Source of the DNA: a virus
Direction: 5' to 3' (one strand)
IMG/VR virus record: IMGVR_UViG_3300036832_001282
Coordinates: 1-57,610 of that record
DNA length: 57,610 nt
In this document: positions 1-57,610 of the stretch, in pieces
Layout of the letters: each line of letters starts with the position of its first letter
Numbering within the stretch: position 1 is the stretch's first letter
The notes under the pieces: model-generated
Database searches by the model: none
What the model saw: the letters and a program-made list of their open reading frames with translations, nothing else
Told to the model about the DNA's origin: nothing
Program-made: the position numbers and the translations under genes

Positions 1-506
1 TGCCGCAGCGTGGCAGCACTGTCCTTGTCGTTGCGCATGTCGAGATCGGCGAACTCGGCAGCGAACCACGACAACGCATCCTTGTCGGCGTTATCGGTAT
101 TGGCCTTGGCCATGTCGAACGCAGGTGGATAGCATATGCGCCATTTCCGGTAGACATTGGCGTAACTCAGCGTCACGCCTTTGGTGTAGCCGATCGGTGC
201 AACGCCACGGTCTTCCCAGTTGTACTTGGCAATGACTGATTCATCGACCATGTCGCAGATCACCCGCTGCATATGATCTGGCAGCGATGTCGGCAGATCA
301 GGTGGCGTATAAGGCGGCGCATTGGAGTCCAATGCTTCCCACGTTTTCGGCCCGACGATGCCATCGGCGTCGAGGCCACGTGAACGCTGATAGACCCGCA
401 CTGCTTCGGTCAGCGCGCTGTCGAAGTAATAGACCGGCAGCAAGTCGAGCAGATCACGAACATCGGTGTTGCAGTCGCCTTCGGCAATCGTTGGCCGCTC
501 GGTCAT
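1..506 (-). CDS. Lysin with N-terminal peptidoglycan-binding domain (runs off left edge)
   Basis: Probable endolysin, cutting the cell wall at lysis. Reading from the ATG at 506, preceded by GGAGGGG, residues about 10-55 look like a PG_binding_1 domain (a DSALTEAVRVYQ helix, then GLDADGIVGPKTWEAL). After a Pro-rich linker comes a second domain containing NWEDRGVAPIGYTKGVTLSYA, of a kind I associate with phage cell-wall proteins without being able to name the enzyme class. The frame is open to position 1 (168 codons visible). If the window is circular, it continues at 57610 and stops at 57565, giving 183 residues. It is the last gene of the late operon and has its own strong ribosome-binding site just after a terminator. 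No holin or spanin was found nearby. Confidence 0.75.
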   Translation of the reverse strand, partial: MTERPTIAEGDCNTDVRDLLDLLPVYYFDSALTEAVRVYQRSRGLDADGIVGPKTWEALDSNAPPYTPPDLPTSLPDHMQRVICDMVDESVIAKYNWEDRGVAPIGYTKGVTLSYANVYRKWRICYPPAFDMAKANTDNADKDALSWFAAEFADLDMRNDKDSAATLR

Positions 507-534
507 ATTTGCCCCTCCAACAAACTAAAAAAGA

Positions 535-555
535 GGCTGGCACGTCAAGCCAGCC
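535..555 (-). terminator. Rho-independent terminator upstream of the lysin
   Basis: A perfect 7-bp stem (GGCTGGC at 535-541, GCCAGCC at 549-555) with a 7-base loop. On the minus strand it is followed by TC and six T residues (plus-strand A run at 527-532). It lies between the Gly/Pro-rich gene and the lysin, so lysin expression would need either read-through (antitermination) or its own promoter. Confidence 0.8.
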
Positions 556-569
556 CCGTCTTCGTTCAG

Positions 570-1313
570 TTAGTTCCTTGGTCCACCAGAGGGTGGCGGC
601 TCAACGATGGGATGCGTTGGCGCTGCCGGTGCCGGTGGCGGAACATCGATCAAGAACCAGACGCCGCCTTTACCGGGGATGTAGACAAACACCAAGTTCT
701 TGACCCCGCCCGGACCGGACTCACCGGGAAGGTAGATCGGCTGACTTGGAGTCATGCCGTTGCCTTCTTCGGGAGGCTCCGTGCCTGGAGGAATCGGGAT
801 CACGATCGGCGGCGTCGGGAACGGCTGATTGCCGCCGCCCCAGATGCCGGGAGGCGAGCCATTGCCACCGGGAGGCTGCGGCCAGATGCCGGGCGGAATC
901 GGATGTGAGACCCACGGAGGTGGGCCGCCAGGAGCCATCGGCGGCGTCGGGAACGGTTGATTGCCGCCGCCCCAGATGCCGGGAGGCGAGCCACTGCCGG
1001 GCGGCATATGGATCGGCGGCGTCGGGAACGGCTGATTGCCACCGCCCCAGATGCCGGGAGGCTGGCTACCGCCACCGGGCGGGAAGTAAATCGGCGGCGT
1101 CGGGAATGGTTGATTGCCGCCGCCCCAGATGCCAGGAGGCGAGCTACTGCCTGGAGGATTGGGCCAGACATTAGGCGGGATCGGATGGCTCACTCCCGGC
1201 GGCGGACCACCAGGTGCGATCGGATGCGCGGGCCAACCGGGCACACCGAAACCGGGATCAACCGGGCCACCACCGCCGCTGATAGGAACAATGTAGGCTA
1301 GGAAACCAGCCAT
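570..1313 (-). CDS. Gly/Pro/Trp-rich repeat protein, probable virion surface or fibre protein
   Basis: 247 residues, start supported by AGGAG before the ATG. Low-complexity protein with four near-exact copies of PPGIWGGGNQPFPTPP, interrupted by PPGGGS and HPIPP spacers. The repeats are also visible in the DNA (about 800-1150), so copy number could change by recombination. The last 60 residues are different: KNLVFVYIPGKGGVWFLIDVPPP, a likely beta segment. No enzyme motif is seen. Its position at the end of the fibre gene cluster suggests a structural or adhesion role. The function is not recognised. Confidence 0.7.
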   Translation of the reverse strand: MAGFLAYIVPISGGGGPVDPGFGVPGWPAHPIAPGGPPPGVSHPIPPNVWPNPPGSSSPPGIWGGGNQPFPTPPIYFPPGGGSQPPGIWGGGNQPFPTPPIHMPPGSGSPPGIWGGGNQPFPTPPMAPGGPPPWVSHPIPPGIWPQPPGGNGSPPGIWGGGNQPFPTPPIVIPIPPGTEPPEEGNGMTPSQPIYLPGESGPGGVKNLVFVYIPGKGGVWFLIDVPPPAPAAPTHPIVEPPPSGGPRN

Positions 1314-1409
1314 TTCTTTCTCCTCTCGGGTTGTCGTAAAACTTACAAACTAACTAAACGGCACCGCACCATAGCGACTCGCGGAGCCTGTGTCAGTGCC
1401 TGCTGAGAA

Positions 1410-1787
1410 TTAACGCGTCGTGCCATCGACGACAGTAGCGGTGCCTTCCCACAGTCGTTCCTGCAGGCCATTCGGCATCAGCCGCACAAGATCGGTCACA
1501 TAATCACCCGCTGCTAACCGGACCGATTTGTTGCGCTCGATGAAGATCGTGAACGCGCCCCCGACTGCATCAGTGATATAGATGCCGTCATCCGGCGACG
1601 AGAACGAAAAGACGGTCGCCTCGTGATCGCTTTCGCGTTTCCTGATTTCCAGTTTCAGCAGCGAGCCGGTAAGATCGATCGGCGTCTTGGTGCCGTCGTC
1701 GGCAATGGCGTTGTAGAGAAATGGCACCACCCAATCCTCATTCTTGGCGATGTTCATTTCACCCGTGTAGTATGCCGGACCAGCCAT
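1410..1787 (-). CDS. Conserved-looking virion-associated protein of unknown function
   Basis: 125 residues; the start is a few bases before the end of the upstream gene (1789). It has an all-beta look: an opening segment with DWVVPFLYN, an IDLTGSLLKLEIRKR strand, and an ending AAGDYVTDLVRLMPNG...LWEGTATVVDGTTR. This plan (apply pidLtG, then aGdYvyDl, then G-TR) is common in small phage tail or baseplate-associated proteins with an immunoglobulin-like fold. I infer a fibre accessory role from the neighbours only. Confidence 0.6.
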   Translation of the reverse strand: MAGPAYYTGEMNIAKNEDWVVPFLYNAIADDGTKTPIDLTGSLLKLEIRKRESDHEATVFSFSSPDDGIYITDAVGGAFTIFIERNKSVRLAAGDYVTDLVRLMPNGLQERLWEGTATVVDGTTR

Positions 1788-1788
1788 G

Positions 1789-2400
1789 TCACGCCGCCTT
1801 CTTGACGCCCTTGAGCGTCTTGGCTTTCACGCCCTCAAACCGTGTATCAACATCGTCGTAGGTCAGGATCGTCGGCGAAGTCGAATTGAGATCGGCGATA
1901 CACTGTGCTTCGATGCTGCGGCAGGCTTCGACATGCGCATAAACCGCGTTATACATATCAATCGCTTCCTGCGCCGTGATCGCATAGTGAACGCCGTCCT
2001 GGGTGAAGTCGATGGCTGTCGCTGGATCAACCGACTGAGCATAGAGCGCCAGATTGGACAGCAGCGTCTGACTCGTTCGATCAGATTTTGCCGGTATCGT
2101 CCCGCTTGCGGCGTTGAATGAAATGCCAGCAGTAACAGAGTCGAAGCGAACCTGTGCCGCGTAGTCGATCAAGATCGCAGGCGTCTCGGTCGGCTGCGCA
2201 TAAGGACGGACATCGGGCGGCGGTAGCACGCCCGGATATGCAGACATATCAGGTGGTGGTGGCCCGACTTTCTCCAGAGTTTCTATTGGCTGATTATAGG
2301 GAACGATACGAGCGCCTGGATAAGCCGATGCAGGGACGGCCGCATCCGTATCATTATGAGTGGCGACAACGGCACCATTGGCGCAGTAAAGTAGCAGCAT
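1789..2400 (-). CDS. Tail fibre assembly-like protein with DUF4376-type C-terminus
   Basis: 203 residues. The N-terminal half is Pro-rich (KVGPPPPDMSAYPGVLPPPDV), then comes a helical C-terminal half (YAAQVRFDSVTAGI, ITAQEAIDMYNAVYAHVEACR) that resembles the DUF4376 domain found in phage fibre and fibre-assembly proteins. It follows the beta-helix fibre gene by four bases, as expected for a fibre chaperone or fibre-tip partner. The family assignment is from memory of the pattern; the role is inferred. Confidence 0.55.
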   Translation of the reverse strand: MLLLYCANGAVVATHNDTDAAVPASAYPGARIVPYNQPIETLEKVGPPPPDMSAYPGVLPPPDVRPYAQPTETPAILIDYAAQVRFDSVTAGISFNAASGTIPAKSDRTSQTLLSNLALYAQSVDPATAIDFTQDGVHYAITAQEAIDMYNAVYAHVEACRSIEAQCIADLNSTSPTILTYDDVDTRFEGVKAKTLKGVKKAA

Positions 2401-2404
2401 GGGC

Positions 2405-3646
2405 TCACCCAGAGATCATAGAGTTTGAATTGCCGACGGTGTTCAGCGGCGGGGATAGGGCACCACTTGCCACGTTTACTCCGGGAATATTAACAGCGGA
2501 CCCTAAAGTAGCGTACACCGCAACCCCAGTGCCATTGTTCGCATAATAACCAGCGCCGCCAGCAGTCATCGCCGATCCGGCGGCCCATAATCCGTATTGT
2601 CCGTTGTTATAGCTTCTTAGAACAATGGCATGAGTAGAATAATAACTCTCAAATCCATTACGCGCATTGCCCTTGGCTGTTATATAACCATTCTTAATAG
2701 AAGTGCCGCATTGGCAGGTGAACCCGGAGCCATTGTTTGATGCGGCTATTGTGCCGTTCACAGTATTAGCAAGCACGTCACCCTGAAACTCATAGCCCCA
2801 AACACCAGTGCAACCGCTTACTGAAATCCACTGACCGTGCATCACCAAATACGCCTGATTGACCATGAGCCCAGCATTACCGCCGGTTCCATGGACGGCA
2901 ATATTACTGATAACCGGAAGTCCTGCGTTAAACAAAAGTAGCGGCCCCCAATCGTTGTCGTTAACAACTGAGCCGTCTCCGGTTATGAGAAGATTACTGA
3001 TACTAAAATCGTTGAGAACCACCATCGAGTGGCCATTGATGAAGTGCAATTCCGTGCCAAGGGTTGCCCGCAACATCGCTACGTGATTGTTGGCGTCCGC
3101 CAAATTGTAGCCGACGCCAGTGACCACAAAGCTTCCCTCGTTCGGAGCCGCTGCAATCAGCGGTGCGCCGGTAATGGCAATCTTGGATGAGTTGGGGTGC
3201 TCCAGAACCACGCTAGTGTTATAGACAAACTGCTGTGCCACACCGGAAGTCGCACCAGCAATCTGTAAAGTCACAAACCCGTTGCGGAGAATTTTGTACT
3301 TCGCAAGCCAGTTCATCGCCTCGTTAAGATCAGCAAACTTCGCGCCTGGACCATGCACCGTATACGTCACCGGATGATCGATGAAGTACTCAACATTAGT
3401 GATGAAACCCTCAATGGCCTTGCGCAGTTGCTGCAAGTCAGCATTGCTTGGCGCACCGCACGTCGCCCCGGAGAAGTCGAAGTATCCGCGCAGGTAGGCG
3501 CGATTGACGACCTCGACGATCTCGCGCTGGTCGAACTCGACTGCCCCGGCAGGGACGATGGAGCCTTCAATACCTGCGGCGGGAACGCCATCGATATAGG
3601 GCGCGTTCGGGTTGCTGGGCTGATCTGGCGGTCCGTTGTACAGCAT
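2405..3646 (-). CDS. Tail fibre / spike with right-handed beta-helix region
   Basis: 413 residues, start supported by AAGGGG before the ATG. The N-terminus (MLYNGPPDQPSNPNAPYIDG, then EFDQREIVEVVNRAYLRGY) looks like a virion attachment segment. From about residue 140 on, short hydrophobic strands alternate with Asn/Gly turns (for example NGHSMVVLNDFSISNLLITG), typical of parallel beta-helix spikes. It ends in a Gly/Asn-rich C-terminus. No catalytic residues of a polysaccharide lyase could be identified. It is likely a receptor-binding or capsule-binding spike. Confidence 0.65.
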   Translation of the reverse strand: MLYNGPPDQPSNPNAPYIDGVPAAGIEGSIVPAGAVEFDQREIVEVVNRAYLRGYFDFSGATCGAPSNADLQQLRKAIEGFITNVEYFIDHPVTYTVHGPGAKFADLNEAMNWLAKYKILRNGFVTLQIAGATSGVAQQFVYNTSVVLEHPNSSKIAITGAPLIAAAPNEGSFVVTGVGYNLADANNHVAMLRATLGTELHFINGHSMVVLNDFSISNLLITGDGSVVNDNDWGPLLLFNAGLPVISNIAVHGTGGNAGLMVNQAYLVMHGQWISVSGCTGVWGYEFQGDVLANTVNGTIAASNNGSGFTCQCGTSIKNGYITAKGNARNGFESYYSTHAIVLRSYNNGQYGLWAAGSAMTAGGAGYYANNGTGVAVYATLGSAVNIPGVNVASGALSPPLNTVGNSNSMISG

Positions 3647-3659
3647 CGATTTATTCCCC

Positions 3660-4358
3660 TTACGAGATTGTCAGTTCGTCCCACTCGACGCCCATGGTGA
3701 ACTGCCACGGACCGCCAGCAGGCAGCGTCACTGTCACCACCAGACCTTCGTAGCGATCCAGCAATAACGAATGTTCACCCTGCAACCGCTCGAACAGGTT
3801 CATTCGCGACGAAGTAAACGGCTTAGCGGTGTCTGTCGGCGTGGCGAACACCTGACAATCCATCGGCGCGGCATCCAGGGTTCGCACACCGGGTGTCAGC
3901 GGTGCCGTGTTGGCGATCGTCATCATGGCGCGCGAGCCATGCATGCTGGTGCGCAACTGATTGTTCGGCGAGGTGAAGTTGGCTGAGATGCCGCCGCTGT
4001 CGAAGTTATTCCAGGCTCGTGCAGCGAACACCTTGAAGATAGCGACACCGCCGAGGAAGATGTTGTTGGCCCAGGCCGACATTCGAAGGCGGCGCACCGA
4101 GGCATAGTACGGGATCGGATCAGAAGTCCCCGGCCACATGAACGAGAAGATCGGCACATCGGTCAGCGCCGTCGAATTTGGCAGTATCCCGCTGGACGCG
4201 GTGAGCATGTACATGCCGCCACCGGCATATTCCAGCGGCAGCATCGACATCAGATGCATCGGCCGCTGCAAGGAGCCGTCGAGCGACGGCGACACGTCCT
4301 TCATGCGCACGTTGAACAGGTTGCCCAGCCCGTCTTTGATCTGTTTGTTGTCCATCAT
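3660..4358 (-). CDS. Structural protein of fibre cluster, function unknown
   Basis: 232 residues. It contains mixed beta segments (PLEYAGGGMYMLTASSG, PADGGPWQFTMGVEWDELTIS-like ending) and no recognised enzyme motif. The C-terminal sentence LVVTVTLPAGGPWQFTMGVEWDEL looks like a jelly-roll-type domain. Its start overlaps the end of the upstream gene (4355) by four bases, so it is translationally coupled to that fibre gene. It is probably a tail-fibre or adhesin component. Confidence 0.55.
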   Translation of the reverse strand: MMDNKQIKDGLGNLFNVRMKDVSPSLDGSLQRPMHLMSMLPLEYAGGGMYMLTASSGILPNSTALTDVPIFSFMWPGTSDPIPYYASVRRLRMSAWANNIFLGGVAIFKVFAARAWNNFDSGGISANFTSPNNQLRTSMHGSRAMMTIANTAPLTPGVRTLDAAPMDCQVFATPTDTAKPFTSSRMNLFERLQGEHSLLLDRYEGLVVTVTLPAGGPWQFTMGVEWDELTIS

Positions 4359-5509
4359 AACCTCGCGTTGGCGACGTAGTGGCCTGTGTAAAAGTGATTT
4401 GCAACAATCCCCGCACTACACAAAATATAGCCAATGCCGCTAGACCCGATCCAATTAGAGGTCAGCGCAGGCGTGGGTTGGCCACTAGCATCTTCCCAAA
4501 CACCAGTTGCTCCATTCTGCGGACGATACAAAGTCACAGTTGGGGCAGCGCGCATTTCCACAGTAAATCGGAAGCCAGGAAGATAGAGCCCAGACGCGTC
4601 AGCTAAAGCCACAAGCGCGCCACCGTATGCAGCAATTCCAGGCTTTTCCGTATACTGATAACTTTTGCAGTAGTAGCGTTTACACGCAGCCAGCTCCTCA
4701 TCGAACGGCCGCAACTGAAACGGCGGCGCGACGGCACCCGCGTAGAGACCGACATCGAATAGTTCGAACACGTTGCCGTTTGTTGCAAATAGATTGGATT
4801 GCGTGCTACTTCCAACGTAGTTGGTGCTACCCCAGGCTCCCGCAGGTCCGGCGTAAGTCGTTCCACACATCACGGAGAACATCAGATCAATAGCCGCGCT
4901 TGTATCCGTTGGCCATGTCCCAGTCGTCTCTGGAGGAACGGTGACAGACTTAACAACATCGACATTTGCCTCAGCAGCGGCAATTGTAAACTCTGCTGGA
5001 TAGCTTCTGGTAAGAACAGACCCATTGCGAAACACGACGGTATAAGTACCGGCTGGCGCTCTGACACCAAATTGACAAGTCATCTGCTTTGCTGCCGCCG
5101 TACCTAATCCCAGATTAATGACGCGCAGACCTTCAATCCGTGTAAACAGATGGCAATAATCACCCGCTGCTAGAGATGGCCGCGCAGTTGTTACTGTAAG
5201 ACGCAATCTATTGGGCGAACCTCCAGGCGTCGGACTGGCAACTCTGGATGCGGTAAATACAGAGCTAAGAGAACTGCCCGGCCCCCATTGATCGGCGATG
5301 ACGGCGGTCGCAGTCACTGGGCTTAACTGCGACTGATCAATCCACATCCCACCGTTGATGATGTAATTGAACGAACTGGTCGGCAGCACTGTCGTTGCTG
5401 AGATCGCGGCCCACTTCTCACCGTCCCATTTGTAGGTCGGCAAACCAGCGGTTGGTGTTGGCGGATATAACTGTCCAACGGTTGGCGAGGTTGGGAAATC
5501 TAAGTTCAT
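4355..5509 (-). CDS. Tail fibre-type protein with carbohydrate-binding-like C-terminus
   Basis: 384 residues. It starts with [28 protein letters not shown], the kind of short module that phage fibres use before a structural domain. It then has [12 protein letters not shown] and a large beta-rich domain (a lipocalin or jelly-roll look), followed by [23 protein letters not shown], a motif frequent near the C-terminus of phage tail proteins. The ATGA start overlaps the stop of the big fibre gene. It is probably a receptor-binding or accessory fibre protein. Confidence 0.65.
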
Positions 5510-8463
5510 CGGCGGCGCTCCAGTGTCGCGATGCGCGCGTTCAGTTGCTTCACCGCATTGATGAGCGTGAAGATCAGCGACGTGGTGTCGAGGTCGCGAA
5601 TGTCGGTCACCGGCTCACCGTCGATGAAGCCCTTATGCTTGGTGACCATGTGGGGCAAAAGCGGCTCAACCTCCTGCGCAACGAGCCCAATAAATTCCTT
5701 GCCATCTTTCGCAGCTTGATAGTGGCCTGAGTTCTTATAGGGAACGACTGGTGTGTCTTTTGGCACTGGCTCGTCATAAATGGCATTGCTTGGCGGATCG
5801 GTGGTGTCGTTGCCCTTGAACGTGTACTTCACCGGCCGCAGTGCCAGGACTTCATCGAGCCCATGGGTGTATTCACCAATGACATTCTTGATGCGTTCGT
5901 CGGAGCTATCAGCCCAAGGGCCGCCGCCTGGCTTATAAGCCTGCCCACTAAATATTAAAACGCCATCACTGCGCCACATGGTGTTCGACGCATTTTGTAG
6001 TTGCATAGTATTATCGGCGGTTTGCACATACATAAGGCCTATGCGAGTGCCACTCGAATTGAGCCACTCGTAATGAACATTTCCTCCGGGTACTGCACCA
6101 TTATGAACCCATCCGCCGTTAATGACTACCTCGCTACCAAAGGTGGCTATAGAGGTAGCGCGAGTGATGGTCAGTGCGGTAGGAAGACCTCCACCAGTGT
6201 CATTACGAGGAGCGATAAGAAAGTTAGACCCGGCATTGGCTCCACTTTCGGCGGAACCGTCACCAAACACCATGATCCATCGTTCACTTCCGTTCGTCTT
6301 TCCGCTGAAGTTGTTGGAGTAACCAGACCCCGGTTTATCCAGCCATAATTCTGGGTGCCAAGCTGATGGTTTGATGCTGACACGGGTAGCAAGGGTGATC
6401 TGGCTATTAGGGACTACAGCGCGGTTGATCTGAATCGGAGTGTCGAGCCATGTCCCGTCATCGTTATATCTGGCGATACCAAAGTTAGACCCGGAGTTGC
6501 TTCCACTCTCAGTCGCGCTGTCGTTAACAACGACATTCCATCTGAGTAGACCGTTTTTGGTGCCAACAATATTTCCCTGCCCACCGCCATACGTGATAGC
6601 GGTAGCGCAGCCAGTGCCCCCACCACTCTGGACTACAAGCGAGCCCGTCATCGTGCCGCCGCTGATGGGTACAAATTGTGTTGGGTCATATGTTGGCACG
6701 TTGAGCGCCGACACCCATTGCGCTGAGTTGCCGTCGTTATAGCGCAGCCACAGATTACCGCTGTCGTTCTCCCACCAGAGACTTCCGTCTAATGCACTTG
6801 GTGGCGCGGTCGGGCTAACGATGACGCCAGCCCTGGCATCGACATACTGCTTGGGAGCGGCCTCAAGGTTTGCGGTTGGATTGCCTTGAAGTAACAGTTG
6901 CCCGGTCATCGTGTCACCGGCCTTCAGCACCCGCATATCGGAATACTGTTTGGTTGCTGCCTGCATCGGCTGGGTCGGATCGTTCGCCAGCACGATCGGG
7001 CCGGTCATGGTGCCGCCAGCAAGCGGCATGACTTTTTGCCATGCTGCGTTCACTCGCCCATAGGCAAACGAGTCGGACGGCGCGTCAATGATGCCGCCGC
7101 TGTGCCCATCGACGTATTGCTTCGTTGCCGCCTGCAACGGCTGCGTAGGGTCGGCTGCAAGCGTCAGCGCTCCGGTCATGGTATCGCCGGCCTTGACCAC
7201 TCGCAGATCGGCATATTGCTTGGTCGCAGCTTGAAGTGGCTGTGCCGGATCGGCAGCGAGAGTCAACGGCCCGGTCATGGCATCGCCAGCCTTGGCGATC
7301 TTGGCGTCGACTGTTTGTTTAGTTGCAGCTTCCAGCGGCTGCGTCGGATTAGCTGACAGCAGCAACGCGCCGGTCATCGTCCCGCCAGCAACTGGGAGAC
7401 CACGCTGCCAACTCGTATTCAATCGGCCATAGAGATAGCCATCGACCGGCGCTTCCGGCAGATTTCCTGGCGCATGCGCATCGACGTAAGCCTTGGTCGC
7501 AGCTTGCAACGGCTGCGTCGGATCACCTGACAGCACTAATGTGCCGGTCATCGTATCCCCGGCCTTGAGCACACGAGTGTCGGTGTATTGTTTAGTCGCC
7601 GCCTGCAACGGCTGGGTCGGATCGGCCTGCAGCGTTAACGCACCAGTCAGGTTGCCACCCGAGAGCGGCAGCACCCGCTGCCAGGACGAATTCAGGCGGC
7701 CGTAGCTGTACGAATCGATCGGCGCTTCAGGCAGATTTCCCGGCGCGTGGGCATCCACATACGCCTTGGTCGCAGCTTGCAATGGCGAGGTCGGATCGCC
7801 GGGAAGGATCAGCGCCCCGGTCATTGTATCGCCAGTCTTGGTCACCTTGCCGTCGACCATTTGCTTGGTCGCCGCCTGCAACGGCAACGTCGGATCACCG
7901 GGCAGCGTCAGCGCCCCCGACATGGTGTCGCCACTACGCAGCACACGAGCATCCACCATCTGCTTGGTTGCGGCTTGTAGCGGTTGCGTCGGGTCACCGG
8001 GTAAAGTCAATGCTCCGGTCATGGTGTCGCCAGTCAAGGCGACCTTGGCGTCCACCGTTCGCTTGGTGGCGGCTTGCAACGGCTGAGTCGGATCGGCCCA
8101 CAACGTCAGTGCACCCGTCATGGTCGCGCCAATCAACGGCACCACCTGATGCCACGCTGCATCGACGCGACCATAGGCTGAGCCGTCTACAGGGGCGTCA
8201 CCCAGGCCACCGGCCGGACCCTGCGGTCCCACCGGCCCTGGAACGCCTTGCGCCCCCGCAGGCCCCGTTTGCCCGGTACCTCCAGGCGGTCCCATCGGTC
8301 CTGCCGTGCCAGGAACACCCTGCGGCCCTACCGGCCCCTGCGGTCCTATCGGACCAGCCGGACCAACGGACGGAATCAACAACTCAACCGTTGGGTTGGC
8401 CGTATTGGAAGCCACCGTGATTCGTGGCGCTCCCAACGTTGTCGCGGTCACATGCTCGACCAT
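5506..8463 (-). CDS. Large tail fibre: collagen-like stem, 11 repeats, S74 chaperone C-terminus
   Basis: 985 residues, start preceded by AGGAA. Residues about 32-88 are collagen-like Gly-X-Y. These are followed by eleven copies of a roughly 35-residue unit with core [22 protein letters not shown] (one copy reads AAPK). Then comes a beta-rich shaft with two related [16 protein letters not shown] segments. The C-terminus ([30 protein letters not shown]) matches the peptidase S74 intramolecular chaperone, which self-cleaves after trimerisation; the SDERIK motif carries the expected Ser and Lys. The repeats make the gene prone to length change. It overlaps both neighbours by one to four bases. 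Confidence 0.85.
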
Positions 8464-9560
8464 TACGGAATTCCTAGCGGCAGATATTGAGTGTTGATCG
8501 GTTGCGTGTAGTCCAGCGATTGATACGGTGAATAGTCGTACACGATTTTGGTGTGCGCAGGTTTATAGCGATTGAAAATACATTCAAGATCATCGGCGAT
8601 CCCGATGCGAAGTAAGCGGTCCACGCCAGTGCGGCTGGAATTGCAATGGAAGTAAATGAGCTTCTTAGCGTAGACTTGGATTGACCAGACATAACGCATT
8701 TCCGCCGGACCCAATCGCCAGCGGTAGCTGTCCGGCGCGAGTTTGTCGCTGCCACGCGTATCGCCGACACGGGATACACCACACATATACGGTGCGCGTT
8801 CAGTGATAACGATGCTGTAACCAAGCTCATCGGCCAATTCATAGAAGAACGCCCGTGATTGCGCACCCAACAGCGTCATCTTGGTGACGAGCGCCTTGCG
8901 TCGTCCCATCAAGTCGGTCGGCGGATCGATCAAACACGAATCAGGCAGTCCCCAGTTGCGTTCCCAGTCTGACAGCAATTCCGTCGTCAGACGCGGATCG
9001 GACTCGATTTCCAACAAGTCAGCGGCGCGACCATCAACGAAGCCCCAGTACTGCGCCAACCCGATCATGGTCCGGATCAAAATCGATTCCGGATCGCGCG
9101 ACCATGCTGCCCCGCGCGGCAGCAACGAGATCAGCGCCTGGGCATAATCATCTCCGGACCGGCGGACGTGCCGGTCATCATTAGCCGTGAGTGAATAAGT
9201 CGGCGGCTTTCTAGCCGTAATCGGCCGCAGGTTAGGGCGGCCAAAGTCCGGTGATCCGGTCGACAGATCGGTCGCAATCAGCGACGCCGTTGGCTTACCA
9301 AGAGTCGGCTGATCTAAACTAGGCGAGCCTGCAATCAGATCAGTCGGTGTCAGATGCGCAATGGATGAAGGCACCCCAGCGGTTGGCTGACCGAGAACCG
9401 GTGAAGCTGGCGTAAAGTTGTTGGCCACCAATATCGGAGCCAACGAATAAGATACACCGGCATTGGAAACGAAGTAGGTTTGACTGGTACCGATGTCAGT
9501 ACTGACAACCGATCCAAGCCCCGCCCGTGACGAAGTAACCGTCTGTGTTTTCGCCGCCAT
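8463..9560 (-). CDS. Mu gp48-like baseplate protein (DUF2313) with N-terminal repeat extension
   Basis: 365 residues. Residues about 125-330 match the DUF2313/YmfQ family, the last baseplate wedge protein in Mu-like tails: a [19 protein letters not shown] segment, [22 protein letters not shown], then a C-terminal IVYDYS ending. The first 120 residues are an unusual addition with three copies of a roughly 20-residue unit built on DLI.GSP.L.QP.LG.P, a repeat that may hold fibres or extend the wedge. Its position after gp47 (with two genes inserted between) supports the call. Confidence 0.8.
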
Positions 9561-9561
9561 G

Positions 9562-11667
9562 TCATGTGGTTAGTATTTGTGGGTTGACCCAGCACGTGGT
9601 CGACGGCTTGCCCAGCCGAACAAGCCCGCGCACGCGACCGGTGCGTTGCGGCGTGAATGGGACTTGCAGGAGTTGCTTAGAGCCGGGCACACCGGGCCAG
9701 CCTGCGGTGAAGCCAGATGGTACAACTCCAGCAAAAGCTGACGCACCAAAGTTAGCAGTAGCAGCCTGTCCAGTGGCCGAAGTAACCATAAAAAACGGGA
9801 AAAACACTCCAGGCAGAGAACTAAAATCAACTCCTCCAACTCCAGTCGACGGATTATTAGTCGATCCACTGGTAGCATTCCAACTTCCTAATGCTCCGTT
9901 TCTGAACCAAATAAGACGAGCAGAAAGATCAATGGCTACCCCAACTGCATTTGTCGTAATAGAACCTACACTAATTACGGGAACGGCAGTTCCGTTTACT
10001 ACTATCTGTCCCGCACCGTTAACCAAGACCGCATTAGCGCTGTTTCCAGCTACCGCACTCAAAAGAGCAAACCCAACAAGACAGTTCGAAAAAGTTGCTA
10101 CTGTATATTCAATATAGTACTTATTGGAGCCAAGCCCGATAACGCCACGAGCAGATGAGTTATTTCCCCCAGCAGTCGCAATAAGGTTACCTCCGCTAAG
10201 TGTCATTGGAGTTGTATTAGTAGGAAGATCACCAGGGTTCCATGTAGTAGTAGCTGGTCCAGCCCAGGTATTACTGGAGCTAGTTAAAACGGCAGGAGTT
10301 GTCAACACGTTCGTCGGCAGACTGGACACAAAACTTGCCACCGGATTGCCCGCTGTGCCCATGTATTCCAACAGCAGCGAGATATCATCGTTGTTAAGTG
10401 AGAGTGACGAGACAATCTCCACCGTGGCCGTCTTCGCTACGCCAATCGCCGTGTTCTCGACATCGAACGCAAAGCAGTCGAGCGTAAGGACGGATTTGTC
10501 AGATCGCGCACTCGACACCAGCTTGAGACTGTAAGCGCCGATATCATCCTGTGCACCGCCGGTCAGAGTGGTGCTACGATCGGTGGTGATGTCTCCGGCC
10601 GAGGTGTGACGCTCGTTTAAAACGTTGGTGCCATCGTAACAGTTGACCAGTTCAACAATATCTCCGGTATTATTACCAGTTCCAGGTGTTGCGTACCGTA
10701 CGGCTGCACCTGCGATGCGACAACTATCAAACAACGCTCGGCCTGTAGTGTTGCCGTAGGCGGCCACCAGCGTTCCGGTAATGGCGCTAAGATCAACACC
10801 GCGACAGGTAGTAAGCATACCGTAACCGGTACTATTAAGCGCCATGAACAAAGTTGACGGCAGGATCGCTCCAATAACAGCCGATGGCGTATTGATCCAC
10901 TCCAGTTCCCATGTTCCGAGAGAGGTATTAAATCCCTGAGACGCATTGCCGAATTGAACCGGCGTATTGTCCAAAATCAACTTAGTCGTCGCTGCGCCCT
11001 GCTGTATTCTTGATGAAGTGGAAGTATTTGTTATTTTAATAGAACAGTCCTTGAGATAAAGTGTTTTCGTGAAGCTAGAGTTGCCATTGCACTGAAAGCT
11101 GCCGCCTGTGCCAGCAACAGTAAAAATAAAGCCTTGCCAGAACATATTGCATAAGGGGTCCAATGCAATGGAGACTGCACCACTAGTAGTGATAGAAGCT
11201 CCTGGCAGCACATCCCCGGCGACCGGCGGCACAGACCCGCCGCGATTGACCGAAACAATCTGAATAAGCCCGAACCCTGCGGTGCCAAACCCATACCCGC
11301 CGCCTGGATAAGTAAGACTTTGGGTTTCGCTATGATCGCTGGAAACAAATACCCGATCACCAACAGCCGGGCGGTTACTTTGGTTTACGCCGATGCATAA
11401 CAGCGTTCCCGCCGCCGCGCTCCAGCCATAGGTTGACTGGCCGCTGACATTGGTGAAGACCGCGCCACCTGTCACCGTTGCGTTATTGGCAACAGGCCAG
11501 GTCGGCTCGGTCGTACCAGAGGTTCCAGCCGTGGTGACACGAAACACATATTCCTTGCCTGCCGCCGGAACCGTCGGCTTGATCAGATCACCGATGCTGT
11601 AGGCATGGCTCGCCTGCCAGACCGGAACGCTGGCATAGGTGGCGGATGAGACGTACCAGTCTGCCAT
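9562..11667 (-). CDS. Tail structural/fibre protein with SPRY-like domain
   Basis: 701 residues. The N-terminal region has beta repeats including HAYSIGDLIKPTVPAAGKEYVFRVTTAGTSG, a module seen in phage fibres that resembles short carbohydrate-binding units. The middle is beta-helical in look. The C-terminal 200 residues (SSARGVIGLGSNKYYIEYTV, VGVAIDLSARLIWFRNGALG, FPFFMVTSATGQAATANFG) match a B30.2/SPRY domain, a beta sandwich used for ligand recognition. It is inserted between the gp47-like and gp48-like genes, so it is probably a baseplate-attached receptor-binding protein. Confidence 0.7.
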   Translation of the reverse strand: MADWYVSSATYASVPVWQASHAYSIGDLIKPTVPAAGKEYVFRVTTAGTSGTTEPTWPVANNATVTGGAVFTNVSGQSTYGWSAAAGTLLCIGVNQSNRPAVGDRVFVSSDHSETQSLTYPGGGYGFGTAGFGLIQIVSVNRGGSVPPVAGDVLPGASITTSGAVSIALDPLCNMFWQGFIFTVAGTGGSFQCNGNSSFTKTLYLKDCSIKITNTSTSSRIQQGAATTKLILDNTPVQFGNASQGFNTSLGTWELEWINTPSAVIGAILPSTLFMALNSTGYGMLTTCRGVDLSAITGTLVAAYGNTTGRALFDSCRIAGAAVRYATPGTGNNTGDIVELVNCYDGTNVLNERHTSAGDITTDRSTTLTGGAQDDIGAYSLKLVSSARSDKSVLTLDCFAFDVENTAIGVAKTATVEIVSSLSLNNDDISLLLEYMGTAGNPVASFVSSLPTNVLTTPAVLTSSSNTWAGPATTTWNPGDLPTNTTPMTLSGGNLIATAGGNNSSARGVIGLGSNKYYIEYTVATFSNCLVGFALLSAVAGNSANAVLVNGAGQIVVNGTAVPVISVGSITTNAVGVAIDLSARLIWFRNGALGSWNATSGSTNNPSTGVGGVDFSSLPGVFFPFFMVTSATGQAATANFGASAFAGVVPSGFTAGWPGVPGSKQLLQVPFTPQRTGRVRGLVRLGKPSTTCWVNPQILTT

Positions 11668-11673
11668 CGGGCT

Positions 11674-12054
11674 TTACTGATTTGGCGTGCGGATGGTGAA
11701 AGCACCAAGTGTGAAGCCGCCACCGGACGTGACCGATTGCGCCGCCGACAGCGAACCATTCGCCAGCAATCGGGCATTGACGGTGTCGACGACGGCCCAC
11801 TTCAACGCCGTGCCAGTGGCGGTCACCGCGCCATTGCTGATCGGATTTGATGTGATCTGGCGACCGTTCGGCGTGCCAGCAACCGGCCCATTGAAGACAT
11901 TGCCGCTGCCGAAATAATTGCTACCGAGTGCGTATGTCCCAGTCGCATCGGTATACGATGATGGGTCTTGCGAACAGATATAGATGCGATCCGCGTAAGT
12001 TTTGATCGCGACCAGCCCGTTATCGAGTGCATAGTCGCTTAACAGATTGGCCAT
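11674..12054 (-). CDS. Small baseplate/fibre-associated protein, unknown
   Basis: 126 residues, strong GGGGAG before the ATG. It has a beta-rich look with TYADRIYICSQDPSSYTDATGTYALGS and a terminal SVTSGGGFTLGAFTIRTPNQ. Proteins with this layout often sit beside SPRY-containing fibre genes in phages. I can only suggest a structural role from its place between the gp47-like protein and the SPRY-containing protein. Confidence 0.55.
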   Translation of the reverse strand: MANLLSDYALDNGLVAIKTYADRIYICSQDPSSYTDATGTYALGSNYFGSGNVFNGPVAGTPNGRQITSNPISNGAVTATGTALKWAVVDTVNARLLANGSLSAAQSVTSGGGFTLGAFTIRTPNQ

Positions 12055-12069
12055 CCGACGCTCCCCTCA

Positions 12070-13143
12070 TTAACCGTATAACAGATCGCCAAGCGTCGGC
12101 ATATAGCCGGGACTCGGCATCACCGTATCTTGCGAAGTCAAATCATAAGCCCGTACACCTGACGCATTCATAATCGCGGCATCGCTCCAAGCCCGATACC
12201 AAGTCTCTCCCGGTATCGACATCGAAAGAAATTGCTGTTCCAAACTCACTTCGATGGCGGCGCGTGTGCTGGCATCATCGCTATCTAGCCAGCTGATACG
12301 CAGATTGATCGGATACGGAATTGGTGACTCAACAAAAATGTCTTTAACCGTCACCGGCCGCACTTTGTCGAGATAAGCTGCAACCGTGTCAACGTCATCC
12401 GGCAGGGGGAAACCACCGTTGTCAGCACGTAGATCATCCATCATGAAGCGGACAGTACAGGTACCAACACCCATCTCCATCGGAAAACACCATGCACGTG
12501 TTACGCCAGGAACGCGCAAAGTCCAGTTCACATAATCATCGGCGTCACCGCCCATCGGCGGCTGCCGAATGCGTTGAAGTATACGTGCTCGCAACTCGTC
12601 ATCGGTTTCTTCATCCGTTCCACCGGTCAAAAAATCAACAACTACAGTCGTCGAAGCATCAACAATTGAATCCGATATGGAAAGCGTGGTACCCGGATCA
12701 AGATTTCCTGCGACACCCGGCACCATGGCCAGGATTGAACCAGACACTGCTGTATTACTGAGCGTAATATCAGCCATTGTCTGAAATTCCATTGTCGAGT
12801 AACTAAGAATCGTACCCTGCGGAACAACCACCCCAAAAGTGCCGTTGAACAATGCGCTTCCAATCGAAGGCGTCGCCATCTTGCGACCGGTCGTACCATC
12901 AGCATTCACCAACCAAATGTCACCATGACGATCGAGCCATTCAGTCTCGGCCGTATCTGGAAGCAATTGCAACGACAGCCAATCAACATATTGCAGCGTC
13001 AACTGACAAAGCGCACCCATGATGTCGCTAAGGACGCGCAGCACACTATTCGGCACCATAGCGTCCGCACCCGGCAAACTACCAGCAACCGCATCGCGGA
13101 CATTCTGTCGGATTTGTTTAAGAGTTGGCGTCGACCACGGCAT
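12070..13143 (-). CDS. Baseplate wedge protein J / Mu gp47-like
   Basis: 357 residues. It matches the Baseplate_J family: an N-terminal PWSTPTLKQIRQNVRDAVAGSLPGADAMVPNSVLRVLSDIMGAL region, then GTILSYSTMEFQTMADITLS, and the conserved GTDEETDDELRARILQRIRQPPMGGDADDYVNWTLRVPGV stretch. Length is close to Mu gp47 (about 360). It forms the baseplate wedge that transmits the signal for sheath contraction. Neighbours 46-like and 48-like confirm the order. Confidence 0.92.
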   Translation of the reverse strand: MPWSTPTLKQIRQNVRDAVAGSLPGADAMVPNSVLRVLSDIMGALCQLTLQYVDWLSLQLLPDTAETEWLDRHGDIWLVNADGTTGRKMATPSIGSALFNGTFGVVVPQGTILSYSTMEFQTMADITLSNTAVSGSILAMVPGVAGNLDPGTTLSISDSIVDASTTVVVDFLTGGTDEETDDELRARILQRIRQPPMGGDADDYVNWTLRVPGVTRAWCFPMEMGVGTCTVRFMMDDLRADNGGFPLPDDVDTVAAYLDKVRPVTVKDIFVESPIPYPINLRISWLDSDDASTRAAIEVSLEQQFLSMSIPGETWYRAWSDAAIMNASGVRAYDLTSQDTVMPSPGYMPTLGDLLYG

Positions 13144-13157
13144 AATCGGCTCATCAA

Positions 13158-13658
13158 CTACTGTTCTATGATGTCATTCCAGAGCACTTCGTAACGCAAA
13201 TCAACAGCGAGTTCGGGACCGCGATAAAGCCGCACCAGCGCATCGATGCGCTCGACCCCAACGCGCACCGCCTTAACATACATACGAGACGCCACCTTCA
13301 GATCAATAAACGGTTGAATGGCTTCACGAATGTATTGTTCAACCAACGTCACCGTTGCGCCTTCACGCGCTTCCGGCCCAAGAATTTTACTGCGGATAAG
13401 CAGCCAGAGCCGCGAACCGATCGGCCACCCGCTCCATATTTCCTGCGCATCGAGATCACCCCACCAACCCATACGATCAGTACTGTCAGGATCGGGCAGA
13501 ATATCAGTCGGATTGGCGAGACGATTGGTACCAAGCGCCACGATCACCGCAGTTGCCAGCGCCTGGGTATCGTCTAACGTACCGTCGCTTAACAGCAACC
13601 AATCAATGCTGAAACTGAGCGGAAAGTCATCGTACTGAACGAGACGAACATCACTCAT
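13158..13658 (-). CDS. Mu gp46-like baseplate protein
   Basis: 166 residues. It contains DWLLLSDGTLDDTQALATAVIVALGTNRLA, then RMGWWGDLDAQEIWSGWPIGSRLWLL, both typical of the gp46 (GpW/gp25-like) family that joins the baseplate wedge. The start overlaps the stop of the upstream spike gene (TAATG at 13658), indicating translational coupling. Its position between gp45-like and gp47-like is exactly as in Mu. Confidence 0.9.
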   Translation of the reverse strand: MSDVRLVQYDDFPLSFSIDWLLLSDGTLDDTQALATAVIVALGTNRLANPTDILPDPDSTDRMGWWGDLDAQEIWSGWPIGSRLWLLIRSKILGPEAREGATVTLVEQYIREAIQPFIDLKVASRMYVKAVRVGVERIDALVRLYRGPELAVDLRYEVLWNDIIEQ

Positions 13659-14506
13659 TACGAACCAAGCCTCGTTTCAAGCACCTTTATGCGCTCTTTC
13701 AACTCGGCTATTTCCTGCATCATCGTTTGTATGATAGTGGGCGGGCCAGAACCTTCACGCCCAATAGCGCCCTTGCGCGCCAGCGTGTTGAAAGCCGGGC
13801 TTCCATCCGCCAATAACACTGGCAGAAACATCGCTTTGTCCGCCAGACCGCCCAAATAGACCTTCTTGCTGGGATGCACCTGAATGGCGGTATCCTTGTC
13901 GTCAAGTAACAACCGGTGCTCCTTGTTGACGTGCTCCGTCATGCTGCCATTGAGATCGATGTACTGACTAGAATCATTTTTATAAACCGACTTCTGGCCC
14001 TTGTCGGATTGCTGGCCTTGTTGGCTGCCAGCATCGCCACCACCCGCAGTATCAAGCTGTTGCGCACCACCTTGACCCTGCTGTTGCTGCTTCTGCACCA
14101 ATTGCAACCGCAACTTCTTGTCAGTCGGCCCGCTCCAAAACCCGCCATCCTTTGTCAGATGAAATTGCTGCGAATCATCCTTGGTACGAAACATCGCAAC
14201 ATCGCCAGGATCAAGCCCCTTCAATCGATGTCGGCGATCATCGATGATATGAGCAACCGGAAACGCTCGGCTACCACCAATGAAGCTAGAAAAATGCTCA
14301 GCTGAACCACCGTCATCTGGACCCATATTAACTGACGAAAAGCCGTAGTTTTGCGGCGCTTCTATCTTCTCACGCTGCTCGCCAGCCATGAAATTGGCTT
14401 TGACTTCCTGCATCTGCGTAGTGTCATTCACTTCACCAATGACACCGCGCGTGCCGCCAGCGGAATAAGCCCGATAAGCCACATTGAGCGGTGTTGCTCG
14501 ATGCAT
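13658..14506 (-). CDS. Baseplate spike, Mu gp45-like (protein V family)
   Basis: 282 residues, AAGGAA before the ATG. The N-terminal half follows the Mu gp45 pattern (GTRGVIGEVNDTTQMQEVKANFMAGEQREKIEAPQNYGF). The middle carries a Gln/Gly-rich insertion (residues about 135-170, LVQKQQQQGQGGAQQ) that is not in Mu, and the C-terminus has a predicted beta region followed by a coiled coil (EIAELKERIKVLETRLGS). It forms the membrane-piercing tip. The C-terminal coiled coil is unusual, as Mu gp45 ends in a metal-binding apex. Confidence 0.85.
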   Translation of the reverse strand: MHRATPLNVAYRAYSAGGTRGVIGEVNDTTQMQEVKANFMAGEQREKIEAPQNYGFSSVNMGPDDGGSAEHFSSFIGGSRAFPVAHIIDDRRHRLKGLDPGDVAMFRTKDDSQQFHLTKDGGFWSGPTDKKLRLQLVQKQQQQGQGGAQQLDTAGGGDAGSQQGQQSDKGQKSVYKNDSSQYIDLNGSMTEHVNKEHRLLLDDKDTAIQVHPSKKVYLGGLADKAMFLPVLLADGSPAFNTLARKGAIGREGSGPPTIIQTMMQEIAELKERIKVLETRLGS

Positions 14507-14520
14507 GACGTTTCCTTTAT

Positions 14521-15693
14521 CTAGTCCGCAGTAACATTAGGGCCATTAGCACCAGCAGGCTGCTCTCGCGCATTAGGATCAACCGGCCCCGTCGTCGCGG
14601 TCCATGGCCCAATGTCGGCGATTGTATCCCGCAACAACCACGGAATAACAAGATCGAGTTGAGTTTTTGTTCCGCCTTGACGATCCTGCATGAAAGTAAC
14701 GGTTTGAATTGACAGAACTTGATTAAGAATACACATCGGGCTGATAATCTTTACGTTCATGCCAGCGACCCAAAGCAGCGGCGGATTTGACTCCGGTACA
14801 AACCAACCCTGAACCATGACAGTCGCCTGAATCTTGGTGCCTTCTGACCAGATTTTCTCGGCATCGGCCGCCGTCTGCGTTGCTCCTTCATCCAACGGTA
14901 CTGGCGCAGTCGCCAGGATATTGCCGTAACCGGTACCGGACGCAGACTTCTCGATTTCACTCGCTTGTGTCCCGCTCGATTGATCACTTGCTGGCTTGTT
15001 CGCCAACATGACATATACACCAAACAGATTAGCGATAGAAATCACACACTGGCAACTTAGAATATTCACTCCTTCAATCAATGACCCAATAACCTTGTTG
15101 CTGTGCGGCCAGATAATCAACGCAGTACCAGCAAAATCACTCCCCATCACTGCCCCGCGTACGCGCGCGAGGCTTTCCAAAAAATCCCAAATCGTTTCAG
15201 CTGGCGTACTTGGCTGTGCCTGCGGAAATTTGTAGTGATCGTCCTGACCTATATTGTTAACCTTGACCCCGTATCGCCCCATCAAAGTGCTGGCGATTTC
15301 GTAAAGCGTCATATTGTCAAACGAATTATTAGGCTTCTTATCAACACTGCTTTTGAAACCAACCCACGTATAACTACGGCCGGACAATTGAACACCGTGA
15401 GAATTGGCATCATAAGCAACCTGCCGATCAGTGATGATGCCATTGGCAATCGCCTTAACCCCACCAAGCGTGATATTGACCCAAGCACCCGGTTTGAGTT
15501 GAAGCTTGGTCCATATATCAGGAATGGTTTCGCGCTCAGCTGTGGAAAAACGAAACAACGCCGAACTATCAGCCCATCGATGCTGTATCCACACTGTTTC
15601 CCAATCCGAGAACCTCATACCGTTAGGAGCAACCACGGTGATCTCGGCAATCTCCAGTGGATTGGGATATTGAGGTAAGCTAAAAACGGGCAT
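14521..15693 (-). CDS. Baseplate hub, Mu P/gp44-like (late control D superfamily)
   Basis: 390 residues. Matches the Mu gp44 hub pattern: EITVVAPNGMRFSDWETVWIQHRWADSSALFRFSTAE at the N-terminus, GGVKAIANGIITDRQVAYDANSHGVQLSGRS, and TLYEIASTLMGRYGV. This hub sits at the centre of the baseplate above the spike. It lies between the gpN-like genes and the spike, the expected order. Confidence 0.9.
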   Translation of the reverse strand: MPVFSLPQYPNPLEIAEITVVAPNGMRFSDWETVWIQHRWADSSALFRFSTAERETIPDIWTKLQLKPGAWVNITLGGVKAIANGIITDRQVAYDANSHGVQLSGRSYTWVGFKSSVDKKPNNSFDNMTLYEIASTLMGRYGVKVNNIGQDDHYKFPQAQPSTPAETIWDFLESLARVRGAVMGSDFAGTALIIWPHSNKVIGSLIEGVNILSCQCVISIANLFGVYVMLANKPASDQSSGTQASEIEKSASGTGYGNILATAPVPLDEGATQTAADAEKIWSEGTKIQATVMVQGWFVPESNPPLLWVAGMNVKIISPMCILNQVLSIQTVTFMQDRQGGTKTQLDLVIPWLLRDTIADIGPWTATTGPVDPNAREQPAGANGPNVTAD

Positions 15694-15694
15694 G

Positions 15695-16369
15695 TTAGCG
15701 CGATAATGCCTGTCCAGTCATCGGCGCGAAGGCCGGATGAACGATGTCATTCTCGTCTCGAAGCTCGTCGGCGCGACCAGCATCAGCATAGAGCTTATAA
15801 GCATAAACCAGCGTCGGCTGCGGAGCCGCAAACCGATAGGTGAGCATTTTTGGTAACGGCCGCTCCGTGTTGGTCAGATGACTGATGATGGCAGCGTAGG
15901 TGCTGGTCAACATCATGTAGCCAACGCTATCCATCTGATCAGCGATGATTTCCTGCATCGGCGGAAACGCGGTCTGAACAATCTGCCGCGCGACTTCCAC
16001 CTCATTACGGCTGATAAAAGTCGTGTTGGCAATAATCAATGCCTGCGTCGCCAATGCAAATTGTATCAACGAATTCCATACCACGATCGCGCCGGGCAAT
16101 GTGGGAACTGGCGTGTAGTTCACCGCCGTCAAACGCACCTGATCCATCTGCGCAAGCGAAATGCCGTTTTGTTGAGATAACTGAAAAATTGATTGCAGCG
16201 GTAGCCCGGCCGCATCTGCCCTGATGAGACGTTCAGCGTTGACGCGAAAATAAGACGCCTGCATCCGCATCTGCGCCCCAAGATCACCGTTGGTCGGAGT
16301 CTGAGCCAATAGTTCTAGCAATACGGTATTTGCGATCGGTACCGCTTGCACAGCATCAGTTCTGAACAT
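15695..16369 (-). CDS. Mu gpN-like DNA circularisation/tail protein, C-terminal part
   Basis: 224 residues. It resembles the C-terminal half of Mu gpN-type proteins (a mainly helical section with TYAAIISHLTNTERPLPKMLTYRFAAPQPTLVYAYKLYADAGRADELRDENDIVHPAFAPMTG, whose end HPAF-P-TG is typical). The N-terminal half is the separate gene immediately upstream, with only a two-base gap (16370-16371). So a protein that is single in Mu seems split here. Whether this is a natural split or a recent frameshift cannot be decided from sequence alone; both halves keep clean ends. Confidence 0.7.
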   Translation of the reverse strand: MFRTDAVQAVPIANTVLLELLAQTPTNGDLGAQMRMQASYFRVNAERLIRADAAGLPLQSIFQLSQQNGISLAQMDQVRLTAVNYTPVPTLPGAIVVWNSLIQFALATQALIIANTTFISRNEVEVARQIVQTAFPPMQEIIADQMDSVGYMMLTSTYAAIISHLTNTERPLPKMLTYRFAAPQPTLVYAYKLYADAGRADELRDENDIVHPAFAPMTGQALSR

Positions 16370-16371
16370 TC

Positions 16372-16995
16372 TCAGCGACCGATCGTAGTTGAACTCAACG
16401 GAACAGCCAAAGGAAGCTGGCCATCGCCGACATTACTGATAATCACTTTGTAGAGCCCATCAGCTTGCGCCTCCAACTGCACTTTCGTGTCTGTCACTGG
16501 CTGCGCTGGAGCAAGCCCAAATTCGACAAAGCTCATGTCGAACATGGCATAGCCGCCGAACTTCTGTTCCTCAACCATACGGTAACGCGTGCAGACAACA
16601 TTGATGGTCAGATTGTCAACTACCGCCGCCACACGCGCCATGTGAGGAAGCTGCAAAATGCCGTAACCGCCAATATCGAGCCGTTGCTGCAGCACGTCAC
16701 GCGCCAAACGATAATCCCGCATATAAAGCAGAGCGGAAACCGGCGACCCACTATCTACCGGTGCTGTCGGGATCGTGTCACGCATGAACGAAACGCAGTA
16801 ACCACGAACTGTAAATTCAACAGCGCGTCTACCCATATCTTCCGCGTAAGGCAAATCGCGCTTTGGAAATTCATGAATAACAGTTCGCCGTCCACTCTCA
16901 CGTGCGCCGCTCTCGACATGAAACGGACAGCCGTCAAACATCGCTGGCAACAGCGCGTCACGCCATGGCGTATGAATGTCTCGAATCGTGGCCAT
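16372..16995 (-). CDS. Mu gpN-like DNA circularisation protein, N-terminal part
   Basis: 207 residues. Clear match to the DNA_circ_N family (Mu gpN, a tail/baseplate protein): R-ALLPAMFDGCPFHVESG, GRRTVIHEFPKRDLPYAEDMGRRAVEFTVRGYCV, then RDVLQQRLDIGGYGILQLPH. It then continues into a short beta ending and stops, where Mu gpN would carry on for another 250 residues; that remainder matches the next gene. It follows the tape measure, as in Mu-like tails. Confidence 0.85.
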   Translation of the reverse strand: MATIRDIHTPWRDALLPAMFDGCPFHVESGARESGRRTVIHEFPKRDLPYAEDMGRRAVEFTVRGYCVSFMRDTIPTAPVDSGSPVSALLYMRDYRLARDVLQQRLDIGGYGILQLPHMARVAAVVDNLTINVVCTRYRMVEEQKFGGYAMFDMSFVEFGLAPAQPVTDTKVQLEAQADGLYKVIISNVGDGQLPLAVPLSSTTIGR

Positions 16996-16999
16996 AGAT

Positions 17000-19900
17000 T
17001 CAGCCTGCTAAACCACCACCAAATGCATTTCCTGCGGGTATCCGAGGGCCACGCTGCGTCGGCGTCGCCTGCGTCTGCCGGGTCATCTCGACCGTCTTGA
17101 ACAAACCGTCGCCAGAAGCAGCCACGCTGGTATGCGGCGGCGCATTGACATCGACACTCAACTTGCCAGTGCCACGAACATTGTGCGTCATGTTGAGCGC
17201 TGATCGATTGAAATTGTCGAGAGCGCCAAGCTGCTCACCAGCGCCAGCACCCTGATCGCCACCTCCCAACAAACCGCCAAGCAGACCACCCAGCCCACCG
17301 CCACCGCCACCACCTCCAAGTAAACTACCGATGATGCCACCAAAACCACCGCCACCGCCTCCAAGTAAACTACCAATGATGCCGCCAAGACCACCGCCAC
17401 CGCCACCAATCATGCTCATGATGTTGCCAAACCCACCCGGCATGCCGCCAAGACCGCCGCCAAGACCGCCGCCAAGACCACCGCCAAGACCGCCGCCACC
17501 GCCGCCGCCACCGCCACCGCCGCCGCCACCGCCACCGCCACCGCCACCGCCGCCAGTAGCAGCAGCGATATTGGGCATGGCCCCCGGATCACCGCTGCCT
17601 TCACCACGACGAACCGCAAGACTGGTACGATCTCGCCAACTCAAAGAAACACCACCCTTGCCGGATGCGGTACCGCCCTGATTGCCGCCCAGCATCTCAA
17701 CCTGCTCGCGGCCATTAACCGTACGCGTGCGGCCGGTGAGAAAGCCAACGTGATGTGGTAGCACGCCAACATCACCCGGCTTGATTGCACCTTTAACCCC
17801 GGTGCCCCATTTGTAGAAGCTCGCCGCCGCCAATGAACCAGTGCCCTTAACACCAGCCTCTTTCAGTTCGGCATTGACGAACGCAGCACACCATTTGGTT
17901 TGCGCCGGATCGATGTGGATACCCTGTTTAGCGAAGAACGACGACAGCTTGGAATTGTCGCGAATTTCATCTTCACCGAGATGCTGCTTGGCCAAAGCCA
18001 GCGCTTGCACGGTGCCGATCGCACGGCCGGTCCCCTCCAGGCCAGGACTACCGGGCGCTGGCTGACCTTCCGCAATCGTGCCACCACCACCACCAGCGCC
18101 AGGGCCAGCGCCAGGGCCAGCGCCAGGGCCAGCGCCAGGACCAGCGCCAGCGTCAGAAGACATCGCAGCTTGCTGTTTCTTAACCCAACCGACATCTGGG
18201 TTCTCTTGCACAAACCGCTCGCCGGTTTTCGGATCAAAAGAAACGCGTGCACCACCTGAATGTACACGACCAGACTCGTTGCCGGTCGCGAGACTGGAAA
18301 CGTTCGAGCCACCAAGTACCGGAGTGGTGTATTGCTTCGAAAACTGCGCCATCGATTCGGCGCTGAACTTTTGTCCTAATTTGTTTTTGGTCGAACTCGG
18401 ATAATACTTCGGATCACGCAATGTCGCTTCAAGCGTCTTCCCACGCGCCGCCGCACGGTTCATTACGCTTTCAATATAAGCCTGCTTTGCCTTCGGCCCT
18501 TGACCACCAACTTCTGCTTCGGCCGACGCCTGCAGCAACCGCGCGACTTCCGGATTCTGTAGCTCCTTGCCGAACCGAGATCGCACATTAGCCAAGCTGC
18601 CATGCTGCACAGCATCAGCAGGCGCGTTACCAGGGCCAGCGCCAGGGCCAGCGCCAGGGCCAGCGCCAGGGCCAGCGCCAGGGCCAGTGCCAGGACCAGT
18701 ATCAGCGCCAGGACCAGTGCCAGGGCCAGCGCCAGGACCAGTATCAGCGCCAGGACCAGTGCCAGGGCCAGTGCCAGGGCCAGTGCCAGGGCCAGTGCCA
18801 GGGCCACCCCAGCCGCCACCGCCAAAGCCTCCGAGACCGCCCATGCGAGCCGCCAGCGAGCCGCCGGGACCAAGCCTTAGAAAACCAGCACCGCCAACAC
18901 CACCAAGACCAATATCACTTTGCTGCAGAAAATCATTCAGCCGTTTAAGCTCAGCCGTGTTAGCCTCGATGTACTTCTGCCACTCGTCATTACCCCCGCC
19001 ACGCTGATCGACTTGCTGCGAAAGCGGCCAGTCAGACATATCACCAGAGCCGAAGAACTGCGGCCGAGTTGCACCGCCAACAGCTGGTGGCAAACCTTCT
19101 CCCAACTGCTCTTCGAGACTCTTTTTGCCGCCACCAGCCTTGCTCCTCAACCAAGAAAAAATACCAAATGGATCACCCCAGCCTTCACCAATTTCAAGTT
19201 CGTTGGCTGATTTTCCTTCTCTCGCTTGACGGCGCAAATCATGTTTCAATGGCGTGCCTGCTTCGGCCCAACTCGCCATCCCCATGAAATCACCAAATAA
19301 ACCAGCCTTGGCGGCCAATGGCAACGTCGGCGCAAGTTTCCCGTACGCCCATGACCCCCATTCACTTCCCTTCATAGCCCCCATTGCACCAACATCATTT
19401 CCAAGATTTTTGATGTTCTGCCACGGATTGAGCAGATCAAGTAACGATCTATTGGGCGCAGGATGCTCGCCAGGACTACGCCCTTTTATTTTGGCAGCAA
19501 GACCTTCCACGCTGTAAACATCAGGCGTAGTCGCAATGCCAAGTGTCGGCGCGAGCCAAGGAAGTAACTGTCCACCTATTTGGCCGATTTTGGATAACCA
19601 TCCACTACCAACGGAAGGAACCTTTGGTGCCTCCTTGGCTATATCACTCCATGGTCCTTTCGGCGGCGGCTCGCCACCGGTCCCGTACTTCTCGAACCAA
19701 GACTCAACATTGCTTTTCGGAATCTCAGGTGCCTTACCAGCCACCTTGGCTGCGGCCTCTGCTTCTGCGGCAGCACCAGCGCCAGCGTCACCAGCGGCAC
19801 CGGCGTCAGTAGCGGCGGCACGACGACCAAAAATCCGTTTTAATATTTTAACCCCGCCCCAGATACCCGCACCAGCCGCAAGTCCGATAGCAGGATCAAC

Positions 19901-20989
19901 CAGCATTGGATGCTTCTCGGCCTGCTCAGTAGCAAATTCCTCCAACTTAGTAACAATTGGAGCAAACTTAGACATAAACTTTGAGGTTGCATCACTGATT
20001 GTGCTTGTTAACTTGGACCACGCTTCCGCGTTTTCCTCAAGCTGCTTTCCAACCTCATCAAATTCCGCGTTTAGCTCCTTCTGTTTTTCCGGACTAACTG
20101 CCTCAAATCCCTCACCACCTTTCTGCTCAGACTTGCGCATAAGTCGACGCGCCGCGTCTTCATCAAGCCCATAAACAGTTTGCGCGTACTTCTTAACATC
20201 CTGCGTCCCGTGAAATGCAAAATCTTTATCGCCCTGCCCCTGGTAGTATCGACGCGAAGCCTCCTCAACCTCCCGCATGCGACGCCCAGCAAGATTAAGC
20301 GCCTGTGGCCCCTGACCCTCTCTCATCAATCTATTGAATTCTTGCGCATCCTTTAGAGCTTGTCCGATCTGCCCATACTTAATACCGCCTTCACGAAGAA
20401 TGCCCTCTCCACCAATCCGGGTGATCCTCCCGGCTTGATCAATCATGCTACCCAAAGCACTTCTTGCTCGATCGCTGCTAAGCCCAATCTGAGTCAACGA
20501 ATCAATAAGATATTTATATTGCCCAGGAATCTGAGCCACATTTTCGGCGCTGGTTCTCAGCGTACTAAACTTCTCACCAACCTCCGCAACACTTTTGGCC
20601 ACTTCATACAAGGCCGTAGGCAACAAGGCGACAGCTGTTGCCAACCCACCAATGCCACCGCCAGCCAACTTTGCCATCTCGCCGAATTCGCGCAGCGGCA
20701 AACCGGTCAACTGCGAACCAAAACGCCCAAGGTCTTTAATTGCTGAATTGACGCCTTCATGGATAAGTTTACTATGTTCTCGTAACTCCTTAGACTGCTT
20801 TGTAACTTCACCAAGATTTTTTCCTAGTTTTTCGATCTCCTTGTTGGTCTGCCCAGCAATCTGCTGACCAATCTCCTTGATCTGAGAGTCCTTTCCGAAC
20901 TCCGCAATAGCAGCCTTGATACGCGCAAGCTCAGGCGTCGCCTCGTCAACGAGACGTACAGTCAGCGTTAGTTCTTGTTCAGACGCCAT
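17000..20989 (-). CDS. Tape measure protein with two cell-wall hydrolase-like modules
   Basis: 1329 residues. The N-terminal third is helical (ELTLTVRLVDEATPELARIKAAIAEFG, coiled-coil KEIEKLGKNLGEVTKQSKELREH), typical of myoviral tape measures that set tail length. Gly/Pro repeats (about 727-790 and 943-970) flank a module about 800-930 with AEAEVGGQGPKAKQAYIESVMNRA, like SleB-type wall hydrolases. At about 985-1130 lies a CHAP/TIGR02594-like module with TKWCAAFVN and GDVGVLPHHVGFLTG (Cys and His of the active site). A polyglycine-rich section follows to the C-terminus. It likely locally opens peptidoglycan during DNA entry. Confidence 0.88.
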   Translation of the reverse strand: MASEQELTLTVRLVDEATPELARIKAAIAEFGKDSQIKEIGQQIAGQTNKEIEKLGKNLGEVTKQSKELREHSKLIHEGVNSAIKDLGRFGSQLTGLPLREFGEMAKLAGGGIGGLATAVALLPTALYEVAKSVAEVGEKFSTLRTSAENVAQIPGQYKYLIDSLTQIGLSSDRARSALGSMIDQAGRITRIGGEGILREGGIKYGQIGQALKDAQEFNRLMREGQGPQALNLAGRRMREVEEASRRYYQGQGDKDFAFHGTQDVKKYAQTVYGLDEDAARRLMRKSEQKGGEGFEAVSPEKQKELNAEFDEVGKQLEENAEAWSKLTSTISDATSKFMSKFAPIVTKLEEFATEQAEKHPMLVDPAIGLAAGAGIWGGVKILKRIFGRRAAATDAGAAGDAGAGAAAEAEAAAKVAGKAPEIPKSNVESWFEKYGTGGEPPPKGPWSDIAKEAPKVPSVGSGWLSKIGQIGGQLLPWLAPTLGIATTPDVYSVEGLAAKIKGRSPGEHPAPNRSLLDLLNPWQNIKNLGNDVGAMGAMKGSEWGSWAYGKLAPTLPLAAKAGLFGDFMGMASWAEAGTPLKHDLRRQAREGKSANELEIGEGWGDPFGIFSWLRSKAGGGKKSLEEQLGEGLPPAVGGATRPQFFGSGDMSDWPLSQQVDQRGGGNDEWQKYIEANTAELKRLNDFLQQSDIGLGGVGGAGFLRLGPGGSLAARMGGLGGFGGGGWGGPGTGPGTGPGTGPGTGPGADTGPGAGPGTGPGADTGPGTGPGAGPGAGPGAGPGAGPGNAPADAVQHGSLANVRSRFGKELQNPEVARLLQASAEAEVGGQGPKAKQAYIESVMNRAAARGKTLEATLRDPKYYPSSTKNKLGQKFSAESMAQFSKQYTTPVLGGSNVSSLATGNESGRVHSGGARVSFDPKTGERFVQENPDVGWVKKQQAAMSSDAGAGPGAGPGAGPGAGPGAGGGGGTIAEGQPAPGSPGLEGTGRAIGTVQALALAKQHLGEDEIRDNSKLSSFFAKQGIHIDPAQTKWCAAFVNAELKEAGVKGTGSLAAASFYKWGTGVKGAIKPGDVGVLPHHVGFLTGRTRTVNGREQVEMLGGNQGGTASGKGGVSLSWRDRTSLAVRRGEGSGDPGAMPNIAAATGGGGGGGGGGGGGGGGGGGGGGLGGGLGGGLGGGLGGMPGGFGNIMSMIGGGGGGLGGIIGSLLGGGGGGFGGIIGSLLGGGGGGGGLGGLLGGLLGGGDQGAGAGEQLGALDNFNRSALNMTHNVRGTGKLSVDVNAPPHTSVAASGDGLFKTVEMTRQTQATPTQRGPRIPAGNAFGGGLAG
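17441..17562. repeat. CCGCC-rich tract coding for polyglycine in the tape measure
   Basis: A run of CCGCC/CCACC units on the plus strand, read on the minus strand as a long Gly stretch in the tape-measure gene. It is a simple-sequence region inside coding DNA, liable to slippage in multiples of three. Confidence 0.8.
18094..18153. repeat. 12-bp tandem repeat CCAGGGCCAGCG (short block)
   Basis: About five copies of a 12-base unit, coding Gly-Pro-Gly-Ala in the tape measure, between its two hydrolase-like modules. Same unit as the longer block at 18630-18806. Confidence 0.85.
18630..18806. repeat. 12-bp tandem repeat block in the tape measure (Gly-Pro-Gly-Ala/Thr)
   Basis: About fifteen copies of a 12-base unit with consensus CCAGGGCCAGYG, in variants that also form a longer-order unit containing CCAGTATCAGCGCCAGGA (coding Asp). 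In the protein this is a flexible GPGAGPGTGPG linker ahead of the first hydrolase-like module. Being a multiple of three, copy-number change keeps the reading frame. Confidence 0.88.
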
Positions 20990-20994
20990 GACTG

Positions 20995-21602
20995 TTAATC
21001 GCGATCCGTATCTTCCGACTCATTCCGCTGTAATTCAGCCAGCCGAATTGAATAACGCATATGCGTTTTCACCTCGTTCAACGGCATGTCGAGGAACACC
21101 AGAGGCGAGCAGTGGTAGTAATGAGCTAGACGATAGCAATCGAGCGCAAAATCGTCGTCTTGACCTACCAAGACGTTGGATCGGGGAGAAAAAAACGCCG
21201 CAACCTGTATGAGCATGAATTCCAATCAACAGGATGCATGTCATTGAGCAATGGCAACAGCACGCCGCTCAACTGCGCCATCATTTTCGTCATCTTGGCT
21301 TCATCGACGACGATCTCTCCCGTTCCATCGATACGCACCGGATTGCCGCACATGACAATGTCACGGCCAGTAGGTTCGCGAAAGGTAAGTTCCGTCAGCC
21401 GTTCGCGCTTATTACCAAAGATCGACTTGCGCAACAGTTTGACCGTGATCGGCCAGGAGTCGTTTGGCTCCTGCGCCTCGACCGGCGCGCCGGTCATGTC
21501 GACCAGCGCGTTATCCTGTGGCGGCTCTGGCTGCTTTGGTTGCTTTGGTTGCTGCTCTTCCGATTCAGCAACAAAACCCTCGCGTAACGCTGGCTTAGTC
21601 AT
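20995..21602 (-). CDS. Tail assembly chaperone -1 frameshift product (202 aa fusion)
   Basis: Predicted longer chaperone made by a -1 ribosomal frameshift. The zero frame (21602 to 21165) slips on T TTT TTT (21195-21189), after Phe138, and continues in the frame that runs to 20995, adding 64 residues (SPRSNVLVGQDDDFALDCYR..., ending ESEDTDRD). Phage tail chaperones (lambda G/GT, Mu gp41/gp42 type) use this arrangement, with the long form recruiting the tape measure. The downstream frame has no good ribosome-binding site of its own, and its nominal start would give 12 residues of zero-frame shadow. Length of the fusion: 138 + 64 = 202. Confidence 0.8.
21165..21602 (-). CDS. Tail assembly chaperone, Mu gp41-like (short form)
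   Basis: 145 residues, GAGGA before the ATG. The N-terminus is Gln/Pro-rich (EEQQPKQPKQPEPPQ), followed by the family core DSWPITVKLLRKSIFGNKRERLTELTFREPTGRDIVMCG and a helical end. It matches the tail assembly chaperone E/41/14 family. It lies between the tail tube and tape measure genes, the universal place for this chaperone, and contains the slip site near its 3' end. Confidence 0.88.
   Translation of the reverse strand: MTKPALREGFVAESEEQQPKQPKQPEPPQDNALVDMTGAPVEAQEPNDSWPITVKLLRKSIFGNKRERLTELTFREPTGRDIVMCGNPVRIDGTGEIVVDEAKMTKMMAQLSGVLLPLLNDMHPVDWNSCSYRLRRFFLPDPTSW
21189..21195 (-). promoter_or_regulatory. Slippery heptamer T TTT TTT for programmed -1 frameshift
   Basis: On the minus strand, seven T residues in the zero-frame arrangement CG-T TTT TTT-CTC, the X XXY YYZ form. 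The zero frame ends seven codons later; the -1 frame is open for 64 codons. The seven-T run was checked base by base. Confidence 0.82.
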
Positions 21603-21619
21603 CTAAACGTCCTCTTGTT

Positions 21620-22027
21620 TTACCGTGTGCTAACCACAGCCGGAATGTAGACCGACGCAGGCGTGCTCTGCCATGCCGTCACCGCCATGCCCTCCCAGCG
21701 AACGCGAGTTTGACCATCACGAGTATTTTGTTCAAGACCCGCTTTGCAGATCGCATCGGTCATCTGCCATGTCCAGCCATTGGCAAGTTCAGCGACCACC
21801 GTGATGTCGAACTGCAGATCAAGCGTCTGAATGTCAAAGTTTGACACCGTCGACAAATCTGCTTCGATGTACGGCACGCGCGGTAACTCCTGATAACCGT
21901 GAATGCCGTCTTGCCCCGCCAGCATGGTTCGTTCGAGCATGCTGTGCGAGATCGTAAAGTTGCCACGCAACGCGACTTGCACGCCGTCCACGTTGAGATG
22001 CGCAACACCTGCAATTTTCTGTGCCAT
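21620..22027 (-). CDS. Tail tube protein, Mu gpM-like
   Basis: 135 residues, AGGAGGAG before the ATG. It matches the Mu-like tail tube family: KIAGVAHLNVDGVQVALRGNFTISHS, then LERTMLAGQDGIHGYQELPRVPYIEADLST and a WTWQMTDAICKAGLEQNTRDGQTRVRWEG region. It forms the inner tube of a contractile tail. It follows the sheath gene directly. Confidence 0.93.
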   Translation of the reverse strand: MAQKIAGVAHLNVDGVQVALRGNFTISHSMLERTMLAGQDGIHGYQELPRVPYIEADLSTVSNFDIQTLDLQFDITVVAELANGWTWQMTDAICKAGLEQNTRDGQTRVRWEGMAVTAWQSTPASVYIPAVVSTR

Positions 22028-22092
22028 TGTAGCTTACTCCTCCTATTCACACGACATCGCGCACGGCAACGTCGATCGGATTATGTTTTCGA

Positions 22093-23658
22093 TCAAGCCG
22101 GAAGAACGCCAGTCACGCCGAACGTATTGCCTGTGGCCGCATCAATCTGAGCATTGTACTGCAGCCGGAACTGAGCAAGGACTGCAAACACTCTCAGTTG
22201 ATTGATGAGATCAGGCGGATAGAGCACGTTGATCCGGTTAACGTCCTGCGTGTCCCTTTCAACAATAAGGTTCTGGACGAATTGACCGGCGTTTTCGACA
22301 AGGCCGTTGAACTGATCAATCAGATATTCCGAGATCAATTCCCCTTTGATGACGGACGGAGTGACGATCGCTTGGCCAGGACCGTAACGCGTACCGTCAT
22401 TGGCGAGCTTCATGCGCGGGAACTTAGTGGTGATCGCTGACTTCTGGTTACGAATCAACCGCGCCAGCGTCGCCAACGTGGTGACCAATTCATAAGCCGT
22501 ATCAGGGTTGCCATAGAGGTTCAGCTGATAGGTCGTAGTCTCACGCGAAATCATCGGCTGATTGTCAGAACCGGGTTTTTGAGTCGCAAGACCGTTGCTG
22601 GCAAGCCCTTGCAGTTCGTTCGCATCAAAACGAGTATGCAGCGGAGCCAGCTTGATCTGATTGAGAGTCAGAGTCTGCAACGGACGCGCCGGATCGTTAA
22701 GCAGTGCCCGCTGTGCCTTCGCCGTGTAGGCTGCGGCCCACTCATAAACCGGCGACGGGCTCGCCACCTCGACCGCCATTACCGACGACACGCCGGAATT
22801 GCGCGTGTTACCCCATGTGATCAGATTGGGATAGGTGTCGCGCTTGGCCGAGAACAGATGGCCGTACAACTGACGCATCCAACCCCAACGCCCGGAATCC
22901 TCGAATCCGTATTCCTGCTCCCACGCCATCAGCGAAGTCGAGTCAGTATACGGGATCGCCACGTACTCGAAGATTTGCTCACCGAGTGCAGAAATGGCAG
23001 CATCGAAGATCGGCGCGCCAGTACCGCCCGCCAACTTCCCGCCAGTCGGCAAGGTCATGACCAGACCGGGAGGATTGATTTCACCGCCAACACCACCGAA
23101 GTAATTCGTCTGCACGGTGATATCGTTACCGTTCAAACCCATCCACCGACAGGTAAGCGTGACCGTACCAGTAGCAGCAGCAGCATCAACTGGGAGGTCT
23201 TCTTGAGCAGTGACGGCATCAGCAATTGCAGTCGCGATGTCATCGGCTGTGTCACTTGGCACGACATTAACCGGAATGTGCTCACCACCGATGTAAAGAT
23301 GAATCGTACCAGCATCAGTTGGCGGCGTCGTGACCACGATAGTGCCAGTAGCCGCCACACCAGCAGTCACCGTCACGGGTAAGCCGAAGACTTGATTCCC
23401 TACGTTATTTTTGAAGTAGCTTTTGAACATTCTGGCCAATTCAGAACCTTGGCCAAATGCTGCATCAGCCTGCGCCTGTGATCCGATCGCCAGCGGAATA
23501 TCCGGCGTAGCACTGCCGCCTCCAACGCCACTGATCATCACGCCAGTGAGCAGCGCCGGAAATCCAAGGACTGGAAGCCCGGCTTGTGAAGGATCAACCT
23601 CGACATAGTAAAGCGGGATTTTTATGTCACTAGGAATGTTCGAGAACGAAATGGGCAT
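22093..23658 (-). CDS. Tail sheath protein, Mu gpL-like
   Basis: 521 residues, AGGAG before the ATG. Matches the Mu gpL family: SFSNIPSDIKIPLYYVEVDPSQAG, LLTGVMISG, GQGSELARMFKSYFKNN and the C-terminal domain LYPPDLINQLRVFAVLAQFRLQYN. It forms the contractile outer sheath and shows that the phage is a myovirus. The central domain has a beta-rich insertion, as in other Mu-like sheaths. Confidence 0.95.
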   Translation of the reverse strand: MPISFSNIPSDIKIPLYYVEVDPSQAGLPVLGFPALLTGVMISGVGGGSATPDIPLAIGSQAQADAAFGQGSELARMFKSYFKNNVGNQVFGLPVTVTAGVAATGTIVVTTPPTDAGTIHLYIGGEHIPVNVVPSDTADDIATAIADAVTAQEDLPVDAAAATGTVTLTCRWMGLNGNDITVQTNYFGGVGGEINPPGLVMTLPTGGKLAGGTGAPIFDAAISALGEQIFEYVAIPYTDSTSLMAWEQEYGFEDSGRWGWMRQLYGHLFSAKRDTYPNLITWGNTRNSGVSSVMAVEVASPSPVYEWAAAYTAKAQRALLNDPARPLQTLTLNQIKLAPLHTRFDANELQGLASNGLATQKPGSDNQPMISRETTTYQLNLYGNPDTAYELVTTLATLARLIRNQKSAITTKFPRMKLANDGTRYGPGQAIVTPSVIKGELISEYLIDQFNGLVENAGQFVQNLIVERDTQDVNRINVLYPPDLINQLRVFAVLAQFRLQYNAQIDAATGNTFGVTGVLPA

Positions 23659-23684
23659 GCCACATCTCCTTTTACTTAGAGTTA

Positions 23685-24023
23685 TTAAGAACGCGCAGGC
23701 TCAGCCGCTGGTGTCGACTGATGCCGATGCTGCTGATGCTGAGATTCTTTCTGTTGGTGATTCTCAGCAATCGTAATCGATCCATCGGCAAGACGCCGAT
23801 GCGTAAACCGATCGAGCGGCCATTCGACCGATCCGGACGAACGAAACGCTATCGCGTGCGGATGACGCAACACCGAACGCAATTCATCGCTGGCGGGAAC
23901 CACACGAACTCTTGGCGGCGTCATATTCTTAGCGATAGCGCGTAGACGCGCTTGCTTTGCAGCAATGCGTGTCGAACGTGGATCAGGACGCGGAGCCGCG
24001 TCCATGCCCGTACGAGTGGCCAT
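23685..24023 (-). CDS. Small basic His/Gln-rich protein of unknown function
   Basis: 112 residues, AGGGAG before the ATG. Basic N-terminal helix (RIAAKQARLRAIAKNMTPPRVRVV), then VLRHPHAIAFRSSGSVEWPLDRFTHRRLADGSITI, and a His/Gln-rich tail (HQQKESQHQQHRHQ). The middle looks like a short DUF-type domain found just before sheath genes in Mu-like phages (compare the Mu gp38 slot), but I cannot name the family. Confidence 0.6.
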   Translation of the reverse strand: MATRTGMDAAPRPDPRSTRIAAKQARLRAIAKNMTPPRVRVVPASDELRSVLRHPHAIAFRSSGSVEWPLDRFTHRRLADGSITIAENHQQKESQHQQHRHQSTPAAEPARS

Positions 24024-24079
24024 GATCTAGTCTCCCTGGTTTGTAAAAAGCGGTGAACCGCTTTAGAAAACGAGTTCGA

Positions 24080-24460
24080 TCACTTCACTTTCCAAGTGAT
24101 CTTCTCGCCTAGAAGTGCGTCCATGCGGTCGCACAATCGAAGCCAAAGCTCTTCACGCAGGATCGGGCGATGCGATGTGAGATGATGTGGCACTGCAAAA
24201 CGTCTGGGAACATGACGCGTATACGTGTACGAATGTACTGGCCTTTGCTTTTTTGAAAGTCGCGAGCGCGGCCAGACCGAAGTTGTCATGACACCGTCTG
24301 TCGGTTCTTCCGTGTTCGGGTAATGCCGATGCATATCCTCGATCTGCCACACTTCAAGCTCGTGCTTCATGTCGGTCGTACTGAAAGTCGTCACGGCAGC
24401 AATCGTTCGATCGATGCACGCTTGAAACTCCGAAGTGTCGATCGTTACTTCAATCGCCAT
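24080..24460 (-). CDS. Neck/tail completion-type protein, unknown family
   Basis: 126 residues. N-terminal strand and helix (IEVTIDTSEFQACIDRTIAAVTTFST), WQIEDMHRHYPNTEEPTDGVMTTSVWPRSR, and a basic C-terminus (LLGEKITWKVK). It sits in the gene order position where HK97 gp10-type or Mu-like minor tail proteins are placed. The stop and the preceding gene overlap by one base (24460). Function is inferred only from its position. Confidence 0.55.
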   Translation of the reverse strand: MAIEVTIDTSEFQACIDRTIAAVTTFSTTDMKHELEVWQIEDMHRHYPNTEEPTDGVMTTSVWPRSRLSKKQRPVHSYTYTRHVPRRFAVPHHLTSHRPILREELWLRLCDRMDALLGEKITWKVK

Positions 24461-25068
24461 CAGGACGCTGTTAAATCGTACTGAATTGTAAATGGATCGT
24501 TCGCGCCAGGATCGAATGGCCAGGGATAAGCGACGGTGACATGCACCGTATCGAGCGTATCCGTGATGACAGGTGGGAAGCCGGTACGGAACATGATGGT
24601 CAGATCCATTTGCAGTTCAGCAAACGGCGTTTCATTGTTCTGCCCAGAATTACCAAATGCATGCCTGCGACTGCCACGCGTTACGGATTCAATCTCAACC
24701 GCAGGAAACGGCGACGGCATCGGGAACGTGTGCCACATTGGATTGGTCAGCAGATTCATGAGCGTCCAGTGCGCCGCGTCGAGACTATCCTCTGCCAACT
24801 CAGTATCATTGTTCAACAACCTAACCGAAAAGCCAAGTTTCATGGAATTGATAAACCGGGGCTCACCAGCATTAGCATCACCATCCGGCGACAACGTTTC
24901 TTCCATAAAATAACAACCCAGATACGGAAGATGTTCTGGCTGAATGACAGGAGCACGTGAAGTACCAAAACGCTTGATGGTCGAAAACGTGGGCACAGCT
25001 TTGATACGCTCAAGCAGCCCACGACAGATGATATAACTGTACGAATACAGATCGGGCGTCAAAGTCAT
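24460..25068 (-). CDS. Probable tail completion / terminator protein
   Basis: 202 residues. N-terminal helix LYSYSYIICRGLLERIKAVPTFSTIKRF is followed by beta segments (MKLGFSVRLLNN, ELQMDLTIMFRTGFPP, DTVHVTVAYPWPFDPG), a shape fitting the tail-terminator fold. It overlaps the upstream gene by four bases. Its position between the connector genes and the sheath supports a joining role; no sequence signature is decisive. Confidence 0.6.
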   Translation of the reverse strand: MTLTPDLYSYSYIICRGLLERIKAVPTFSTIKRFGTSRAPVIQPEHLPYLGCYFMEETLSPDGDANAGEPRFINSMKLGFSVRLLNNDTELAEDSLDAAHWTLMNLLTNPMWHTFPMPSPFPAVEIESVTRGSRRHAFGNSGQNNETPFAELQMDLTIMFRTGFPPVITDTLDTVHVTVAYPWPFDPGANDPFTIQYDLTAS

Positions 25069-25424
25069 GATGCTGTAACAGCCCGCTTGAGTATCAGCGT
25101 CACTTCACCACCTGCATTCCCAGCCCAGTGAACGTTGTCAATTTCAAACGAGCCACCCGCAACACCGCTATCGAACGGAATATCGACCAGATCGCCCTGC
25201 AACGGCTGCACCGTAAAATCGGATTGCAGAATGTAAAGTTCAGTACGCGTATCCTGATAGATCGAACCGTCAAGCCCAACCACTTCAACCTCGTTGGTGT
25301 CGAAGATACCGCGCGATGCGTAAGCTGACTGCCCAGGCTGACTATTTACCGGAGTAAACGTCACCGGCCGCGCAAACACCTCATAGCACGGCGTATACAC
25401 CAGTAGTGCGAAGTTGATAGCCAT
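25065..25424 (-). CDS. Head completion (stopper-like) protein
   Basis: 119 residues. Mainly beta: LLVYTPCYEVFARPVTFTPVN, GIFDTNEVEVVGLDGSIYQDTRTELYILQSDF, VQPLQGDLVDIPF, ending LILKRAVTAS. This pattern, with the DTRTELYI...P..GD segment, is common to head-tail joining proteins of the stopper type. It lies directly after the connector gene. Inferred role: closes the head after DNA packaging. Confidence 0.65.
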   Translation of the reverse strand: MAINFALLVYTPCYEVFARPVTFTPVNSQPGQSAYASRGIFDTNEVEVVGLDGSIYQDTRTELYILQSDFTVQPLQGDLVDIPFDSGVAGGSFEIDNVHWAGNAGGEVTLILKRAVTAS

Positions 25425-25428
25425 CTAG

Positions 25429-26094
25429 CTAAACCGGAAACCTCATGTAGTGAGTCAAAATGCTCTCGACCGCCGTCAACGTCGGTGATTTGGCACCAAC
25501 TGAACGTAACAATAATTCATTCGGATCAAAAAACGACACCCGCGCGCCTTTATGACTGATCTGTCGAACACCAGCCGCCTGCGCCTGCACCATGCGAATA
25601 CGTTCTTCGCGAATTAGTAGCACAGCCGCACGTTTCAACGGCAACGGAGTCTCAGTTGGCACATTATAACCACCCCAATAATGCACCGTGACCGGATGAT
25701 TCCAACTTGCTGATACAGCGCCACCAAGCTGAATATTAGAAAGCTTGCCTGCAGCTTCTCCAAGTTCATAACCACCAACCGGCAACACATCAAGCCCACT
25801 GCCAACTGAAATACTGATAATATCCGCAGCCTTGACCGGCCAATGCGTCAGATACAACCGGCCATTCATCGTTTCACGCCACGTCTCACTCACTTCCTCG
25901 TAACCAAACGTAACAGTCGGATGTCGATTAGCTCGCTCAGCAATTTCTTCAGAAAACGTTGTGATCATCGATTGTATGATTGCGTCTTGCGACGTATCAG
26001 TTAAACTGATACCAAGCCAAAGCTTAGCTTCGTCCAACGTCAACAAATCGGTTGACGTAGCTGGCGTCAGAATATTAACCGTAATATCAGCCAT
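25429..26094 (-). CDS. Head-tail connector (HK97 gp6-like)
   Basis: 221 residues. Clear similarity to the Phage_connect_1/gp6 family: LLTLDEAKLWLGISLTDTSQDAIIQSMITTFSEEIAERANR, then LYLTHWPVKAADIISISV and VTVHYWGGYNVPTETPLPLKRAAVLLIREER. These proteins form the ring under the portal. The C-terminal extension (SFFDPNELLLRSVGAKSP...) is also usual. Follows the collagen-like gene. Confidence 0.9.
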   Translation of the reverse strand: MADITVNILTPATSTDLLTLDEAKLWLGISLTDTSQDAIIQSMITTFSEEIAERANRHPTVTFGYEEVSETWRETMNGRLYLTHWPVKAADIISISVGSGLDVLPVGGYELGEAAGKLSNIQLGGAVSASWNHPVTVHYWGGYNVPTETPLPLKRAAVLLIREERIRMVQAQAAGVRQISHKGARVSFFDPNELLLRSVGAKSPTLTAVESILTHYMRFPV

Positions 26095-26097
26095 GGC

Positions 26098-27612
26098 TCA
26101 GCCAGTTTCAGTTTGAAATTGTTCAAACAACCCACGCAATTCCAGCGTCGGTCCACGCGATCCATCACTTAGCAACGGCACTGCCACGAAATTCTGCCGA
26201 TCAATCGACCAGCCTTTCAACACAATTGCCTTACCCGGTTCACCTTGTGGACCCTGTAAGCCGCGCTCACCCTTCTCACCGGCAATGCCGCGCTGGCCTT
26301 GCCGTGCGATCATTTGCCAATCAGGGCCGGGACAAGAACCAGGGTTATCACAACGCGAAATAAAACTCGCACCATTACAAACCGTGATGTCGAGTTGCTG
26401 ATACTTCACTTCGGCATCATAAGTACCGCGCACCTGCGGCGTGCGCGCATCTTGACCACCAGCCGCAATACAAATCCAATCCGCACTTGTACCCGGTTGC
26501 AGACCAGTATCTACACTTGCCTGAAATGTACTACGCTCGTGACACACAACATCACCTGCATAGAACACGGTATCAGACTTCCATATCTTCACAACTGATA
26601 ATTTGCCAGGAAGCCCATCGGCACCACGCTCACCTTGCTCCCCGCGCGGACCAACAACCGATTCACCGCGCTCACCTTTCGGTCCGATCGCACCTTCACG
26701 CCCAGGCACACCCTCCAGACCTTGCTTACCCTGCTCACCTCGTTCACCGCGCTCCCCGCGCTCTCCGGACAGACCGCGCTCACCGCACGGTCCCATCGGA
26801 CCGATAGCGAAATCACCGGGATCACCCTTGCGGCCTTGCTCGCCTCGAACACCGGGCGCACCGTCACGCCCCGGCACGCCGTCACGACCAGCCGCACCAG
26901 CGAGTCCAACTTCGCCGCGCTCGCCCGGATCACCCTTTGGCCCTGGCTCACCGCGCGCACCATCGCGCCCAGGCAAACCACGTTCACCCATCGGACCCGC
27001 CGCTCCTTGTGGACCCGTTGTGCCCACAGGCCCCCTCGGCCCTTCAGGACCAATGATGCTCAGCCCCGGCGCTCCCTGCGGCCCCGAATCGCCTTTAATG
27101 GCCTCTCCCTTTGGCCCTGGCGGCCCCTGGAGCCCGGTTTCGCCCTTGACCCCATATCCCTGCGCCCCCTGCGGTCCAGCCTCTCCACGAAGCCCCTGCG
27201 CACCCTGCGGACCCATCGGTCCTGGCAGTCCCGACGCACCGCGCTCGCCTACCGGACCCATGACGCTCATACCGTCGCGTCCTGGCGCACCATCCGCACC
27301 ATCGTGAACCTGCCCCAGCCGCTCCTGCGCCAAAGTCATAAAATCCAGTAGTTTCTGACTCAGAATTGCCTCGAACGCCCGTTCGCGCTCGGCCTGCCGC
27401 ACCTCGAACGCCCGCTCACGCTCGGCGTCACGCACCCGCAACTCCGACACCAACTGCATCGCTTGTGACTGCATCAGCGCCTTTTCGCGCTGCCACGAAA
27501 CGCGTTCTTGCACCAGCGTCTCGGCAAGAGCTTCCCGCCATGCGTCAAGTAAAAGGTCGCTGGATTCGGGAAGCGGCATTGAGAAGTCGTTGTGTCTCTC
27601 TTCTAATGTCAT
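26098..27612 (-). CDS. Collagen-like protein with carbohydrate-binding-like segment
   Basis: 504 residues if translation starts at the ATG at 27612; the frame is open further upstream to 27858, but that part overlaps the portal gene and is compositionally like shadow. After a helical, charged N-terminus ([17 protein letters not shown], coiled coil), about 230 residues are Gly-X-Y repeats. Then comes a unit with [26 protein letters not shown]...W, resembling a CBM5/12 chitin-binding-type module, a Cys pair region, and another short Gly-X-Y stretch before a globular end. A fibrous trimer attached to the capsid or neck, possibly for surface adhesion. It lies between portal and connector genes and overlaps the portal 3' end by 68 bases. 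Confidence 0.8.
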
Positions 27613-29008
27613 CGCTGGAAGCCTTTGGCGGCGGTGGCTTTGGTTTAGTTGCATTGATCGGTGCAGCCGATGGCTGACCGGAAGCAGGCGGCGCTGGCGG
27701 CGGATGTGGCCCGCTGGCCGCACCCGCAGCACCGGGAGGAGTGATACCTGCAGCTGCTTCCAGCGGGACCACCTGTTGCTGCACGCGCGGTGAATCGCCG
27801 TAAGGAACGCTGTCGAGACTTTCCAGATTGCGTGCTTCGTTGGGTGAATAAATGCCACCCATGACGCCTTCTTTCAGTGCCTCAATGCGATCCTTCATCG
27901 CCGAACGCAGCAACGCGGCTGTCGAAAGCTCGGTGTACTCGTCAGGCTCACCCTTCAATTGAAACAAGCGATCAAACGCCTGCTCGATGTGATTGAGCGT
28001 AAAACCCAGACCCGTCGAAACCCAGAACTGCATCAGCGCTTCGGTCGACCCGAATGCCGTCCCGCCCAGACCAAGAAGCGCCAACGGAATACGAAACACC
28101 AATGCGATGTTCTGATTAGAGTACTTCAGTATCTCGGCCAACTGAGAATCACGACCGCCTGCTGACCACGGCACCACTTTCAAGCCATGCGTCAGAACTG
28201 GCGTCTTGCCTTGTGAAAGTCCTTTCGAACGTTCATCCCAGCGATCCTGCAACGCCTGCACCTGATCAATATCAAGATCAAGATCAGTCGAGATCACCGC
28301 CGCCGGTCGCGCTTGGTTCAAGTAAAAATTGATCTGTTGCGACGTGATCGCCCCTGTCGTCGTCAAGTCGTTGACCGCCGCCAACAATGGCGACTGACCC
28401 CACAACGGAAACGGATAACGTCGATCGGCATGCATCCGGATATGCAAGACATCGCGCTGCGGTACCAAGATCGGATACTCATCCACCAAATATTGCTGCA
28501 CCACCATGTTGCCGCCGAGGCGATAAAACACATCACCAGTCGGCGCGACCATTGGCTTGCATAGATTCGAATCCATCAAATGTAATTCGGTGACTTCGTA
28601 TCGGTCATTGCGCAACGCCAGCGCATAGGCGTTACCGTCGAGATACAATTGCCGTGTCGCATTGAGCATGAAATCGCTGCTGGTCTGATAAGAATTCGGC
28701 GTGCGCAGAATGCGCGACAATGCCGAATTCTTCACCCGGTCACGACCACCTTTGTTATTTGCCCGCCAATGATCTCCGGTACACATCGCAACAGTTTGCG
28801 AATAAGCCGACACGCAAGCTTCGACCATGGCCGACGCTGACCCAAGTCCACTCGGGTCCATTCCAAGTTGCCACCAATTCGACGGCGCACCATCCGGCAA
28901 CCAGCCGCCTGTAATCGGTAATTGGTACGGTCCAGGGCGAACTTCTCCTTCCACTGCGCGTGTGATGCTGCGCAATCCGCGAGCAAGCAATTGCCGCGCC
29001 GAGATCAT
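27545..29008 (-). CDS. Portal protein, HK97 family
   Basis: 487 residues. Matches HK97-type portals: [95 protein letters not shown], and a Pro-rich tail ([16 protein letters not shown]). The portal forms the dodecameric DNA gate. Here it lies downstream of the capsid gene, the reverse of the usual HK97 order. The start is preceded by AAAGG. Confidence 0.93.
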
Positions 29009-29031
29009 GTTTAACTAAACCTTTTGAAAAG

Positions 29032-29044
29032 AGCGCCGGGCGCT
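29032..29044 (-). terminator. Candidate hairpin (weak terminator/attenuator) before the portal gene
   Basis: Stem AGCGC/GCGCT with a three-base loop, followed on the minus strand by CTTTTC, just 5' of the portal start. A second hairpin (AGCACG/CGTGCT, 29067-29084) lies immediately upstream of it. Short stem, so the call is tentative; it could tune portal expression relative to capsid. Confidence 0.35.
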
Positions 29045-29096
29045 TACAGTCGCCCCCACAGTTTGAAGCACGTCAATTCGTGCTGGCGCACTCAAC

Positions 29097-29411
29097 TCAA
29101 GACGACGACGGCGGCTTTGGTGCCGGACGCGGCTGTGCCGCAGTCGTGTGCCGGGTCTGATAATGCCCTGACCGGCCGCTTTCCATATGCTTGGTCATGG
29201 GCTCAGCCTGTCCATGCGGATCAGGATCACCGCCATCTGGTTCGTGCTCGGTGAAATGCTTGCCAAGCGCGGCTTCATCATTTTCTTCCTGCGTCGGAGT
29301 CGGTTTGCCTTTGGTGCGCTCGGCAAACTCCTCCAGTGATTTGGCCTTGGCCTCGCGGCCAGCTTCCAAACGGCGCTTGTTGTCTTCACTCAGTTCATGC
29401 TGTTCAGCCAT
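29097..29411 (-). CDS. Small acidic head-associated protein, unknown
   Basis: 104 residues from the ATG at 29411, chosen because of AAGGAGG just before it. Charged helix (LSEDNKRRLEAGREAKAKSLEEFAERTKGKPTPTQEENDEAALG) then a disordered Pro/Gly-rich tail. It resembles small scaffold-like or head-filling proteins, but there is no family I can name. It lies between the capsid fusion and the portal. Confidence 0.6.
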   Translation of the reverse strand: MAEQHELSEDNKRRLEAGREAKAKSLEEFAERTKGKPTPTQEENDEAALGKHFTEHEPDGGDPDPHGQAEPMTKHMESGRSGHYQTRHTTAAQPRPAPKPPSSS

Positions 29412-29471
29412 GTCGGCCTCCTTACCAAAGATCAAAGCGCAGGTGAGAATTCACCCGCGCCATTATTCAAG

Positions 29472-31778
29472 CTACCACGTGATAGCGCTCGTTGTAGCAA
29501 CCATTCCAGACCGCCTAAATGACCAATTAAGAGGGAAGATCATTCGAAGCGCCAATGAATCCGTCTGGAACAGTGAGCGTTGTGGAGAAGCGACAGTACC
29601 GGGTGAGCCGCTGACAAGGTCGGCCGGTGACGTATCTTCCATATGGAGCGTGGCCTGATCAGAAATCTCGAACCGCATGGCGTCGGCCTGCATCACCACG
29701 AAGTCGGCGGCGTCCACCAGGATCACCGTCTTCGGCGGCACCGTCGCCGAGTCGATGATCGGAATGTTGTTCAGCGTGCCACGGCCGACTTCGTCCTTGA
29801 ACGGGAAGACGCCCGTGTTAGGAGCGCTGACCAACGATGCTGACAGCATGTCCGCCGGGTTCATCAACCAAGCCGGTGAGCGGATGTTGCCGTAGGTGGC
29901 AGTGACCAACGCACCGATCATGTTCTTGATGTCGCCAACCACCGCCGCAATGCCGCCACCCGCCGTTGCACCCACTGGCGTCACGCCATTGAGAATGCCA
30001 GCCGGACGAATGGTGGTCGCCGGATTGTTGTCGAGCAAAACCGAATCCAACGAGATCGCCGTATCCTCTTGGATCGCCTGCCGCAGCACGCCCTCGATCG
30101 CAGGAATGCTGTGATCCGCCATCTCACGCGTCCACGTCGTGATCACGGCCATCTTCTTCGGAATGAAGGTCTGGCTGGTGAACGCGCCCTGCCGGACCGG
30201 GATCGCCATGCCTTCACCAACGAACGATCCGGCAATCGTCGGCGTCCGCGACCGGGTCGGCAACAGGATTTTCCCGGCCTGCCCGAAACTAAGCGACGTA
30301 CCCTTGGCCGCCAGTCGCGGGAAGATGCTTTGCGGAAGCAGCAAAGCCATCATGTCGGCGTAGATTTGATGCACCAGTTCTTGTGCCCAACCCACCACCG
30401 TGGTCATGGCAGGCGCTGACGGTGCGCGCATCGTCCAGTCGAGCACCACCTTGTGCGCTTCGTCATCACCATAGATGCGAAGCCGTTCGACATCCGGCAG
30501 CGTGCCCCGGATTTTCGCCATGCCATGGCAAACACCAGCATGCACGAGATAATCGATCGGCTCCCAGTCCTTCTTCGAGTGTTTAACGATGATCGGCGCG
30601 CTGACACCCTCATTAGTTGGCGTACGATATGGCACCAGCGAACGACGAGTCGGGGCACCATTATCTTCACGAGCGGTCGCGGCCCCTCGCGTCTTTTCAT
30701 AATCGACCAATGCAACATACTGATTCTGCAGTTGCTTGATCTGCGCATTCAGCAGCGTCGACTTCTCCAAGTCAGCGTCGCTAACATTGGTGTCGTCCTG
30801 CTTGCTGAAATGCTCGTCCAGTTCTTCCAGCTTATTGGCGATCTGCTGTTGCAGATCAATAATACGTTGCGAAAGCGGAACCGTGCTCATGGCTCGGTCC
30901 TTCCCTTGACTACGAGACGTGTCGCCTTGCTTGGCAATGAAATCCCGCCGTACGATGCCGCCCTGATTGCCATGCTTGGCGAAGACGACATCCATCGTGG
31001 CCGGACTAACACCCAGCGATTTGGCAACCGCCAGGGCATTCGGGTTGGCTGGCACACTCACCAGCGACGTTTCGAGCAGTTCCTGTTTGAGATAGCGCTG
31101 ACCGGCAAAACCGCCGACGTTCAGACTTTTAAGCGGCACCGCCTCGATCGGATGAAAACCAACCGAGACCGTACGCAGGATTCCAGCATTGACCAGCTTG
31201 CGTATCTCGTCGATGCGATCGGATGTCCCTTCCGGCGCAAGCTCCAGATGCCCGCGCAACGCGCCTTTTTCCACGCGCAAATTGTGCCAGCGACCAATCG
31301 GAAAATCGCTCTTGTGATTGAACAACGCAATCGGATTGTTCTTGAACGACTCGATATCCCAACCGGCGCTGCTGATGACATCGCCCATGCGATCGACAGT
31401 CTCGTCGCTCAACACGAATTCCATACCGCTCACAGTCGCACTATGCGACTTGTGCAAGACCGATTTATGCACTGCCGCTACAGCGGCACGATTCTCCTGA
31501 TAATCGGTCCACATCACCTGACATTCGTCTTCGTCCAGATCATCGGTGCAGCGATCCATGAACTCTTCATAAGTCTCGTCGTCATCCGGCGGATCAACAT
31601 TGTCATCACCGTTGTCTTTTGCTTTTTTCGGCGGTTCGCCACCGTGCTCGGCGCGCCACATCGAAAGGCATGCCGCCACCGCCTGCTCTTGCGGCCGTTT
31701 GCCGTCGCCCATCATCTCGGGCACACACCTTGCGCTGAAATCACTTTGCGATTCACCCGGCTTTGGCTTCATCGGCAT
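29472..31778 (-). CDS. Prohead protease - scaffold - HK97 major capsid protein fusion
   Basis: 768 residues, GGAGG before the ATG. Residues about 110-255 are an S78-type (HK97 gp4-like) prohead protease with likely catalytic His155 (FNHKSDFPIGRW) and Ser205 (LRTVSVGF). Residues 297-350 are a coiled-coil delta/scaffold segment (LSQRIIDLQQQIANKLEELDEHF). Residues about 395-768 are the HK97-fold capsid (SAPAMTTVVGWAQEL, GMAIPVRQ, LDNNPATTIRPAG). An internal ATG at 30890 (Met297) is preceded by AAGGGAAGG, so a separate 472-residue scaffold-capsid product is plausible. Confidence 0.9.
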   Translation of the reverse strand: MPMKPKPGESQSDFSARCVPEMMGDGKRPQEQAVAACLSMWRAEHGGEPPKKAKDNGDDNVDPPDDDETYEEFMDRCTDDLDEDECQVMWTDYQENRAAVAAVHKSVLHKSHSATVSGMEFVLSDETVDRMGDVISSAGWDIESFKNNPIALFNHKSDFPIGRWHNLRVEKGALRGHLELAPEGTSDRIDEIRKLVNAGILRTVSVGFHPIEAVPLKSLNVGGFAGQRYLKQELLETSLVSVPANPNALAVAKSLGVSPATMDVVFAKHGNQGGIVRRDFIAKQGDTSRSQGKDRAMSTVPLSQRIIDLQQQIANKLEELDEHFSKQDDTNVSDADLEKSTLLNAQIKQLQNQYVALVDYEKTRGAATAREDNGAPTRRSLVPYRTPTNEGVSAPIIVKHSKKDWEPIDYLVHAGVCHGMAKIRGTLPDVERLRIYGDDEAHKVVLDWTMRAPSAPAMTTVVGWAQELVHQIYADMMALLLPQSIFPRLAAKGTSLSFGQAGKILLPTRSRTPTIAGSFVGEGMAIPVRQGAFTSQTFIPKKMAVITTWTREMADHSIPAIEGVLRQAIQEDTAISLDSVLLDNNPATTIRPAGILNGVTPVGATAGGGIAAVVGDIKNMIGALVTATYGNIRSPAWLMNPADMLSASLVSAPNTGVFPFKDEVGRGTLNNIPIIDSATVPPKTVILVDAADFVVMQADAMRFEISDQATLHMEDTSPADLVSGSPGTVASPQRSLFQTDSLALRMIFPLNWSFRRSGMVATTSAITW
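30888..30903 (-). promoter_or_regulatory. Internal ribosome-binding site and ATG within the protease-capsid gene
   Basis: AAGGGAAGGACCGAGCC precedes ATG at 30890-30888, exactly at the boundary between protease and coiled-coil scaffold. It would allow many capsid copies per protease, which a strict fusion would not. Confidence 0.5.
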
Positions 31779-31789
31779 TGCTGCCTCCT

Positions 31790-32368
31790 TCAGTTATTCC
31801 ACGGATGCAATGGATCAGTCGGTCGGCCTGATGCATCGCAGCCACGAACGACACGTTTGACCGTATTGGTACGCTCGTGCTGAAACCATTCGTCGATCAG
31901 GCGTTCATGCAATTCACGCACAACCTGCCGTTCCGGATCATTGCGCACGCGCTCGATCAGTTCGGCCTTCGACGGCACCAGCAAGATCATGTCGCCTTCG
32001 ACGACAGCAAGTTTCTCACGCCACCATGCGCGAAGCTTTTCCGATGCCGCCGTGATGATCACCCAGGCCACATGCTCGCGTGGCGCACACGCCAATTTAG
32101 CCAATCGCCTGTTGCGCTCGGTCAACAGCAGCGGCGTGAAATCAGACGAACGATCACGGCCCAGGCTCCAATCCTTGGCGATCGTGTCGATGTCAATCAG
32201 ACTATCCTCTGGTCGCTTGTGCTCACGCACATAAGTCGACTTGCCAGCGGCAGGCGGACCGCACACCAGCACGACACGGCAATTCGGCTTCGGCAGGCGT
32301 TCCGGCCGCGCCAGATCACCGTACGGACGCTGCAGCGTCCTACCTCTTTTTTGCGCTCTGCTGAACAA
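31790..32368 (-). CDS. P-loop kinase-like protein (AAA_33 type), start uncertain
   Basis: Walker A GPPAAGKST, preceded by a strand (CRVVLVCGP) and followed by LIDIDTIAKDW; a second strand HVAWVIITAASEKLR and a DMILLVPSKAELIERVRND segment. This fits small zeta-toxin/polynucleotide-kinase-like P-loop proteins often found near phage head genes. There is no ATG between 32340 and the Walker A strand: candidates are TTG at 32368 (given here, 192 aa) or a GTG at 32524, which would overlap the neighbour fully and add a compositionally odd 52 residues. Substrate unknown; possible RNA or nucleotide kinase. Confidence 0.6.
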   Translation of the reverse strand: MFSRAQKRGRTLQRPYGDLARPERLPKPNCRVVLVCGPPAAGKSTYVREHKRPEDSLIDIDTIAKDWSLGRDRSSDFTPLLLTERNRRLAKLACAPREHVAWVIITAASEKLRAWWREKLAVVEGDMILLVPSKAELIERVRNDPERQVVRELHERLIDEWFQHERTNTVKRVVRGCDASGRPTDPLHPWNN

Positions 32369-32537
32369 GATGTTTAGCCCGATGCTTGGCTCGGATGGGA
32401 GCCATGATCGTTTCATCAATCGGATTATCAACTGGACCCAAGATGGCAGCATGCAACGCGGCATCCTGCTTGTTGCCGTTCTCGTCCTCGTAAAAGAATT
32501 CGTTTGAAACCGTGTCAGAATCACGCGGCGATGGCAC
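32340..32537 (-). CDS. Small acidic protein, unknown
   Basis: 65 residues starting at GTG (32537), chosen because GAAGGAGAA lies eight bases upstream. Sequence PRDSDTVSNEFFYEDENGNKQDAALHAAILGPVDNPIDETIMAP... then a basic end (KHRAKHLVQQSAKKR). It overlaps the end of the 991-residue polyvalent gene by 17 bases and runs into the kinase-like gene. No family recognised. Confidence 0.5.
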   Translation of the reverse strand: MPSPRDSDTVSNEFFYEDENGNKQDAALHAAILGPVDNPIDETIMAPIRAKHRAKHLVQQSAKKR

Positions 32538-35496
32538 GCGGCTTCTCCTTCTTGACGCGACCGACATACTGCTTGAAACGGCTATAGGATTCCGGGTCTT
32601 TGAGATTCAAGCGCCCACGCCAGCCGCTGTTCAACAGCAATTCCTTGCCACGCGGTGAATCAGCAATCTTCCAGATCGACTTCGGATCATCGCTGCGTAC
32701 CAGCTTCAGCAACTCGTCATCCTTGGTCTTCGGCAATTCCATTTCAGTCTGCGGCGGCTCCTCGTCCTCATCCGGCGGAAGATCAATGTCCGCCATGCCG
32801 TAATCTATTGCGTATTGCAGACGCTGACGATCATCCATCTGATCCCAGTACTCGCCCTGATATTCTTCTACGCTATCATTCAAATAACTCGGTGGATCGA
32901 CATCACCCGCATCACTCTCGGCCTTACCGTTGAACGTTCTAATAACGACCGATTCCAGCTGACTACGCATGTCTTCAGTCAATCGTTCCGAAAGCTCGGC
33001 GGGTTTGATCCCAGGCAAATTCATTTGATCAGGACTCGGCCCGCCGATCGGCTCTTGCAGCTTCTTATCATCCCATGACAGATCAGGATCGTCACGTCCC
33101 TCGCCAGAACTAGATTCGTATTCCTCGATTTTCAACGCATCGAACAACTGTTTGTCAGTATACGGAATCGCGGCGTCACCATTCTCGTCACGTATGTCAC
33201 GCACCTCATTGAGCGCGTCAGTAAACCACACTGGTATCTCTTGCATGCGATTAAAATCATCTGCAAGCGTCCGCTTAGCTTCTTCCAACGCCTGACCACT
33301 ATCACGCCAGCTGTCTACTTCACTCTCGTAAAACTCATCATGTGTGCGAGCCATCCAACGCTGTTGAACCGCCTCCTGCTGATCGTCGCCAAGCATGCTC
33401 CAGTCATCGGCTTCTATGGTATTGCCACTACGCGGCGATCCGGTTGAGCTATATAATTTTCCAGCCAACGTACTACGTAATGACGCCCACGCCGCTGGCG
33501 TAGGCACGTAGCCGTACTTAGCCCAGGCATAGCCACCAACATCAATATTGGCCGTGACATTCACTTCGTTGATGCCAAGCGCCTCATACACTTCGACATT
33601 GCCTGCCAGCACTTTCTTGCCAACATTGGCGTGAGTCTTGCTTTTTTGCAGCTTAAAATACGCGCTGTAGGCCGAGTGTTTGACCGGATCGATATGCCGC
33701 TCATAGTTACCGATTTTGTTGCCATTACTGTCATACAAATACCCCCTCACATCAAAATGCCCGCCATCGTAACTGATAGTCATATCGGACGGTACGCCAC
33801 CAAGAAACACATCCTTGAACGCAGCTGGCTCAATACCGATCTGATCATTCCATTTTTTGATGATCGCCTGCTCACCACCAGACGGAGCACTGATTTTCAC
33901 TTTAGCCTTGTCAAAATCTTCCTTAGCCACCGGCTTCGGGCTCTTGCTCAGCTTCGGTTTGCTGATTGGCTCAGATACTGATGATGCTGATGGTATCGGT
34001 TTCGGAATCGATATCGGTTTTGGCGTAGCCGGTTTTACACCCGGCACCTTGCCGCCACCGCTGCCACCGCCACCATCGGTCCACTTGCCAGACTCATCGC
34101 GCGGCTCATCAGACACATCATGCGCCGCCCTCGGCACCGTGATCATGATATTGTCGAAACCATTGGCCAAATGGCCGTTGGCGTAAAAGAACCGGTACGC
34201 GACTTCGGCAAATTTCTGGTAAGTCGCCGGATCGAGCAGCCGTTGCGCATCCTTCAGCGAGATCAGCTGATAGCCCTTGGACCCTGCCGGTTTCTTGGCA
34301 ATGCCCTGATCCTTGGTCCACTTATCGGCGATCTCGATCAGCTTGGTGATGCCGATATCAACACGTGCGATCTTAACTTCACGGCCGTCGTTCTTCAGGT
34401 TGCCGTCTTCGGCATCAATCCCCAACTGCCCGGCCCAGGTATGATGCCCGTCGAGAATGTAGTCATCTTTTGAAATCACCAACCGCTTGTAAAAACCACG
34501 ATCCTTAATGCGCGCCATCTGCGCCGCGACCTTAGTACCGTCGATCTCGCTTTGAGTGGCGCGAAGATTGGCGGATTTCTCACGCCCCTTCTCGATATCG
34601 TAACCTTCTTTCTTGAGGTACTTGATGAATTCCTTGGTGCGCTTGGCCGGGATCACCGGCATCTCAGCGCGAGGAATGCCGATCTGATCCGCACAGAATA
34701 AGTTGGTGCCTGCAATACTGACGTTGCAGAGATTGAAAACCGGCGCAGTCTCGCCATGCTCAGCCATCTCGGCCGCCGTCTCGCCGAGACGCTTGATCAG
34801 CGTCGAGACTTGCTTGACTTGATTTAGCTCGACCTTGCGATTCTCGAACAGCGCCCGCTGCGCATCATAAACATTGCTGGTGTGAATGGTACCCTTGCTG
34901 TCGAGATAAGCATGCGGCGAATACCCCTTACCGGGATGCTTGGCACCCTTTGGCGGCTTGGTTTGCTGAACGCTGCCACTGCCGCCACCGCCGCCATCGG
35001 TCCACTTACCGCCTTCGTCGCGCGGCTCGTCGGACACATCATGCGCGAATTTACATTGTTTTTTCAAACCACCAAAATCATGATCAATGACTTTTATATT
35101 TTCTGGTTTAACCGGTTCAGTCAGTACATGCTCAAATCCTGCTCCAGAAGTTTGTTGTGCTGATGACGGCACTTTCACCGAAAGCAAAGCAAGTTGTGTA
35201 TCTTCATCAAATTGCTCCCCTAACCAATTCGTTATAGCGTCTTCAGCCGCTACTATCGACGTAAACGTATAAATTGCAGGTTGCGGCTCTTCAAGAAGAC
35301 TAGCTCTATCACCAATTGTTGGCTGAAGCCCATTCTGCATAATATTCGGAACATTTTCAGTTGGCGTCACATGATAAAGTGTTATGTGACTGCCACCACT
35401 ATCGCTGCCACCACCACCACTACCACCACCACCCGTCCACTTACCGCCTTCGTCACGCGGCTCGTCAGACACATCGTGCGCAGCTCGTGTCAGCAC
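32521..35496 (-). CDS. Polyvalent protein: ART-like, ParB-like and unknown modules joined by repeated linkers
   Basis: 991 residues, GTG start. Three copies of AHDVSDEPRDEGGKWT (6-21, 151-166; third at 458-473 with one change), each followed by a Gly/Ser linker, divide the protein. Module 1 (about 37-145: HITLYHVTPTENVPNIMQNGLQP, IYTFTS) resembles a small ADP-ribosyltransferase-like or KptA-like fold. Module 2 (about 180-440: KRLVISKDDYILDGHHTWAGQLGI) has the DGHH core of ParB/Srx-like proteins. Module 3 (about 500-900) contains VNVTANIDVGGYAWAKYGYVPTPAAW and is unassigned. Phage polyvalent proteins with such domains are known; the repeats may be protease sites. It is adjacent to the prohead protease. 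Confidence 0.75.
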   Translation of the reverse strand: MLTRAAHDVSDEPRDEGGKWTGGGGSGGGGSDSGGSHITLYHVTPTENVPNIMQNGLQPTIGDRASLLEEPQPAIYTFTSIVAAEDAITNWLGEQFDEDTQLALLSVKVPSSAQQTSGAGFEHVLTEPVKPENIKVIDHDFGGLKKQCKFAHDVSDEPRDEGGKWTDGGGGGSGSVQQTKPPKGAKHPGKGYSPHAYLDSKGTIHTSNVYDAQRALFENRKVELNQVKQVSTLIKRLGETAAEMAEHGETAPVFNLCNVSIAGTNLFCADQIGIPRAEMPVIPAKRTKEFIKYLKKEGYDIEKGREKSANLRATQSEIDGTKVAAQMARIKDRGFYKRLVISKDDYILDGHHTWAGQLGIDAEDGNLKNDGREVKIARVDIGITKLIEIADKWTKDQGIAKKPAGSKGYQLISLKDAQRLLDPATYQKFAEVAYRFFYANGHLANGFDNIMITVPRAAHDVSDEPRDESGKWTDGGGGSGGGKVPGVKPATPKPISIPKPIPSASSVSEPISKPKLSKSPKPVAKEDFDKAKVKISAPSGGEQAIIKKWNDQIGIEPAAFKDVFLGGVPSDMTISYDGGHFDVRGYLYDSNGNKIGNYERHIDPVKHSAYSAYFKLQKSKTHANVGKKVLAGNVEVYEALGINEVNVTANIDVGGYAWAKYGYVPTPAAWASLRSTLAGKLYSSTGSPRSGNTIEADDWSMLGDDQQEAVQQRWMARTHDEFYESEVDSWRDSGQALEEAKRTLADDFNRMQEIPVWFTDALNEVRDIRDENGDAAIPYTDKQLFDALKIEEYESSSGEGRDDPDLSWDDKKLQEPIGGPSPDQMNLPGIKPAELSERLTEDMRSQLESVVIRTFNGKAESDAGDVDPPSYLNDSVEEYQGEYWDQMDDRQRLQYAIDYGMADIDLPPDEDEEPPQTEMELPKTKDDELLKLVRSDDPKSIWKIADSPRGKELLLNSGWRGRLNLKDPESYSRFKQYVGRVKKEKPRAIAA

Positions 35497-35500
35497 TGAC

Positions 35501-36046
35501 TTAGCTTTCCATCACGCAGAGCAACTGCTCGATCGAGCGCGCTTCATGCCGACACGTACGATTAGTTCCCACAAGCCATTCGTTGAAAGCGCGTTGTTCG
35601 TGATTAGTTTCGATCCAAAATTCATCAAGCACAAGTATCGAACCGTAAACGAGCCGTGACCCGATATTCTTGAGCACGGTTTTGGTCGAACTGTAGAGAT
35701 CACAATCGATGTGAACGAGCGCGACATCGCCTTTATGAGTTTCCAAAAACTTCGGCAACGTATCCTCGAACATCCCGACAATCAGTTCAGCATTATTCGG
35801 TACTTCCGGAATCGGACAACTGAAATGTCCTTTCTGGTAGCTGCTCCACGGTTCCGGCAGTCCTTTGAAACTGTCAAAACCATAGATCATCCGATTCAAC
35901 AACGGCACACTACCTGCCAGACAACGAAGCGTCGTGCCAGTCGCAACACCGAATTCAAGTATCAAACCTTCTGGTGCAAGCGCTGCAGCATGCCGCAGCA
36001 CTTGAAACCGATCGACGTACCAAACCGTATGAGACGGTGTGCGCAT
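35501..36046 (-). CDS. TylF/MycF-type O-methyltransferase
   Basis: 181 residues from ATG 36046, which overlaps the stop of the glycosyltransferase as ATGA. SAM-binding motif LILEFGVATGTTLRCLA, then YGFDSFKGLPEPW, a metal-binding-like HIDCDLYSSTKTVL and LVLDEFW, all typical of the macrocin-type sugar O-methyltransferases. In phages these are rare. Together with the glycosyltransferase it probably methylates a sugar on a virion or surface glycan. Confidence 0.85.
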   Translation of the reverse strand: MRTPSHTVWYVDRFQVLRHAAALAPEGLILEFGVATGTTLRCLAGSVPLLNRMIYGFDSFKGLPEPWSSYQKGHFSCPIPEVPNNAELIVGMFEDTLPKFLETHKGDVALVHIDCDLYSSTKTVLKNIGSRLVYGSILVLDEFWIETNHEQRAFNEWLVGTNRTCRHEARSIEQLLCVMES

Positions 36047-37251
36047 CACAACTTCACTAGTGCGCTGGCCCAATCACCAAGATCGTCCTGCTTACAGACT
36101 TTTATGTTCTGATAAAACGGCGACAGCCAACGCCAACTGGACCAGTAGCTCAGCAACAACTTGATGTTCGGATGCCCGATCGCACCGGCAAGATGAATCG
36201 CAGCCGTGTCAATTGAAACTATCGTATCGCAACATTCCATCAGTGCTGCACAGTCGGCAAAATCTTCGAAGTCAAACTGTTCGATACCTGCATCGGCGCA
36301 ACGTTGCTGCACGCTGACCAGACGCACGCCGGGCAACGCTTCGACCAGCAGCGGCAGCGGCAGCGCTCGCGGATAATCACCGCTATGCGCCACGCGTGGC
36401 GACCACGCCACGCCAACAAGACGGCCATGCGTATTGCCAAGCGTGCGCCGCCATTTGTCGACCAAGATCGGATTGGTTTGCAAATACGAATCAAGCGGCA
36501 CCGTGTCTGGCTGCTGCCACAGCATCCGCAACAGAAACAATAGTGAACAGAAATAATCAGCAGGCACCGGCTCGTTCACGACTGGCGCAACTTGCTCGCC
36601 CAGACGTTTCAATTCCGGCGGCAACCATAGTATCACTTCAGCGCCCATCGACCTGAGCATGCCAACGTAACGCAGACACATGATCGAATCGCCGAAACCG
36701 TGATCGTGAATCAGCAAAAGACGCTTGTCATGAAGCGGCTCACCGCACCAGCGCCGCAGCCCGAATTCAACACACTCAAGATATTGCGGCCGGGTAAACA
36801 ACGAGCCGCTGGTCTCGATCGCCGTGGCATACAAATCAAAACCTTCGCGCCAATGACCCAATTCTAATAAACACATTCCAGAATTATATTTTGCAGCTAG
36901 TGTATCAGCATACGATGCTGCGGTTTGAAACGCTACCAGTGCATTCAGCAACTGATCACCGCTGCGCATAGCCTCGCGCCCAGCATCGAGAAAATGTACG
37001 TACTTGTCGATCACTCCGGGCGATGTCTGTTTCGGCACCGCACGATAACCGATATGTTGCCCGCCACGATGAATCGCGATCTTCGAGCCGAATGGAATCG
37101 TGGCAAGGTGCCCATTTGCTGTTCGGACTGACAACACTTCGCCGTCAGTAGTCAGCGCTCGCCAACCATCAACGGTTTCTTCGACCGCCAGAATTGGCAG
37201 TAGGTCTGGCGGATCAAAATTTGCGTAACTTTGTTTGCTTGCCATAGGCAT
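36046..37251 (-). CDS. TPR-containing glycosyltransferase (GT41/GT9-like)
   Basis: 401 residues. The N-terminal third has TPR-like helices (DQLLNALVAFQTAASYADTLAAKYNSGMCLLELGHWREGFDLY). The catalytic part has KRLLLIHDHGFGDSIMCLRYVGMLRSMGAEVILWLPPELKRLGEQ and the sugar-nucleotide site CDTIVSIDTAAIHLAGAIGHPNIKLL, typical of SPINDLY-like/GT9-like enzymes. It probably attaches a sugar to a protein or glycan. It lies directly after the terminator of the second capsid gene and the five-base-periodic stretch. Confidence 0.82.
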   Translation of the reverse strand: MPMASKQSYANFDPPDLLPILAVEETVDGWRALTTDGEVLSVRTANGHLATIPFGSKIAIHRGGQHIGYRAVPKQTSPGVIDKYVHFLDAGREAMRSGDQLLNALVAFQTAASYADTLAAKYNSGMCLLELGHWREGFDLYATAIETSGSLFTRPQYLECVEFGLRRWCGEPLHDKRLLLIHDHGFGDSIMCLRYVGMLRSMGAEVILWLPPELKRLGEQVAPVVNEPVPADYFCSLLFLLRMLWQQPDTVPLDSYLQTNPILVDKWRRTLGNTHGRLVGVAWSPRVAHSGDYPRALPLPLLVEALPGVRLVSVQQRCADAGIEQFDFEDFADCAALMECCDTIVSIDTAAIHLAGAIGHPNIKLLLSYWSSWRWLSPFYQNIKVCKQDDLGDWASALVKL

Positions 37252-37261
37252 TTTAATCTGC

Positions 37262-37401
37262 TAGGTCATGATTTCTTAGGCACGGTGCATTACGGTCTAA
37301 TCGGCACTGCTGGGTAAGGCGTGTTAATGCAGGCGCAGTATGGTGCGGCACAGAATGGTCGGCTTATCCCGTAACGGCGAGGCTTGACAAGGCAGGCTAA
37401 A
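37262..37401 (-). repeat. Short five-base-periodic element, minus orientation
   Basis: About 140 bases without genes. On the plus strand GG (or AG, GA) recurs at 37342, 37347, 37352, 37357, and again at 37376, 37381, 37386, 37391, with phase slips between, i.e. CC every five bases on the minus strand. It begins immediately after the terminator hairpin. Its first bases share 16 of 19 positions with 55509-55527. It shares CCGCACCATA (37339-37348, minus) with 1364-1373. It is probably the same kind of element as 55513-57610. Confidence 0.5.
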
Positions 37402-37433
37402 GAAAACGGTCATTCTCACGAGTGACCGTTTTC
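37402..37433 (-). terminator. Terminator of second capsid gene
   Basis: Perfect 11-bp stem: GAAAACGGTCA (37402-37412) and TGACCGTTTTC (37423-37433), 10-base loop, followed on the minus strand by TTTAGCC. Bidirectional in form. It should stop transcription after the second capsid gene unless antiterminated. Confidence 0.85.
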
Positions 37434-37445
37434 ACTTTTATAGAA

Positions 37446-38525
37446 TCACTTCCAATTTGGCGTAAGCCAACTAATACCTCTTGGATCACGTAGTGCCCAC
37501 GACACTGGCCATCGAATTTTCAACGCCAGCGAATCAGTTTGATACATCGATTTTCGCGGTCCAGCTGTCGGCACTGCTGATGGCACAGAATCCATATGCA
37601 GCGCTGCAGCAGTTGCAACTTCGACATGCGGAGCAGGATCAAGCGCGGCCACTAATGCAGCAGGTGCAATTGCGAGCATATCGCCGCCAATCGAATTTGT
37701 TCCAAGCACAACAACATTGCTGGCTTCGAAAATGAACCGCAACGCCATTGAAACAGCACGACCGGGTGAGACAACAATTAGATACGGTCCATTTTGACCA
37801 ACTGATGAAACAGCGTTAATCAACGATGTTAAATCTTCAGCAAATGCTTCAACGGAGTCAGCATTATTACTTGCTGTCAACGCAGCGATGCCGTTACGCA
37901 AACCAGCTGGTCGCGCCGCTGTTGCCGGATTGACATCGAATAACGTGTCATCGAGCGCACAACCAGCAGAACGCATCAAGGCATCGCCGATCAGCTGCTC
38001 GGCATTACTGGATTCAATCATTTCACGTGTTAGCACCGCAATTGATGCAAGCTTGAACGGCGTCAACAACGCTGGTGTTGCTGATAATTGGCGAACTGGA
38101 ATTGGATCACCTTCAGCAACAAATCCTGAATTAGCTCCTGATGCACTGAATCCTGGTGCACTGATTGAAGCACGGCCAGCAAAATCAAGTAACAATGAAC
38201 GTTTGAATACCTCGGCCGCCGCTGTCGCCGGGCCAAGACCAGCCAGCATGTCATTGACAGTTCGTTGCGCTAATTCTGCAGCCCAAGTAGATACCGTCGT
38301 CATTGCAGGCGCAGAAGCAGCGCGCTCGATCACTTCCAACGTGAGCTTGTCGCTTGGCCACATCAACGCTGCCGCTTCTTGCGGAGACATCTTGCGTACA
38401 ATGCCGACTGCTTTCGCTGTCAGCGCCCGCACGAAAGTGTTGCCTTGCGGCAGCGGCAGCGGGTTGCGCTTGAAAGCGCGACCTGAAAAAGCAGATGTCC
38501 CGATGTATTCCATCGCCTGTGCCAT
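37446..38525 (-). CDS. Second HK97-type major capsid protein (paralogue)
   Basis: 359 residues, GGAG before the ATG. It shares its architecture and motifs with the capsid part of the fusion gene: ASAPAMTTVSTWAAEL, EGDPIPVRQ, VLTREMIESSN, DVNPATAARPAGLRNG, and the end YQTDSLALKIRWPVSWALRD. It has no protease and only a short N-terminal segment. Two HK97-fold shell proteins in one phage could build mixed capsids (hexamer or penton specialisation), or this could be a decoy or older copy. The spacing to the terminase is 15 bases. Confidence 0.85.
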   Translation of the reverse strand: MAQAMEYIGTSAFSGRAFKRNPLPLPQGNTFVRALTAKAVGIVRKMSPQEAAALMWPSDKLTLEVIERAASAPAMTTVSTWAAELAQRTVNDMLAGLGPATAAAEVFKRSLLLDFAGRASISAPGFSASGANSGFVAEGDPIPVRQLSATPALLTPFKLASIAVLTREMIESSNAEQLIGDALMRSAGCALDDTLFDVNPATAARPAGLRNGIAALTASNNADSVEAFAEDLTSLINAVSSVGQNGPYLIVVSPGRAVSMALRFIFEASNVVVLGTNSIGGDMLAIAPAALVAALDPAPHVEVATAAALHMDSVPSAVPTAGPRKSMYQTDSLALKIRWPVSWALRDPRGISWLTPNWK

Positions 38526-38540
38526 TGAACTGAAACTCCG

Positions 38541-40475
38541 CTATCCGATGAGTCGCGCTACGTCGATCTTCGGCTTCGCCAGTGGCGCGACACCCAAAGC
38601 CATCGCTAAAGCTACGAGTCCATCAATGCGGCCGGTCGAACGCTTCTTCGACAAGCGTCTGTTACTTGAATCCTTGCCGACATCACGCACGCCGTCGCGG
38701 CCTTCAACGATAACAGCATTTGCAACGCACATATTTAAAATCGGATTGTTACCGTGTGCGATCTCACGATCAAGAATGCGGCCTTCCAACTCGCGCAGCG
38801 CTGGCGACATCGAGGCGGTACCCTGACCAAACTCAACCCATTGCTCATCGATGATGCGCTCAGGAATGCCGCCTTGCACCAGCCACGGCCGCAGATGCTT
38901 GAAATTCCAGCGATCGAATGCGACCTTGCGGATTTTGTGAACTGATAGAATGTTCAGTATCTGCGGCACCACCTTGTCGTAGCTAACGGCGTTGCCGTCG
39001 ACCGTGTTGAGCAGACCTTCCTTGTACCATTGATCATAGGGCACGTGATCGGTGCGCGAGCGCTCGGCCAGTCCTTCATGCGGCAACCAGAACCACGGCC
39101 GCACATGCCAGACCCGATCAATTTTTCCAACAAGAACCATCGAAGTTAGATCGTTAGTTTCCGACAGATCGAGCCCGGCATAGACTTCCTTGCATTGCGT
39201 CAGATCACCAACTGGCATACCACACTTGGCCCACAACGCAGGCGCGATGAACTGAGAGATCGCCTCAACGCGCTGGTTCAGGATCAGGTTTCGAAACTCA
39301 GCCTCACGCGACGGCATGCGGCGAGCATCTTCCGCCATCGCCCGCACTTCCACCGGGTTCAAGAAGTGACCAAACGCCGGGTTCGCCAGCTTGATGGTGG
39401 CTTCTTCGAATGGCGGCAACGTAATCGGCGCAGTGTAGAGCCGGCAGACCACGCGCGGATCGTGACCGGCAATCGCATCCTCGATCAACACCGACAACAA
39501 ATCTGTGTCAGATGGAGCCTGCGTCGAGATGATAATCGACAATGGATTCTCTTGCGCGCCAGTCGCAGTCTCCAGCGCCTCGTACAGCTTCGAACGCGGA
39601 CCACGCACTTGACCTAACTCATCATGGACGATGAAACTTGGCGACAAACCATAAGCCGTCGAGGCTTCCGCCGATAGCGCGCGATAGTGCGTACCGACAC
39701 CGAAACATACTAATTCTTTGGTGCTTTCCTTGACCGTCACAGTGCCACGCAAGGCTGGCGACATGCGCACGATCTTGGCCGCCAGCATGAAGATCAACGC
39801 CGCCTGCTCGCGCGATTGCGCGGTCGAGAACAGCTGGCTGTTCGGCCGCGCCATCGGCCCGCAGAGATGCACCAGCAACAACACTGCAGCGAGCGCAGAC
39901 TTGCCGTTCTTACGACCAAAGCTGAGAATGGCGCGGCGGGTGCCGTGCGGATTGTCATAGATGTTGCGAAGCTCGGTCTTCTGCCATTCGTCGAGCCGGA
40001 AGGGTTGACCAATCAGCTTGCCTTCCGGGATGTAACACTTGCGCTCGATCCAATCGATGATGTCGTCACCAGTGGGTTTGCGATTGAATTCCGGTGCCAG
40101 CGTCGTCGGCGCTGAAGCGGGCGGCGGCCGGAAGAATGACACCACCACATCTGACACAGCTTCGGGCTCGTCCTCTGCAACCTCTTCGGCCCTGATCTCT
40201 TCGTCCTCCTCGAACACAACAGCAGCCTGCGCCGCCGGGCGCGGCGCTGGTGGTCGCGGTCGCGGCGGCGGCGGTGGCGGTGGCGGCTTTGGCGCTTTGG
40301 GCGGCTTCGGCTTCGGCGGCTTTGGTGGCTGCGGCTTCGGCGTCTCATCGCCGTCGTCATCTTCGTCGTCGCCCAACACATTGGGCAACAACTCGGTGTC
40401 GTCCGTCTCGCCCTGCCAATCCCGTATCTTCCGGCCACGCGGCCGGTTCATCCAATCGTCGCGGAGACGCGCCAC
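38541..40475 (-). CDS. terL: Terminase large subunit (TerL)
   Basis: 644 residues, GTG start preceded by AGGA. ATPase domain with Walker A GRKNGKS (187-193), Walker B FIVHDE (281-286) and coupling motif STQAP (about 318). Nuclease domain with the acidic GLDLSETND (Asp436) and a late RIDGLVALAMA. The first 130 residues are an unusual low-complexity addition: acidic (DDEDDDGDE), then poly-Pro with PKP repeats (about 48-80), then another acidic stretch. Packages DNA into proheads with the small subunit and portal. Confidence 0.95.
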   Translation of the reverse strand: MARLRDDWMNRPRGRKIRDWQGETDDTELLPNVLGDDEDDDGDETPKPQPPKPPKPKPPKAPKPPPPPPPPRPRPPAPRPAAQAAVVFEEDEEIRAEEVAEDEPEAVSDVVVSFFRPPPASAPTTLAPEFNRKPTGDDIIDWIERKCYIPEGKLIGQPFRLDEWQKTELRNIYDNPHGTRRAILSFGRKNGKSALAAVLLLVHLCGPMARPNSQLFSTAQSREQAALIFMLAAKIVRMSPALRGTVTVKESTKELVCFGVGTHYRALSAEASTAYGLSPSFIVHDELGQVRGPRSKLYEALETATGAQENPLSIIISTQAPSDTDLLSVLIEDAIAGHDPRVVCRLYTAPITLPPFEEATIKLANPAFGHFLNPVEVRAMAEDARRMPSREAEFRNLILNQRVEAISQFIAPALWAKCGMPVGDLTQCKEVYAGLDLSETNDLTSMVLVGKIDRVWHVRPWFWLPHEGLAERSRTDHVPYDQWYKEGLLNTVDGNAVSYDKVVPQILNILSVHKIRKVAFDRWNFKHLRPWLVQGGIPERIIDEQWVEFGQGTASMSPALRELEGRILDREIAHGNNPILNMCVANAVIVEGRDGVRDVGKDSSNRRLSKKRSTGRIDGLVALAMALGVAPLAKPKIDVARLIG

Positions 40476-40477
40476 TG

Positions 40478-40999
40478 TTAGTTCCTCGTGTTTTGATCAG
40501 GATCGGCTGGCGTCGTGATCGAGGCGTGACCCCAATCGGACCACGGCCGCTCGTTGGTAGTGTCGGTCGCTTTCGAGCCTGCCGTCTCACGCGCATAACG
40601 CGATTGATTAGTTAGCCGCAGCCGCGTCGCCAGCTGATCAGCGCGCGAAGTCTCAGCAGCGTGCATGCGATGCGCCTGATAAAGCTCTTTCCTCCACCCC
40701 GCCACCTGCTTCCACTGCACCTTGGTCGGCCGCGACATCGACTCAACCTGATTTATCCGGCCCCGCAACGCCGCGATATCGGCGGCGAACGCATCGGCAA
40801 AGCAGACGTGACGCACGTAGCCCTTGAGCAGTGGCCGGTTTTCGGAGGTAAACCAATCCACAGGTAGTCGCTGCACGATCGCATCCCACAGGGATACCTC
40901 TGCGGGTTCCAAGCCAAGGGGGGCAGGTTCCCTGAGCCCTGGTACGATGACACCCTCGGCCTGGAAGGCACTGCGGGTTTTTGGACCTCTGGTCAGCAT
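40478..40999 (-). CDS. terS: Terminase small subunit, P27-like
   Basis: 173 residues from ATG 40999, chosen because of AGGAGATATAC before it (a longer ATG at 41053 has none). Opens LTRGPKTRSAFQAEG and contains EPAPLGLEPAEVSLWDAIVQRLP...LLKGYVRHVCFADAFAADIAAL, the P27 pattern, with a basic region following. Recognises the packaging start. Its gene stops three bases before the TerL start. Confidence 0.85.
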   Translation of the reverse strand: MLTRGPKTRSAFQAEGVIVPGLREPAPLGLEPAEVSLWDAIVQRLPVDWFTSENRPLLKGYVRHVCFADAFAADIAALRGRINQVESMSRPTKVQWKQVAGWRKELYQAHRMHAAETSRADQLATRLRLTNQSRYARETAGSKATDTTNERPWSDWGHASITTPADPDQNTRN

Positions 41000-41448
41000 G
41001 TATATCTCCTTGATATTGCGAGAGAATTCAGCATCCTGTATGAGTTCCTTCAAACAAATAAACCCCCGAATACAATCCTAACAAACAAACTTTTATGGAA
41101 AAAATCCTCGTAATTCGGACCGAAAACCCCTTTAATATCAAGTACTTATTGAAAATACCTCCCAACAGGAGAGCGCCGCCGCGCCGGGGGAATGGAACCC
41201 TCCGAAGATTTCCCACACCCCCCTACCCCCGGAATTCTCCAACGATATCAATAACATAAGGATGCTTTTTAGGGTTCCTAGGAGTTCCAAGCGAGTTCCA
41301 CTCAGGCTCCCCCCTGAAAAATGGAACTTTTTAGGACCATATCCACTGATCGAAATATACCATCAGCATTTGATCCTAATCAACGCTAGTGTGTACGAGA
41401 AGCTCACTGATGCGCTGAAACGCGAGAGCTACCCACCTAGCGCCCACC
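41000..41448. other. Gene-free spacer upstream of terS with repeated GTTCC/GGAAC motifs
   Basis: 449 bases with no gene I trust. It contains a 7-bp inverted repeat CCGGGGG (41184-41190)/CCCCCGG (41226-41232) and clustered copies of GTTCC or its complement: AATGGAACC, GGTTCCTAGG, AGTTCCAAG, AGTTCCACT, AATGGAACT. The minus strand nearer terS is AT-rich, with TTGATA among possible -35 hexamers but no good paired -10. Its place suggests a pac/cos site, a late promoter, or both. Confidence 0.45.
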
Positions 41449-41754
41449 TCAATCCAACGCACCACCAACGCCTACAGGCGGCTTTCTAGGACCATCCCAA
41501 GGCACCAATCGAAGCCCATCCGGACCATCTCGCACGTCGAGCTTGGCCAGCTTGCCAACCTTACCACGCAGACTCTGCGTTCCGCTGTGCTTCCAGCGCA
41601 TGATCAGTTCAACTTCAGGATCAACACCACGTTGAAGTAACAATCGCGCGCCATCTAACAAAGGTTCGCGCGCACACAACAGAAACTCACCATCCACATA
41701 TGCGTTGTAATACCCATCTCGTTTCTTGCGCTCTTCCACATCAAGAAACATCAC
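41449..41754 (-). CDS. Small conserved-looking protein, unknown
   Basis: 101 residues. N-terminal beta segment (EERKKRDGYYNAYVDGEFLLCAREPLLDGARLLLQRGVDPEVELIMRWKHSG), then basic SLRGKVGKLAKLDV and a Gly-rich end. Such proteins are common next to HNH and terminase genes in alphaproteobacterial phages. Function unknown. Confidence 0.6.
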   Translation of the reverse strand: MMFLDVEERKKRDGYYNAYVDGEFLLCAREPLLDGARLLLQRGVDPEVELIMRWKHSGTQSLRGKVGKLAKLDVRDGPDGLRLVPWDGPRKPPVGVGGALD

Positions 41755-41778
41755 TTCGTCTCCACTCGCTTTGTCAGT

Positions 41779-42105
41779 TCACTTCGTCTGCCAGCATGGA
41801 TGCGACTTATCCACCGGCCAGCCATCTCGGCCAATCTCATTTGAGTAACCACGCTGCTCGATCACACGCTTGATCGAATCATGACATGACGCACATAATG
41901 ACTGCAATTCACCAAACTCAAATTTATGCCGATCACCTTGATGCGGCTCGACGTGGTCAACACATACAGCTGGCACCACCAAACTACGCGACTGCAAACA
42001 GATCACACACAATGGATGCTTAATCAGTTGCGCCCTGCGTCGCTTCTTCCAGCGATTCAAACCATACCACTGATTGCCTGGATTGGTGTGCTTCGCCATG
42101 TTCAT
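41779..42105 (-). CDS. HNH endonuclease
   Basis: 108 residues from ATG 42105; the frame is open upstream to a TTG at 42195, which I judge less likely. It has the compact phage HNH layout: HPLCVICLQ (first Cys pair), VDHVEPHQGD (HNH His), LQSLCASCHDS (second Cys pair). HNH enzymes beside terminase genes help DNA cleavage at packaging in HK97-like phages. Confidence 0.85.
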   Translation of the reverse strand: MNMAKHTNPGNQWYGLNRWKKRRRAQLIKHPLCVICLQSRSLVVPAVCVDHVEPHQGDRHKFEFGELQSLCASCHDSIKRVIEQRGYSNEIGRDGWPVDKSHPCWQTK

Positions 42106-42198
42106 CACTTGAAGTGAGCGAAGCGTCAGATCGCGGCGTCTGACGCCAGCCCATTTTTCCCGAGACGCAGAACCTGCACGAGAAAAATCCTGCAATGA

Positions 42199-42453
42199 TC
42201 ACGAACTGATAAATCGTGGAAGCTCGATAATCTCTCGGCAAGCAACGTCGCGATTGATGTTGGTTTCCTCGATGCGCGCTCGCATGCTGAGATGCTCGTC
42301 GACCAGCTGCATCAACTCGACTACTTGCGAATAGGCCGGATGCTCAGTCGCCACCACTCGCAGCTTGCGCGCCAGATCACGCAATGGGCTTTCATGTGTC
42401 ATGAACTGAAACTCGAAGCGCGCTGCGTAGCGCAGTCGATGCGAATTCTGCAT
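42199..42453 (-). CDS. Small helical protein, unknown
   Basis: 84 residues from ATG 42453, selected by GGGAGG nine bases upstream. Helical and charged (HESPLRDLARKLRVVATEHPAYSQVVELMQLVDEHLSMRARIEE). No family recognised. It lies between the NusG-like gene and the HNH nuclease. Confidence 0.55.
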   Translation of the reverse strand: MQNSHRLRYAARFEFQFMTHESPLRDLARKLRVVATEHPAYSQVVELMQLVDEHLSMRARIEETNINRDVACREIIELPRFISS

Positions 42454-42527
42454 CGTACTTCGCCTCCCAACCAGCGATCTATAACCTCGATTCGCCGCCT
42501 CGCGCAAGAGCCCATGGTCATAAAATC

Positions 42528-43031
42528 CTACCTCGCTTCCACGTCAGAACTGGCCAGCAGCACTGGCACTTCGCGACCCAGCAACGCCAGCAAAACCCGC
42601 GATCTCTCAGCACCGGACAGCCCATCGTAAACCCCAAGCTTGCCCGCGAACGAACCACGCTTGATGCGCACCGGATCACCTTTCAGCAAGCCTCTCGGCT
42701 TCGGAAGTTGCACCAGACCATCATCGTCCTCGCGCTTGCGAATCGCATCCATGATCTTGTTCGCCACCTGCACTGGCTTGCCATCCGACATCAACAAGCG
42801 CACCACGCCAACGCTCCAACGCACCTCCCACCAGCGATCCATGATTTCAACAAACACATAGCCGGGAAACAGCGGCACGATCTTTTTCAACCTGCCTTGC
42901 TTGATCAGGATTTTTGGTAAGTAGGTTTTGAAGCGCGCTTGTTCGAGGAAGCGCGCAGCGACTCTTTCGCGCTGCGATTCAGTTTGCACGACTGACCAAA
43001 ACGACTTGGCTGATTGTCGCAACGATGCCAT
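42528..43031 (-). CDS. NusG/RfaH-like transcription elongation or antitermination factor
   Basis: 167 residues from ATG 43031. NGN domain: SFWSVVQTESQRERVAARFLEQARFKTYLPKIL, KKIVPLFPGYVFVEIMDRWWEVRWSVGVVRLL. C-terminal KOW-like domain: LLKGDPVRIKRGSFAGKLGVYDGL...RVLLALLGREVPVLL. NusG paralogues of the RfaH type bind RNA polymerase and suppress termination in long operons. Here the gene precedes a block of more than 40 kb with internal terminators, so a role in late antitermination is likely. Its first 127 bases overlap the HNH/AP2-like gene. Confidence 0.85.
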   Translation of the reverse strand: MASLRQSAKSFWSVVQTESQRERVAARFLEQARFKTYLPKILIKQGRLKKIVPLFPGYVFVEIMDRWWEVRWSVGVVRLLMSDGKPVQVANKIMDAIRKREDDDGLVQLPKPRGLLKGDPVRIKRGSFAGKLGVYDGLSGAERSRVLLALLGREVPVLLASSDVEAR

Positions 43032-43681
43032 TGCTGTTCTTTCGCAGTCGCCCATCGACAGTTCTTAGGCTCATAATCTCCATTATTGTCAGGATAACGA
43101 TCAATGGAATGTTGCGGCGAAGGCTTCAATCCCATATCAACCAAAAAATTCTCGAAGCTGTCATTCCAACGCTTACATACTTTCACACCACGACCACCAT
43201 AATTAGAAAACTTATTTGTGCCAGGAACATTACAACGAGCCCTCATACCAAGCCACGAAGAATATTCAGAAGAAATACCAGAATCTCTAGCATGCCCATG
43301 CTTCGCGCGTTTCACAGATAATTCTTTATTCAAACAACCACATGATCCCGTATGCCCACTAGTTAAACTACCAGTACTAACTATCAAACTATTTCCACAA
43401 TCACATCTACACTTCCAACACGCTGCCTCATGCTTATCATTCTTAACACGTCGTAACACAATCAAACGCTTAAATTTTTGTCCTAACAAACTAGATGCTT
43501 TCAAACACTTTCCACAAGATTTACTTTTTCCACTGCGTAAATTCCCGCGACTAACTACTGCATCATTTCCGCAATCACAACGACACAACCAATACGCCAT
43601 TCCAGAATTTGAACTACCTTTTCGACTCAACACAAACAATCGACCAAAATGCTGTCCACACAAATCAATCAACTTGCTCAT
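42905..43681 (-). CDS. HNH/AP2-like endonuclease with two zinc-ribbon-type repeats
   Basis: 258 residues from the ATG at 43681 that overlaps the upstream stop as ATGA. Two N-terminal repeats of W.CRCDCGN...SGK/HT-SCG-C (Cys-rich, zinc-binding look), then the module EYSSWLGMRARCNVPGTNKFSNYGGRGVKVCKRWNDSFENFLVDMG and SIDRYPDNNGDYEPKNCRWATAKEQ, typical of homing-type HNH/AP2 proteins. The C-terminal 40 residues overlap the NusG-like gene in another frame. Probably a mobile, self-serving endonuclease. Confidence 0.8.
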   Translation of the reverse strand: MSKLIDLCGQHFGRLFVLSRKGSSNSGMAYWLCRCDCGNDAVVSRGNLRSGKSKSCGKCLKASSLLGQKFKRLIVLRRVKNDKHEAACWKCRCDCGNSLIVSTGSLTSGHTGSCGCLNKELSVKRAKHGHARDSGISSEYSSWLGMRARCNVPGTNKFSNYGGRGVKVCKRWNDSFENFLVDMGLKPSPQHSIDRYPDNNGDYEPKNCRWATAKEQQWHRCDNQPSRFGQSCKLNRSAKESLRASSNKRASKPTYQKS

Positions 43682-44268
43682 TTCACTTCTCCGTCTCGAT
43701 GCAACCAACACATCCTCGGATCACCACGGTAACCTGATTCAAACACAGCCCACACAAAATCCTGCGTGCCACCTCCAGGCTTATTGCCTGCCGCAATCCA
43801 CTGACCGGGCGGCATCGAAGGTCGCGGAGTTAAAAAATAAACTTTTTTCAAAGGCAAGTCACGCAGCCAATGCGCGGCGTTCAATCTCCGCGTCAGCATG
43901 ATCATCGCCACCTTGTCGGCAAACAACATCGCGTGCTCGCAAAATTCCTGTATCAGATCGAACGGCGGATTGCAGACAATCGACATCTGTTGCGGATCAC
44001 GACGCGCGAAGTGAAACATCTGCATGAAGTCTTTTCGCTCGAATGCACTATTCAACTTGTGGCGCTTGCGATTCACAATATCACTTCCACGAATCCCGTA
44101 ACCTGCCGCTTTCGCTGAACTGAGAATCGTTCCAATACCACATGCCGGGTCGTATATCGTTGAAGCAAACTCTTCAACTTCAAATAAACGTTCACTACAC
44201 CATGAAGGCTCGACGTACCAACCATCCTTGGCTTTCTCGAAAATGTGCGACTCACGACGGCGTTTCAT
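43678..44268 (-). CDS. DNA N6-adenine methyltransferase-like protein
   Basis: 196 residues from ATG 44268, overlapping the upstream gene as ATGA and preceded by GGTGAAG. SAM site STIYDPACGIGTILSSAKAAGY and catalytic motif IV IVCNPPFDLIQEF are visible, as in N6-adenine or N4-cytosine methylases. No target-recognition domain is evident. Sits next to a second methyltransferase, suggesting protection from host restriction. Confidence 0.82.
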   Translation of the reverse strand: MKRRRESHIFEKAKDGWYVEPSWCSERLFEVEEFASTIYDPACGIGTILSSAKAAGYGIRGSDIVNRKRHKLNSAFERKDFMQMFHFARRDPQQMSIVCNPPFDLIQEFCEHAMLFADKVAMIMLTRRLNAAHWLRDLPLKKVYFLTPRPSMPPGQWIAAGNKPGGGTQDFVWAVFESGYRGDPRMCWLHRDGEVK

Positions 44269-45185
44269 CACTTCACCGATTGATGCACCGGCAGGGCAAT
44301 CCAACCAACAACAGCAAACTCTTTTATAAATCGCTTAACAGCATTACCCCAATAAAACAACGCTTGACCTTGCGTCACCTCATGTGGATCAACCAACGTA
44401 GTAAAAGTCATACGACCAGTATGAAAACAAATGGCGTCGGCAGACTGCGCCGCATCAGCAAACCATTTAGTCTCAGTACAATTATTCACCAACATAATTG
44501 CAGTCTTGACGTGCTTGTTCTCAATCTCAGTCAAAAGCTTAGCAACAAACTTCGCGACCACAGTACGACCAAACGGTGGATTGAGCCAAACTCGACCACG
44601 CCAATCCTGCTTGAGCGCATCATTCTGCTTACTGAAAAACTTCGTCGCCTTGACAATCCGCTGCGCTTCCGGACACGACGCCGGATCAAGATCGATCCCG
44701 CCAAGTGTTGTACGTGCTGATTTGATAATCGACGCTGGCGTGAAAAACTCGGCAAGACCCTGTTGCCGGATCGAACCGCGTTCGAGCATCGAGACAATTT
44801 TGATCTTGCCTTTAGTAACAGTCTTGGCAAAAGCATCTGGAGCTTTGAGGTCTTTACGCCAGCGATGGGCGGTGAGATCGCCGGGATCGTTGGCTGGTAA
44901 ACCACGTTTCAGTACAGAAACTTGGTTTTTGTTGCCGCGCCCTGGTCCTGCATGTGGAACTTCAGCCAGCGCATCCCGCCAGATCACATACTCGCGCTGA
45001 CACCGGAGCTTATACTCGACCGCAGCATGGGCGCGCTCGCGATCCTGCGAGGCGATGAAGGCATCAACGAAAACCTGCATCGCCTGAAGCTCGTCAAGTT
45101 TCTCCTCCGCTGCCGCTGTCGGCATGCCCGGCAACAACGCCGGACGTTGCGGCATCACCATTGGCACCGGATCGGATTTGCTCAT
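44268..45185 (-). CDS. Phage N6-adenine methyltransferase (Dam family)
   Basis: 305 residues from ATG 45185 (AAAGG upstream). C-terminal domain matches the phage DNA N-6-adenine methyltransferase family: GLAEFFTPASIIKSARTTLGGIDLDPASCPEAQRIV, RVWLNPPFGRTVVAKFVAKL (motif IV NPPF), AIMLVNNCTETKWF and ICFHTGRMTF. The N-terminal third is a helical extension of unknown role. Overlaps the preceding gene by 92 bases. Confidence 0.88.
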   Translation of the reverse strand: MSKSDPVPMVMPQRPALLPGMPTAAAEEKLDELQAMQVFVDAFIASQDRERAHAAVEYKLRCQREYVIWRDALAEVPHAGPGRGNKNQVSVLKRGLPANDPGDLTAHRWRKDLKAPDAFAKTVTKGKIKIVSMLERGSIRQQGLAEFFTPASIIKSARTTLGGIDLDPASCPEAQRIVKATKFFSKQNDALKQDWRGRVWLNPPFGRTVVAKFVAKLLTEIENKHVKTAIMLVNNCTETKWFADAAQSADAICFHTGRMTFTTLVDPHEVTQGQALFYWGNAVKRFIKEFAVVGWIALPVHQSVK

Positions 45186-45813
45186 CGTAGCGGCCTTTGA
45201 TCCCCGCAATCTGCCCTCGCGTCAAACCAAATCTATCCCGAATCTCCACCGGAGCGAAACCCCGCTGCAGCATTTCATGTATCTGCCCAAGCATCTCAAC
45301 AGTGACTTTGACATTGACCAAATGCGAACTGATTTTTGACGTAACCCACTGCAGTTTGCCAGACCCGTCAATCAGCCAATCGCGCTTAATCCGCAAATGC
45401 GTATGCCGCTGCGTCCGCATGGTGTACTCGCTATAACCAAGCTGTTCACCGATTGCTTTCGGACTCAGACCCTCGTTGCATAAAACACGAATTCGTTCTT
45501 GATCAGCTAAATCAACTTTCTGCCGTGGCCCTTTACGTTTAGGTCCACGCTTATGCGTATGCTTATTTCGAAACTGTTGCGCCATATATTCCTGACGCAG
45601 TCTCAACAGCAACGCATTATCAGAAAAATCAGTAAAATCATAAACCGATTTATCAGGAATCTTCAGCGGATTGATCTTGTAGGTTTCCATCAGTCGCCTT
45701 GCGGCGGCTTCCGCAGCTTCGGCCTCACCGAGAGTCGAAGCTGCAGTTGCACGCCGCAAGCACTTCTGAAAACGTCGCAGATTCTCGAAAGTTTCGTTTT
45801 TAGTCGAGAACAT
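45094..45813 (-). CDS. DUF2786/helix-turn-helix protein, probable DNA-binding regulator
   Basis: 239 residues if the start is the ATG at 45813, which overlaps the upstream stop; the frame is open to 45858. The N-terminus (RRATAASTLGEAEAAEAAARRLMETYKI) matches the DUF2786 pattern. The centre is basic (HKRGPKRKGPRQK) followed by two helix-turn-helix-like segments: ERIRVLCNEGLSPKAIGEQLGYSEYTMRTQRHT and LQRGFAPVEIRDRFGLTRGQIAGIKGRY. It may regulate transcription or guide DNA packaging; target unknown. Confidence 0.6.
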   Translation of the reverse strand: MFSTKNETFENLRRFQKCLRRATAASTLGEAEAAEAAARRLMETYKINPLKIPDKSVYDFTDFSDNALLLRLRQEYMAQQFRNKHTHKRGPKRKGPRQKVDLADQERIRVLCNEGLSPKAIGEQLGYSEYTMRTQRHTHLRIKRDWLIDGSGKLQWVTSKISSHLVNVKVTVEMLGQIHEMLQRGFAPVEIRDRFGLTRGQIAGIKGRYDEQIRSGANGDAATSGVVAGHADSGSGGET

Positions 45814-46366
45814 GATTCTCATCAGCAGCTTGGCCGTTACCGGACGCAGTCGCCGCATTGTCCGAGATTAACAGCTTGTGCTGAATGTCTTCCATGATCT
45901 CACCGATCACTGATCGCGGTTTCTGCCCGCGACTCTTCCACGTCGCCATCAGCGACAACGCTGTGTTCCCGGCATCCTCGCCAGCTTCGACGATCTTACT
46001 GCCGGTGATAACCGCAAGTTGACCACGCAACTGCGCCGCCGCGTTGATAACTTTACGAGCTTTAGTCTCTTCACTCACTTCGGCAGAACGCTTTGGTCGC
46101 GGCGGCCTGATCAACTTCTTGACCAGACTATTGATCACAAGATCAACGTAATTCGAACTACGAGCGCGCTTCAACCAACCCAAGAACACACCGTTGATCT
46201 GATCCTGGGTCAACTGAGCAATAACACACTTCCCCGAACACTCCGCAACCCAAGTGTCAACCAAAGTCTTGACGACTAGGCCATCTTTGCCGATCAGATT
46301 TTTAGGGGGTGCTGGAAGCGACTTCAACACTTCATCCGGTGAACTAACAGAAGCTTCGGCAGTCAT
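45800..46366 (-). CDS. Hypothetical protein, first gene of the late block
   Basis: 188 residues, GGTGGAGG before the ATG. Helical throughout: VVKTLVDTWVAECSGKCVIAQLTQDQINGVFLGWLKRAR, VDLVINSLVKKLIRPPRPKR, ARKVINAAAQLRGQLAVITGSKIVEAG. No domain recognised. As the first gene after the 46.4-46.9 kb control region, it may be a regulator, but this is inference. Confidence 0.55.
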   Translation of the reverse strand: MTAEASVSSPDEVLKSLPAPPKNLIGKDGLVVKTLVDTWVAECSGKCVIAQLTQDQINGVFLGWLKRARSSNYVDLVINSLVKKLIRPPRPKRSAEVSEETKARKVINAAAQLRGQLAVITGSKIVEAGEDAGNTALSLMATWKSRGQKPRSVIGEIMEDIQHKLLISDNAATASGNGQAADENHVLD

Positions 46367-46521
46367 AACAAACCTCCACCGATAAGTGAGGTCGTCTTAC
46401 ACGCTAGCCAGTTAACGGCCTACGGCCCTGGTTCTGCGACGCGCCTCGCCTTGCATCCCAAATCATTTCCGCCAAGGTGTCAATCCCTTTGTTTGTTTTC
46501 ACCATCCGGCGGGTGCGCGGA

Positions 46522-46543
46522 CGTGCTCACGGACGTGGTCACG
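46522..46543. promoter_or_regulatory. Tandem CGTG-N2-CACG palindromes, possible operator
   Basis: CGTGCTCACG at 46522-46531 and CGTGGTCACG at 46534-46543, centres 12 bases apart (just over one helical turn), within a 12-base direct repeat GGACGTGSTCAC. Two phased palindromes resemble repressor-binding sites; the protein is unknown (the helix-turn-helix gene at 45094-45813 is a candidate). Confidence 0.45.
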
Positions 46544-46838
46544 AGCACCTGCGCTTCCGCCTGTCAGTGTCGGGTGTGTACGGGGGCGGATGCCTAAGCT
46601 CATAGGAATAAGGATAGCTACCTAGGGTTGTATAGGGCTCTACTGAAGGTAGTATATGCATATATAATAATAGTTATTATAGATATACCATACACACCCA
46701 TACACAGTAGTTGTAACAGTATTGAAAACATTAAGTTTTTTGTCTGTGTACTGGGGTATTCAAACTGTTAGTTAGCCATACGCAGCCGTACGCACTGTGT
46801 ATTCTATTTGTTCTTTTAGGGTGTGTATGCCCCTAGGC

Positions 46839-46869
46839 GTGTGTCTGCCTCGGCCTGACCGGCACACAC
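46839..46869. terminator. Stem-loop after the primase gene, possible terminator or regulatory hairpin
   Basis: GTGTGT (46839-46844), GCC (46847-46849), GGC (46861-46863), ACACAC (46864-46869): nine pairs with a two-base bulge. It has no long T run, so factor-independent termination is doubtful. Confidence 0.35.
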
Positions 46870-46875
46870 AAGGTT

Positions 46876-49473
46876 TCAGTCCGATTTAGGTTCGTCGGGG
46901 AGCCCGCCAGTGATCACTGTCAGCCCGTCTTTAAACGACCCGATCATTCCCCATTTTGCCGCCTCGTGCCGCCGCTGCATTTCATCCAAAAGGCGCGCTT
47001 CCTTGTGCCGATTGGCAAAGCAGTACAGCTTGGTTTGAATCCCTCCGACGCGGATGCGGCAAGGCGATCCGGCGTCGGTTTTAAGCAGCCTGACGCAGGC
47101 ATCCCAGGCGCCTTCGAATGTGCCGCGCCATTGCTGCCATGACGTGCCGCGACCGCCGCTTATGATGTTCTCGATCTCACGCTCAACCTGCACCCTGGTG
47201 AACACGAGGCCGCGCGTGTCGTCTTCCGACAGATCGATCATCTCCTGCTCGACCTGGGAATACGAACGATCTATCATTTCGGTTTTGGCGGCGCTTTTCA
47301 GCGCGAGGTAAGGATCGAACTTTGTCAGATCGCGACGCTCAAGCCAGCGCGACAGTTCGGCAATGTTGCCGTCGTCGTCGATCCACGCAGCAAATGTTTT
47401 TGCTTCTTCTGGCAGTATCTCGCGGCCGTTGTTCAGCACGCTGAACCGCCGGTCGCCTGGAGGAATCGCGATGGCGTTGGCGTGATTGGTCGCCACCATC
47501 AGCGAACTGTAGGCATAACCGTCGAACGACGGTTTGTATTTGCCCTTGAACTTATAGCGTTTCAGCACCGGATCGGCTGCGTTCTTCAGCGCTTCATAGA
47601 TTGATTTGCGCTCGCCGCGCCGATGTGCGGTCGGTGATGTCATCGCTTCGTCGATGGTGACCAGAATCGAGCCGAACCGCCAGTCGGTATAGATCGCCTG
47701 ACTGCCGTTGCCTGCGATGATGTCGAAATCCTCGGCCTGGGTGTACTCCTCGCCGAACAGCTTATAGAGCACGCGAAACAGCATGCCGCGTCCGGTGCCG
47801 TAGCGTCCTTCGCGCCTGCCGTCTTCGGTGTCGGCCACGAAGATCACCGAGATGCCGGGTATCCATGGCTTGGCTTGCTTATGCGCCAGCGCGTCATAAA
47901 ACCACTCGCGTTCGGCCTGATCGGGCAGGAAGCGTTCCATGAACGTGACGAACGGCGCGATGTCGCCAGCGCCGCTATGCACTGGCTTGCGATAACGGTT
48001 CTTGTACAGCTTGCCGCCTTCGGCATAAGTCGGGAAGGTTTTATCCGGGCACATCCGCACCCCAGCCACGCCGATCCGGTTTTCATTTACTTCCCAGATG
48101 TCAGTGGCATGCAGATAAGTGATGCCGCCGCGCGGCCCTTTTTTCTCTTCGCGCCAGCTTCGATACTCGCGTTGAAACGCCACCGGTTTGATTCGGCAGC
48201 GCTCGTCAACCGTTTCAAACAGATCGACCACCATGTCAGTGCTGACTTCATAGCCGTAGCACTGCAACAGCCAGTTATATTTTTCCTGCATCGTGGCATT
48301 GTGTGGTGGACGTGGCGGTTTGATTTCGCCGCTGTTTGAACTGGCGCGCCAGTTGGTGCCGCCTTTTGGCAGCGCGATGCCAAGTTGTTCGGCGATCTGT
48401 TTCAGCTTTGCGCCGAACGCCGATGTGTCCAGCGGCTGCAGCTCGACCAGATAATGCCGGTCGTTGGTTTTCCAGTCCTTGATCATCGGGCAGTCAAAGC
48501 GTTTCGACCAGAACACGCTGCAGCGGTCCAGCCTGTCGGTCGTCACGCCTGCCACGAATGTCGGTGACACCCGTAAGTCTGATCGGGTGAATATCAGCGT
48601 TTCAAGATCGGTGTAGCTGATTTGTTGCTCGCCTTGGTACACATCGAACCGTGTAGCTTCATCGATATCAAATACATCTTCGCCGACGCCATCGCCTTCC
48701 GCATCGGCCTCATCGATCCTGATCCAACCTTGCTGTTCCGCCCATAGCTCGAATGCCGTCAATAATTCCAGCACCTGATCGCGGGTTATTTCCGGCAGTT
48801 GCGCTAACGGCGTATTCATCAAGGTCGGAAAATCATCGGCCCATGCATAACTGGTTTCGACCGCGCCATCGCTTGCGTAGCTACGCGGCCCATGAACTGC
48901 AAACTGTCTGGAGCAGTGCCCGCCACTGGTCGGCTTGCCACCGAATGTTTCGATCTGATGATAATGCTCTGCGGTTTCGTCCGGCCGATGATATTTGCGA
49001 CTGCCAAGGCGGACGAAATCATCACCGCTCAGCCGCACGAAGATCGCCATCTTGTCGCCGCCGCCATAGCGCGTAGGTCCGCGCTTGGCCACGTCCGGCA
49101 AATGCTGTGTCAGCCAGTCCAGCATGAACGTCGTGGCAGCGGCGTCATCGATATCGAAATCGAGCGCTGCCAGACCATGCTCGATGCGGACGCCGGTCGA
49201 TTCTGCATCCGGGTAGATTTTACCCCAGCGCTTGAGCTTCTTGGCGGTGTCGCCTTTGCCGCTTGGCTCGATGTTCTTGGCGGCATAGTCCTTGAGATTC
49301 CAACCTTTCAGTACAGGAATCTTGCCGCGATCGGGAATAGGTAAATATCCACACTCGAACAATCGCATCCGTGTCTGAAACACGTCGTCGTTGTCCGCCA
49401 CGGGTTTTGACTCCGCACGCATGATCAAAGGAAGCTGGAGACTTGAGGAATCAAGAAGGCGCGAATACGCCAC
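46876..49473 (-). CDS. Primase-polymerase / replicative helicase
   Basis: 865 residues, start at GTG 49473 assumed (ATG 49422 possible; neither has a clear ribosome-binding site). N-terminal archaeo-eukaryotic-type primase-polymerase: GYLPIPDRGKIPVLKGW, metal-binding ALDFDIDD (Asp105, Asp107), HCSRQFAVHGPRSY. C-terminal helicase of the DUF5906/VirE-like type with Walker A-like GRYGTGRGML (about 555-565), SILVTIDEAMTS (about 605) and YSSLMVATNHANAIAIPPGDRRF (arginine-finger region). Synthesises primers and unwinds DNA at the fork. Adjacent to the VRR-NUC gene. Confidence 0.85.
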   Translation of the reverse strand: MAYSRLLDSSSLQLPLIMRAESKPVADNDDVFQTRMRLFECGYLPIPDRGKIPVLKGWNLKDYAAKNIEPSGKGDTAKKLKRWGKIYPDAESTGVRIEHGLAALDFDIDDAAATTFMLDWLTQHLPDVAKRGPTRYGGGDKMAIFVRLSGDDFVRLGSRKYHRPDETAEHYHQIETFGGKPTSGGHCSRQFAVHGPRSYASDGAVETSYAWADDFPTLMNTPLAQLPEITRDQVLELLTAFELWAEQQGWIRIDEADAEGDGVGEDVFDIDEATRFDVYQGEQQISYTDLETLIFTRSDLRVSPTFVAGVTTDRLDRCSVFWSKRFDCPMIKDWKTNDRHYLVELQPLDTSAFGAKLKQIAEQLGIALPKGGTNWRASSNSGEIKPPRPPHNATMQEKYNWLLQCYGYEVSTDMVVDLFETVDERCRIKPVAFQREYRSWREEKKGPRGGITYLHATDIWEVNENRIGVAGVRMCPDKTFPTYAEGGKLYKNRYRKPVHSGAGDIAPFVTFMERFLPDQAEREWFYDALAHKQAKPWIPGISVIFVADTEDGRREGRYGTGRGMLFRVLYKLFGEEYTQAEDFDIIAGNGSQAIYTDWRFGSILVTIDEAMTSPTAHRRGERKSIYEALKNAADPVLKRYKFKGKYKPSFDGYAYSSLMVATNHANAIAIPPGDRRFSVLNNGREILPEEAKTFAAWIDDDGNIAELSRWLERRDLTKFDPYLALKSAAKTEMIDRSYSQVEQEMIDLSEDDTRGLVFTRVQVEREIENIISGGRGTSWQQWRGTFEGAWDACVRLLKTDAGSPCRIRVGGIQTKLYCFANRHKEARLLDEMQRRHEAAKWGMIGSFKDGLTVITGGLPDEPKSD

Positions 49474-49797
49474 TCAAACCCGATTCGACAACCGTTGCAT
49501 CAGCCGGTCAATATCTTTCGTGGTCTTCAACACCTCGACCACAACGCCTAGGGCGGATAGTTTTTTGTGATACTGCCGCTGGTGCGGCGACAGCCGTCCA
49601 CCGCGCGGTCGCTTGAGTTCCACCAATACGATCACACCATTCGGCATAAAACAGATTCGATCTGGAAAACCTCGTTTTGTGCTTGACACCTTTTCACACA
49701 GACCGCCAATCGCTTCGACCCGCCGCACCAGTTCGGCCTCGATCGCTTTTTCCTGCTTGACAGCTGAAACCGATGCGCGCACTTTTGTCTCCAGCAA
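49474..49797 (-). CDS. VRR-NUC domain nuclease
   Basis: 107 residues, the size of stand-alone phage VRR-NUC enzymes. Catalytic pattern: GFPDRICFM (Asp46), VIVLVELKRPRGGRLSPHQ (Glu60, Lys62, Gln73). VRR-NUC proteins cut branched DNA (Holliday-junction or flap-like) and are often paired with SNF2 helicases in phages, as here (54050-55447). Stop is followed directly by the primase start. Confidence 0.9.
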   Translation of the reverse strand: MLETKVRASVSAVKQEKAIEAELVRRVEAIGGLCEKVSSTKRGFPDRICFMPNGVIVLVELKRPRGGRLSPHQRQYHKKLSALGVVVEVLKTTKDIDRLMQRLSNRV

Positions 49798-49845
49798 AGA
49801 ACAGACACAGACTTAAATAAACAAACACTAGAAGCGAAGTTAAAG
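49798..49845. promoter_or_regulatory. Divergent promoter region between minus and plus replication genes
   Basis: Only 48 AT-rich bases separate the starts of the VRR-NUC (minus) and DUF2800 (plus) genes, so promoters for both early operons probably lie here and in adjacent coding ends. The plus gene start is preceded by AAGCGAAGTTAAAG, a weak ribosome-binding site. No clear -35/-10 pair can be named. Confidence 0.45.
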
Positions 49846-51087
49846 ATGTCGAAGCATTCCAGCCTTGTCGGCGGCAGTAATGCTGGGCGCATTCTTTCGT
49901 GTCCCGCCAGCTATCAGACCACAGCGGCATTGCCGCCAAGCGCCGATGTCACCAGTCCATACGCCGAAGAAGGCACGCATCTGCATCATGTGATGGATCA
50001 CCTGATGCGAGCACGCCAATTGAATAATGATCTTGAACTTGGGCATTTTTCCGAATCGCTTGTCGGCAAGCATTTCTACGACCGTGAACTGATCGAGGAC
50101 CGGTTGGATGACGCGATCGGTCCTGCGCTGGACGCGCTCACCGATCTGGAGCATGAATACGGCGATGATTTCACCGTGTTCGGTGTCGAGCAGATCGTAC
50201 GTTTTGCAGGCATCCCAGGCGCTTTTGGCACCGCCGATTTGTTGCTCGGTTCACCCTCTCATCTGATTCTGGCCGACTGGAAATTTGGCGCTGGCGTGCC
50301 GGTCAGCGCCACCTATAGCAACGACCAAGGCGATGAGTTTGTTAACTCGCAATTGATGTTCTATCTGACTGCGGCCTACGGCAGTCTGAATAATTTATTT
50401 GGTAATCGTCAGATCATCGGTGCGATCATTCAGCCACGCACCAATACGCCGCTCACTCATACCGAAATTACTCGCGACGAACTGAGATATTTTGCGGAAG
50501 ATTTGGAAGCCGCCGTGATCGAGGCAGTCGGCCGCGAGCCGCGCCGTGCCAAAGGCGAGTGGTGCCGGTTTGCCGCCTGCAAGGTCACCTGCCCGTTATG
50601 GACCGGGCCATTGCTCGATCTCTCGGCGCTGGGTGTGCGCAAGCCCGAACCTCCCAAATCAACGGCTTATGGTGAATACCTCGCCGCTGCCAAGGCGCTG
50701 ATCGACATGCTGATTGTTTTCAAACCCACGCTGGATGAGCAGCTGCATAGTTTTCTTGAGGCAGGCGGCATCGTCCCCGGCTGGAAGCTCAAACACAAAA
50801 CCAAAAATCGTGCTTGGATCGACGAGACCGTTGTTGCACCTGCGCTGAAAAAGCTCGGCTTCACCAAGGACGAGATATGGCAAGCGCCCAAGCTGCAAAC
50901 TTTCAGCAGCACCGACGCCACCGCCAAGCGCCGCAACGTCGCCATCCCCGATCACTTGCGCGTCGCACCGCCAACTAACGAGACCACGATTGCCGCCGAC
51001 AGCGATCCGGCCCCGCCGGTCGAGCCTGCCAAGGCAGTCGCGAATTTTACGACCGCACTGAAGAAGCTGACAGCAAACATGAAATAG
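49846..51087 (+). CDS. DUF2800 (Cas4/RecB-like) nuclease
   Basis: 413 residues. Starts SSLVGGSNAGRILSCPAS, then YAEEGTHLHHVMDHLM (nuclease helix), GTADLLLGSPSHLILADWKFGAGVPV (the PD-(D/E)XK core with D and DWK), and a Cys-containing EWCRFAACKVTCPLW (possible iron-sulphur site). DUF2800 proteins serve in phage recombination/replication with a DNA-binding partner. C-terminal part is helical with KLKHKTKNRAWIDETVV. First gene of the plus-strand operon. Confidence 0.85.
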   Translation: MSKHSSLVGGSNAGRILSCPASYQTTAALPPSADVTSPYAEEGTHLHHVMDHLMRARQLNNDLELGHFSESLVGKHFYDRELIEDRLDDAIGPALDALTDLEHEYGDDFTVFGVEQIVRFAGIPGAFGTADLLLGSPSHLILADWKFGAGVPVSATYSNDQGDEFVNSQLMFYLTAAYGSLNNLFGNRQIIGAIIQPRTNTPLTHTEITRDELRYFAEDLEAAVIEAVGREPRRAKGEWCRFAACKVTCPLWTGPLLDLSALGVRKPEPPKSTAYGEYLAAAKALIDMLIVFKPTLDEQLHSFLEAGGIVPGWKLKHKTKNRAWIDETVVAPALKKLGFTKDEIWQAPKLQTFSSTDATAKRRNVAIPDHLRVAPPTNETTIAADSDPAPPVEPAKAVANFTTALKKLTANMK

Positions 51088-51097
51088 GAGACAGGAT

Positions 51098-51832
51098 ATG
51101 GGTAATGTGACCAAGCTGCGTAGTACCGGTGTTGCCGATATGACGGCGTACGCCGCCAAGCTGGCGACCGGCATTGCCGAGAGCCGTGCCACGACTATCA
51201 TTCCCGGCGGCAAGCCGTTTCTGAAAATACTGAAGTCGCGTGAATGGGCGTTCGGCAGCAGCAATGATCCGGTGCAAACCGGCAGTCATTGGGTCATCAA
51301 CATTATGTCGTTGCAACACGGCTGGAGTTGCTGGCTCGAAAACGAGTTAAAGGGCGAGGTGCTGGCACCGATGACCGAACCAAAGCCGGTGCGGCCGGAC
51401 CCGATCATGGGCAAGGAATTCGCGGAAACGCGAGCATTCGATCTGAAGTGCATCGATGGCGATGATGCTGGCACTGAAGTAACTTACAAGAATTCCAGCA
51501 AAGGCTGCATCCGCGCTGTTGATGATCTGCTGGACATGATCTACAAGCAGCTTAACGAAAACCCGAATTATTCCTGCCCGGTGGTCACGCTCAACATCGA
51601 TTCATATCAACACTCCAAATGGAATGAGATTTTCACTCCGGTGTTTGATATCACCGGCTGGGCAGACATTTCCGGTAACCTGAGCCCTGATGAAGAGTTA
51701 GAAGCACTGCCTGAGCCAGAGCCAGAGCCAGCGCCAGCGCCAGCAGTAAAGAAAAAGCCGCCGCTGACAACGGCGCAACCGGCACCAACAGCGACCGCGC
51801 ACGCCGGTCAACGCCGCCGTCCTGGCCGTTAG
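51098..51832 (+). CDS. Probable single-stranded DNA-binding or recombination protein
   Basis: 244 residues, AGGAGACAGGAT before the ATG. N-terminal two-thirds is a beta-rich domain (FLKILKSREWAFGSSNDPVQTGSHWVINIMSLQHGW, YSCPVVTLNIDSY, VFDITGWADISGN) with an OB-fold-like rhythm. C-terminal tail is low-complexity: acidic-Pro (EALPEPEPEPAPAP) then basic (GQRRRPGR). The position between nuclease and polymerase is where DUF2815-type DNA-binding proteins sit; homology is not certain. Confidence 0.6.
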   Translation: MGNVTKLRSTGVADMTAYAAKLATGIAESRATTIIPGGKPFLKILKSREWAFGSSNDPVQTGSHWVINIMSLQHGWSCWLENELKGEVLAPMTEPKPVRPDPIMGKEFAETRAFDLKCIDGDDAGTEVTYKNSSKGCIRAVDDLLDMIYKQLNENPNYSCPVVTLNIDSYQHSKWNEIFTPVFDITGWADISGNLSPDEELEALPEPEPEPAPAPAVKKKPPLTTAQPAPTATAHAGQRRRPGR

Positions 51833-51836
51833 CCCA

Positions 51837-54053
51837 ATGCAGCGTCGTGCCGAAACTGGTGCCACCTTCGCGCATGACGCCATTGGATTCTTGGATTTCG
51901 AAACTGTCAGCCGCACGCAGGAACTCAAAGCGGCTGGCACCTATCGCTATGCGGTCGAGGCCGACGCTATCATTGCCGCGTTCGCCATCGGCAACGCCCC
52001 GACGCGAACGATCGCGGTGACGGACTTTCCGGCTTCATTGCGCTGGTCCGACATGCCGGAAGATTTCCGCGCTCATCATCTCAGGGTGCAACGCGGTGAA
52101 GCGGTGTGGGCGGCCTGGAATGCCGGATTCGACAAGGCGATCTGGAATTACTGCACCGACTTTCCGCCGCTTGAGCCAGAGCACATCATCGACGTGATGG
52201 CGCAGGCTGCGGCCAGCGGCTTGGCACCTGATCTAAAACATGCAGCAAAACAGTGTGGAGCCGTAGCTAAACTTGAAACCGGCAGCGATCTGATAAAATT
52301 GTTTTGCATTCCGCTTGAACTTCGCAAGAGTGATATTCGCAAGCGCTATGGCGATGCCATAGCAACGCCGTTAACGCATCCTAACGAGTGGGCGCAATTC
52401 GTTGTCTATGCTGCCGCCGATATCGAGGCTATGCGCGGCGTGTTCATGCGCACCCGGCAATTGCCATGGCAGGAGTGGCAGCACTACTGGGCGAGCGAAC
52501 ACATCAACGAACGCGGTGCCACTATCGATCTTAAAATGGTCGCGCACGCCGCCAAGCTGGCGGAAGAGGACAAGTATCGATCCAAGAAAGAATTGCCATA
52601 TCTTACTGCAGGCGCGGTCAAGACCGTGGATCAAGTCAAGTGCATGACCGAGTGGCTGCTAAAACATCTGCCGGTAAACGGCCGTGATATTTTGATCAAA
52701 CGCGTACCTGAGATTGATGAAGAAACTGGTGTTGAGACGCGTCCGGCTAAAATGAGCCTGACGCGTAGACAAGTCGAGAAATTGATTGTGCTATTGCAGG
52801 CGCAACCAAATTTAGCGTCGGCGGAAGTGTTGCGTGTGCTGCAGCTGCGGTTGTACGGCGGAAGTAAAACTCCTGCTAAATTCAATCGTGTGCTTTGGCA
52901 ACACGTCGATGGCGTATTGTACGGTCAGTATGTTTTCAACGGCGCAGCGCATACCGGGCGCTATTCTTCGAAAGGCACACAAATTCACAACTTAGCTCGT
53001 GACGTGTTGGACAACGAGCCCGATCTGATCGACGCCGTGCTGAACGAATGCGATTATGATACGTTGCAACAACTCGGCACTAACGATCCGGTTGCGCGCA
53101 AGCTGGCATTGCTGATTCGCCCGATATTCGTTCCGCAACCAGATCATGTATTTGTTTGGAGCGACTGGTCGCAGATTGAAGCTCGCGTGCTGCCGTGGCT
53201 GGCTGGTGACGATACTCGCGCCATGGCGCGACTGGAGATTTTCAGCGATGTCGATAACGATCCGAGTTTGCCTGATCTTTACACTAGAACCGCCAGCGAC
53301 ATTTCCGGTTTGCCAATAGAACAAGTAACAAAACCAATTCGTCAGCGCGGTAAGGTTGCCGAATTGGCCTTGGGTTTTGGCGGCGGTGTCAATGCGCTAC
53401 TAAACATGGGCGTTAACTATGGCTTGCACCTAGAACCTGAAGAAGCCAAGCTGATCGTAGCGCGCTGGCGTGAGGCCAACCGATGGGCGGCCGACTTTTC
53501 CAGTGCGTTGTGGAACGCCATGCGCGAGGCGCATCGTTTTCAAAAGCAGTTTGTTCCTGCCGGTCGCGTTGGTTTTATCTTTCTCGGAGATTATCTTGGC
53601 GGCTCGATGTTGATGCGATTGCCGTCAGGGCGGCTGCTGACATACCGGGGCTTACGCTGGGAACAACTCGACGTGCTTGATGACGACGACCAGCCAACTG
53701 GCGAAAAAACTCTGGAGTTGACCTATGGACGTGGCCACGCCCGTGTCAAATTATGGGCCGGAATTTTAGTTGAAAATGCCACTCAAGCCTGCGCAGCAGA
53801 TTTTTTGCGCGGCACTTTGGTGCGGCTGATCGAGCATAAGTTCGATGTGCGCCTGCACACGCACGACGAGATCGTGTTGGAAGCTCGCGCGGCCGACGCC
53901 CGACAAGTCGCCGCCAAATTGCGCGCGATCATGCAACAGGGTTTTGACTGGTCGGAAGGTTTGCCACTGATGAGCGAGGAGACCATCGCCTACGGCTACA
54001 CCAAGCACGCTGGCAGTTACTGGCAAGAAGAATTAGTTGGTTCAGTCGGATGA
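51837..54053 (+). CDS. DNA polymerase, family A, with 3'-5' exonuclease
   Basis: 738 residues. Exonuclease: LDFETVS (Asp20, Glu22), WNAGFDKAIWNY, YAAADIEAM. Polymerase: motif A SDWSQIEARVLPWLAGD (Asp443), motif B RQRGKVAELALGFGGG (Arg502, Lys506), motif C HTHDEIVLE (His676, Asp677, Glu678). All catalytic residues are present. It replicates the phage genome. Four bases separate it from the upstream stop, so coupling is likely despite a weak ribosome-binding site; the SNF2 gene overlaps its end as ATGA. Confidence 0.95.
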   Translation: MQRRAETGATFAHDAIGFLDFETVSRTQELKAAGTYRYAVEADAIIAAFAIGNAPTRTIAVTDFPASLRWSDMPEDFRAHHLRVQRGEAVWAAWNAGFDKAIWNYCTDFPPLEPEHIIDVMAQAAASGLAPDLKHAAKQCGAVAKLETGSDLIKLFCIPLELRKSDIRKRYGDAIATPLTHPNEWAQFVVYAAADIEAMRGVFMRTRQLPWQEWQHYWASEHINERGATIDLKMVAHAAKLAEEDKYRSKKELPYLTAGAVKTVDQVKCMTEWLLKHLPVNGRDILIKRVPEIDEETGVETRPAKMSLTRRQVEKLIVLLQAQPNLASAEVLRVLQLRLYGGSKTPAKFNRVLWQHVDGVLYGQYVFNGAAHTGRYSSKGTQIHNLARDVLDNEPDLIDAVLNECDYDTLQQLGTNDPVARKLALLIRPIFVPQPDHVFVWSDWSQIEARVLPWLAGDDTRAMARLEIFSDVDNDPSLPDLYTRTASDISGLPIEQVTKPIRQRGKVAELALGFGGGVNALLNMGVNYGLHLEPEEAKLIVARWREANRWAADFSSALWNAMREAHRFQKQFVPAGRVGFIFLGDYLGGSMLMRLPSGRLLTYRGLRWEQLDVLDDDDQPTGEKTLELTYGRGHARVKLWAGILVENATQACAADFLRGTLVRLIEHKFDVRLHTHDEIVLEARAADARQVAAKLRAIMQQGFDWSEGLPLMSEETIAYGYTKHAGSYWQEELVGSVG

Positions 54054-55447
54054 GACAAAAATCTGAGCTTCGTTCCGGCCAGCAGCATATCATCGACGCG
54101 TTGTACCAGAACAACGAGATGATCTGCGCCTTGCGCCCAGGCGGCGGCAAGACCATCGCCGCCTTGACCGCCATCGAGGAGCTTATCTGCCACGGTGAGA
54201 TCAGGCACGCTCTGGTGACCGCGCCGAAACGCGTGGCCAGGATCGTGTGGCCGGATGAATTGGAGACCTGGGAGAACACGAGCCGCTTGCGCTGCGCCGT
54301 GCTCAGCGCCGGTCCGGCCGAACGCAGCGTGCTGCTGCACGACGCGCCAAACCGCGATCTGACCATCTTCGGCCATGACATCATCGAGTGGCTCATCATG
54401 CAGATCGACAAACTGCCGTCCGATCATCCGTTGTTCGATTTGCTGGTGATCGATGAAATTTCCCGGTTTCGCAATCCGCGAGGCAAGCGCTACAAATTAT
54501 TATGCAAGCATATTCACCGCTGGCGCATGGTGTGGGGCTTGTCCGGCACCTTGCGGCCGTCGAGCGCCATGGATTTGTTCGGCCCGGTGCGCTTGGTATC
54601 ACGCGGCAAGCTCTGGGGCAGGAGCTTCTATCAATGGCAGAAGGAAAGATTTTTCCCAACTGATTACAACGGTTATAACTGGGAGCCGAAACCGGGCGCG
54701 GAAGATCGTATCAATGCCGAAATCGTCCCGTGGCTGGTCACCGCCGAGATACCGCAACTACCCGAACCGACGATCGTGCTTGACCGGCTCGAACTGCCGG
54801 AAGCAGCACGGCGCGAGTATAACCGGATGGAGCGCCGGTTGATTGCCGATATAGGCCAGAACGAGACCGTGATTGCCGACAGTCGCGCCATCGCGATCGG
54901 CAAACTGAGCCAGATGAGCAACGGTTTTATTTATTCTAGTGATAATTCAAAAACCGTACACGCGCTGCACGACGCCAAGCGTGATTGGCTGCGTGACCTG
55001 ATCGAGACTTCAACGTCACCGATGCTGCTGATCTACGAATTTCGTGAAGACCTGTCGATGCTGCGTGAGTTGCTTGGCGACAGCCTGCCGTATCTCGGCG
55101 CTGGTGTTTCCGACAAGCGCGCCGAACAGCACGTCAAGCGCTGGAACGAAGGCCGCCTGCCGTTCATGGCCTTGCACCCTGCCAGCGCCGCCCACGGCTT
55201 GAATCTGCAGCATGGCGGCGCGGACATGACATGGATCGCACCGACGTGGAATTCTGAATTATGGGAGCAAACTATTGCGCGGCTGCACCGCTCCGGTCAG
55301 ACTCGGCAAGTGGTGATTCGCGTCGGCATCGCCATCGGCACCATCGATGAAATGAAGCTCGATCGTGTGCATCTGAAGCTGTCGGCACAACAAAGCTTCG
55401 AGCGCTACGTCAGTCATCGTACTTTGAATCTGGCATCTGTAGACTGA
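54050..55447 (+). CDS. SNF2-family helicase
   Basis: 465 residues. Helicase motifs: I RPGGGKT (29-35), II VIDEISR (DEIS, 135-138), III GLSGT (163-167), and a late QTIARLHRSGQTRQV (about 405-420). The DEIS rather than DEAH box and the HRSGQ motif are typical of phage SNF2-type translocases found with VRR-NUC nucleases. Start overlaps the polymerase stop. Probable roles: replication-fork or recombination remodelling. The last gene of the plus operon, followed by a terminator. Confidence 0.93.
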   Translation: MRQKSELRSGQQHIIDALYQNNEMICALRPGGGKTIAALTAIEELICHGEIRHALVTAPKRVARIVWPDELETWENTSRLRCAVLSAGPAERSVLLHDAPNRDLTIFGHDIIEWLIMQIDKLPSDHPLFDLLVIDEISRFRNPRGKRYKLLCKHIHRWRMVWGLSGTLRPSSAMDLFGPVRLVSRGKLWGRSFYQWQKERFFPTDYNGYNWEPKPGAEDRINAEIVPWLVTAEIPQLPEPTIVLDRLELPEAARREYNRMERRLIADIGQNETVIADSRAIAIGKLSQMSNGFIYSSDNSKTVHALHDAKRDWLRDLIETSTSPMLLIYEFREDLSMLRELLGDSLPYLGAGVSDKRAEQHVKRWNEGRLPFMALHPASAAHGLNLQHGGADMTWIAPTWNSELWEQTIARLHRSGQTRQVVIRVGIAIGTIDEMKLDRVHLKLSAQQSFERYVSHRTLNLASVD

Positions 55448-55480
55448 AAGGATCGTCAGTCGCGACACACCTCTGAAGTA

Positions 55481-55512
55481 AAAATGCCCGCACCTTGCGA
55501 TGCGAGCATTTT
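55481..55512 (+). terminator. Terminator after the SNF2 gene
   Basis: AAAATGC (55481-55487) pairs with GCATTTT (55506-55512); inside, CGCA/TGCG adds four pairs after one mismatch; loop of eight bases. Followed by TTTTCATTT. The run of A before and T after would also act on transcripts coming from the other side. Confidence 0.82.
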
Positions 55513-57385
55513 CATTTACCTGCCTTGCGAGGCTGAACCGCTCCGTTCCTTGCCCGTCCGTCCGTGCCTATCCGGTCCCCGCCTGCCGTGCTTAACCGCG
55601 CCGATCACGACCGGAATCACACCGCGCCATAATCAGCCACGTCGTATCATGCCTGCCGGATACCGCCATACACCGCCGCTTCCCGCCATTCGCACCTTTC
55701 AGGCCGAAACGAACCGTGCCTGCGTCACCGTGCCCGTCCGCTCCTGTCCCAGCCGCTCCAATGACCGCCGTGCCTGCTTTGCCGTGCCTAGCCAATCCTA
55801 GCCTGATCGATCCGAAACGAACCGTGCCTGCATTGCCAATCCGGGGCCGTCCTATCCTACCACTCCAGGCCGGTTCCCGCCTCGCCTGCACTGCCATGTC
55901 ATACCGCGCCGATCACGACCGGGAAGCGCCTATCCATTCCGCACCTGCCAATCCTAGCCGTGCCTACTCGCACCCAATCGTTTACGAGCCACGCCTGCCA
56001 GTCCGTACTCTGCCGAACCCATCTGCAACGAACCATAACCCGCCAAACAAACCATGTCCGAACGAGCCTGAACGATCCGTGCCTGCCGGTCCTTGCCAGA
56101 TCGCAACTGAACGAACACCGACGAGCCCCACCGCTCGCACCGCGCCATGTCCGCGCCTGCCACACCACGCCCAGCCATGCCTGTCCGTGCCGGTCCCAAT
56201 TTAGCCAATTGCGCCATGCCTGCGCTGCCGCGCCAACCATGCCGGTCTAGGCCCTGCCGCGCCATTCCCATGCTTCCGCTGCCGTCCGCGCCCTGCCGCG
56301 TCGCTCCACGTCCCGCCGATTCCGTTTCTGCCGTACCTGCTTCGCCTTGCCTTGCCTGCTTTGCTTAGCCCTTCCGTGCCTAGGCTATCCTAGACCACAT
56401 GCGCCGATCCCTACTGTCCGTGCCTGCTTTGCTCATCCGCAACGAGCCTAACTAGACCTGTCACAGCCACATCCTTCCGCACCCGTCCGTGCCTGCCAGT
56501 CCACGCCATGCTGCTCCGCGCCCTGCCCGCGTTCCGCCGTGCCTATCCTTGCCTGTCGTCCACGCCCAGCCCTTCCATGTCTATCCAATCATGTCACGCC
56601 GCGCCTGCCTTGCCGATCCGAATCGCTTTGGGATGCGCCGGACCAAATCACACCATCCATGCCTGCCGAACACCGCCCAACACTGCCCAGTTCTTCCCTT
56701 GCCATTCCAATGACAGCCGCGCCTGCTTTGCCGTGCCAAACCTAGCCGAGACGAAATCAGGCCGACCGCTCCCGTCCACGCACGGCCTTACCCTGCCGCG
56801 CCTGCTTACCCCGTGAAGTAACAAATCGTGCCTGCATTACTTCGCCAAGCCGATCCTGATCATGCCACTCCGGTCTGCGCGATCCGCGCCTTGCCTGCTT
56901 CGCCGATCCTTGCCGGTTCGTGCCAGTCCTAACCGATCCGCGCCTGCCGTGCCCTTCCTTGCCTAATCGCTCCGTATTCTGCCAATGCAACCGGGTAAAC
57001 ACCGCAACCCGCCTGCCGTGTCTAGCTGAGCCCTGCCCAATCGATCCTTTCCTTTCCATTCCGCGCCTGCTTCGCCGATCCGGTCCACGCCTTGCTCAGC
57101 CCGTCCGTCCATTCCATGCCTGCTTCGCCTTATTGTGCCGGTCCCCGTCGAGCCGTGCCTTTCCTTACCGTGCCGCACCTATTCGCAGCCGCTTCACGCC
57201 TGCCTTGCCACGCCCTGCCCGTCCTTATCGGTCCAATCCTTGCCTGCTTCACCTTGCCTTGCCTGCCATCCTTGCACCGCCGCGCCGCTCCTTAACTGTA
57301 CGCGCCTGCTAATGCCTTGCCGACCCCTGCTCTGCCACAACGATCACTAATGTGCCGTGCCTGCATTGCCTTGCAATGCCGTTCG

Positions 57386-57488
57386 CGCCGGTCCGCGTCT
57401 TTCACCACCTCGCCTGCACGGCCATGCACGGCCATGTCTCGTCACGCCGGTCCGCGTCTTTCACCACCTCGCCTGCACGGCCATGCAC
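57386..57488. repeat. Tandem 59-bp duplication inside the periodic array
   Basis: 44 identical bases at 57386-57429 and 57445-57488, offset 59, beginning CGCCGGTCCGCGTC. The 59 step is one base off a multiple of five, so it produces a phase slip. It is a recent local duplication, showing that the array grows or changes by duplication. Confidence 0.85.
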
Positions 57489-57564
57489 TGCCATGCACTG
57501 ACGAACCGGAGCGGGCCGGACCATTTCGGCCGGACCATGCCTAGCCTGCTTCGCCTTTCCACGC

Positions 57565-57610
57565 CTAAACTGTCCGAATCGAATTGAACCGTTTCAGCCA
57601 ATCCTCGCCT
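57565..57610 (-). CDS. C-terminal end of the lysin if the window is circular
   Basis: Continuing the frame of the gene at 1-506 from position 57610 gives Q-GEDWLKRFNSIRTV and a TAG stop at 57567-57565. The 46 bases also fit the five-base rhythm of the array, so the last 15 residues may have been captured from the array. The joining of the two ends is inferred. Confidence 0.5.
   Translation of the reverse strand, partial: GEDWLKRFNSIRTV

What the first reader, a model, noticed from the sequence alone, without database searches (positions are those of the whole stretch)
32521..35496. Polyvalent protein with three identical linker repeats beside the prohead protease
AHDVSDEPRDEGGKWT occurs at residues 6-21 and 151-166 exactly and 458-473 with one change, each before a Gly/Ser linker, separating an ART-like, a ParB-like and an unknown module. 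Polyvalent phage proteins with ART and ParB-like domains are described and thought to be delivered with DNA. Inference: the repeats are cleavage sites, possibly for the neighbouring prohead protease, releasing separate effectors inside the capsid or host. Module 3 (GGYAWAKYGYVPTPAAW) is unassigned.
Basis: partly seen in the sequence, partly recalled or inferred. Interest (0 to 1): 0.72.

Follow-up and report, generated by a model that had tools for sequence, protein, structure and literature searches.

The report
Portable tag on phage virion cargo
A phage protein that strings together three enzyme-like modules carries the same 16-residue tag in front of each one, and that tag turns out to precede many unrelated effector modules beside the head genes of many phages, so it is probably a general label for proteins packed into the virus particle.

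Summary
In detail: the 991-aa minus-strand ORF at 32521-35496 carries AHDVSDEPRDE(G/S)GKWT plus a Gly linker three times. The copies differ by 4-10 bases, almost all synonymous. The repeat is not private. A consensus [FY]D[PE]x[QEH]PRDExG[RK]WT-GGG, and a second form HPRxPAGSPEGGQF, precede unrelated modules in more than 100 viral contigs, with 1-9 copies per protein. The modules include ART, MuF fusions, zeta toxin, topoisomerase IB, pyrophosphatase, 2H, NUDIX and nuclease toxins. Tags lie a median 2.9 kb from portal, MuF or protease genes (10.3 kb if random). ParB and GNAT homologues carry one 40-110 aa upstream in 29 of 41 cases. In close relatives the ParB module is fused to the protease-capsid polyprotein. 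Single-module proteins often keep the tag near the N-terminus, and its middle loop varies in length. Both facts fit a virion packaging or docking tag better than a protease site; cleavage is not excluded. Nothing shows packaging or cleavage experimentally. I found no paper that describes the tag.

The parts
32521..35496 (-). Polyvalent protein, 991 aa: tag1-ART-tag2-ParB-like-tag3-GNAT
   Evidence: ORF and translation; PHROG 2859 over aa 253-467; folds
35434..35481 (-). Tag copy 1, aa 6-21 AHDVSDEPRDEGGKWT, followed by GGGGSGGGGSDSGG linker
35059..35391 (-). Module 1, ART-fold domain (aa ~36-146), His/Tyr/Glu positions conserved with Bacillus phage homologues
   Evidence: AF2 pLDDT 78.5, Foldseek best Tpt1/KptA E 6e-4, VIA Z 9.1; homologues at 35% identity; a related module follows a tag in L246
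34999..35046 (-). Tag copy 2, aa 151-166 AHDVSDEPRDEGGKWT, followed by DGGGGGSGS linker
34252..34929 (-). Module 2, ParB-like domain with DGHH motif (aa ~190-415)
   Evidence: tblastn to DarB-like and other phage proteins E 1e-6 to 1e-10; PHROG 2859 1.6e-27, ParB PHROGs E 0.03-0.07; weak PDB profile match to ParB/Srx-like proteins E 0.07-0.3
34078..34125 (-). Tag copy 3, aa 458-473 AHDVSDEPRDESGKWT, followed by Gly then Pro/Lys/Ser linker
32524..33894 (-). Module 3, GNAT acetyltransferase fold (aa ~560-670 plus a C-terminal strand at ~960) with a long mainly helical insertion
   Evidence: AF2 pLDDT 79; top PDB matches all GNATs, VIA Z 10.9
31790..32524 (-). Neighbour: P-loop kinase-like (AAA_33) gene
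   Evidence: Pfam E 1.3e-8; a relative lies upstream of the tagged genes in L003
29472..31778 (-). Neighbour: S78 prohead protease fused to HK97-type major capsid protein; no tag
   Evidence: Pfam, PHROG 617 E 5e-77, tag scan
27545..29008 (-). Neighbour: portal protein
   Evidence: Pfam PF04860 E 1.6e-61
38541..40475 (-). Neighbour: large terminase
   Evidence: Pfam and PHROG

Best explanation
The protein is virion cargo: a chain of three effector modules (ART, ParB-like, GNAT with insertion) made late with the head proteins, packed into the prohead and ejected with the DNA to modify host targets early in infection. The repeat is a portable sorting or docking tag, one copy N-terminal to each cargo module and joined to it by a flexible Gly linker. 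It binds a head component (portal, capsid interior or scaffold; which one is unknown) and so loads the module into the particle. Multi-module proteins arose by fusion of singly tagged genes, and each copy stays under selection because each module is held or released on its own. Shown by sequence: the tag, its recurrence, its N-terminal placement, the conserved spacing, the head-cluster context, the module folds, and fission/fusion of the same modules. Inferred: packaging, receptor binding, ejection and enzyme targets.
For: Tags occur 1-9 per protein; 139 distinct tagged proteins share nothing else. Those proteins match MuF, portal, S78 protease and capsid, and effector families: ART exoenzyme, ART-PolyVal, zeta toxin, topoisomerase IB, pyrophosphatase, NUDIX, 2H, CdiA RNase A, ParB; in bacterial genomes also Tox-REase-5, Ntox50 and AHH. 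Distance to portal/MuF/S78: median 2.9 kb against 10.3 kb for random placement, 0 of 2000 draws as close. ParB 15/21 and GNAT 14/20 non-redundant homologues have a tag 40-110 aa upstream; a random position in the GNAT-homologue ORFs gives 12%. The last tag is followed by 73 or more residues in all but two of 103 complete ORFs; 46 of 86 complete single-tag ORFs have it in the first 110 codons. In L003/L005 the tagged ParB module is the N-terminal part of the protease-capsid polyprotein. Isolate phages: Konstantine gp15 and Nocardia P3.1 'maturation protease' begin with the tag; Sixama gp73 next to the portal has the F form. Precedent: 30 N-terminal residues of P1 DarB suffice for capsid targeting (PMC9024508).
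Against: No virion proteomics or binding data. Some fused modules belong to portal, MuF or capsid chains, which are in the head anyway and would not need a targeting tag. Chromosomal tagged toxins in Rhizobiales, one with a possible downstream immunity gene, lie in stretches with no obvious phage genes, so the tag may not be strictly virion-related. The survey loci were selected by the motif, and 12 of 50 records showed no portal, MuF or S78 hit.
Confidence: 0.55

Rival explanations
1. The repeats are prohead-protease cleavage sites: the polyprotein is cut at each tag during head maturation and releases separate effectors.
For: Tags lie between all modules of multi-module proteins, including portal-tag and MuF-tag fusions where release would be needed. 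Many records carry S78 (16 of 50) or DUF2213 (9 of 50), the latter a putative head protease family from memory. T4 targeting sequences are themselves cut off (general knowledge). Iyer et al. propose processing of polyvalent proteins (PMC5512222).
Against: Tags lie within the first ~15 residues of some single-module proteins. The loop inside the motif varies by 5-6 residues. No tag in the window's protease-capsid fusion. About half of the records have no detected protease, including one with 16 tags.
Confidence: 0.2
2. The tag is a module seam: a conserved stretch where effector cassettes recombine, like pre-toxin motifs of polymorphic toxins, with little function of its own.
For: The same modules are found fused and separate, in different orders.
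Against: Tag copies keep their residues while the DNA drifts by synonymous changes. Nine tags in one protein keep R, D, G, R and W in every copy while its ART paralogues are about 45% identical. The tag also sits at extreme N-termini with no seam.
Confidence: 0.12
3. The tag acts at ejection or in the host (for example threading, unfolding or docking to the tail or a host factor) rather than in packaging.
For: One tag per module, flexible linker, N-terminal placement; crAss001 cargo is extruded partly unfolded (PMC10172136).
Against: No direct evidence; the tag is also present in proteins annotated as head maturation protease, which need not be ejected.
Confidence: 0.13

Closest known systems
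Phage polyvalent proteins (Iyer et al. 2017, PMC5512222)
   Same: Multi-domain proteins with ART, ParB, GNAT, InPase, 2H and similar domains in head/portal contexts, predicted to be packaged and injected
   Different: My term searches of that paper found no mention of a repeated tag before each module
T4 and P1 capsid targeting sequences (T4 IPIII; P1 DarB N-terminal 30 aa)
   Same: Short N-terminal signal that directs unrelated cargo into the head
   Different: For P1 the authors found no consensus among Dar N-termini (PMC9024508); here a strong consensus recurs across unrelated proteins and phages, also internally before every module
MuF polymorphic toxins (Jamet et al. 2017, PMC5576092)
   Same: Head protein fused to variable toxin/effector domains; some tagged proteins are MuF-tag-effector
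   Different: Here the delivery mark is a short motif that occurs with or without a MuF domain, and several effectors can be chained
Encapsulin cargo-loading peptides (general knowledge, not tested)
   Same: Short conserved peptide on a flexible linker that loads cargo into an HK97-fold shell
   Different: No sequence relation tested; receptor here unknown; tag is N-terminal to cargo

Membership tests
Polyvalent phage proteins | Two or more distinct effector-type domains in one chain | tested here: met
   ART fold, ParB-like and GNAT fold in one 991-aa ORF
Polyvalent phage proteins | Encoded with virion/packaging genes | tested here: met
   TerL, portal, S78-capsid within 6 kb on the same strand
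Polyvalent phage proteins | Packaged in the virion and delivered | not testable with these tools
   needs virion proteomics
ART superfamily (module 1) | ART fold | tested here: met
   Foldseek and VIA top matches Tpt1/KptA, then other ARTs; coordinates from AF2 only
ART superfamily (module 1) | H-Y/R-S-E type catalytic residues | tested here: inconclusive
   LYHVT, Y in PAxYxF and a C-terminal Glu are conserved with Bacillus homologues, but activity is unknown and the Glu is not kept in distant members
ParB-like superfamily (module 2) | Sequence or fold match to ParB/sulfiredoxin-like domain | tested here: inconclusive
   DGHH motif invariant; PHROG ParB E 0.03-0.07; no ParB Pfam hit in 17 homologues; PDB profile E 0.07; homologous by tblastn to DarB-like proteins. 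Fold not predicted
GNAT superfamily (module 3) | GNAT fold | tested here: met
   VIA Z 10.9 over 147 residues, all listed matches GNATs
Capsid targeting sequence (T4/P1 type) | Short N-terminal stretch before cargo | tested here: met
   N-terminal to each module; conserved spacing
Capsid targeting sequence (T4/P1 type) | Sufficient to bring a reporter into the head | not testable with these tools
   needs a packaging experiment
Prohead protease cleavage site | Contiguous site shared with the capsid processing junction | tested here: inconclusive
   No tag in the window's protease-capsid fusion; the real junction site is unknown

The most novel reading that the evidence does not exclude
A general, portable virion-cargo label (two interchangeable forms, PRDExG[RK]W and HPRxPAGSPEGGQF) shared by many unrelated phage lineages, recognised by a conserved head component, which marks effector modules for packaging and allows whole strings of effectors (up to nine tagged modules in one 2,912-aa protein) to be loaded and delivered.
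Probability: 0.45. Interest if true: 0.88.

Novelty: new variant of a known kind. Interest (0 to 1): 0.74.

Why it matters
How most phages select internal proteins for packaging is unknown outside T4 and P1, and no shared signal was known even among the P1 Dar proteins. A sequence-recognisable tag would let virion-delivered effectors be found by scanning genomes, including many unannotated modules, would give a testable route for loading chosen proteins into phage heads, and would tie polyvalent proteins, MuF toxins and chromosomal nuclease toxins of Rhizobiales into one delivery scheme.

Tried and rejected
Tag strings in the literature: no paper holds any of the twelve forms searched; keyword searches gave only T4, P1 and giant-phage work. 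PDB profile search with the tag: only chance matches of a few residues. tblastn of the window tag in isolate phages: none; a consensus query found weak but instructive hits, and form B none. Close relatives of module 1 in viral contigs: essentially none by pattern, solved through Bacillus phage homologues. PADLOC: no hit. A head-protease requirement: S78 16/50, DUF2213 9/50, Mu-like 1/50, ClpP 1/50, so a protease is neither universal in these (possibly partial) records nor excluded. Acid-labile Asp-Pro cleavage within FDP was considered and dropped, because many tags have DE, SE or DV instead. About a third of the bacterial-genome pattern hits are not real tags (33 of 98 loci lack a convincing tag ORF).

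Full report
Observation. The minus-strand ORF 32521-35496 encodes 991 aa with AHDVSDEPRDE(G/S)GKWT at aa 6, 151 and 458, each followed by a Gly-rich linker. The DNA copies are 77-84% identical over 75 nt. Copies 1 and 2 differ only at four third-codon positions; copies 1 and 3 at ten positions, eight of them third. So the amino-acid sequence is held by selection.

Modules. Pfam gives no hit for the whole protein. Module 1 has 35%-identical stand-alone homologues in Bacillus phages with conserved His, Tyr and Glu. Its AF2 model (pLDDT 78.5) matches ART-fold proteins, best the RNA 2'-phosphotransferase Tpt1/KptA (Foldseek E 6e-4, VIA Z 9.1). Module 2 belongs to PHROG 2859 and is homologous to ParB-like regions of many phages, among them DarB-like proteins and a structural protein of Pseudomonas phage 8P. 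Direct profile evidence for the ParB fold is weak.

The repeat is a widespread tag. Translated, most lie in long ORFs in the form [KR]x[FY]D[PE]x[QEH]PRDExG[RK]WT-[DS]GGG. 139 distinct tagged proteins align only at the tag; 27 of them carry two to five copies, and larger ones carry more: a 2,912-aa protein has nine (seven ART-like paralogues at about 45% identity and two HExxH-type modules, my reading of the sequence), and one contig has 16. A second form, [FW]DESxHPRxPAGSPEGGQF-GGG, precedes the same ParB and GNAT modules in other phages, sometimes in the same protein as the first form.

What it labels. Tagged proteins match portal, MuF, S78 protease and capsid families, and effector families: ADP-ribosyltransferases, zeta toxin, topoisomerase IB, inorganic pyrophosphatase, NUDIX, 2H phosphoesterase, CdiA-type RNase A, ParB. 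In bacterial genomes they include Tox-REase-5, Ntox50 and AHH nuclease toxins. Where records hold a portal, MuF or S78 gene (38 of 50), the tag lies a median 2.9 kb from it, against 10.3 kb expected; no random draw of 2000 came as close. Tags are N-terminal to modules: homologues of modules 2 and 3 have a tag 40-110 aa upstream in 15/21 and 14/20 non-redundant cases, against 12% for random positions, and the tag is almost never at a C-terminus.

Fission and fusion. In L003/L005 the GNAT module is its own tagged ORF, and the tagged ParB module is the N-terminal part of the S78 protease-capsid polyprotein. In L092 the two modules are separate tagged ORFs; in L095 and the window they are fused. 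A related ART module follows a tag in L246. The window protein is thus best seen as a fusion of three singly tagged cargo genes.

Mechanism. A cleavage site alone does not explain tags near the start of single-module proteins (46 of 86 complete single-tag ORFs within the first 110 codons; at residue 8-11 in Konstantine gp15 and Nocardia P3.1), a core loop that varies by 5-6 residues, or records with tags and no detected protease (fragments are possible). A packaging or docking tag explains all of these, the head context and the per-module repetition, and it has precedents: T4 CTS, and P1 DarB, whose N-terminal 30 residues suffice for packaging while no consensus is known (PMC9024508). Cargo docking on a portal has been seen in crAss001 (PMC10172136). 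Targeting and later trimming can coexist. Packaging, receptor and targets are inferred.

Host. Module 3 relatives occur in a Bradyrhizobium genome (L137), so an alphaproteobacterial host is plausible for the window, as inference only.

Limits. Survey loci were chosen by the motif; most are metagenomic and unannotated; some pattern hits are chance (33 of 98 bacterial loci). Module 2 was not folded. No experiment supports packaging yet.

Noticed in passing
window 37446-38525 and 29472-31778: Two capsid-type genes: a stand-alone major-capsid-like protein (PHROG 617, E 2e-17) and the protease-capsid fusion.
   Followed up: no
window 29472-31778, N-terminal ~100 aa: Two copies of another recurrent motif (PGESQSDFSARCV...QAVAACLSMW and DETYEEFMDRC...CQVMW) before the S78 protease, also seen in L003.
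   Followed up: no
window 35501-37251: TylF-like methyltransferase and GT9-like glycosyltransferase genes inserted between capsid and cargo genes; similar genes near tagged genes in L034, L040, L095.
   Followed up: partly
L163, L169, L193, L222 (Rhizobiales and other bacterial genomes): Small chromosomal proteins with a helical N-terminus, the tag, then nuclease-toxin-like domains, in L163 with a small downstream ORF that might be an immunity gene; no obvious phage genes nearby. Delivery route unexplained.
   Followed up: partly
L227 1659-10394: 2,912-aa ORF with nine tags, seven tandem ART-like paralogues and two HExxH-type metallopeptidase-like modules.
   Followed up: partly
L226 (G016:C1:14500-32500): Two ORFs of 1,516 and 2,032 aa with five and seven tags and mutually unrelated modules, including 2H phosphoesterase and pyrophosphatase.
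   Followed up: partly
window 32524-33894: GNAT fold interrupted by a long, mainly helical insertion of unknown role, conserved in relatives.
   Followed up: partly
window 26098-27858: Collagen-repeat tail-fibre-like protein overlapping the portal gene end.
   Followed up: no

What the first reader, a model, noticed from the sequence alone, without database searches (positions are those of the whole stretch)
55513..57610. A 2.1-kb five-base-periodic array of unknown type between convergent phage operons
Sequence shows: CC dinucleotides recur every five bases on the plus strand over some 420 positions, with three-base spacers of varied sequence and only occasional one-base slips (examples: 57153 to 57178, six in a row; 57203 to 57243, eight of nine; 55538 to 55582 with one slip). 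It is not a simple tandem repeat because the spacers differ, and it is not coding, because the period is five, not three. No named family that I know (CRISPR, iterons, GOLLD/ROOL RNAs, retron, DGR) has this form. Inference: selection acts on the spacing of CC/GG and not on the spacer, pointing to a structural role in DNA or RNA, such as bending (two units are about one helical turn), packaging, origin function, or a long structured RNA.
Basis: partly seen in the sequence, partly recalled or inferred. Interest (0 to 1): 0.92.

Follow-up and report, generated by a model that had tools for sequence, protein, structure and literature searches.

The report
Phage VIPR guide-RNA array
The odd five-base pattern at the end of this phage contig is very probably a long string of guide RNAs for VIPR, a CRISPR-like phage-against-phage weapon first described in a 2026 preprint; here it is a long example whose protein gene lies off the end of the contig or is absent.

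Summary
CC recurs at lag 5 (155 pairs; 57 +/- 7 in exact dinucleotide shuffles, maximum 73) over 55513-57610, with regular -1 slips. The strand and the inferred function need changing. Read on the MINUS strand, the array is (GG-H-N-N)n, punctuated by GCAGGC at 31 places, mostly 43-88 nt apart. The same grammar, (GGCNN)n with GGCAGGC punctuation, occurs in some 100 diverse phage contigs. In 82 of 120 of them it accompanies one gene family (phrog_4652), against 0 of 62 control contigs. That family matches the solved structure "SUSP1 Vipr protein" (E 1.5e-36) and folds like the CRISPR RAMP proteins Csm3/Cas7. A 2026 preprint (PMC13142463) describes this as VIPR: vrRNAs of 9-16 GGY/NN repeats guide Vipr to DNA, the NNs pairing with a 1-nt skip. 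A tail-sheath relative (G026) has vipr, small genes, a 2.6-kb GCAGGC-punctuated array and a terminator, mirroring the window. The contig ends inside the array, so its own vipr was not seen. The third repeat base is looser (C/U/A) than published GGY, and no target was found. Verdict: a new, long member of a very recently described kind, not an unknown class.

The parts
55513..57610 (-). VIPR-type vrRNA array, about 425 pentamer-like units in 33 guide-like segments, running off the contig end
   Evidence: Period-5 statistics; segmentation in RNA sense: G 86%, G 78%, then C 51 / A 26 / U 21 / G 1, then two variable bases; 33 segments, most of 9-15 units
55581..57549 (-). 31 punctuation sites GCAGGC (GCCTGC on +), span from first to last site; each carries a 4-base unit that shifts the register
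   Evidence: Positions and spacings; the same word punctuates (GGCNN)n arrays of other phages (slip base T on the C strand in 154 of 166, 98 of 111 intervals = 4 mod 5) and the array of relative G026 (34 sites)
57386..57488 (-). Recent tandem duplication: identical 44-base stretches 57386-57429 and 57445-57488, spacing 59, one punctuated unit long
55479..55514 (.). 16-bp hairpin with U/T tracts on both strands: probable shared terminator of the helicase operon (+) and of the array transcript (-)
   Evidence: Fold -22.8 kcal/mol, z -5.2; terminator-like hits on both strands at 55488-55506
54050..55447 (+). Phage DNA helicase gene, last gene of the replication operon facing the array
   Evidence: phrog_62, E 3e-98

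Best explanation
The array is a vrRNA locus of a phage VIPR system, transcribed on the minus strand from beyond 57610 towards the hairpin at 55479-55514. Each stretch between GCAGGC words is one guide of usually 9-15 repeats. The GG-(C/U/A) triplets are docking points for a RAMP-fold Vipr protein that polymerises on the RNA. The NN pairs jointly specify a double-stranded DNA target read with one skipped base per step, probably coding sequence of competing phages, satellites or prophages, which is silenced. Shown here: the lattice, the punctuation, the two-sided terminator hairpin, and the tight genomic linkage of such arrays to Vipr genes in other phages, including a relative of this one. Inferred: transcription, processing at GCAGGC, a Vipr gene just outside the record, and targeting.
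For: Same repeat grammar in some 100 viral contigs with near-random NN. 82 of 120 array loci carry exactly one phrog_4652 gene, 0 of 62 control contigs, p about 2e-22. Array and gene agree in strand in 81 of 83 loci, median distance 20 nt. The profile of that family hits PDB 36pp 'SUSP1 Vipr protein', E 1.5e-36; its AlphaFold2 model (pLDDT 96.7) hits Csm3/Cas7 structures. The preprint describes exactly this RNA and protein pair. Tail-sheath relative G026 (63% identity) has vipr (E 3e-47), then small genes, a 2.6-kb array with 34 GCAGGC words, a hairpin-like inverted repeat and further genes. Named phages show the same: Felixounavirus VSe11 and cyanophage Cy-LDV1. The window's NN dinucleotides fit codon positions 1-2 (antisense) best of six registers, as a wobble-skipping code predicts (r 0.65; permutation p about 0.01).
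Against: No Vipr in the 57.6 kb that is present. The third repeat base is A in 26%, so the code is GGH rather than GGY; the preprint allows 'a related consensus' without details that I could read. No target: decoded guides do no better with a 1-nt skip than with 0, 2 or 3, or than shuffled guides, in 2.8 Mb, and three collection scans gave nothing beyond chance. Relatives of the replication module (L410, L411) have no array after the helicase. No expression data. The codon test is exploratory, one of six registers, with no correction made.
Confidence: 0.88

Rival explanations
1. Orphan or trans-acting vrRNA array: this phage carries guides without its own vipr and relies on the Vipr of a co-infecting or resident element, or the array is a decaying remnant or decoy. 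(A sub-case of the VIPR reading, so its confidence overlaps with the best explanation.)
For: No vipr in the record; looser consensus; several array-bearing relatives G009, G012, G034, G038 also lack a vipr in their fragments. The preprint reports satellites that encode their own vrRNAs.
Against: The record stops inside the array, where a vipr would be expected by the G026 layout. The recent exact duplication of one unit and >75% conservation of the GG lattice argue against decay.
Confidence: 0.2
2. A Rho-utilisation-like or other C-rich transcription-termination element read on the plus strand after the helicase gene.
For: C 42%, G 21% on the plus strand; short arrays in L069 and L019 lie after hairpins in transcript sense.
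Against: Rho needs C-rich, unstructured RNA of under about 100 nt, not a strict 5-base lattice over 2 kb nor a fixed punctuation word (own knowledge). A strong hairpin terminator already precedes it. In 81 of 83 linked loci the arrays are G-rich in the sense of the neighbouring gene.
Confidence: 0.03
3. Structural DNA: G-quadruplex or i-motif chain (GG every 5 bases), bending, packaging or origin element.
Against: Does not explain the biased third base, the GCAGGC words or the linkage with Vipr; the mean period of 4.9 runs away from the helical repeat.
Confidence: 0.02
4. Degenerate microsatellite or assembly artefact.
For: It lies at a contig end, as does the array of G009.
Against: A decaying satellite would lose fixed and variable bases alike, yet NN is near random while GG is kept; the same grammar recurs in independent contigs and in complete, named phages.
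Confidence: 0.02

Closest known systems
VIPR systems (Viral Interference Programmable Repeat; bioRxiv 2026.04.26.720920, PMC13142463)
   Same: Tandem pentanucleotides with a fixed GG-containing triplet and two hypervariable bases; guide length of about 9-16 repeats; phage-borne; in relatives linked to the Vipr RAMP protein and small neighbouring genes.
   Different: Third base C/U/A rather than C/U; more than 30 guide-like segments in one array with a GCAGGC punctuation word (perhaps the 'staggered arrays' of their fig. S18, which I could not read); vipr not seen in the record; no targets identified.
Array of window relative G026 (IMGVR_UViG_3300036791_000423)
   Same: GCAGGC-punctuated 2.6-kb pentamer array that ends at a hairpin-like inverted repeat.
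   Different: Fixed triplet is mostly RGC (A 47 / G 28 at the first base) rather than GGH; vipr and small genes present upstream.
CRISPR arrays with class 1 RAMP effectors (Csm3/Cas7)
   Same: Works like it: array of guides, RAMP-fold protein, programmed nucleic-acid recognition.
   Different: No long direct repeats or discrete spacers; fixed and variable bases alternate every five bases.

Membership tests
VIPR | vrRNA of tandem GGY/NN pentamers with conserved triplet and hypervariable NN | tested here: inconclusive
   GG 86/78% and NN near random, but third base C 51, U 21, A 26, G 1: GGH, close to but looser than GGY; 'a related consensus' is allowed by the preprint
VIPR | 9-16 repeats per guide | tested here: met
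   Segments between GCAGGC words mostly 9-15 units (spacings), with outliers of 3-23
VIPR | Adjacent vipr (RAMP homologue) gene | tested here: inconclusive
   None in the 57.6 kb, but the record ends inside the array; present beside the matching array of relative G026 and in 82 of 120 array loci
VIPR | vrRNA encoded on the same strand as vipr | not testable with these tools
   81 of 83 in other phages; the window has no vipr to compare
VIPR | Invariable structured 3' tail | tested here: inconclusive
   One terminator-like hairpin at the 3' end of the whole array; a repeated tail between units was not searched for by covariation
VIPR | Targets match NN with a 1-nt skip | tested here: inconclusive
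   No excess over controls in 2.8 Mb nor in three exact scans; NN usage fits codon positions 1-2
VIPR | Expressed vrRNA that co-purifies with Vipr | not testable with these tools
   No RNA data or bench work available
VIPR | Carried mainly by viruses and proviruses | tested here: met
   Virus record with terminase, portal, sheath and replication genes
CRISPR array | Identical direct repeats of about 25-40 bp separated by unique spacers | tested here: not met
   No such repeats in the array; the tandem-repeat scan finds only short 10-base hits there
Rho utilisation site | Short C-rich, G-poor unstructured RNA tract without a fixed lattice | tested here: not met
   Strict 5-base lattice over 2 kb with punctuation

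The most novel reading that the evidence does not exclude
The window and its relatives hold a distinct, long-array branch of VIPR: more than 30 guides per phage, punctuated by GCAGGC as a processing or loading signal, with the fixed triplet drifting between lineages (GGH here, RGC in G026, GCG/CGC in G006) and growth by duplication of single punctuated units, i.e. a phage-borne guide archive that approaches a CRISPR array in size.
Probability: 0.3. Interest if true: 0.75.

Novelty: new member of a known kind. Interest (0 to 1): 0.55.

Why it matters
VIPR is a months-old class of RNA-guided system proposed to predate CRISPR. This array shows that pentamer guide archives can be over 2 kb long in uncultured phages, that the 'fixed' triplet varies between relatives, and that standard BLAST filtering hides them: with DUST masking on, a test array found 0 of the 107 array loci found without it. 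A simple lattice scan plus phrog_4652 would recover many more.

Tried and rejected
(BLAST of arrays against phages and plasmids) found nothing, but a control showed that DUST masks such arrays, so they mean nothing. The helicase query found no viral relatives. Rfam found no RNA family in the array (one sub-threshold hit on the terminator; none in G026), so there is no sign of a hammerhead-type array. Bacterial genome hits are mostly low-entropy microsatellites. An exact search for the contig end gave no continuation. Target searches with decoded guides: no excess; one search gave 59 hits whose extensions are about as expected by chance; three hits with poor extension; none. Relatives of the polymerase (L410, L411) carry neither array nor Vipr. 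Structural-DNA, Rho and microsatellite readings were rejected as stated. TRAP-like (NAG-NN) ring binding was considered before the Vipr link was found.

Full report
OBSERVATION. In 55513-57610, CC pairs at lags 5, 10 and 15 number 155, 143 and 119, against 57 +/- 7 in 500 exact dinucleotide shuffles, none of which reached 90. No 300-base block elsewhere in the 57.6-kb record passes the same period-5 power threshold. Segmentation gives 367 units of five bases, 53 of four and 8 of six. The four-base units are not noise: many sit in the word GCCTGC, found 31 times at spacings mostly of 43-88 bases. Near the right end a 44-base stretch is duplicated exactly with a spacing of 59, the length of one punctuated unit.

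THE RECORD. The tool calls it a virus record. It has terminase, portal, major head protein, tail sheath and collagen-like fibre genes on the minus strand, and an exonuclease, nucleotidyltransferase, polymerase and helicase operon on the plus strand that ends at 55447. A 16-bp hairpin at 55479-55514 has T tracts on both strands. The record ends inside the array.

THE SAME GRAMMAR ELSEWHERE. Several phages with related tail sheaths carry perfect (GCCNN)n arrays. In these arrays NN is nearly random (entropy typically 3-3.8 of 4 bits in the long ones), and the register slips are GCC-T-GCC in 154 of 166 cases, with 98 of 111 intervals equal to 4 modulo 5. Hits in bacterial genomes are mostly low-entropy satellites. 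BLAST's DUST filter masks the arrays, which explains why they look unique to a homology search.

THE LINKED PROTEIN. The gene nearest the array is usually one family of about 200 residues. It is present exactly once in 82 of 120 array loci, absent from 62 control contigs (Fisher p about 2e-22), and lies at a median distance of 20 nt on the strand that reads the array as (GGCNN)n in 81 of 83 cases. Pfam and NCBIfam know nothing convincing of it; all 64 aligned members hit phrog_4652, function unknown. A profile search of the PDB gives 36pp, 'SUSP1 Vipr protein', E 1.5e-36. The AlphaFold2 model (pLDDT 96.7) matches Csm3 and other Cas7-type CRISPR backbone proteins, probability 1.0, E 1e-5, TM about 0.4-0.5. 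[quoted passage not shown]) describes VIPR: vrRNAs of 9-16 YNNGG repeats bound by Vipr, an ancestral RAMP; the NN pairs recognise dsDNA with one skipped base; seven types, some with staggered arrays. Positive controls seen here: Felixounavirus VSe11 (YNNGG repeats after vipr) and cyanophage Cy-LDV1 (GGCNN with GGCAGGC words).

IS THE WINDOW A MEMBER? In RNA sense (minus strand) the window reads G 86%, G 78%, then C 51 / A 26 / U 21 / G 1, then two variable bases, in 33 guide-like segments mostly of 9-15 units. No Vipr is encoded in the record. But sheath relative G026 has vipr (E 3e-47), small genes, then a 2.6-kb array of mostly (RGCNN) with 34 GCAGGC words and a hairpin-like inverted repeat at its end. 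The window matches this layout from the hairpin to the truncation point, so a vipr beyond 57610 is the natural prediction (inference). Relatives of the replication module lack the array, so the locus looks like an accessory that comes and goes.

FUNCTION. By analogy with the preprint, each punctuated segment is one guide; the triplets hold Vipr subunits and the NN pairs read DNA. Decoded guides gave no target in 2.8 Mb of fetched sequence, with no preference for the 1-nt skip, and none in exact scans of IMG/VR. One indirect sign is positive: the NN dinucleotides resemble codon positions 1-2 in antisense better than the five other registers (r 0.65; association beyond composition p about 0.01), as expected if guides copy coding targets and skip the wobble base. 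This was one of six registers tested and should be treated as a lead.

VERDICT. Real, strongly non-random, and explained with high probability as a VIPR vrRNA array. It is a new member of a kind published months before this analysis. The length, the GCAGGC punctuation and the drifting triplet (GGH, RGC, and GCG/CGC in G006) may mark a variant, but I could not compare them with the preprint's supplementary types.

Noticed in passing
L343 (G006), about 2080-2370 and 1200-1480: A sheath relative has pentamer arrays on both sides of a vipr-like gene whose fixed triplet reads GCG (or CGC on the vipr strand) rather than GGC, suggesting that the docking triplet varies between lineages.
   Followed up: partly
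L069 1075-1170; L019 14440-14525: Short perfect GCCNN arrays (10-20 units) in relatives lie directly after hairpins and have the opposite orientation, relative to neighbouring genes, from that of most arrays; possible single-guide loci or decoys.
   Followed up: partly
All (GCCNN)n loci: DUST low-complexity masking hides these arrays from default BLAST (0 loci found with the filter, 107 without).
   Followed up: yes
window 46366-46876: AT-rich intergenic stretch beside the primase-like gene with repeated CATACACAC / CATACGCA words; possible origin or promoter region.
   Followed up: no
window 29472-31778 and 37446-38525: Two separate minus-strand ORFs both match the same major head protein family (phrog_617).
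   Followed up: no
window 41779-45209: Cluster of two HNH endonuclease, one antiterminator-like and two DNA methyltransferase ORFs near the terminase genes.
   Followed up: no
L107, L129, L153 and other array loci: A second family of unknown function (phrog_15946 for the L107 member) recurs next to vipr and the arrays; perhaps one of the vap accessory genes. The small gene after vipr in G026 (L342 2366-2809) looks similar by eye, untested.
   Followed up: partly
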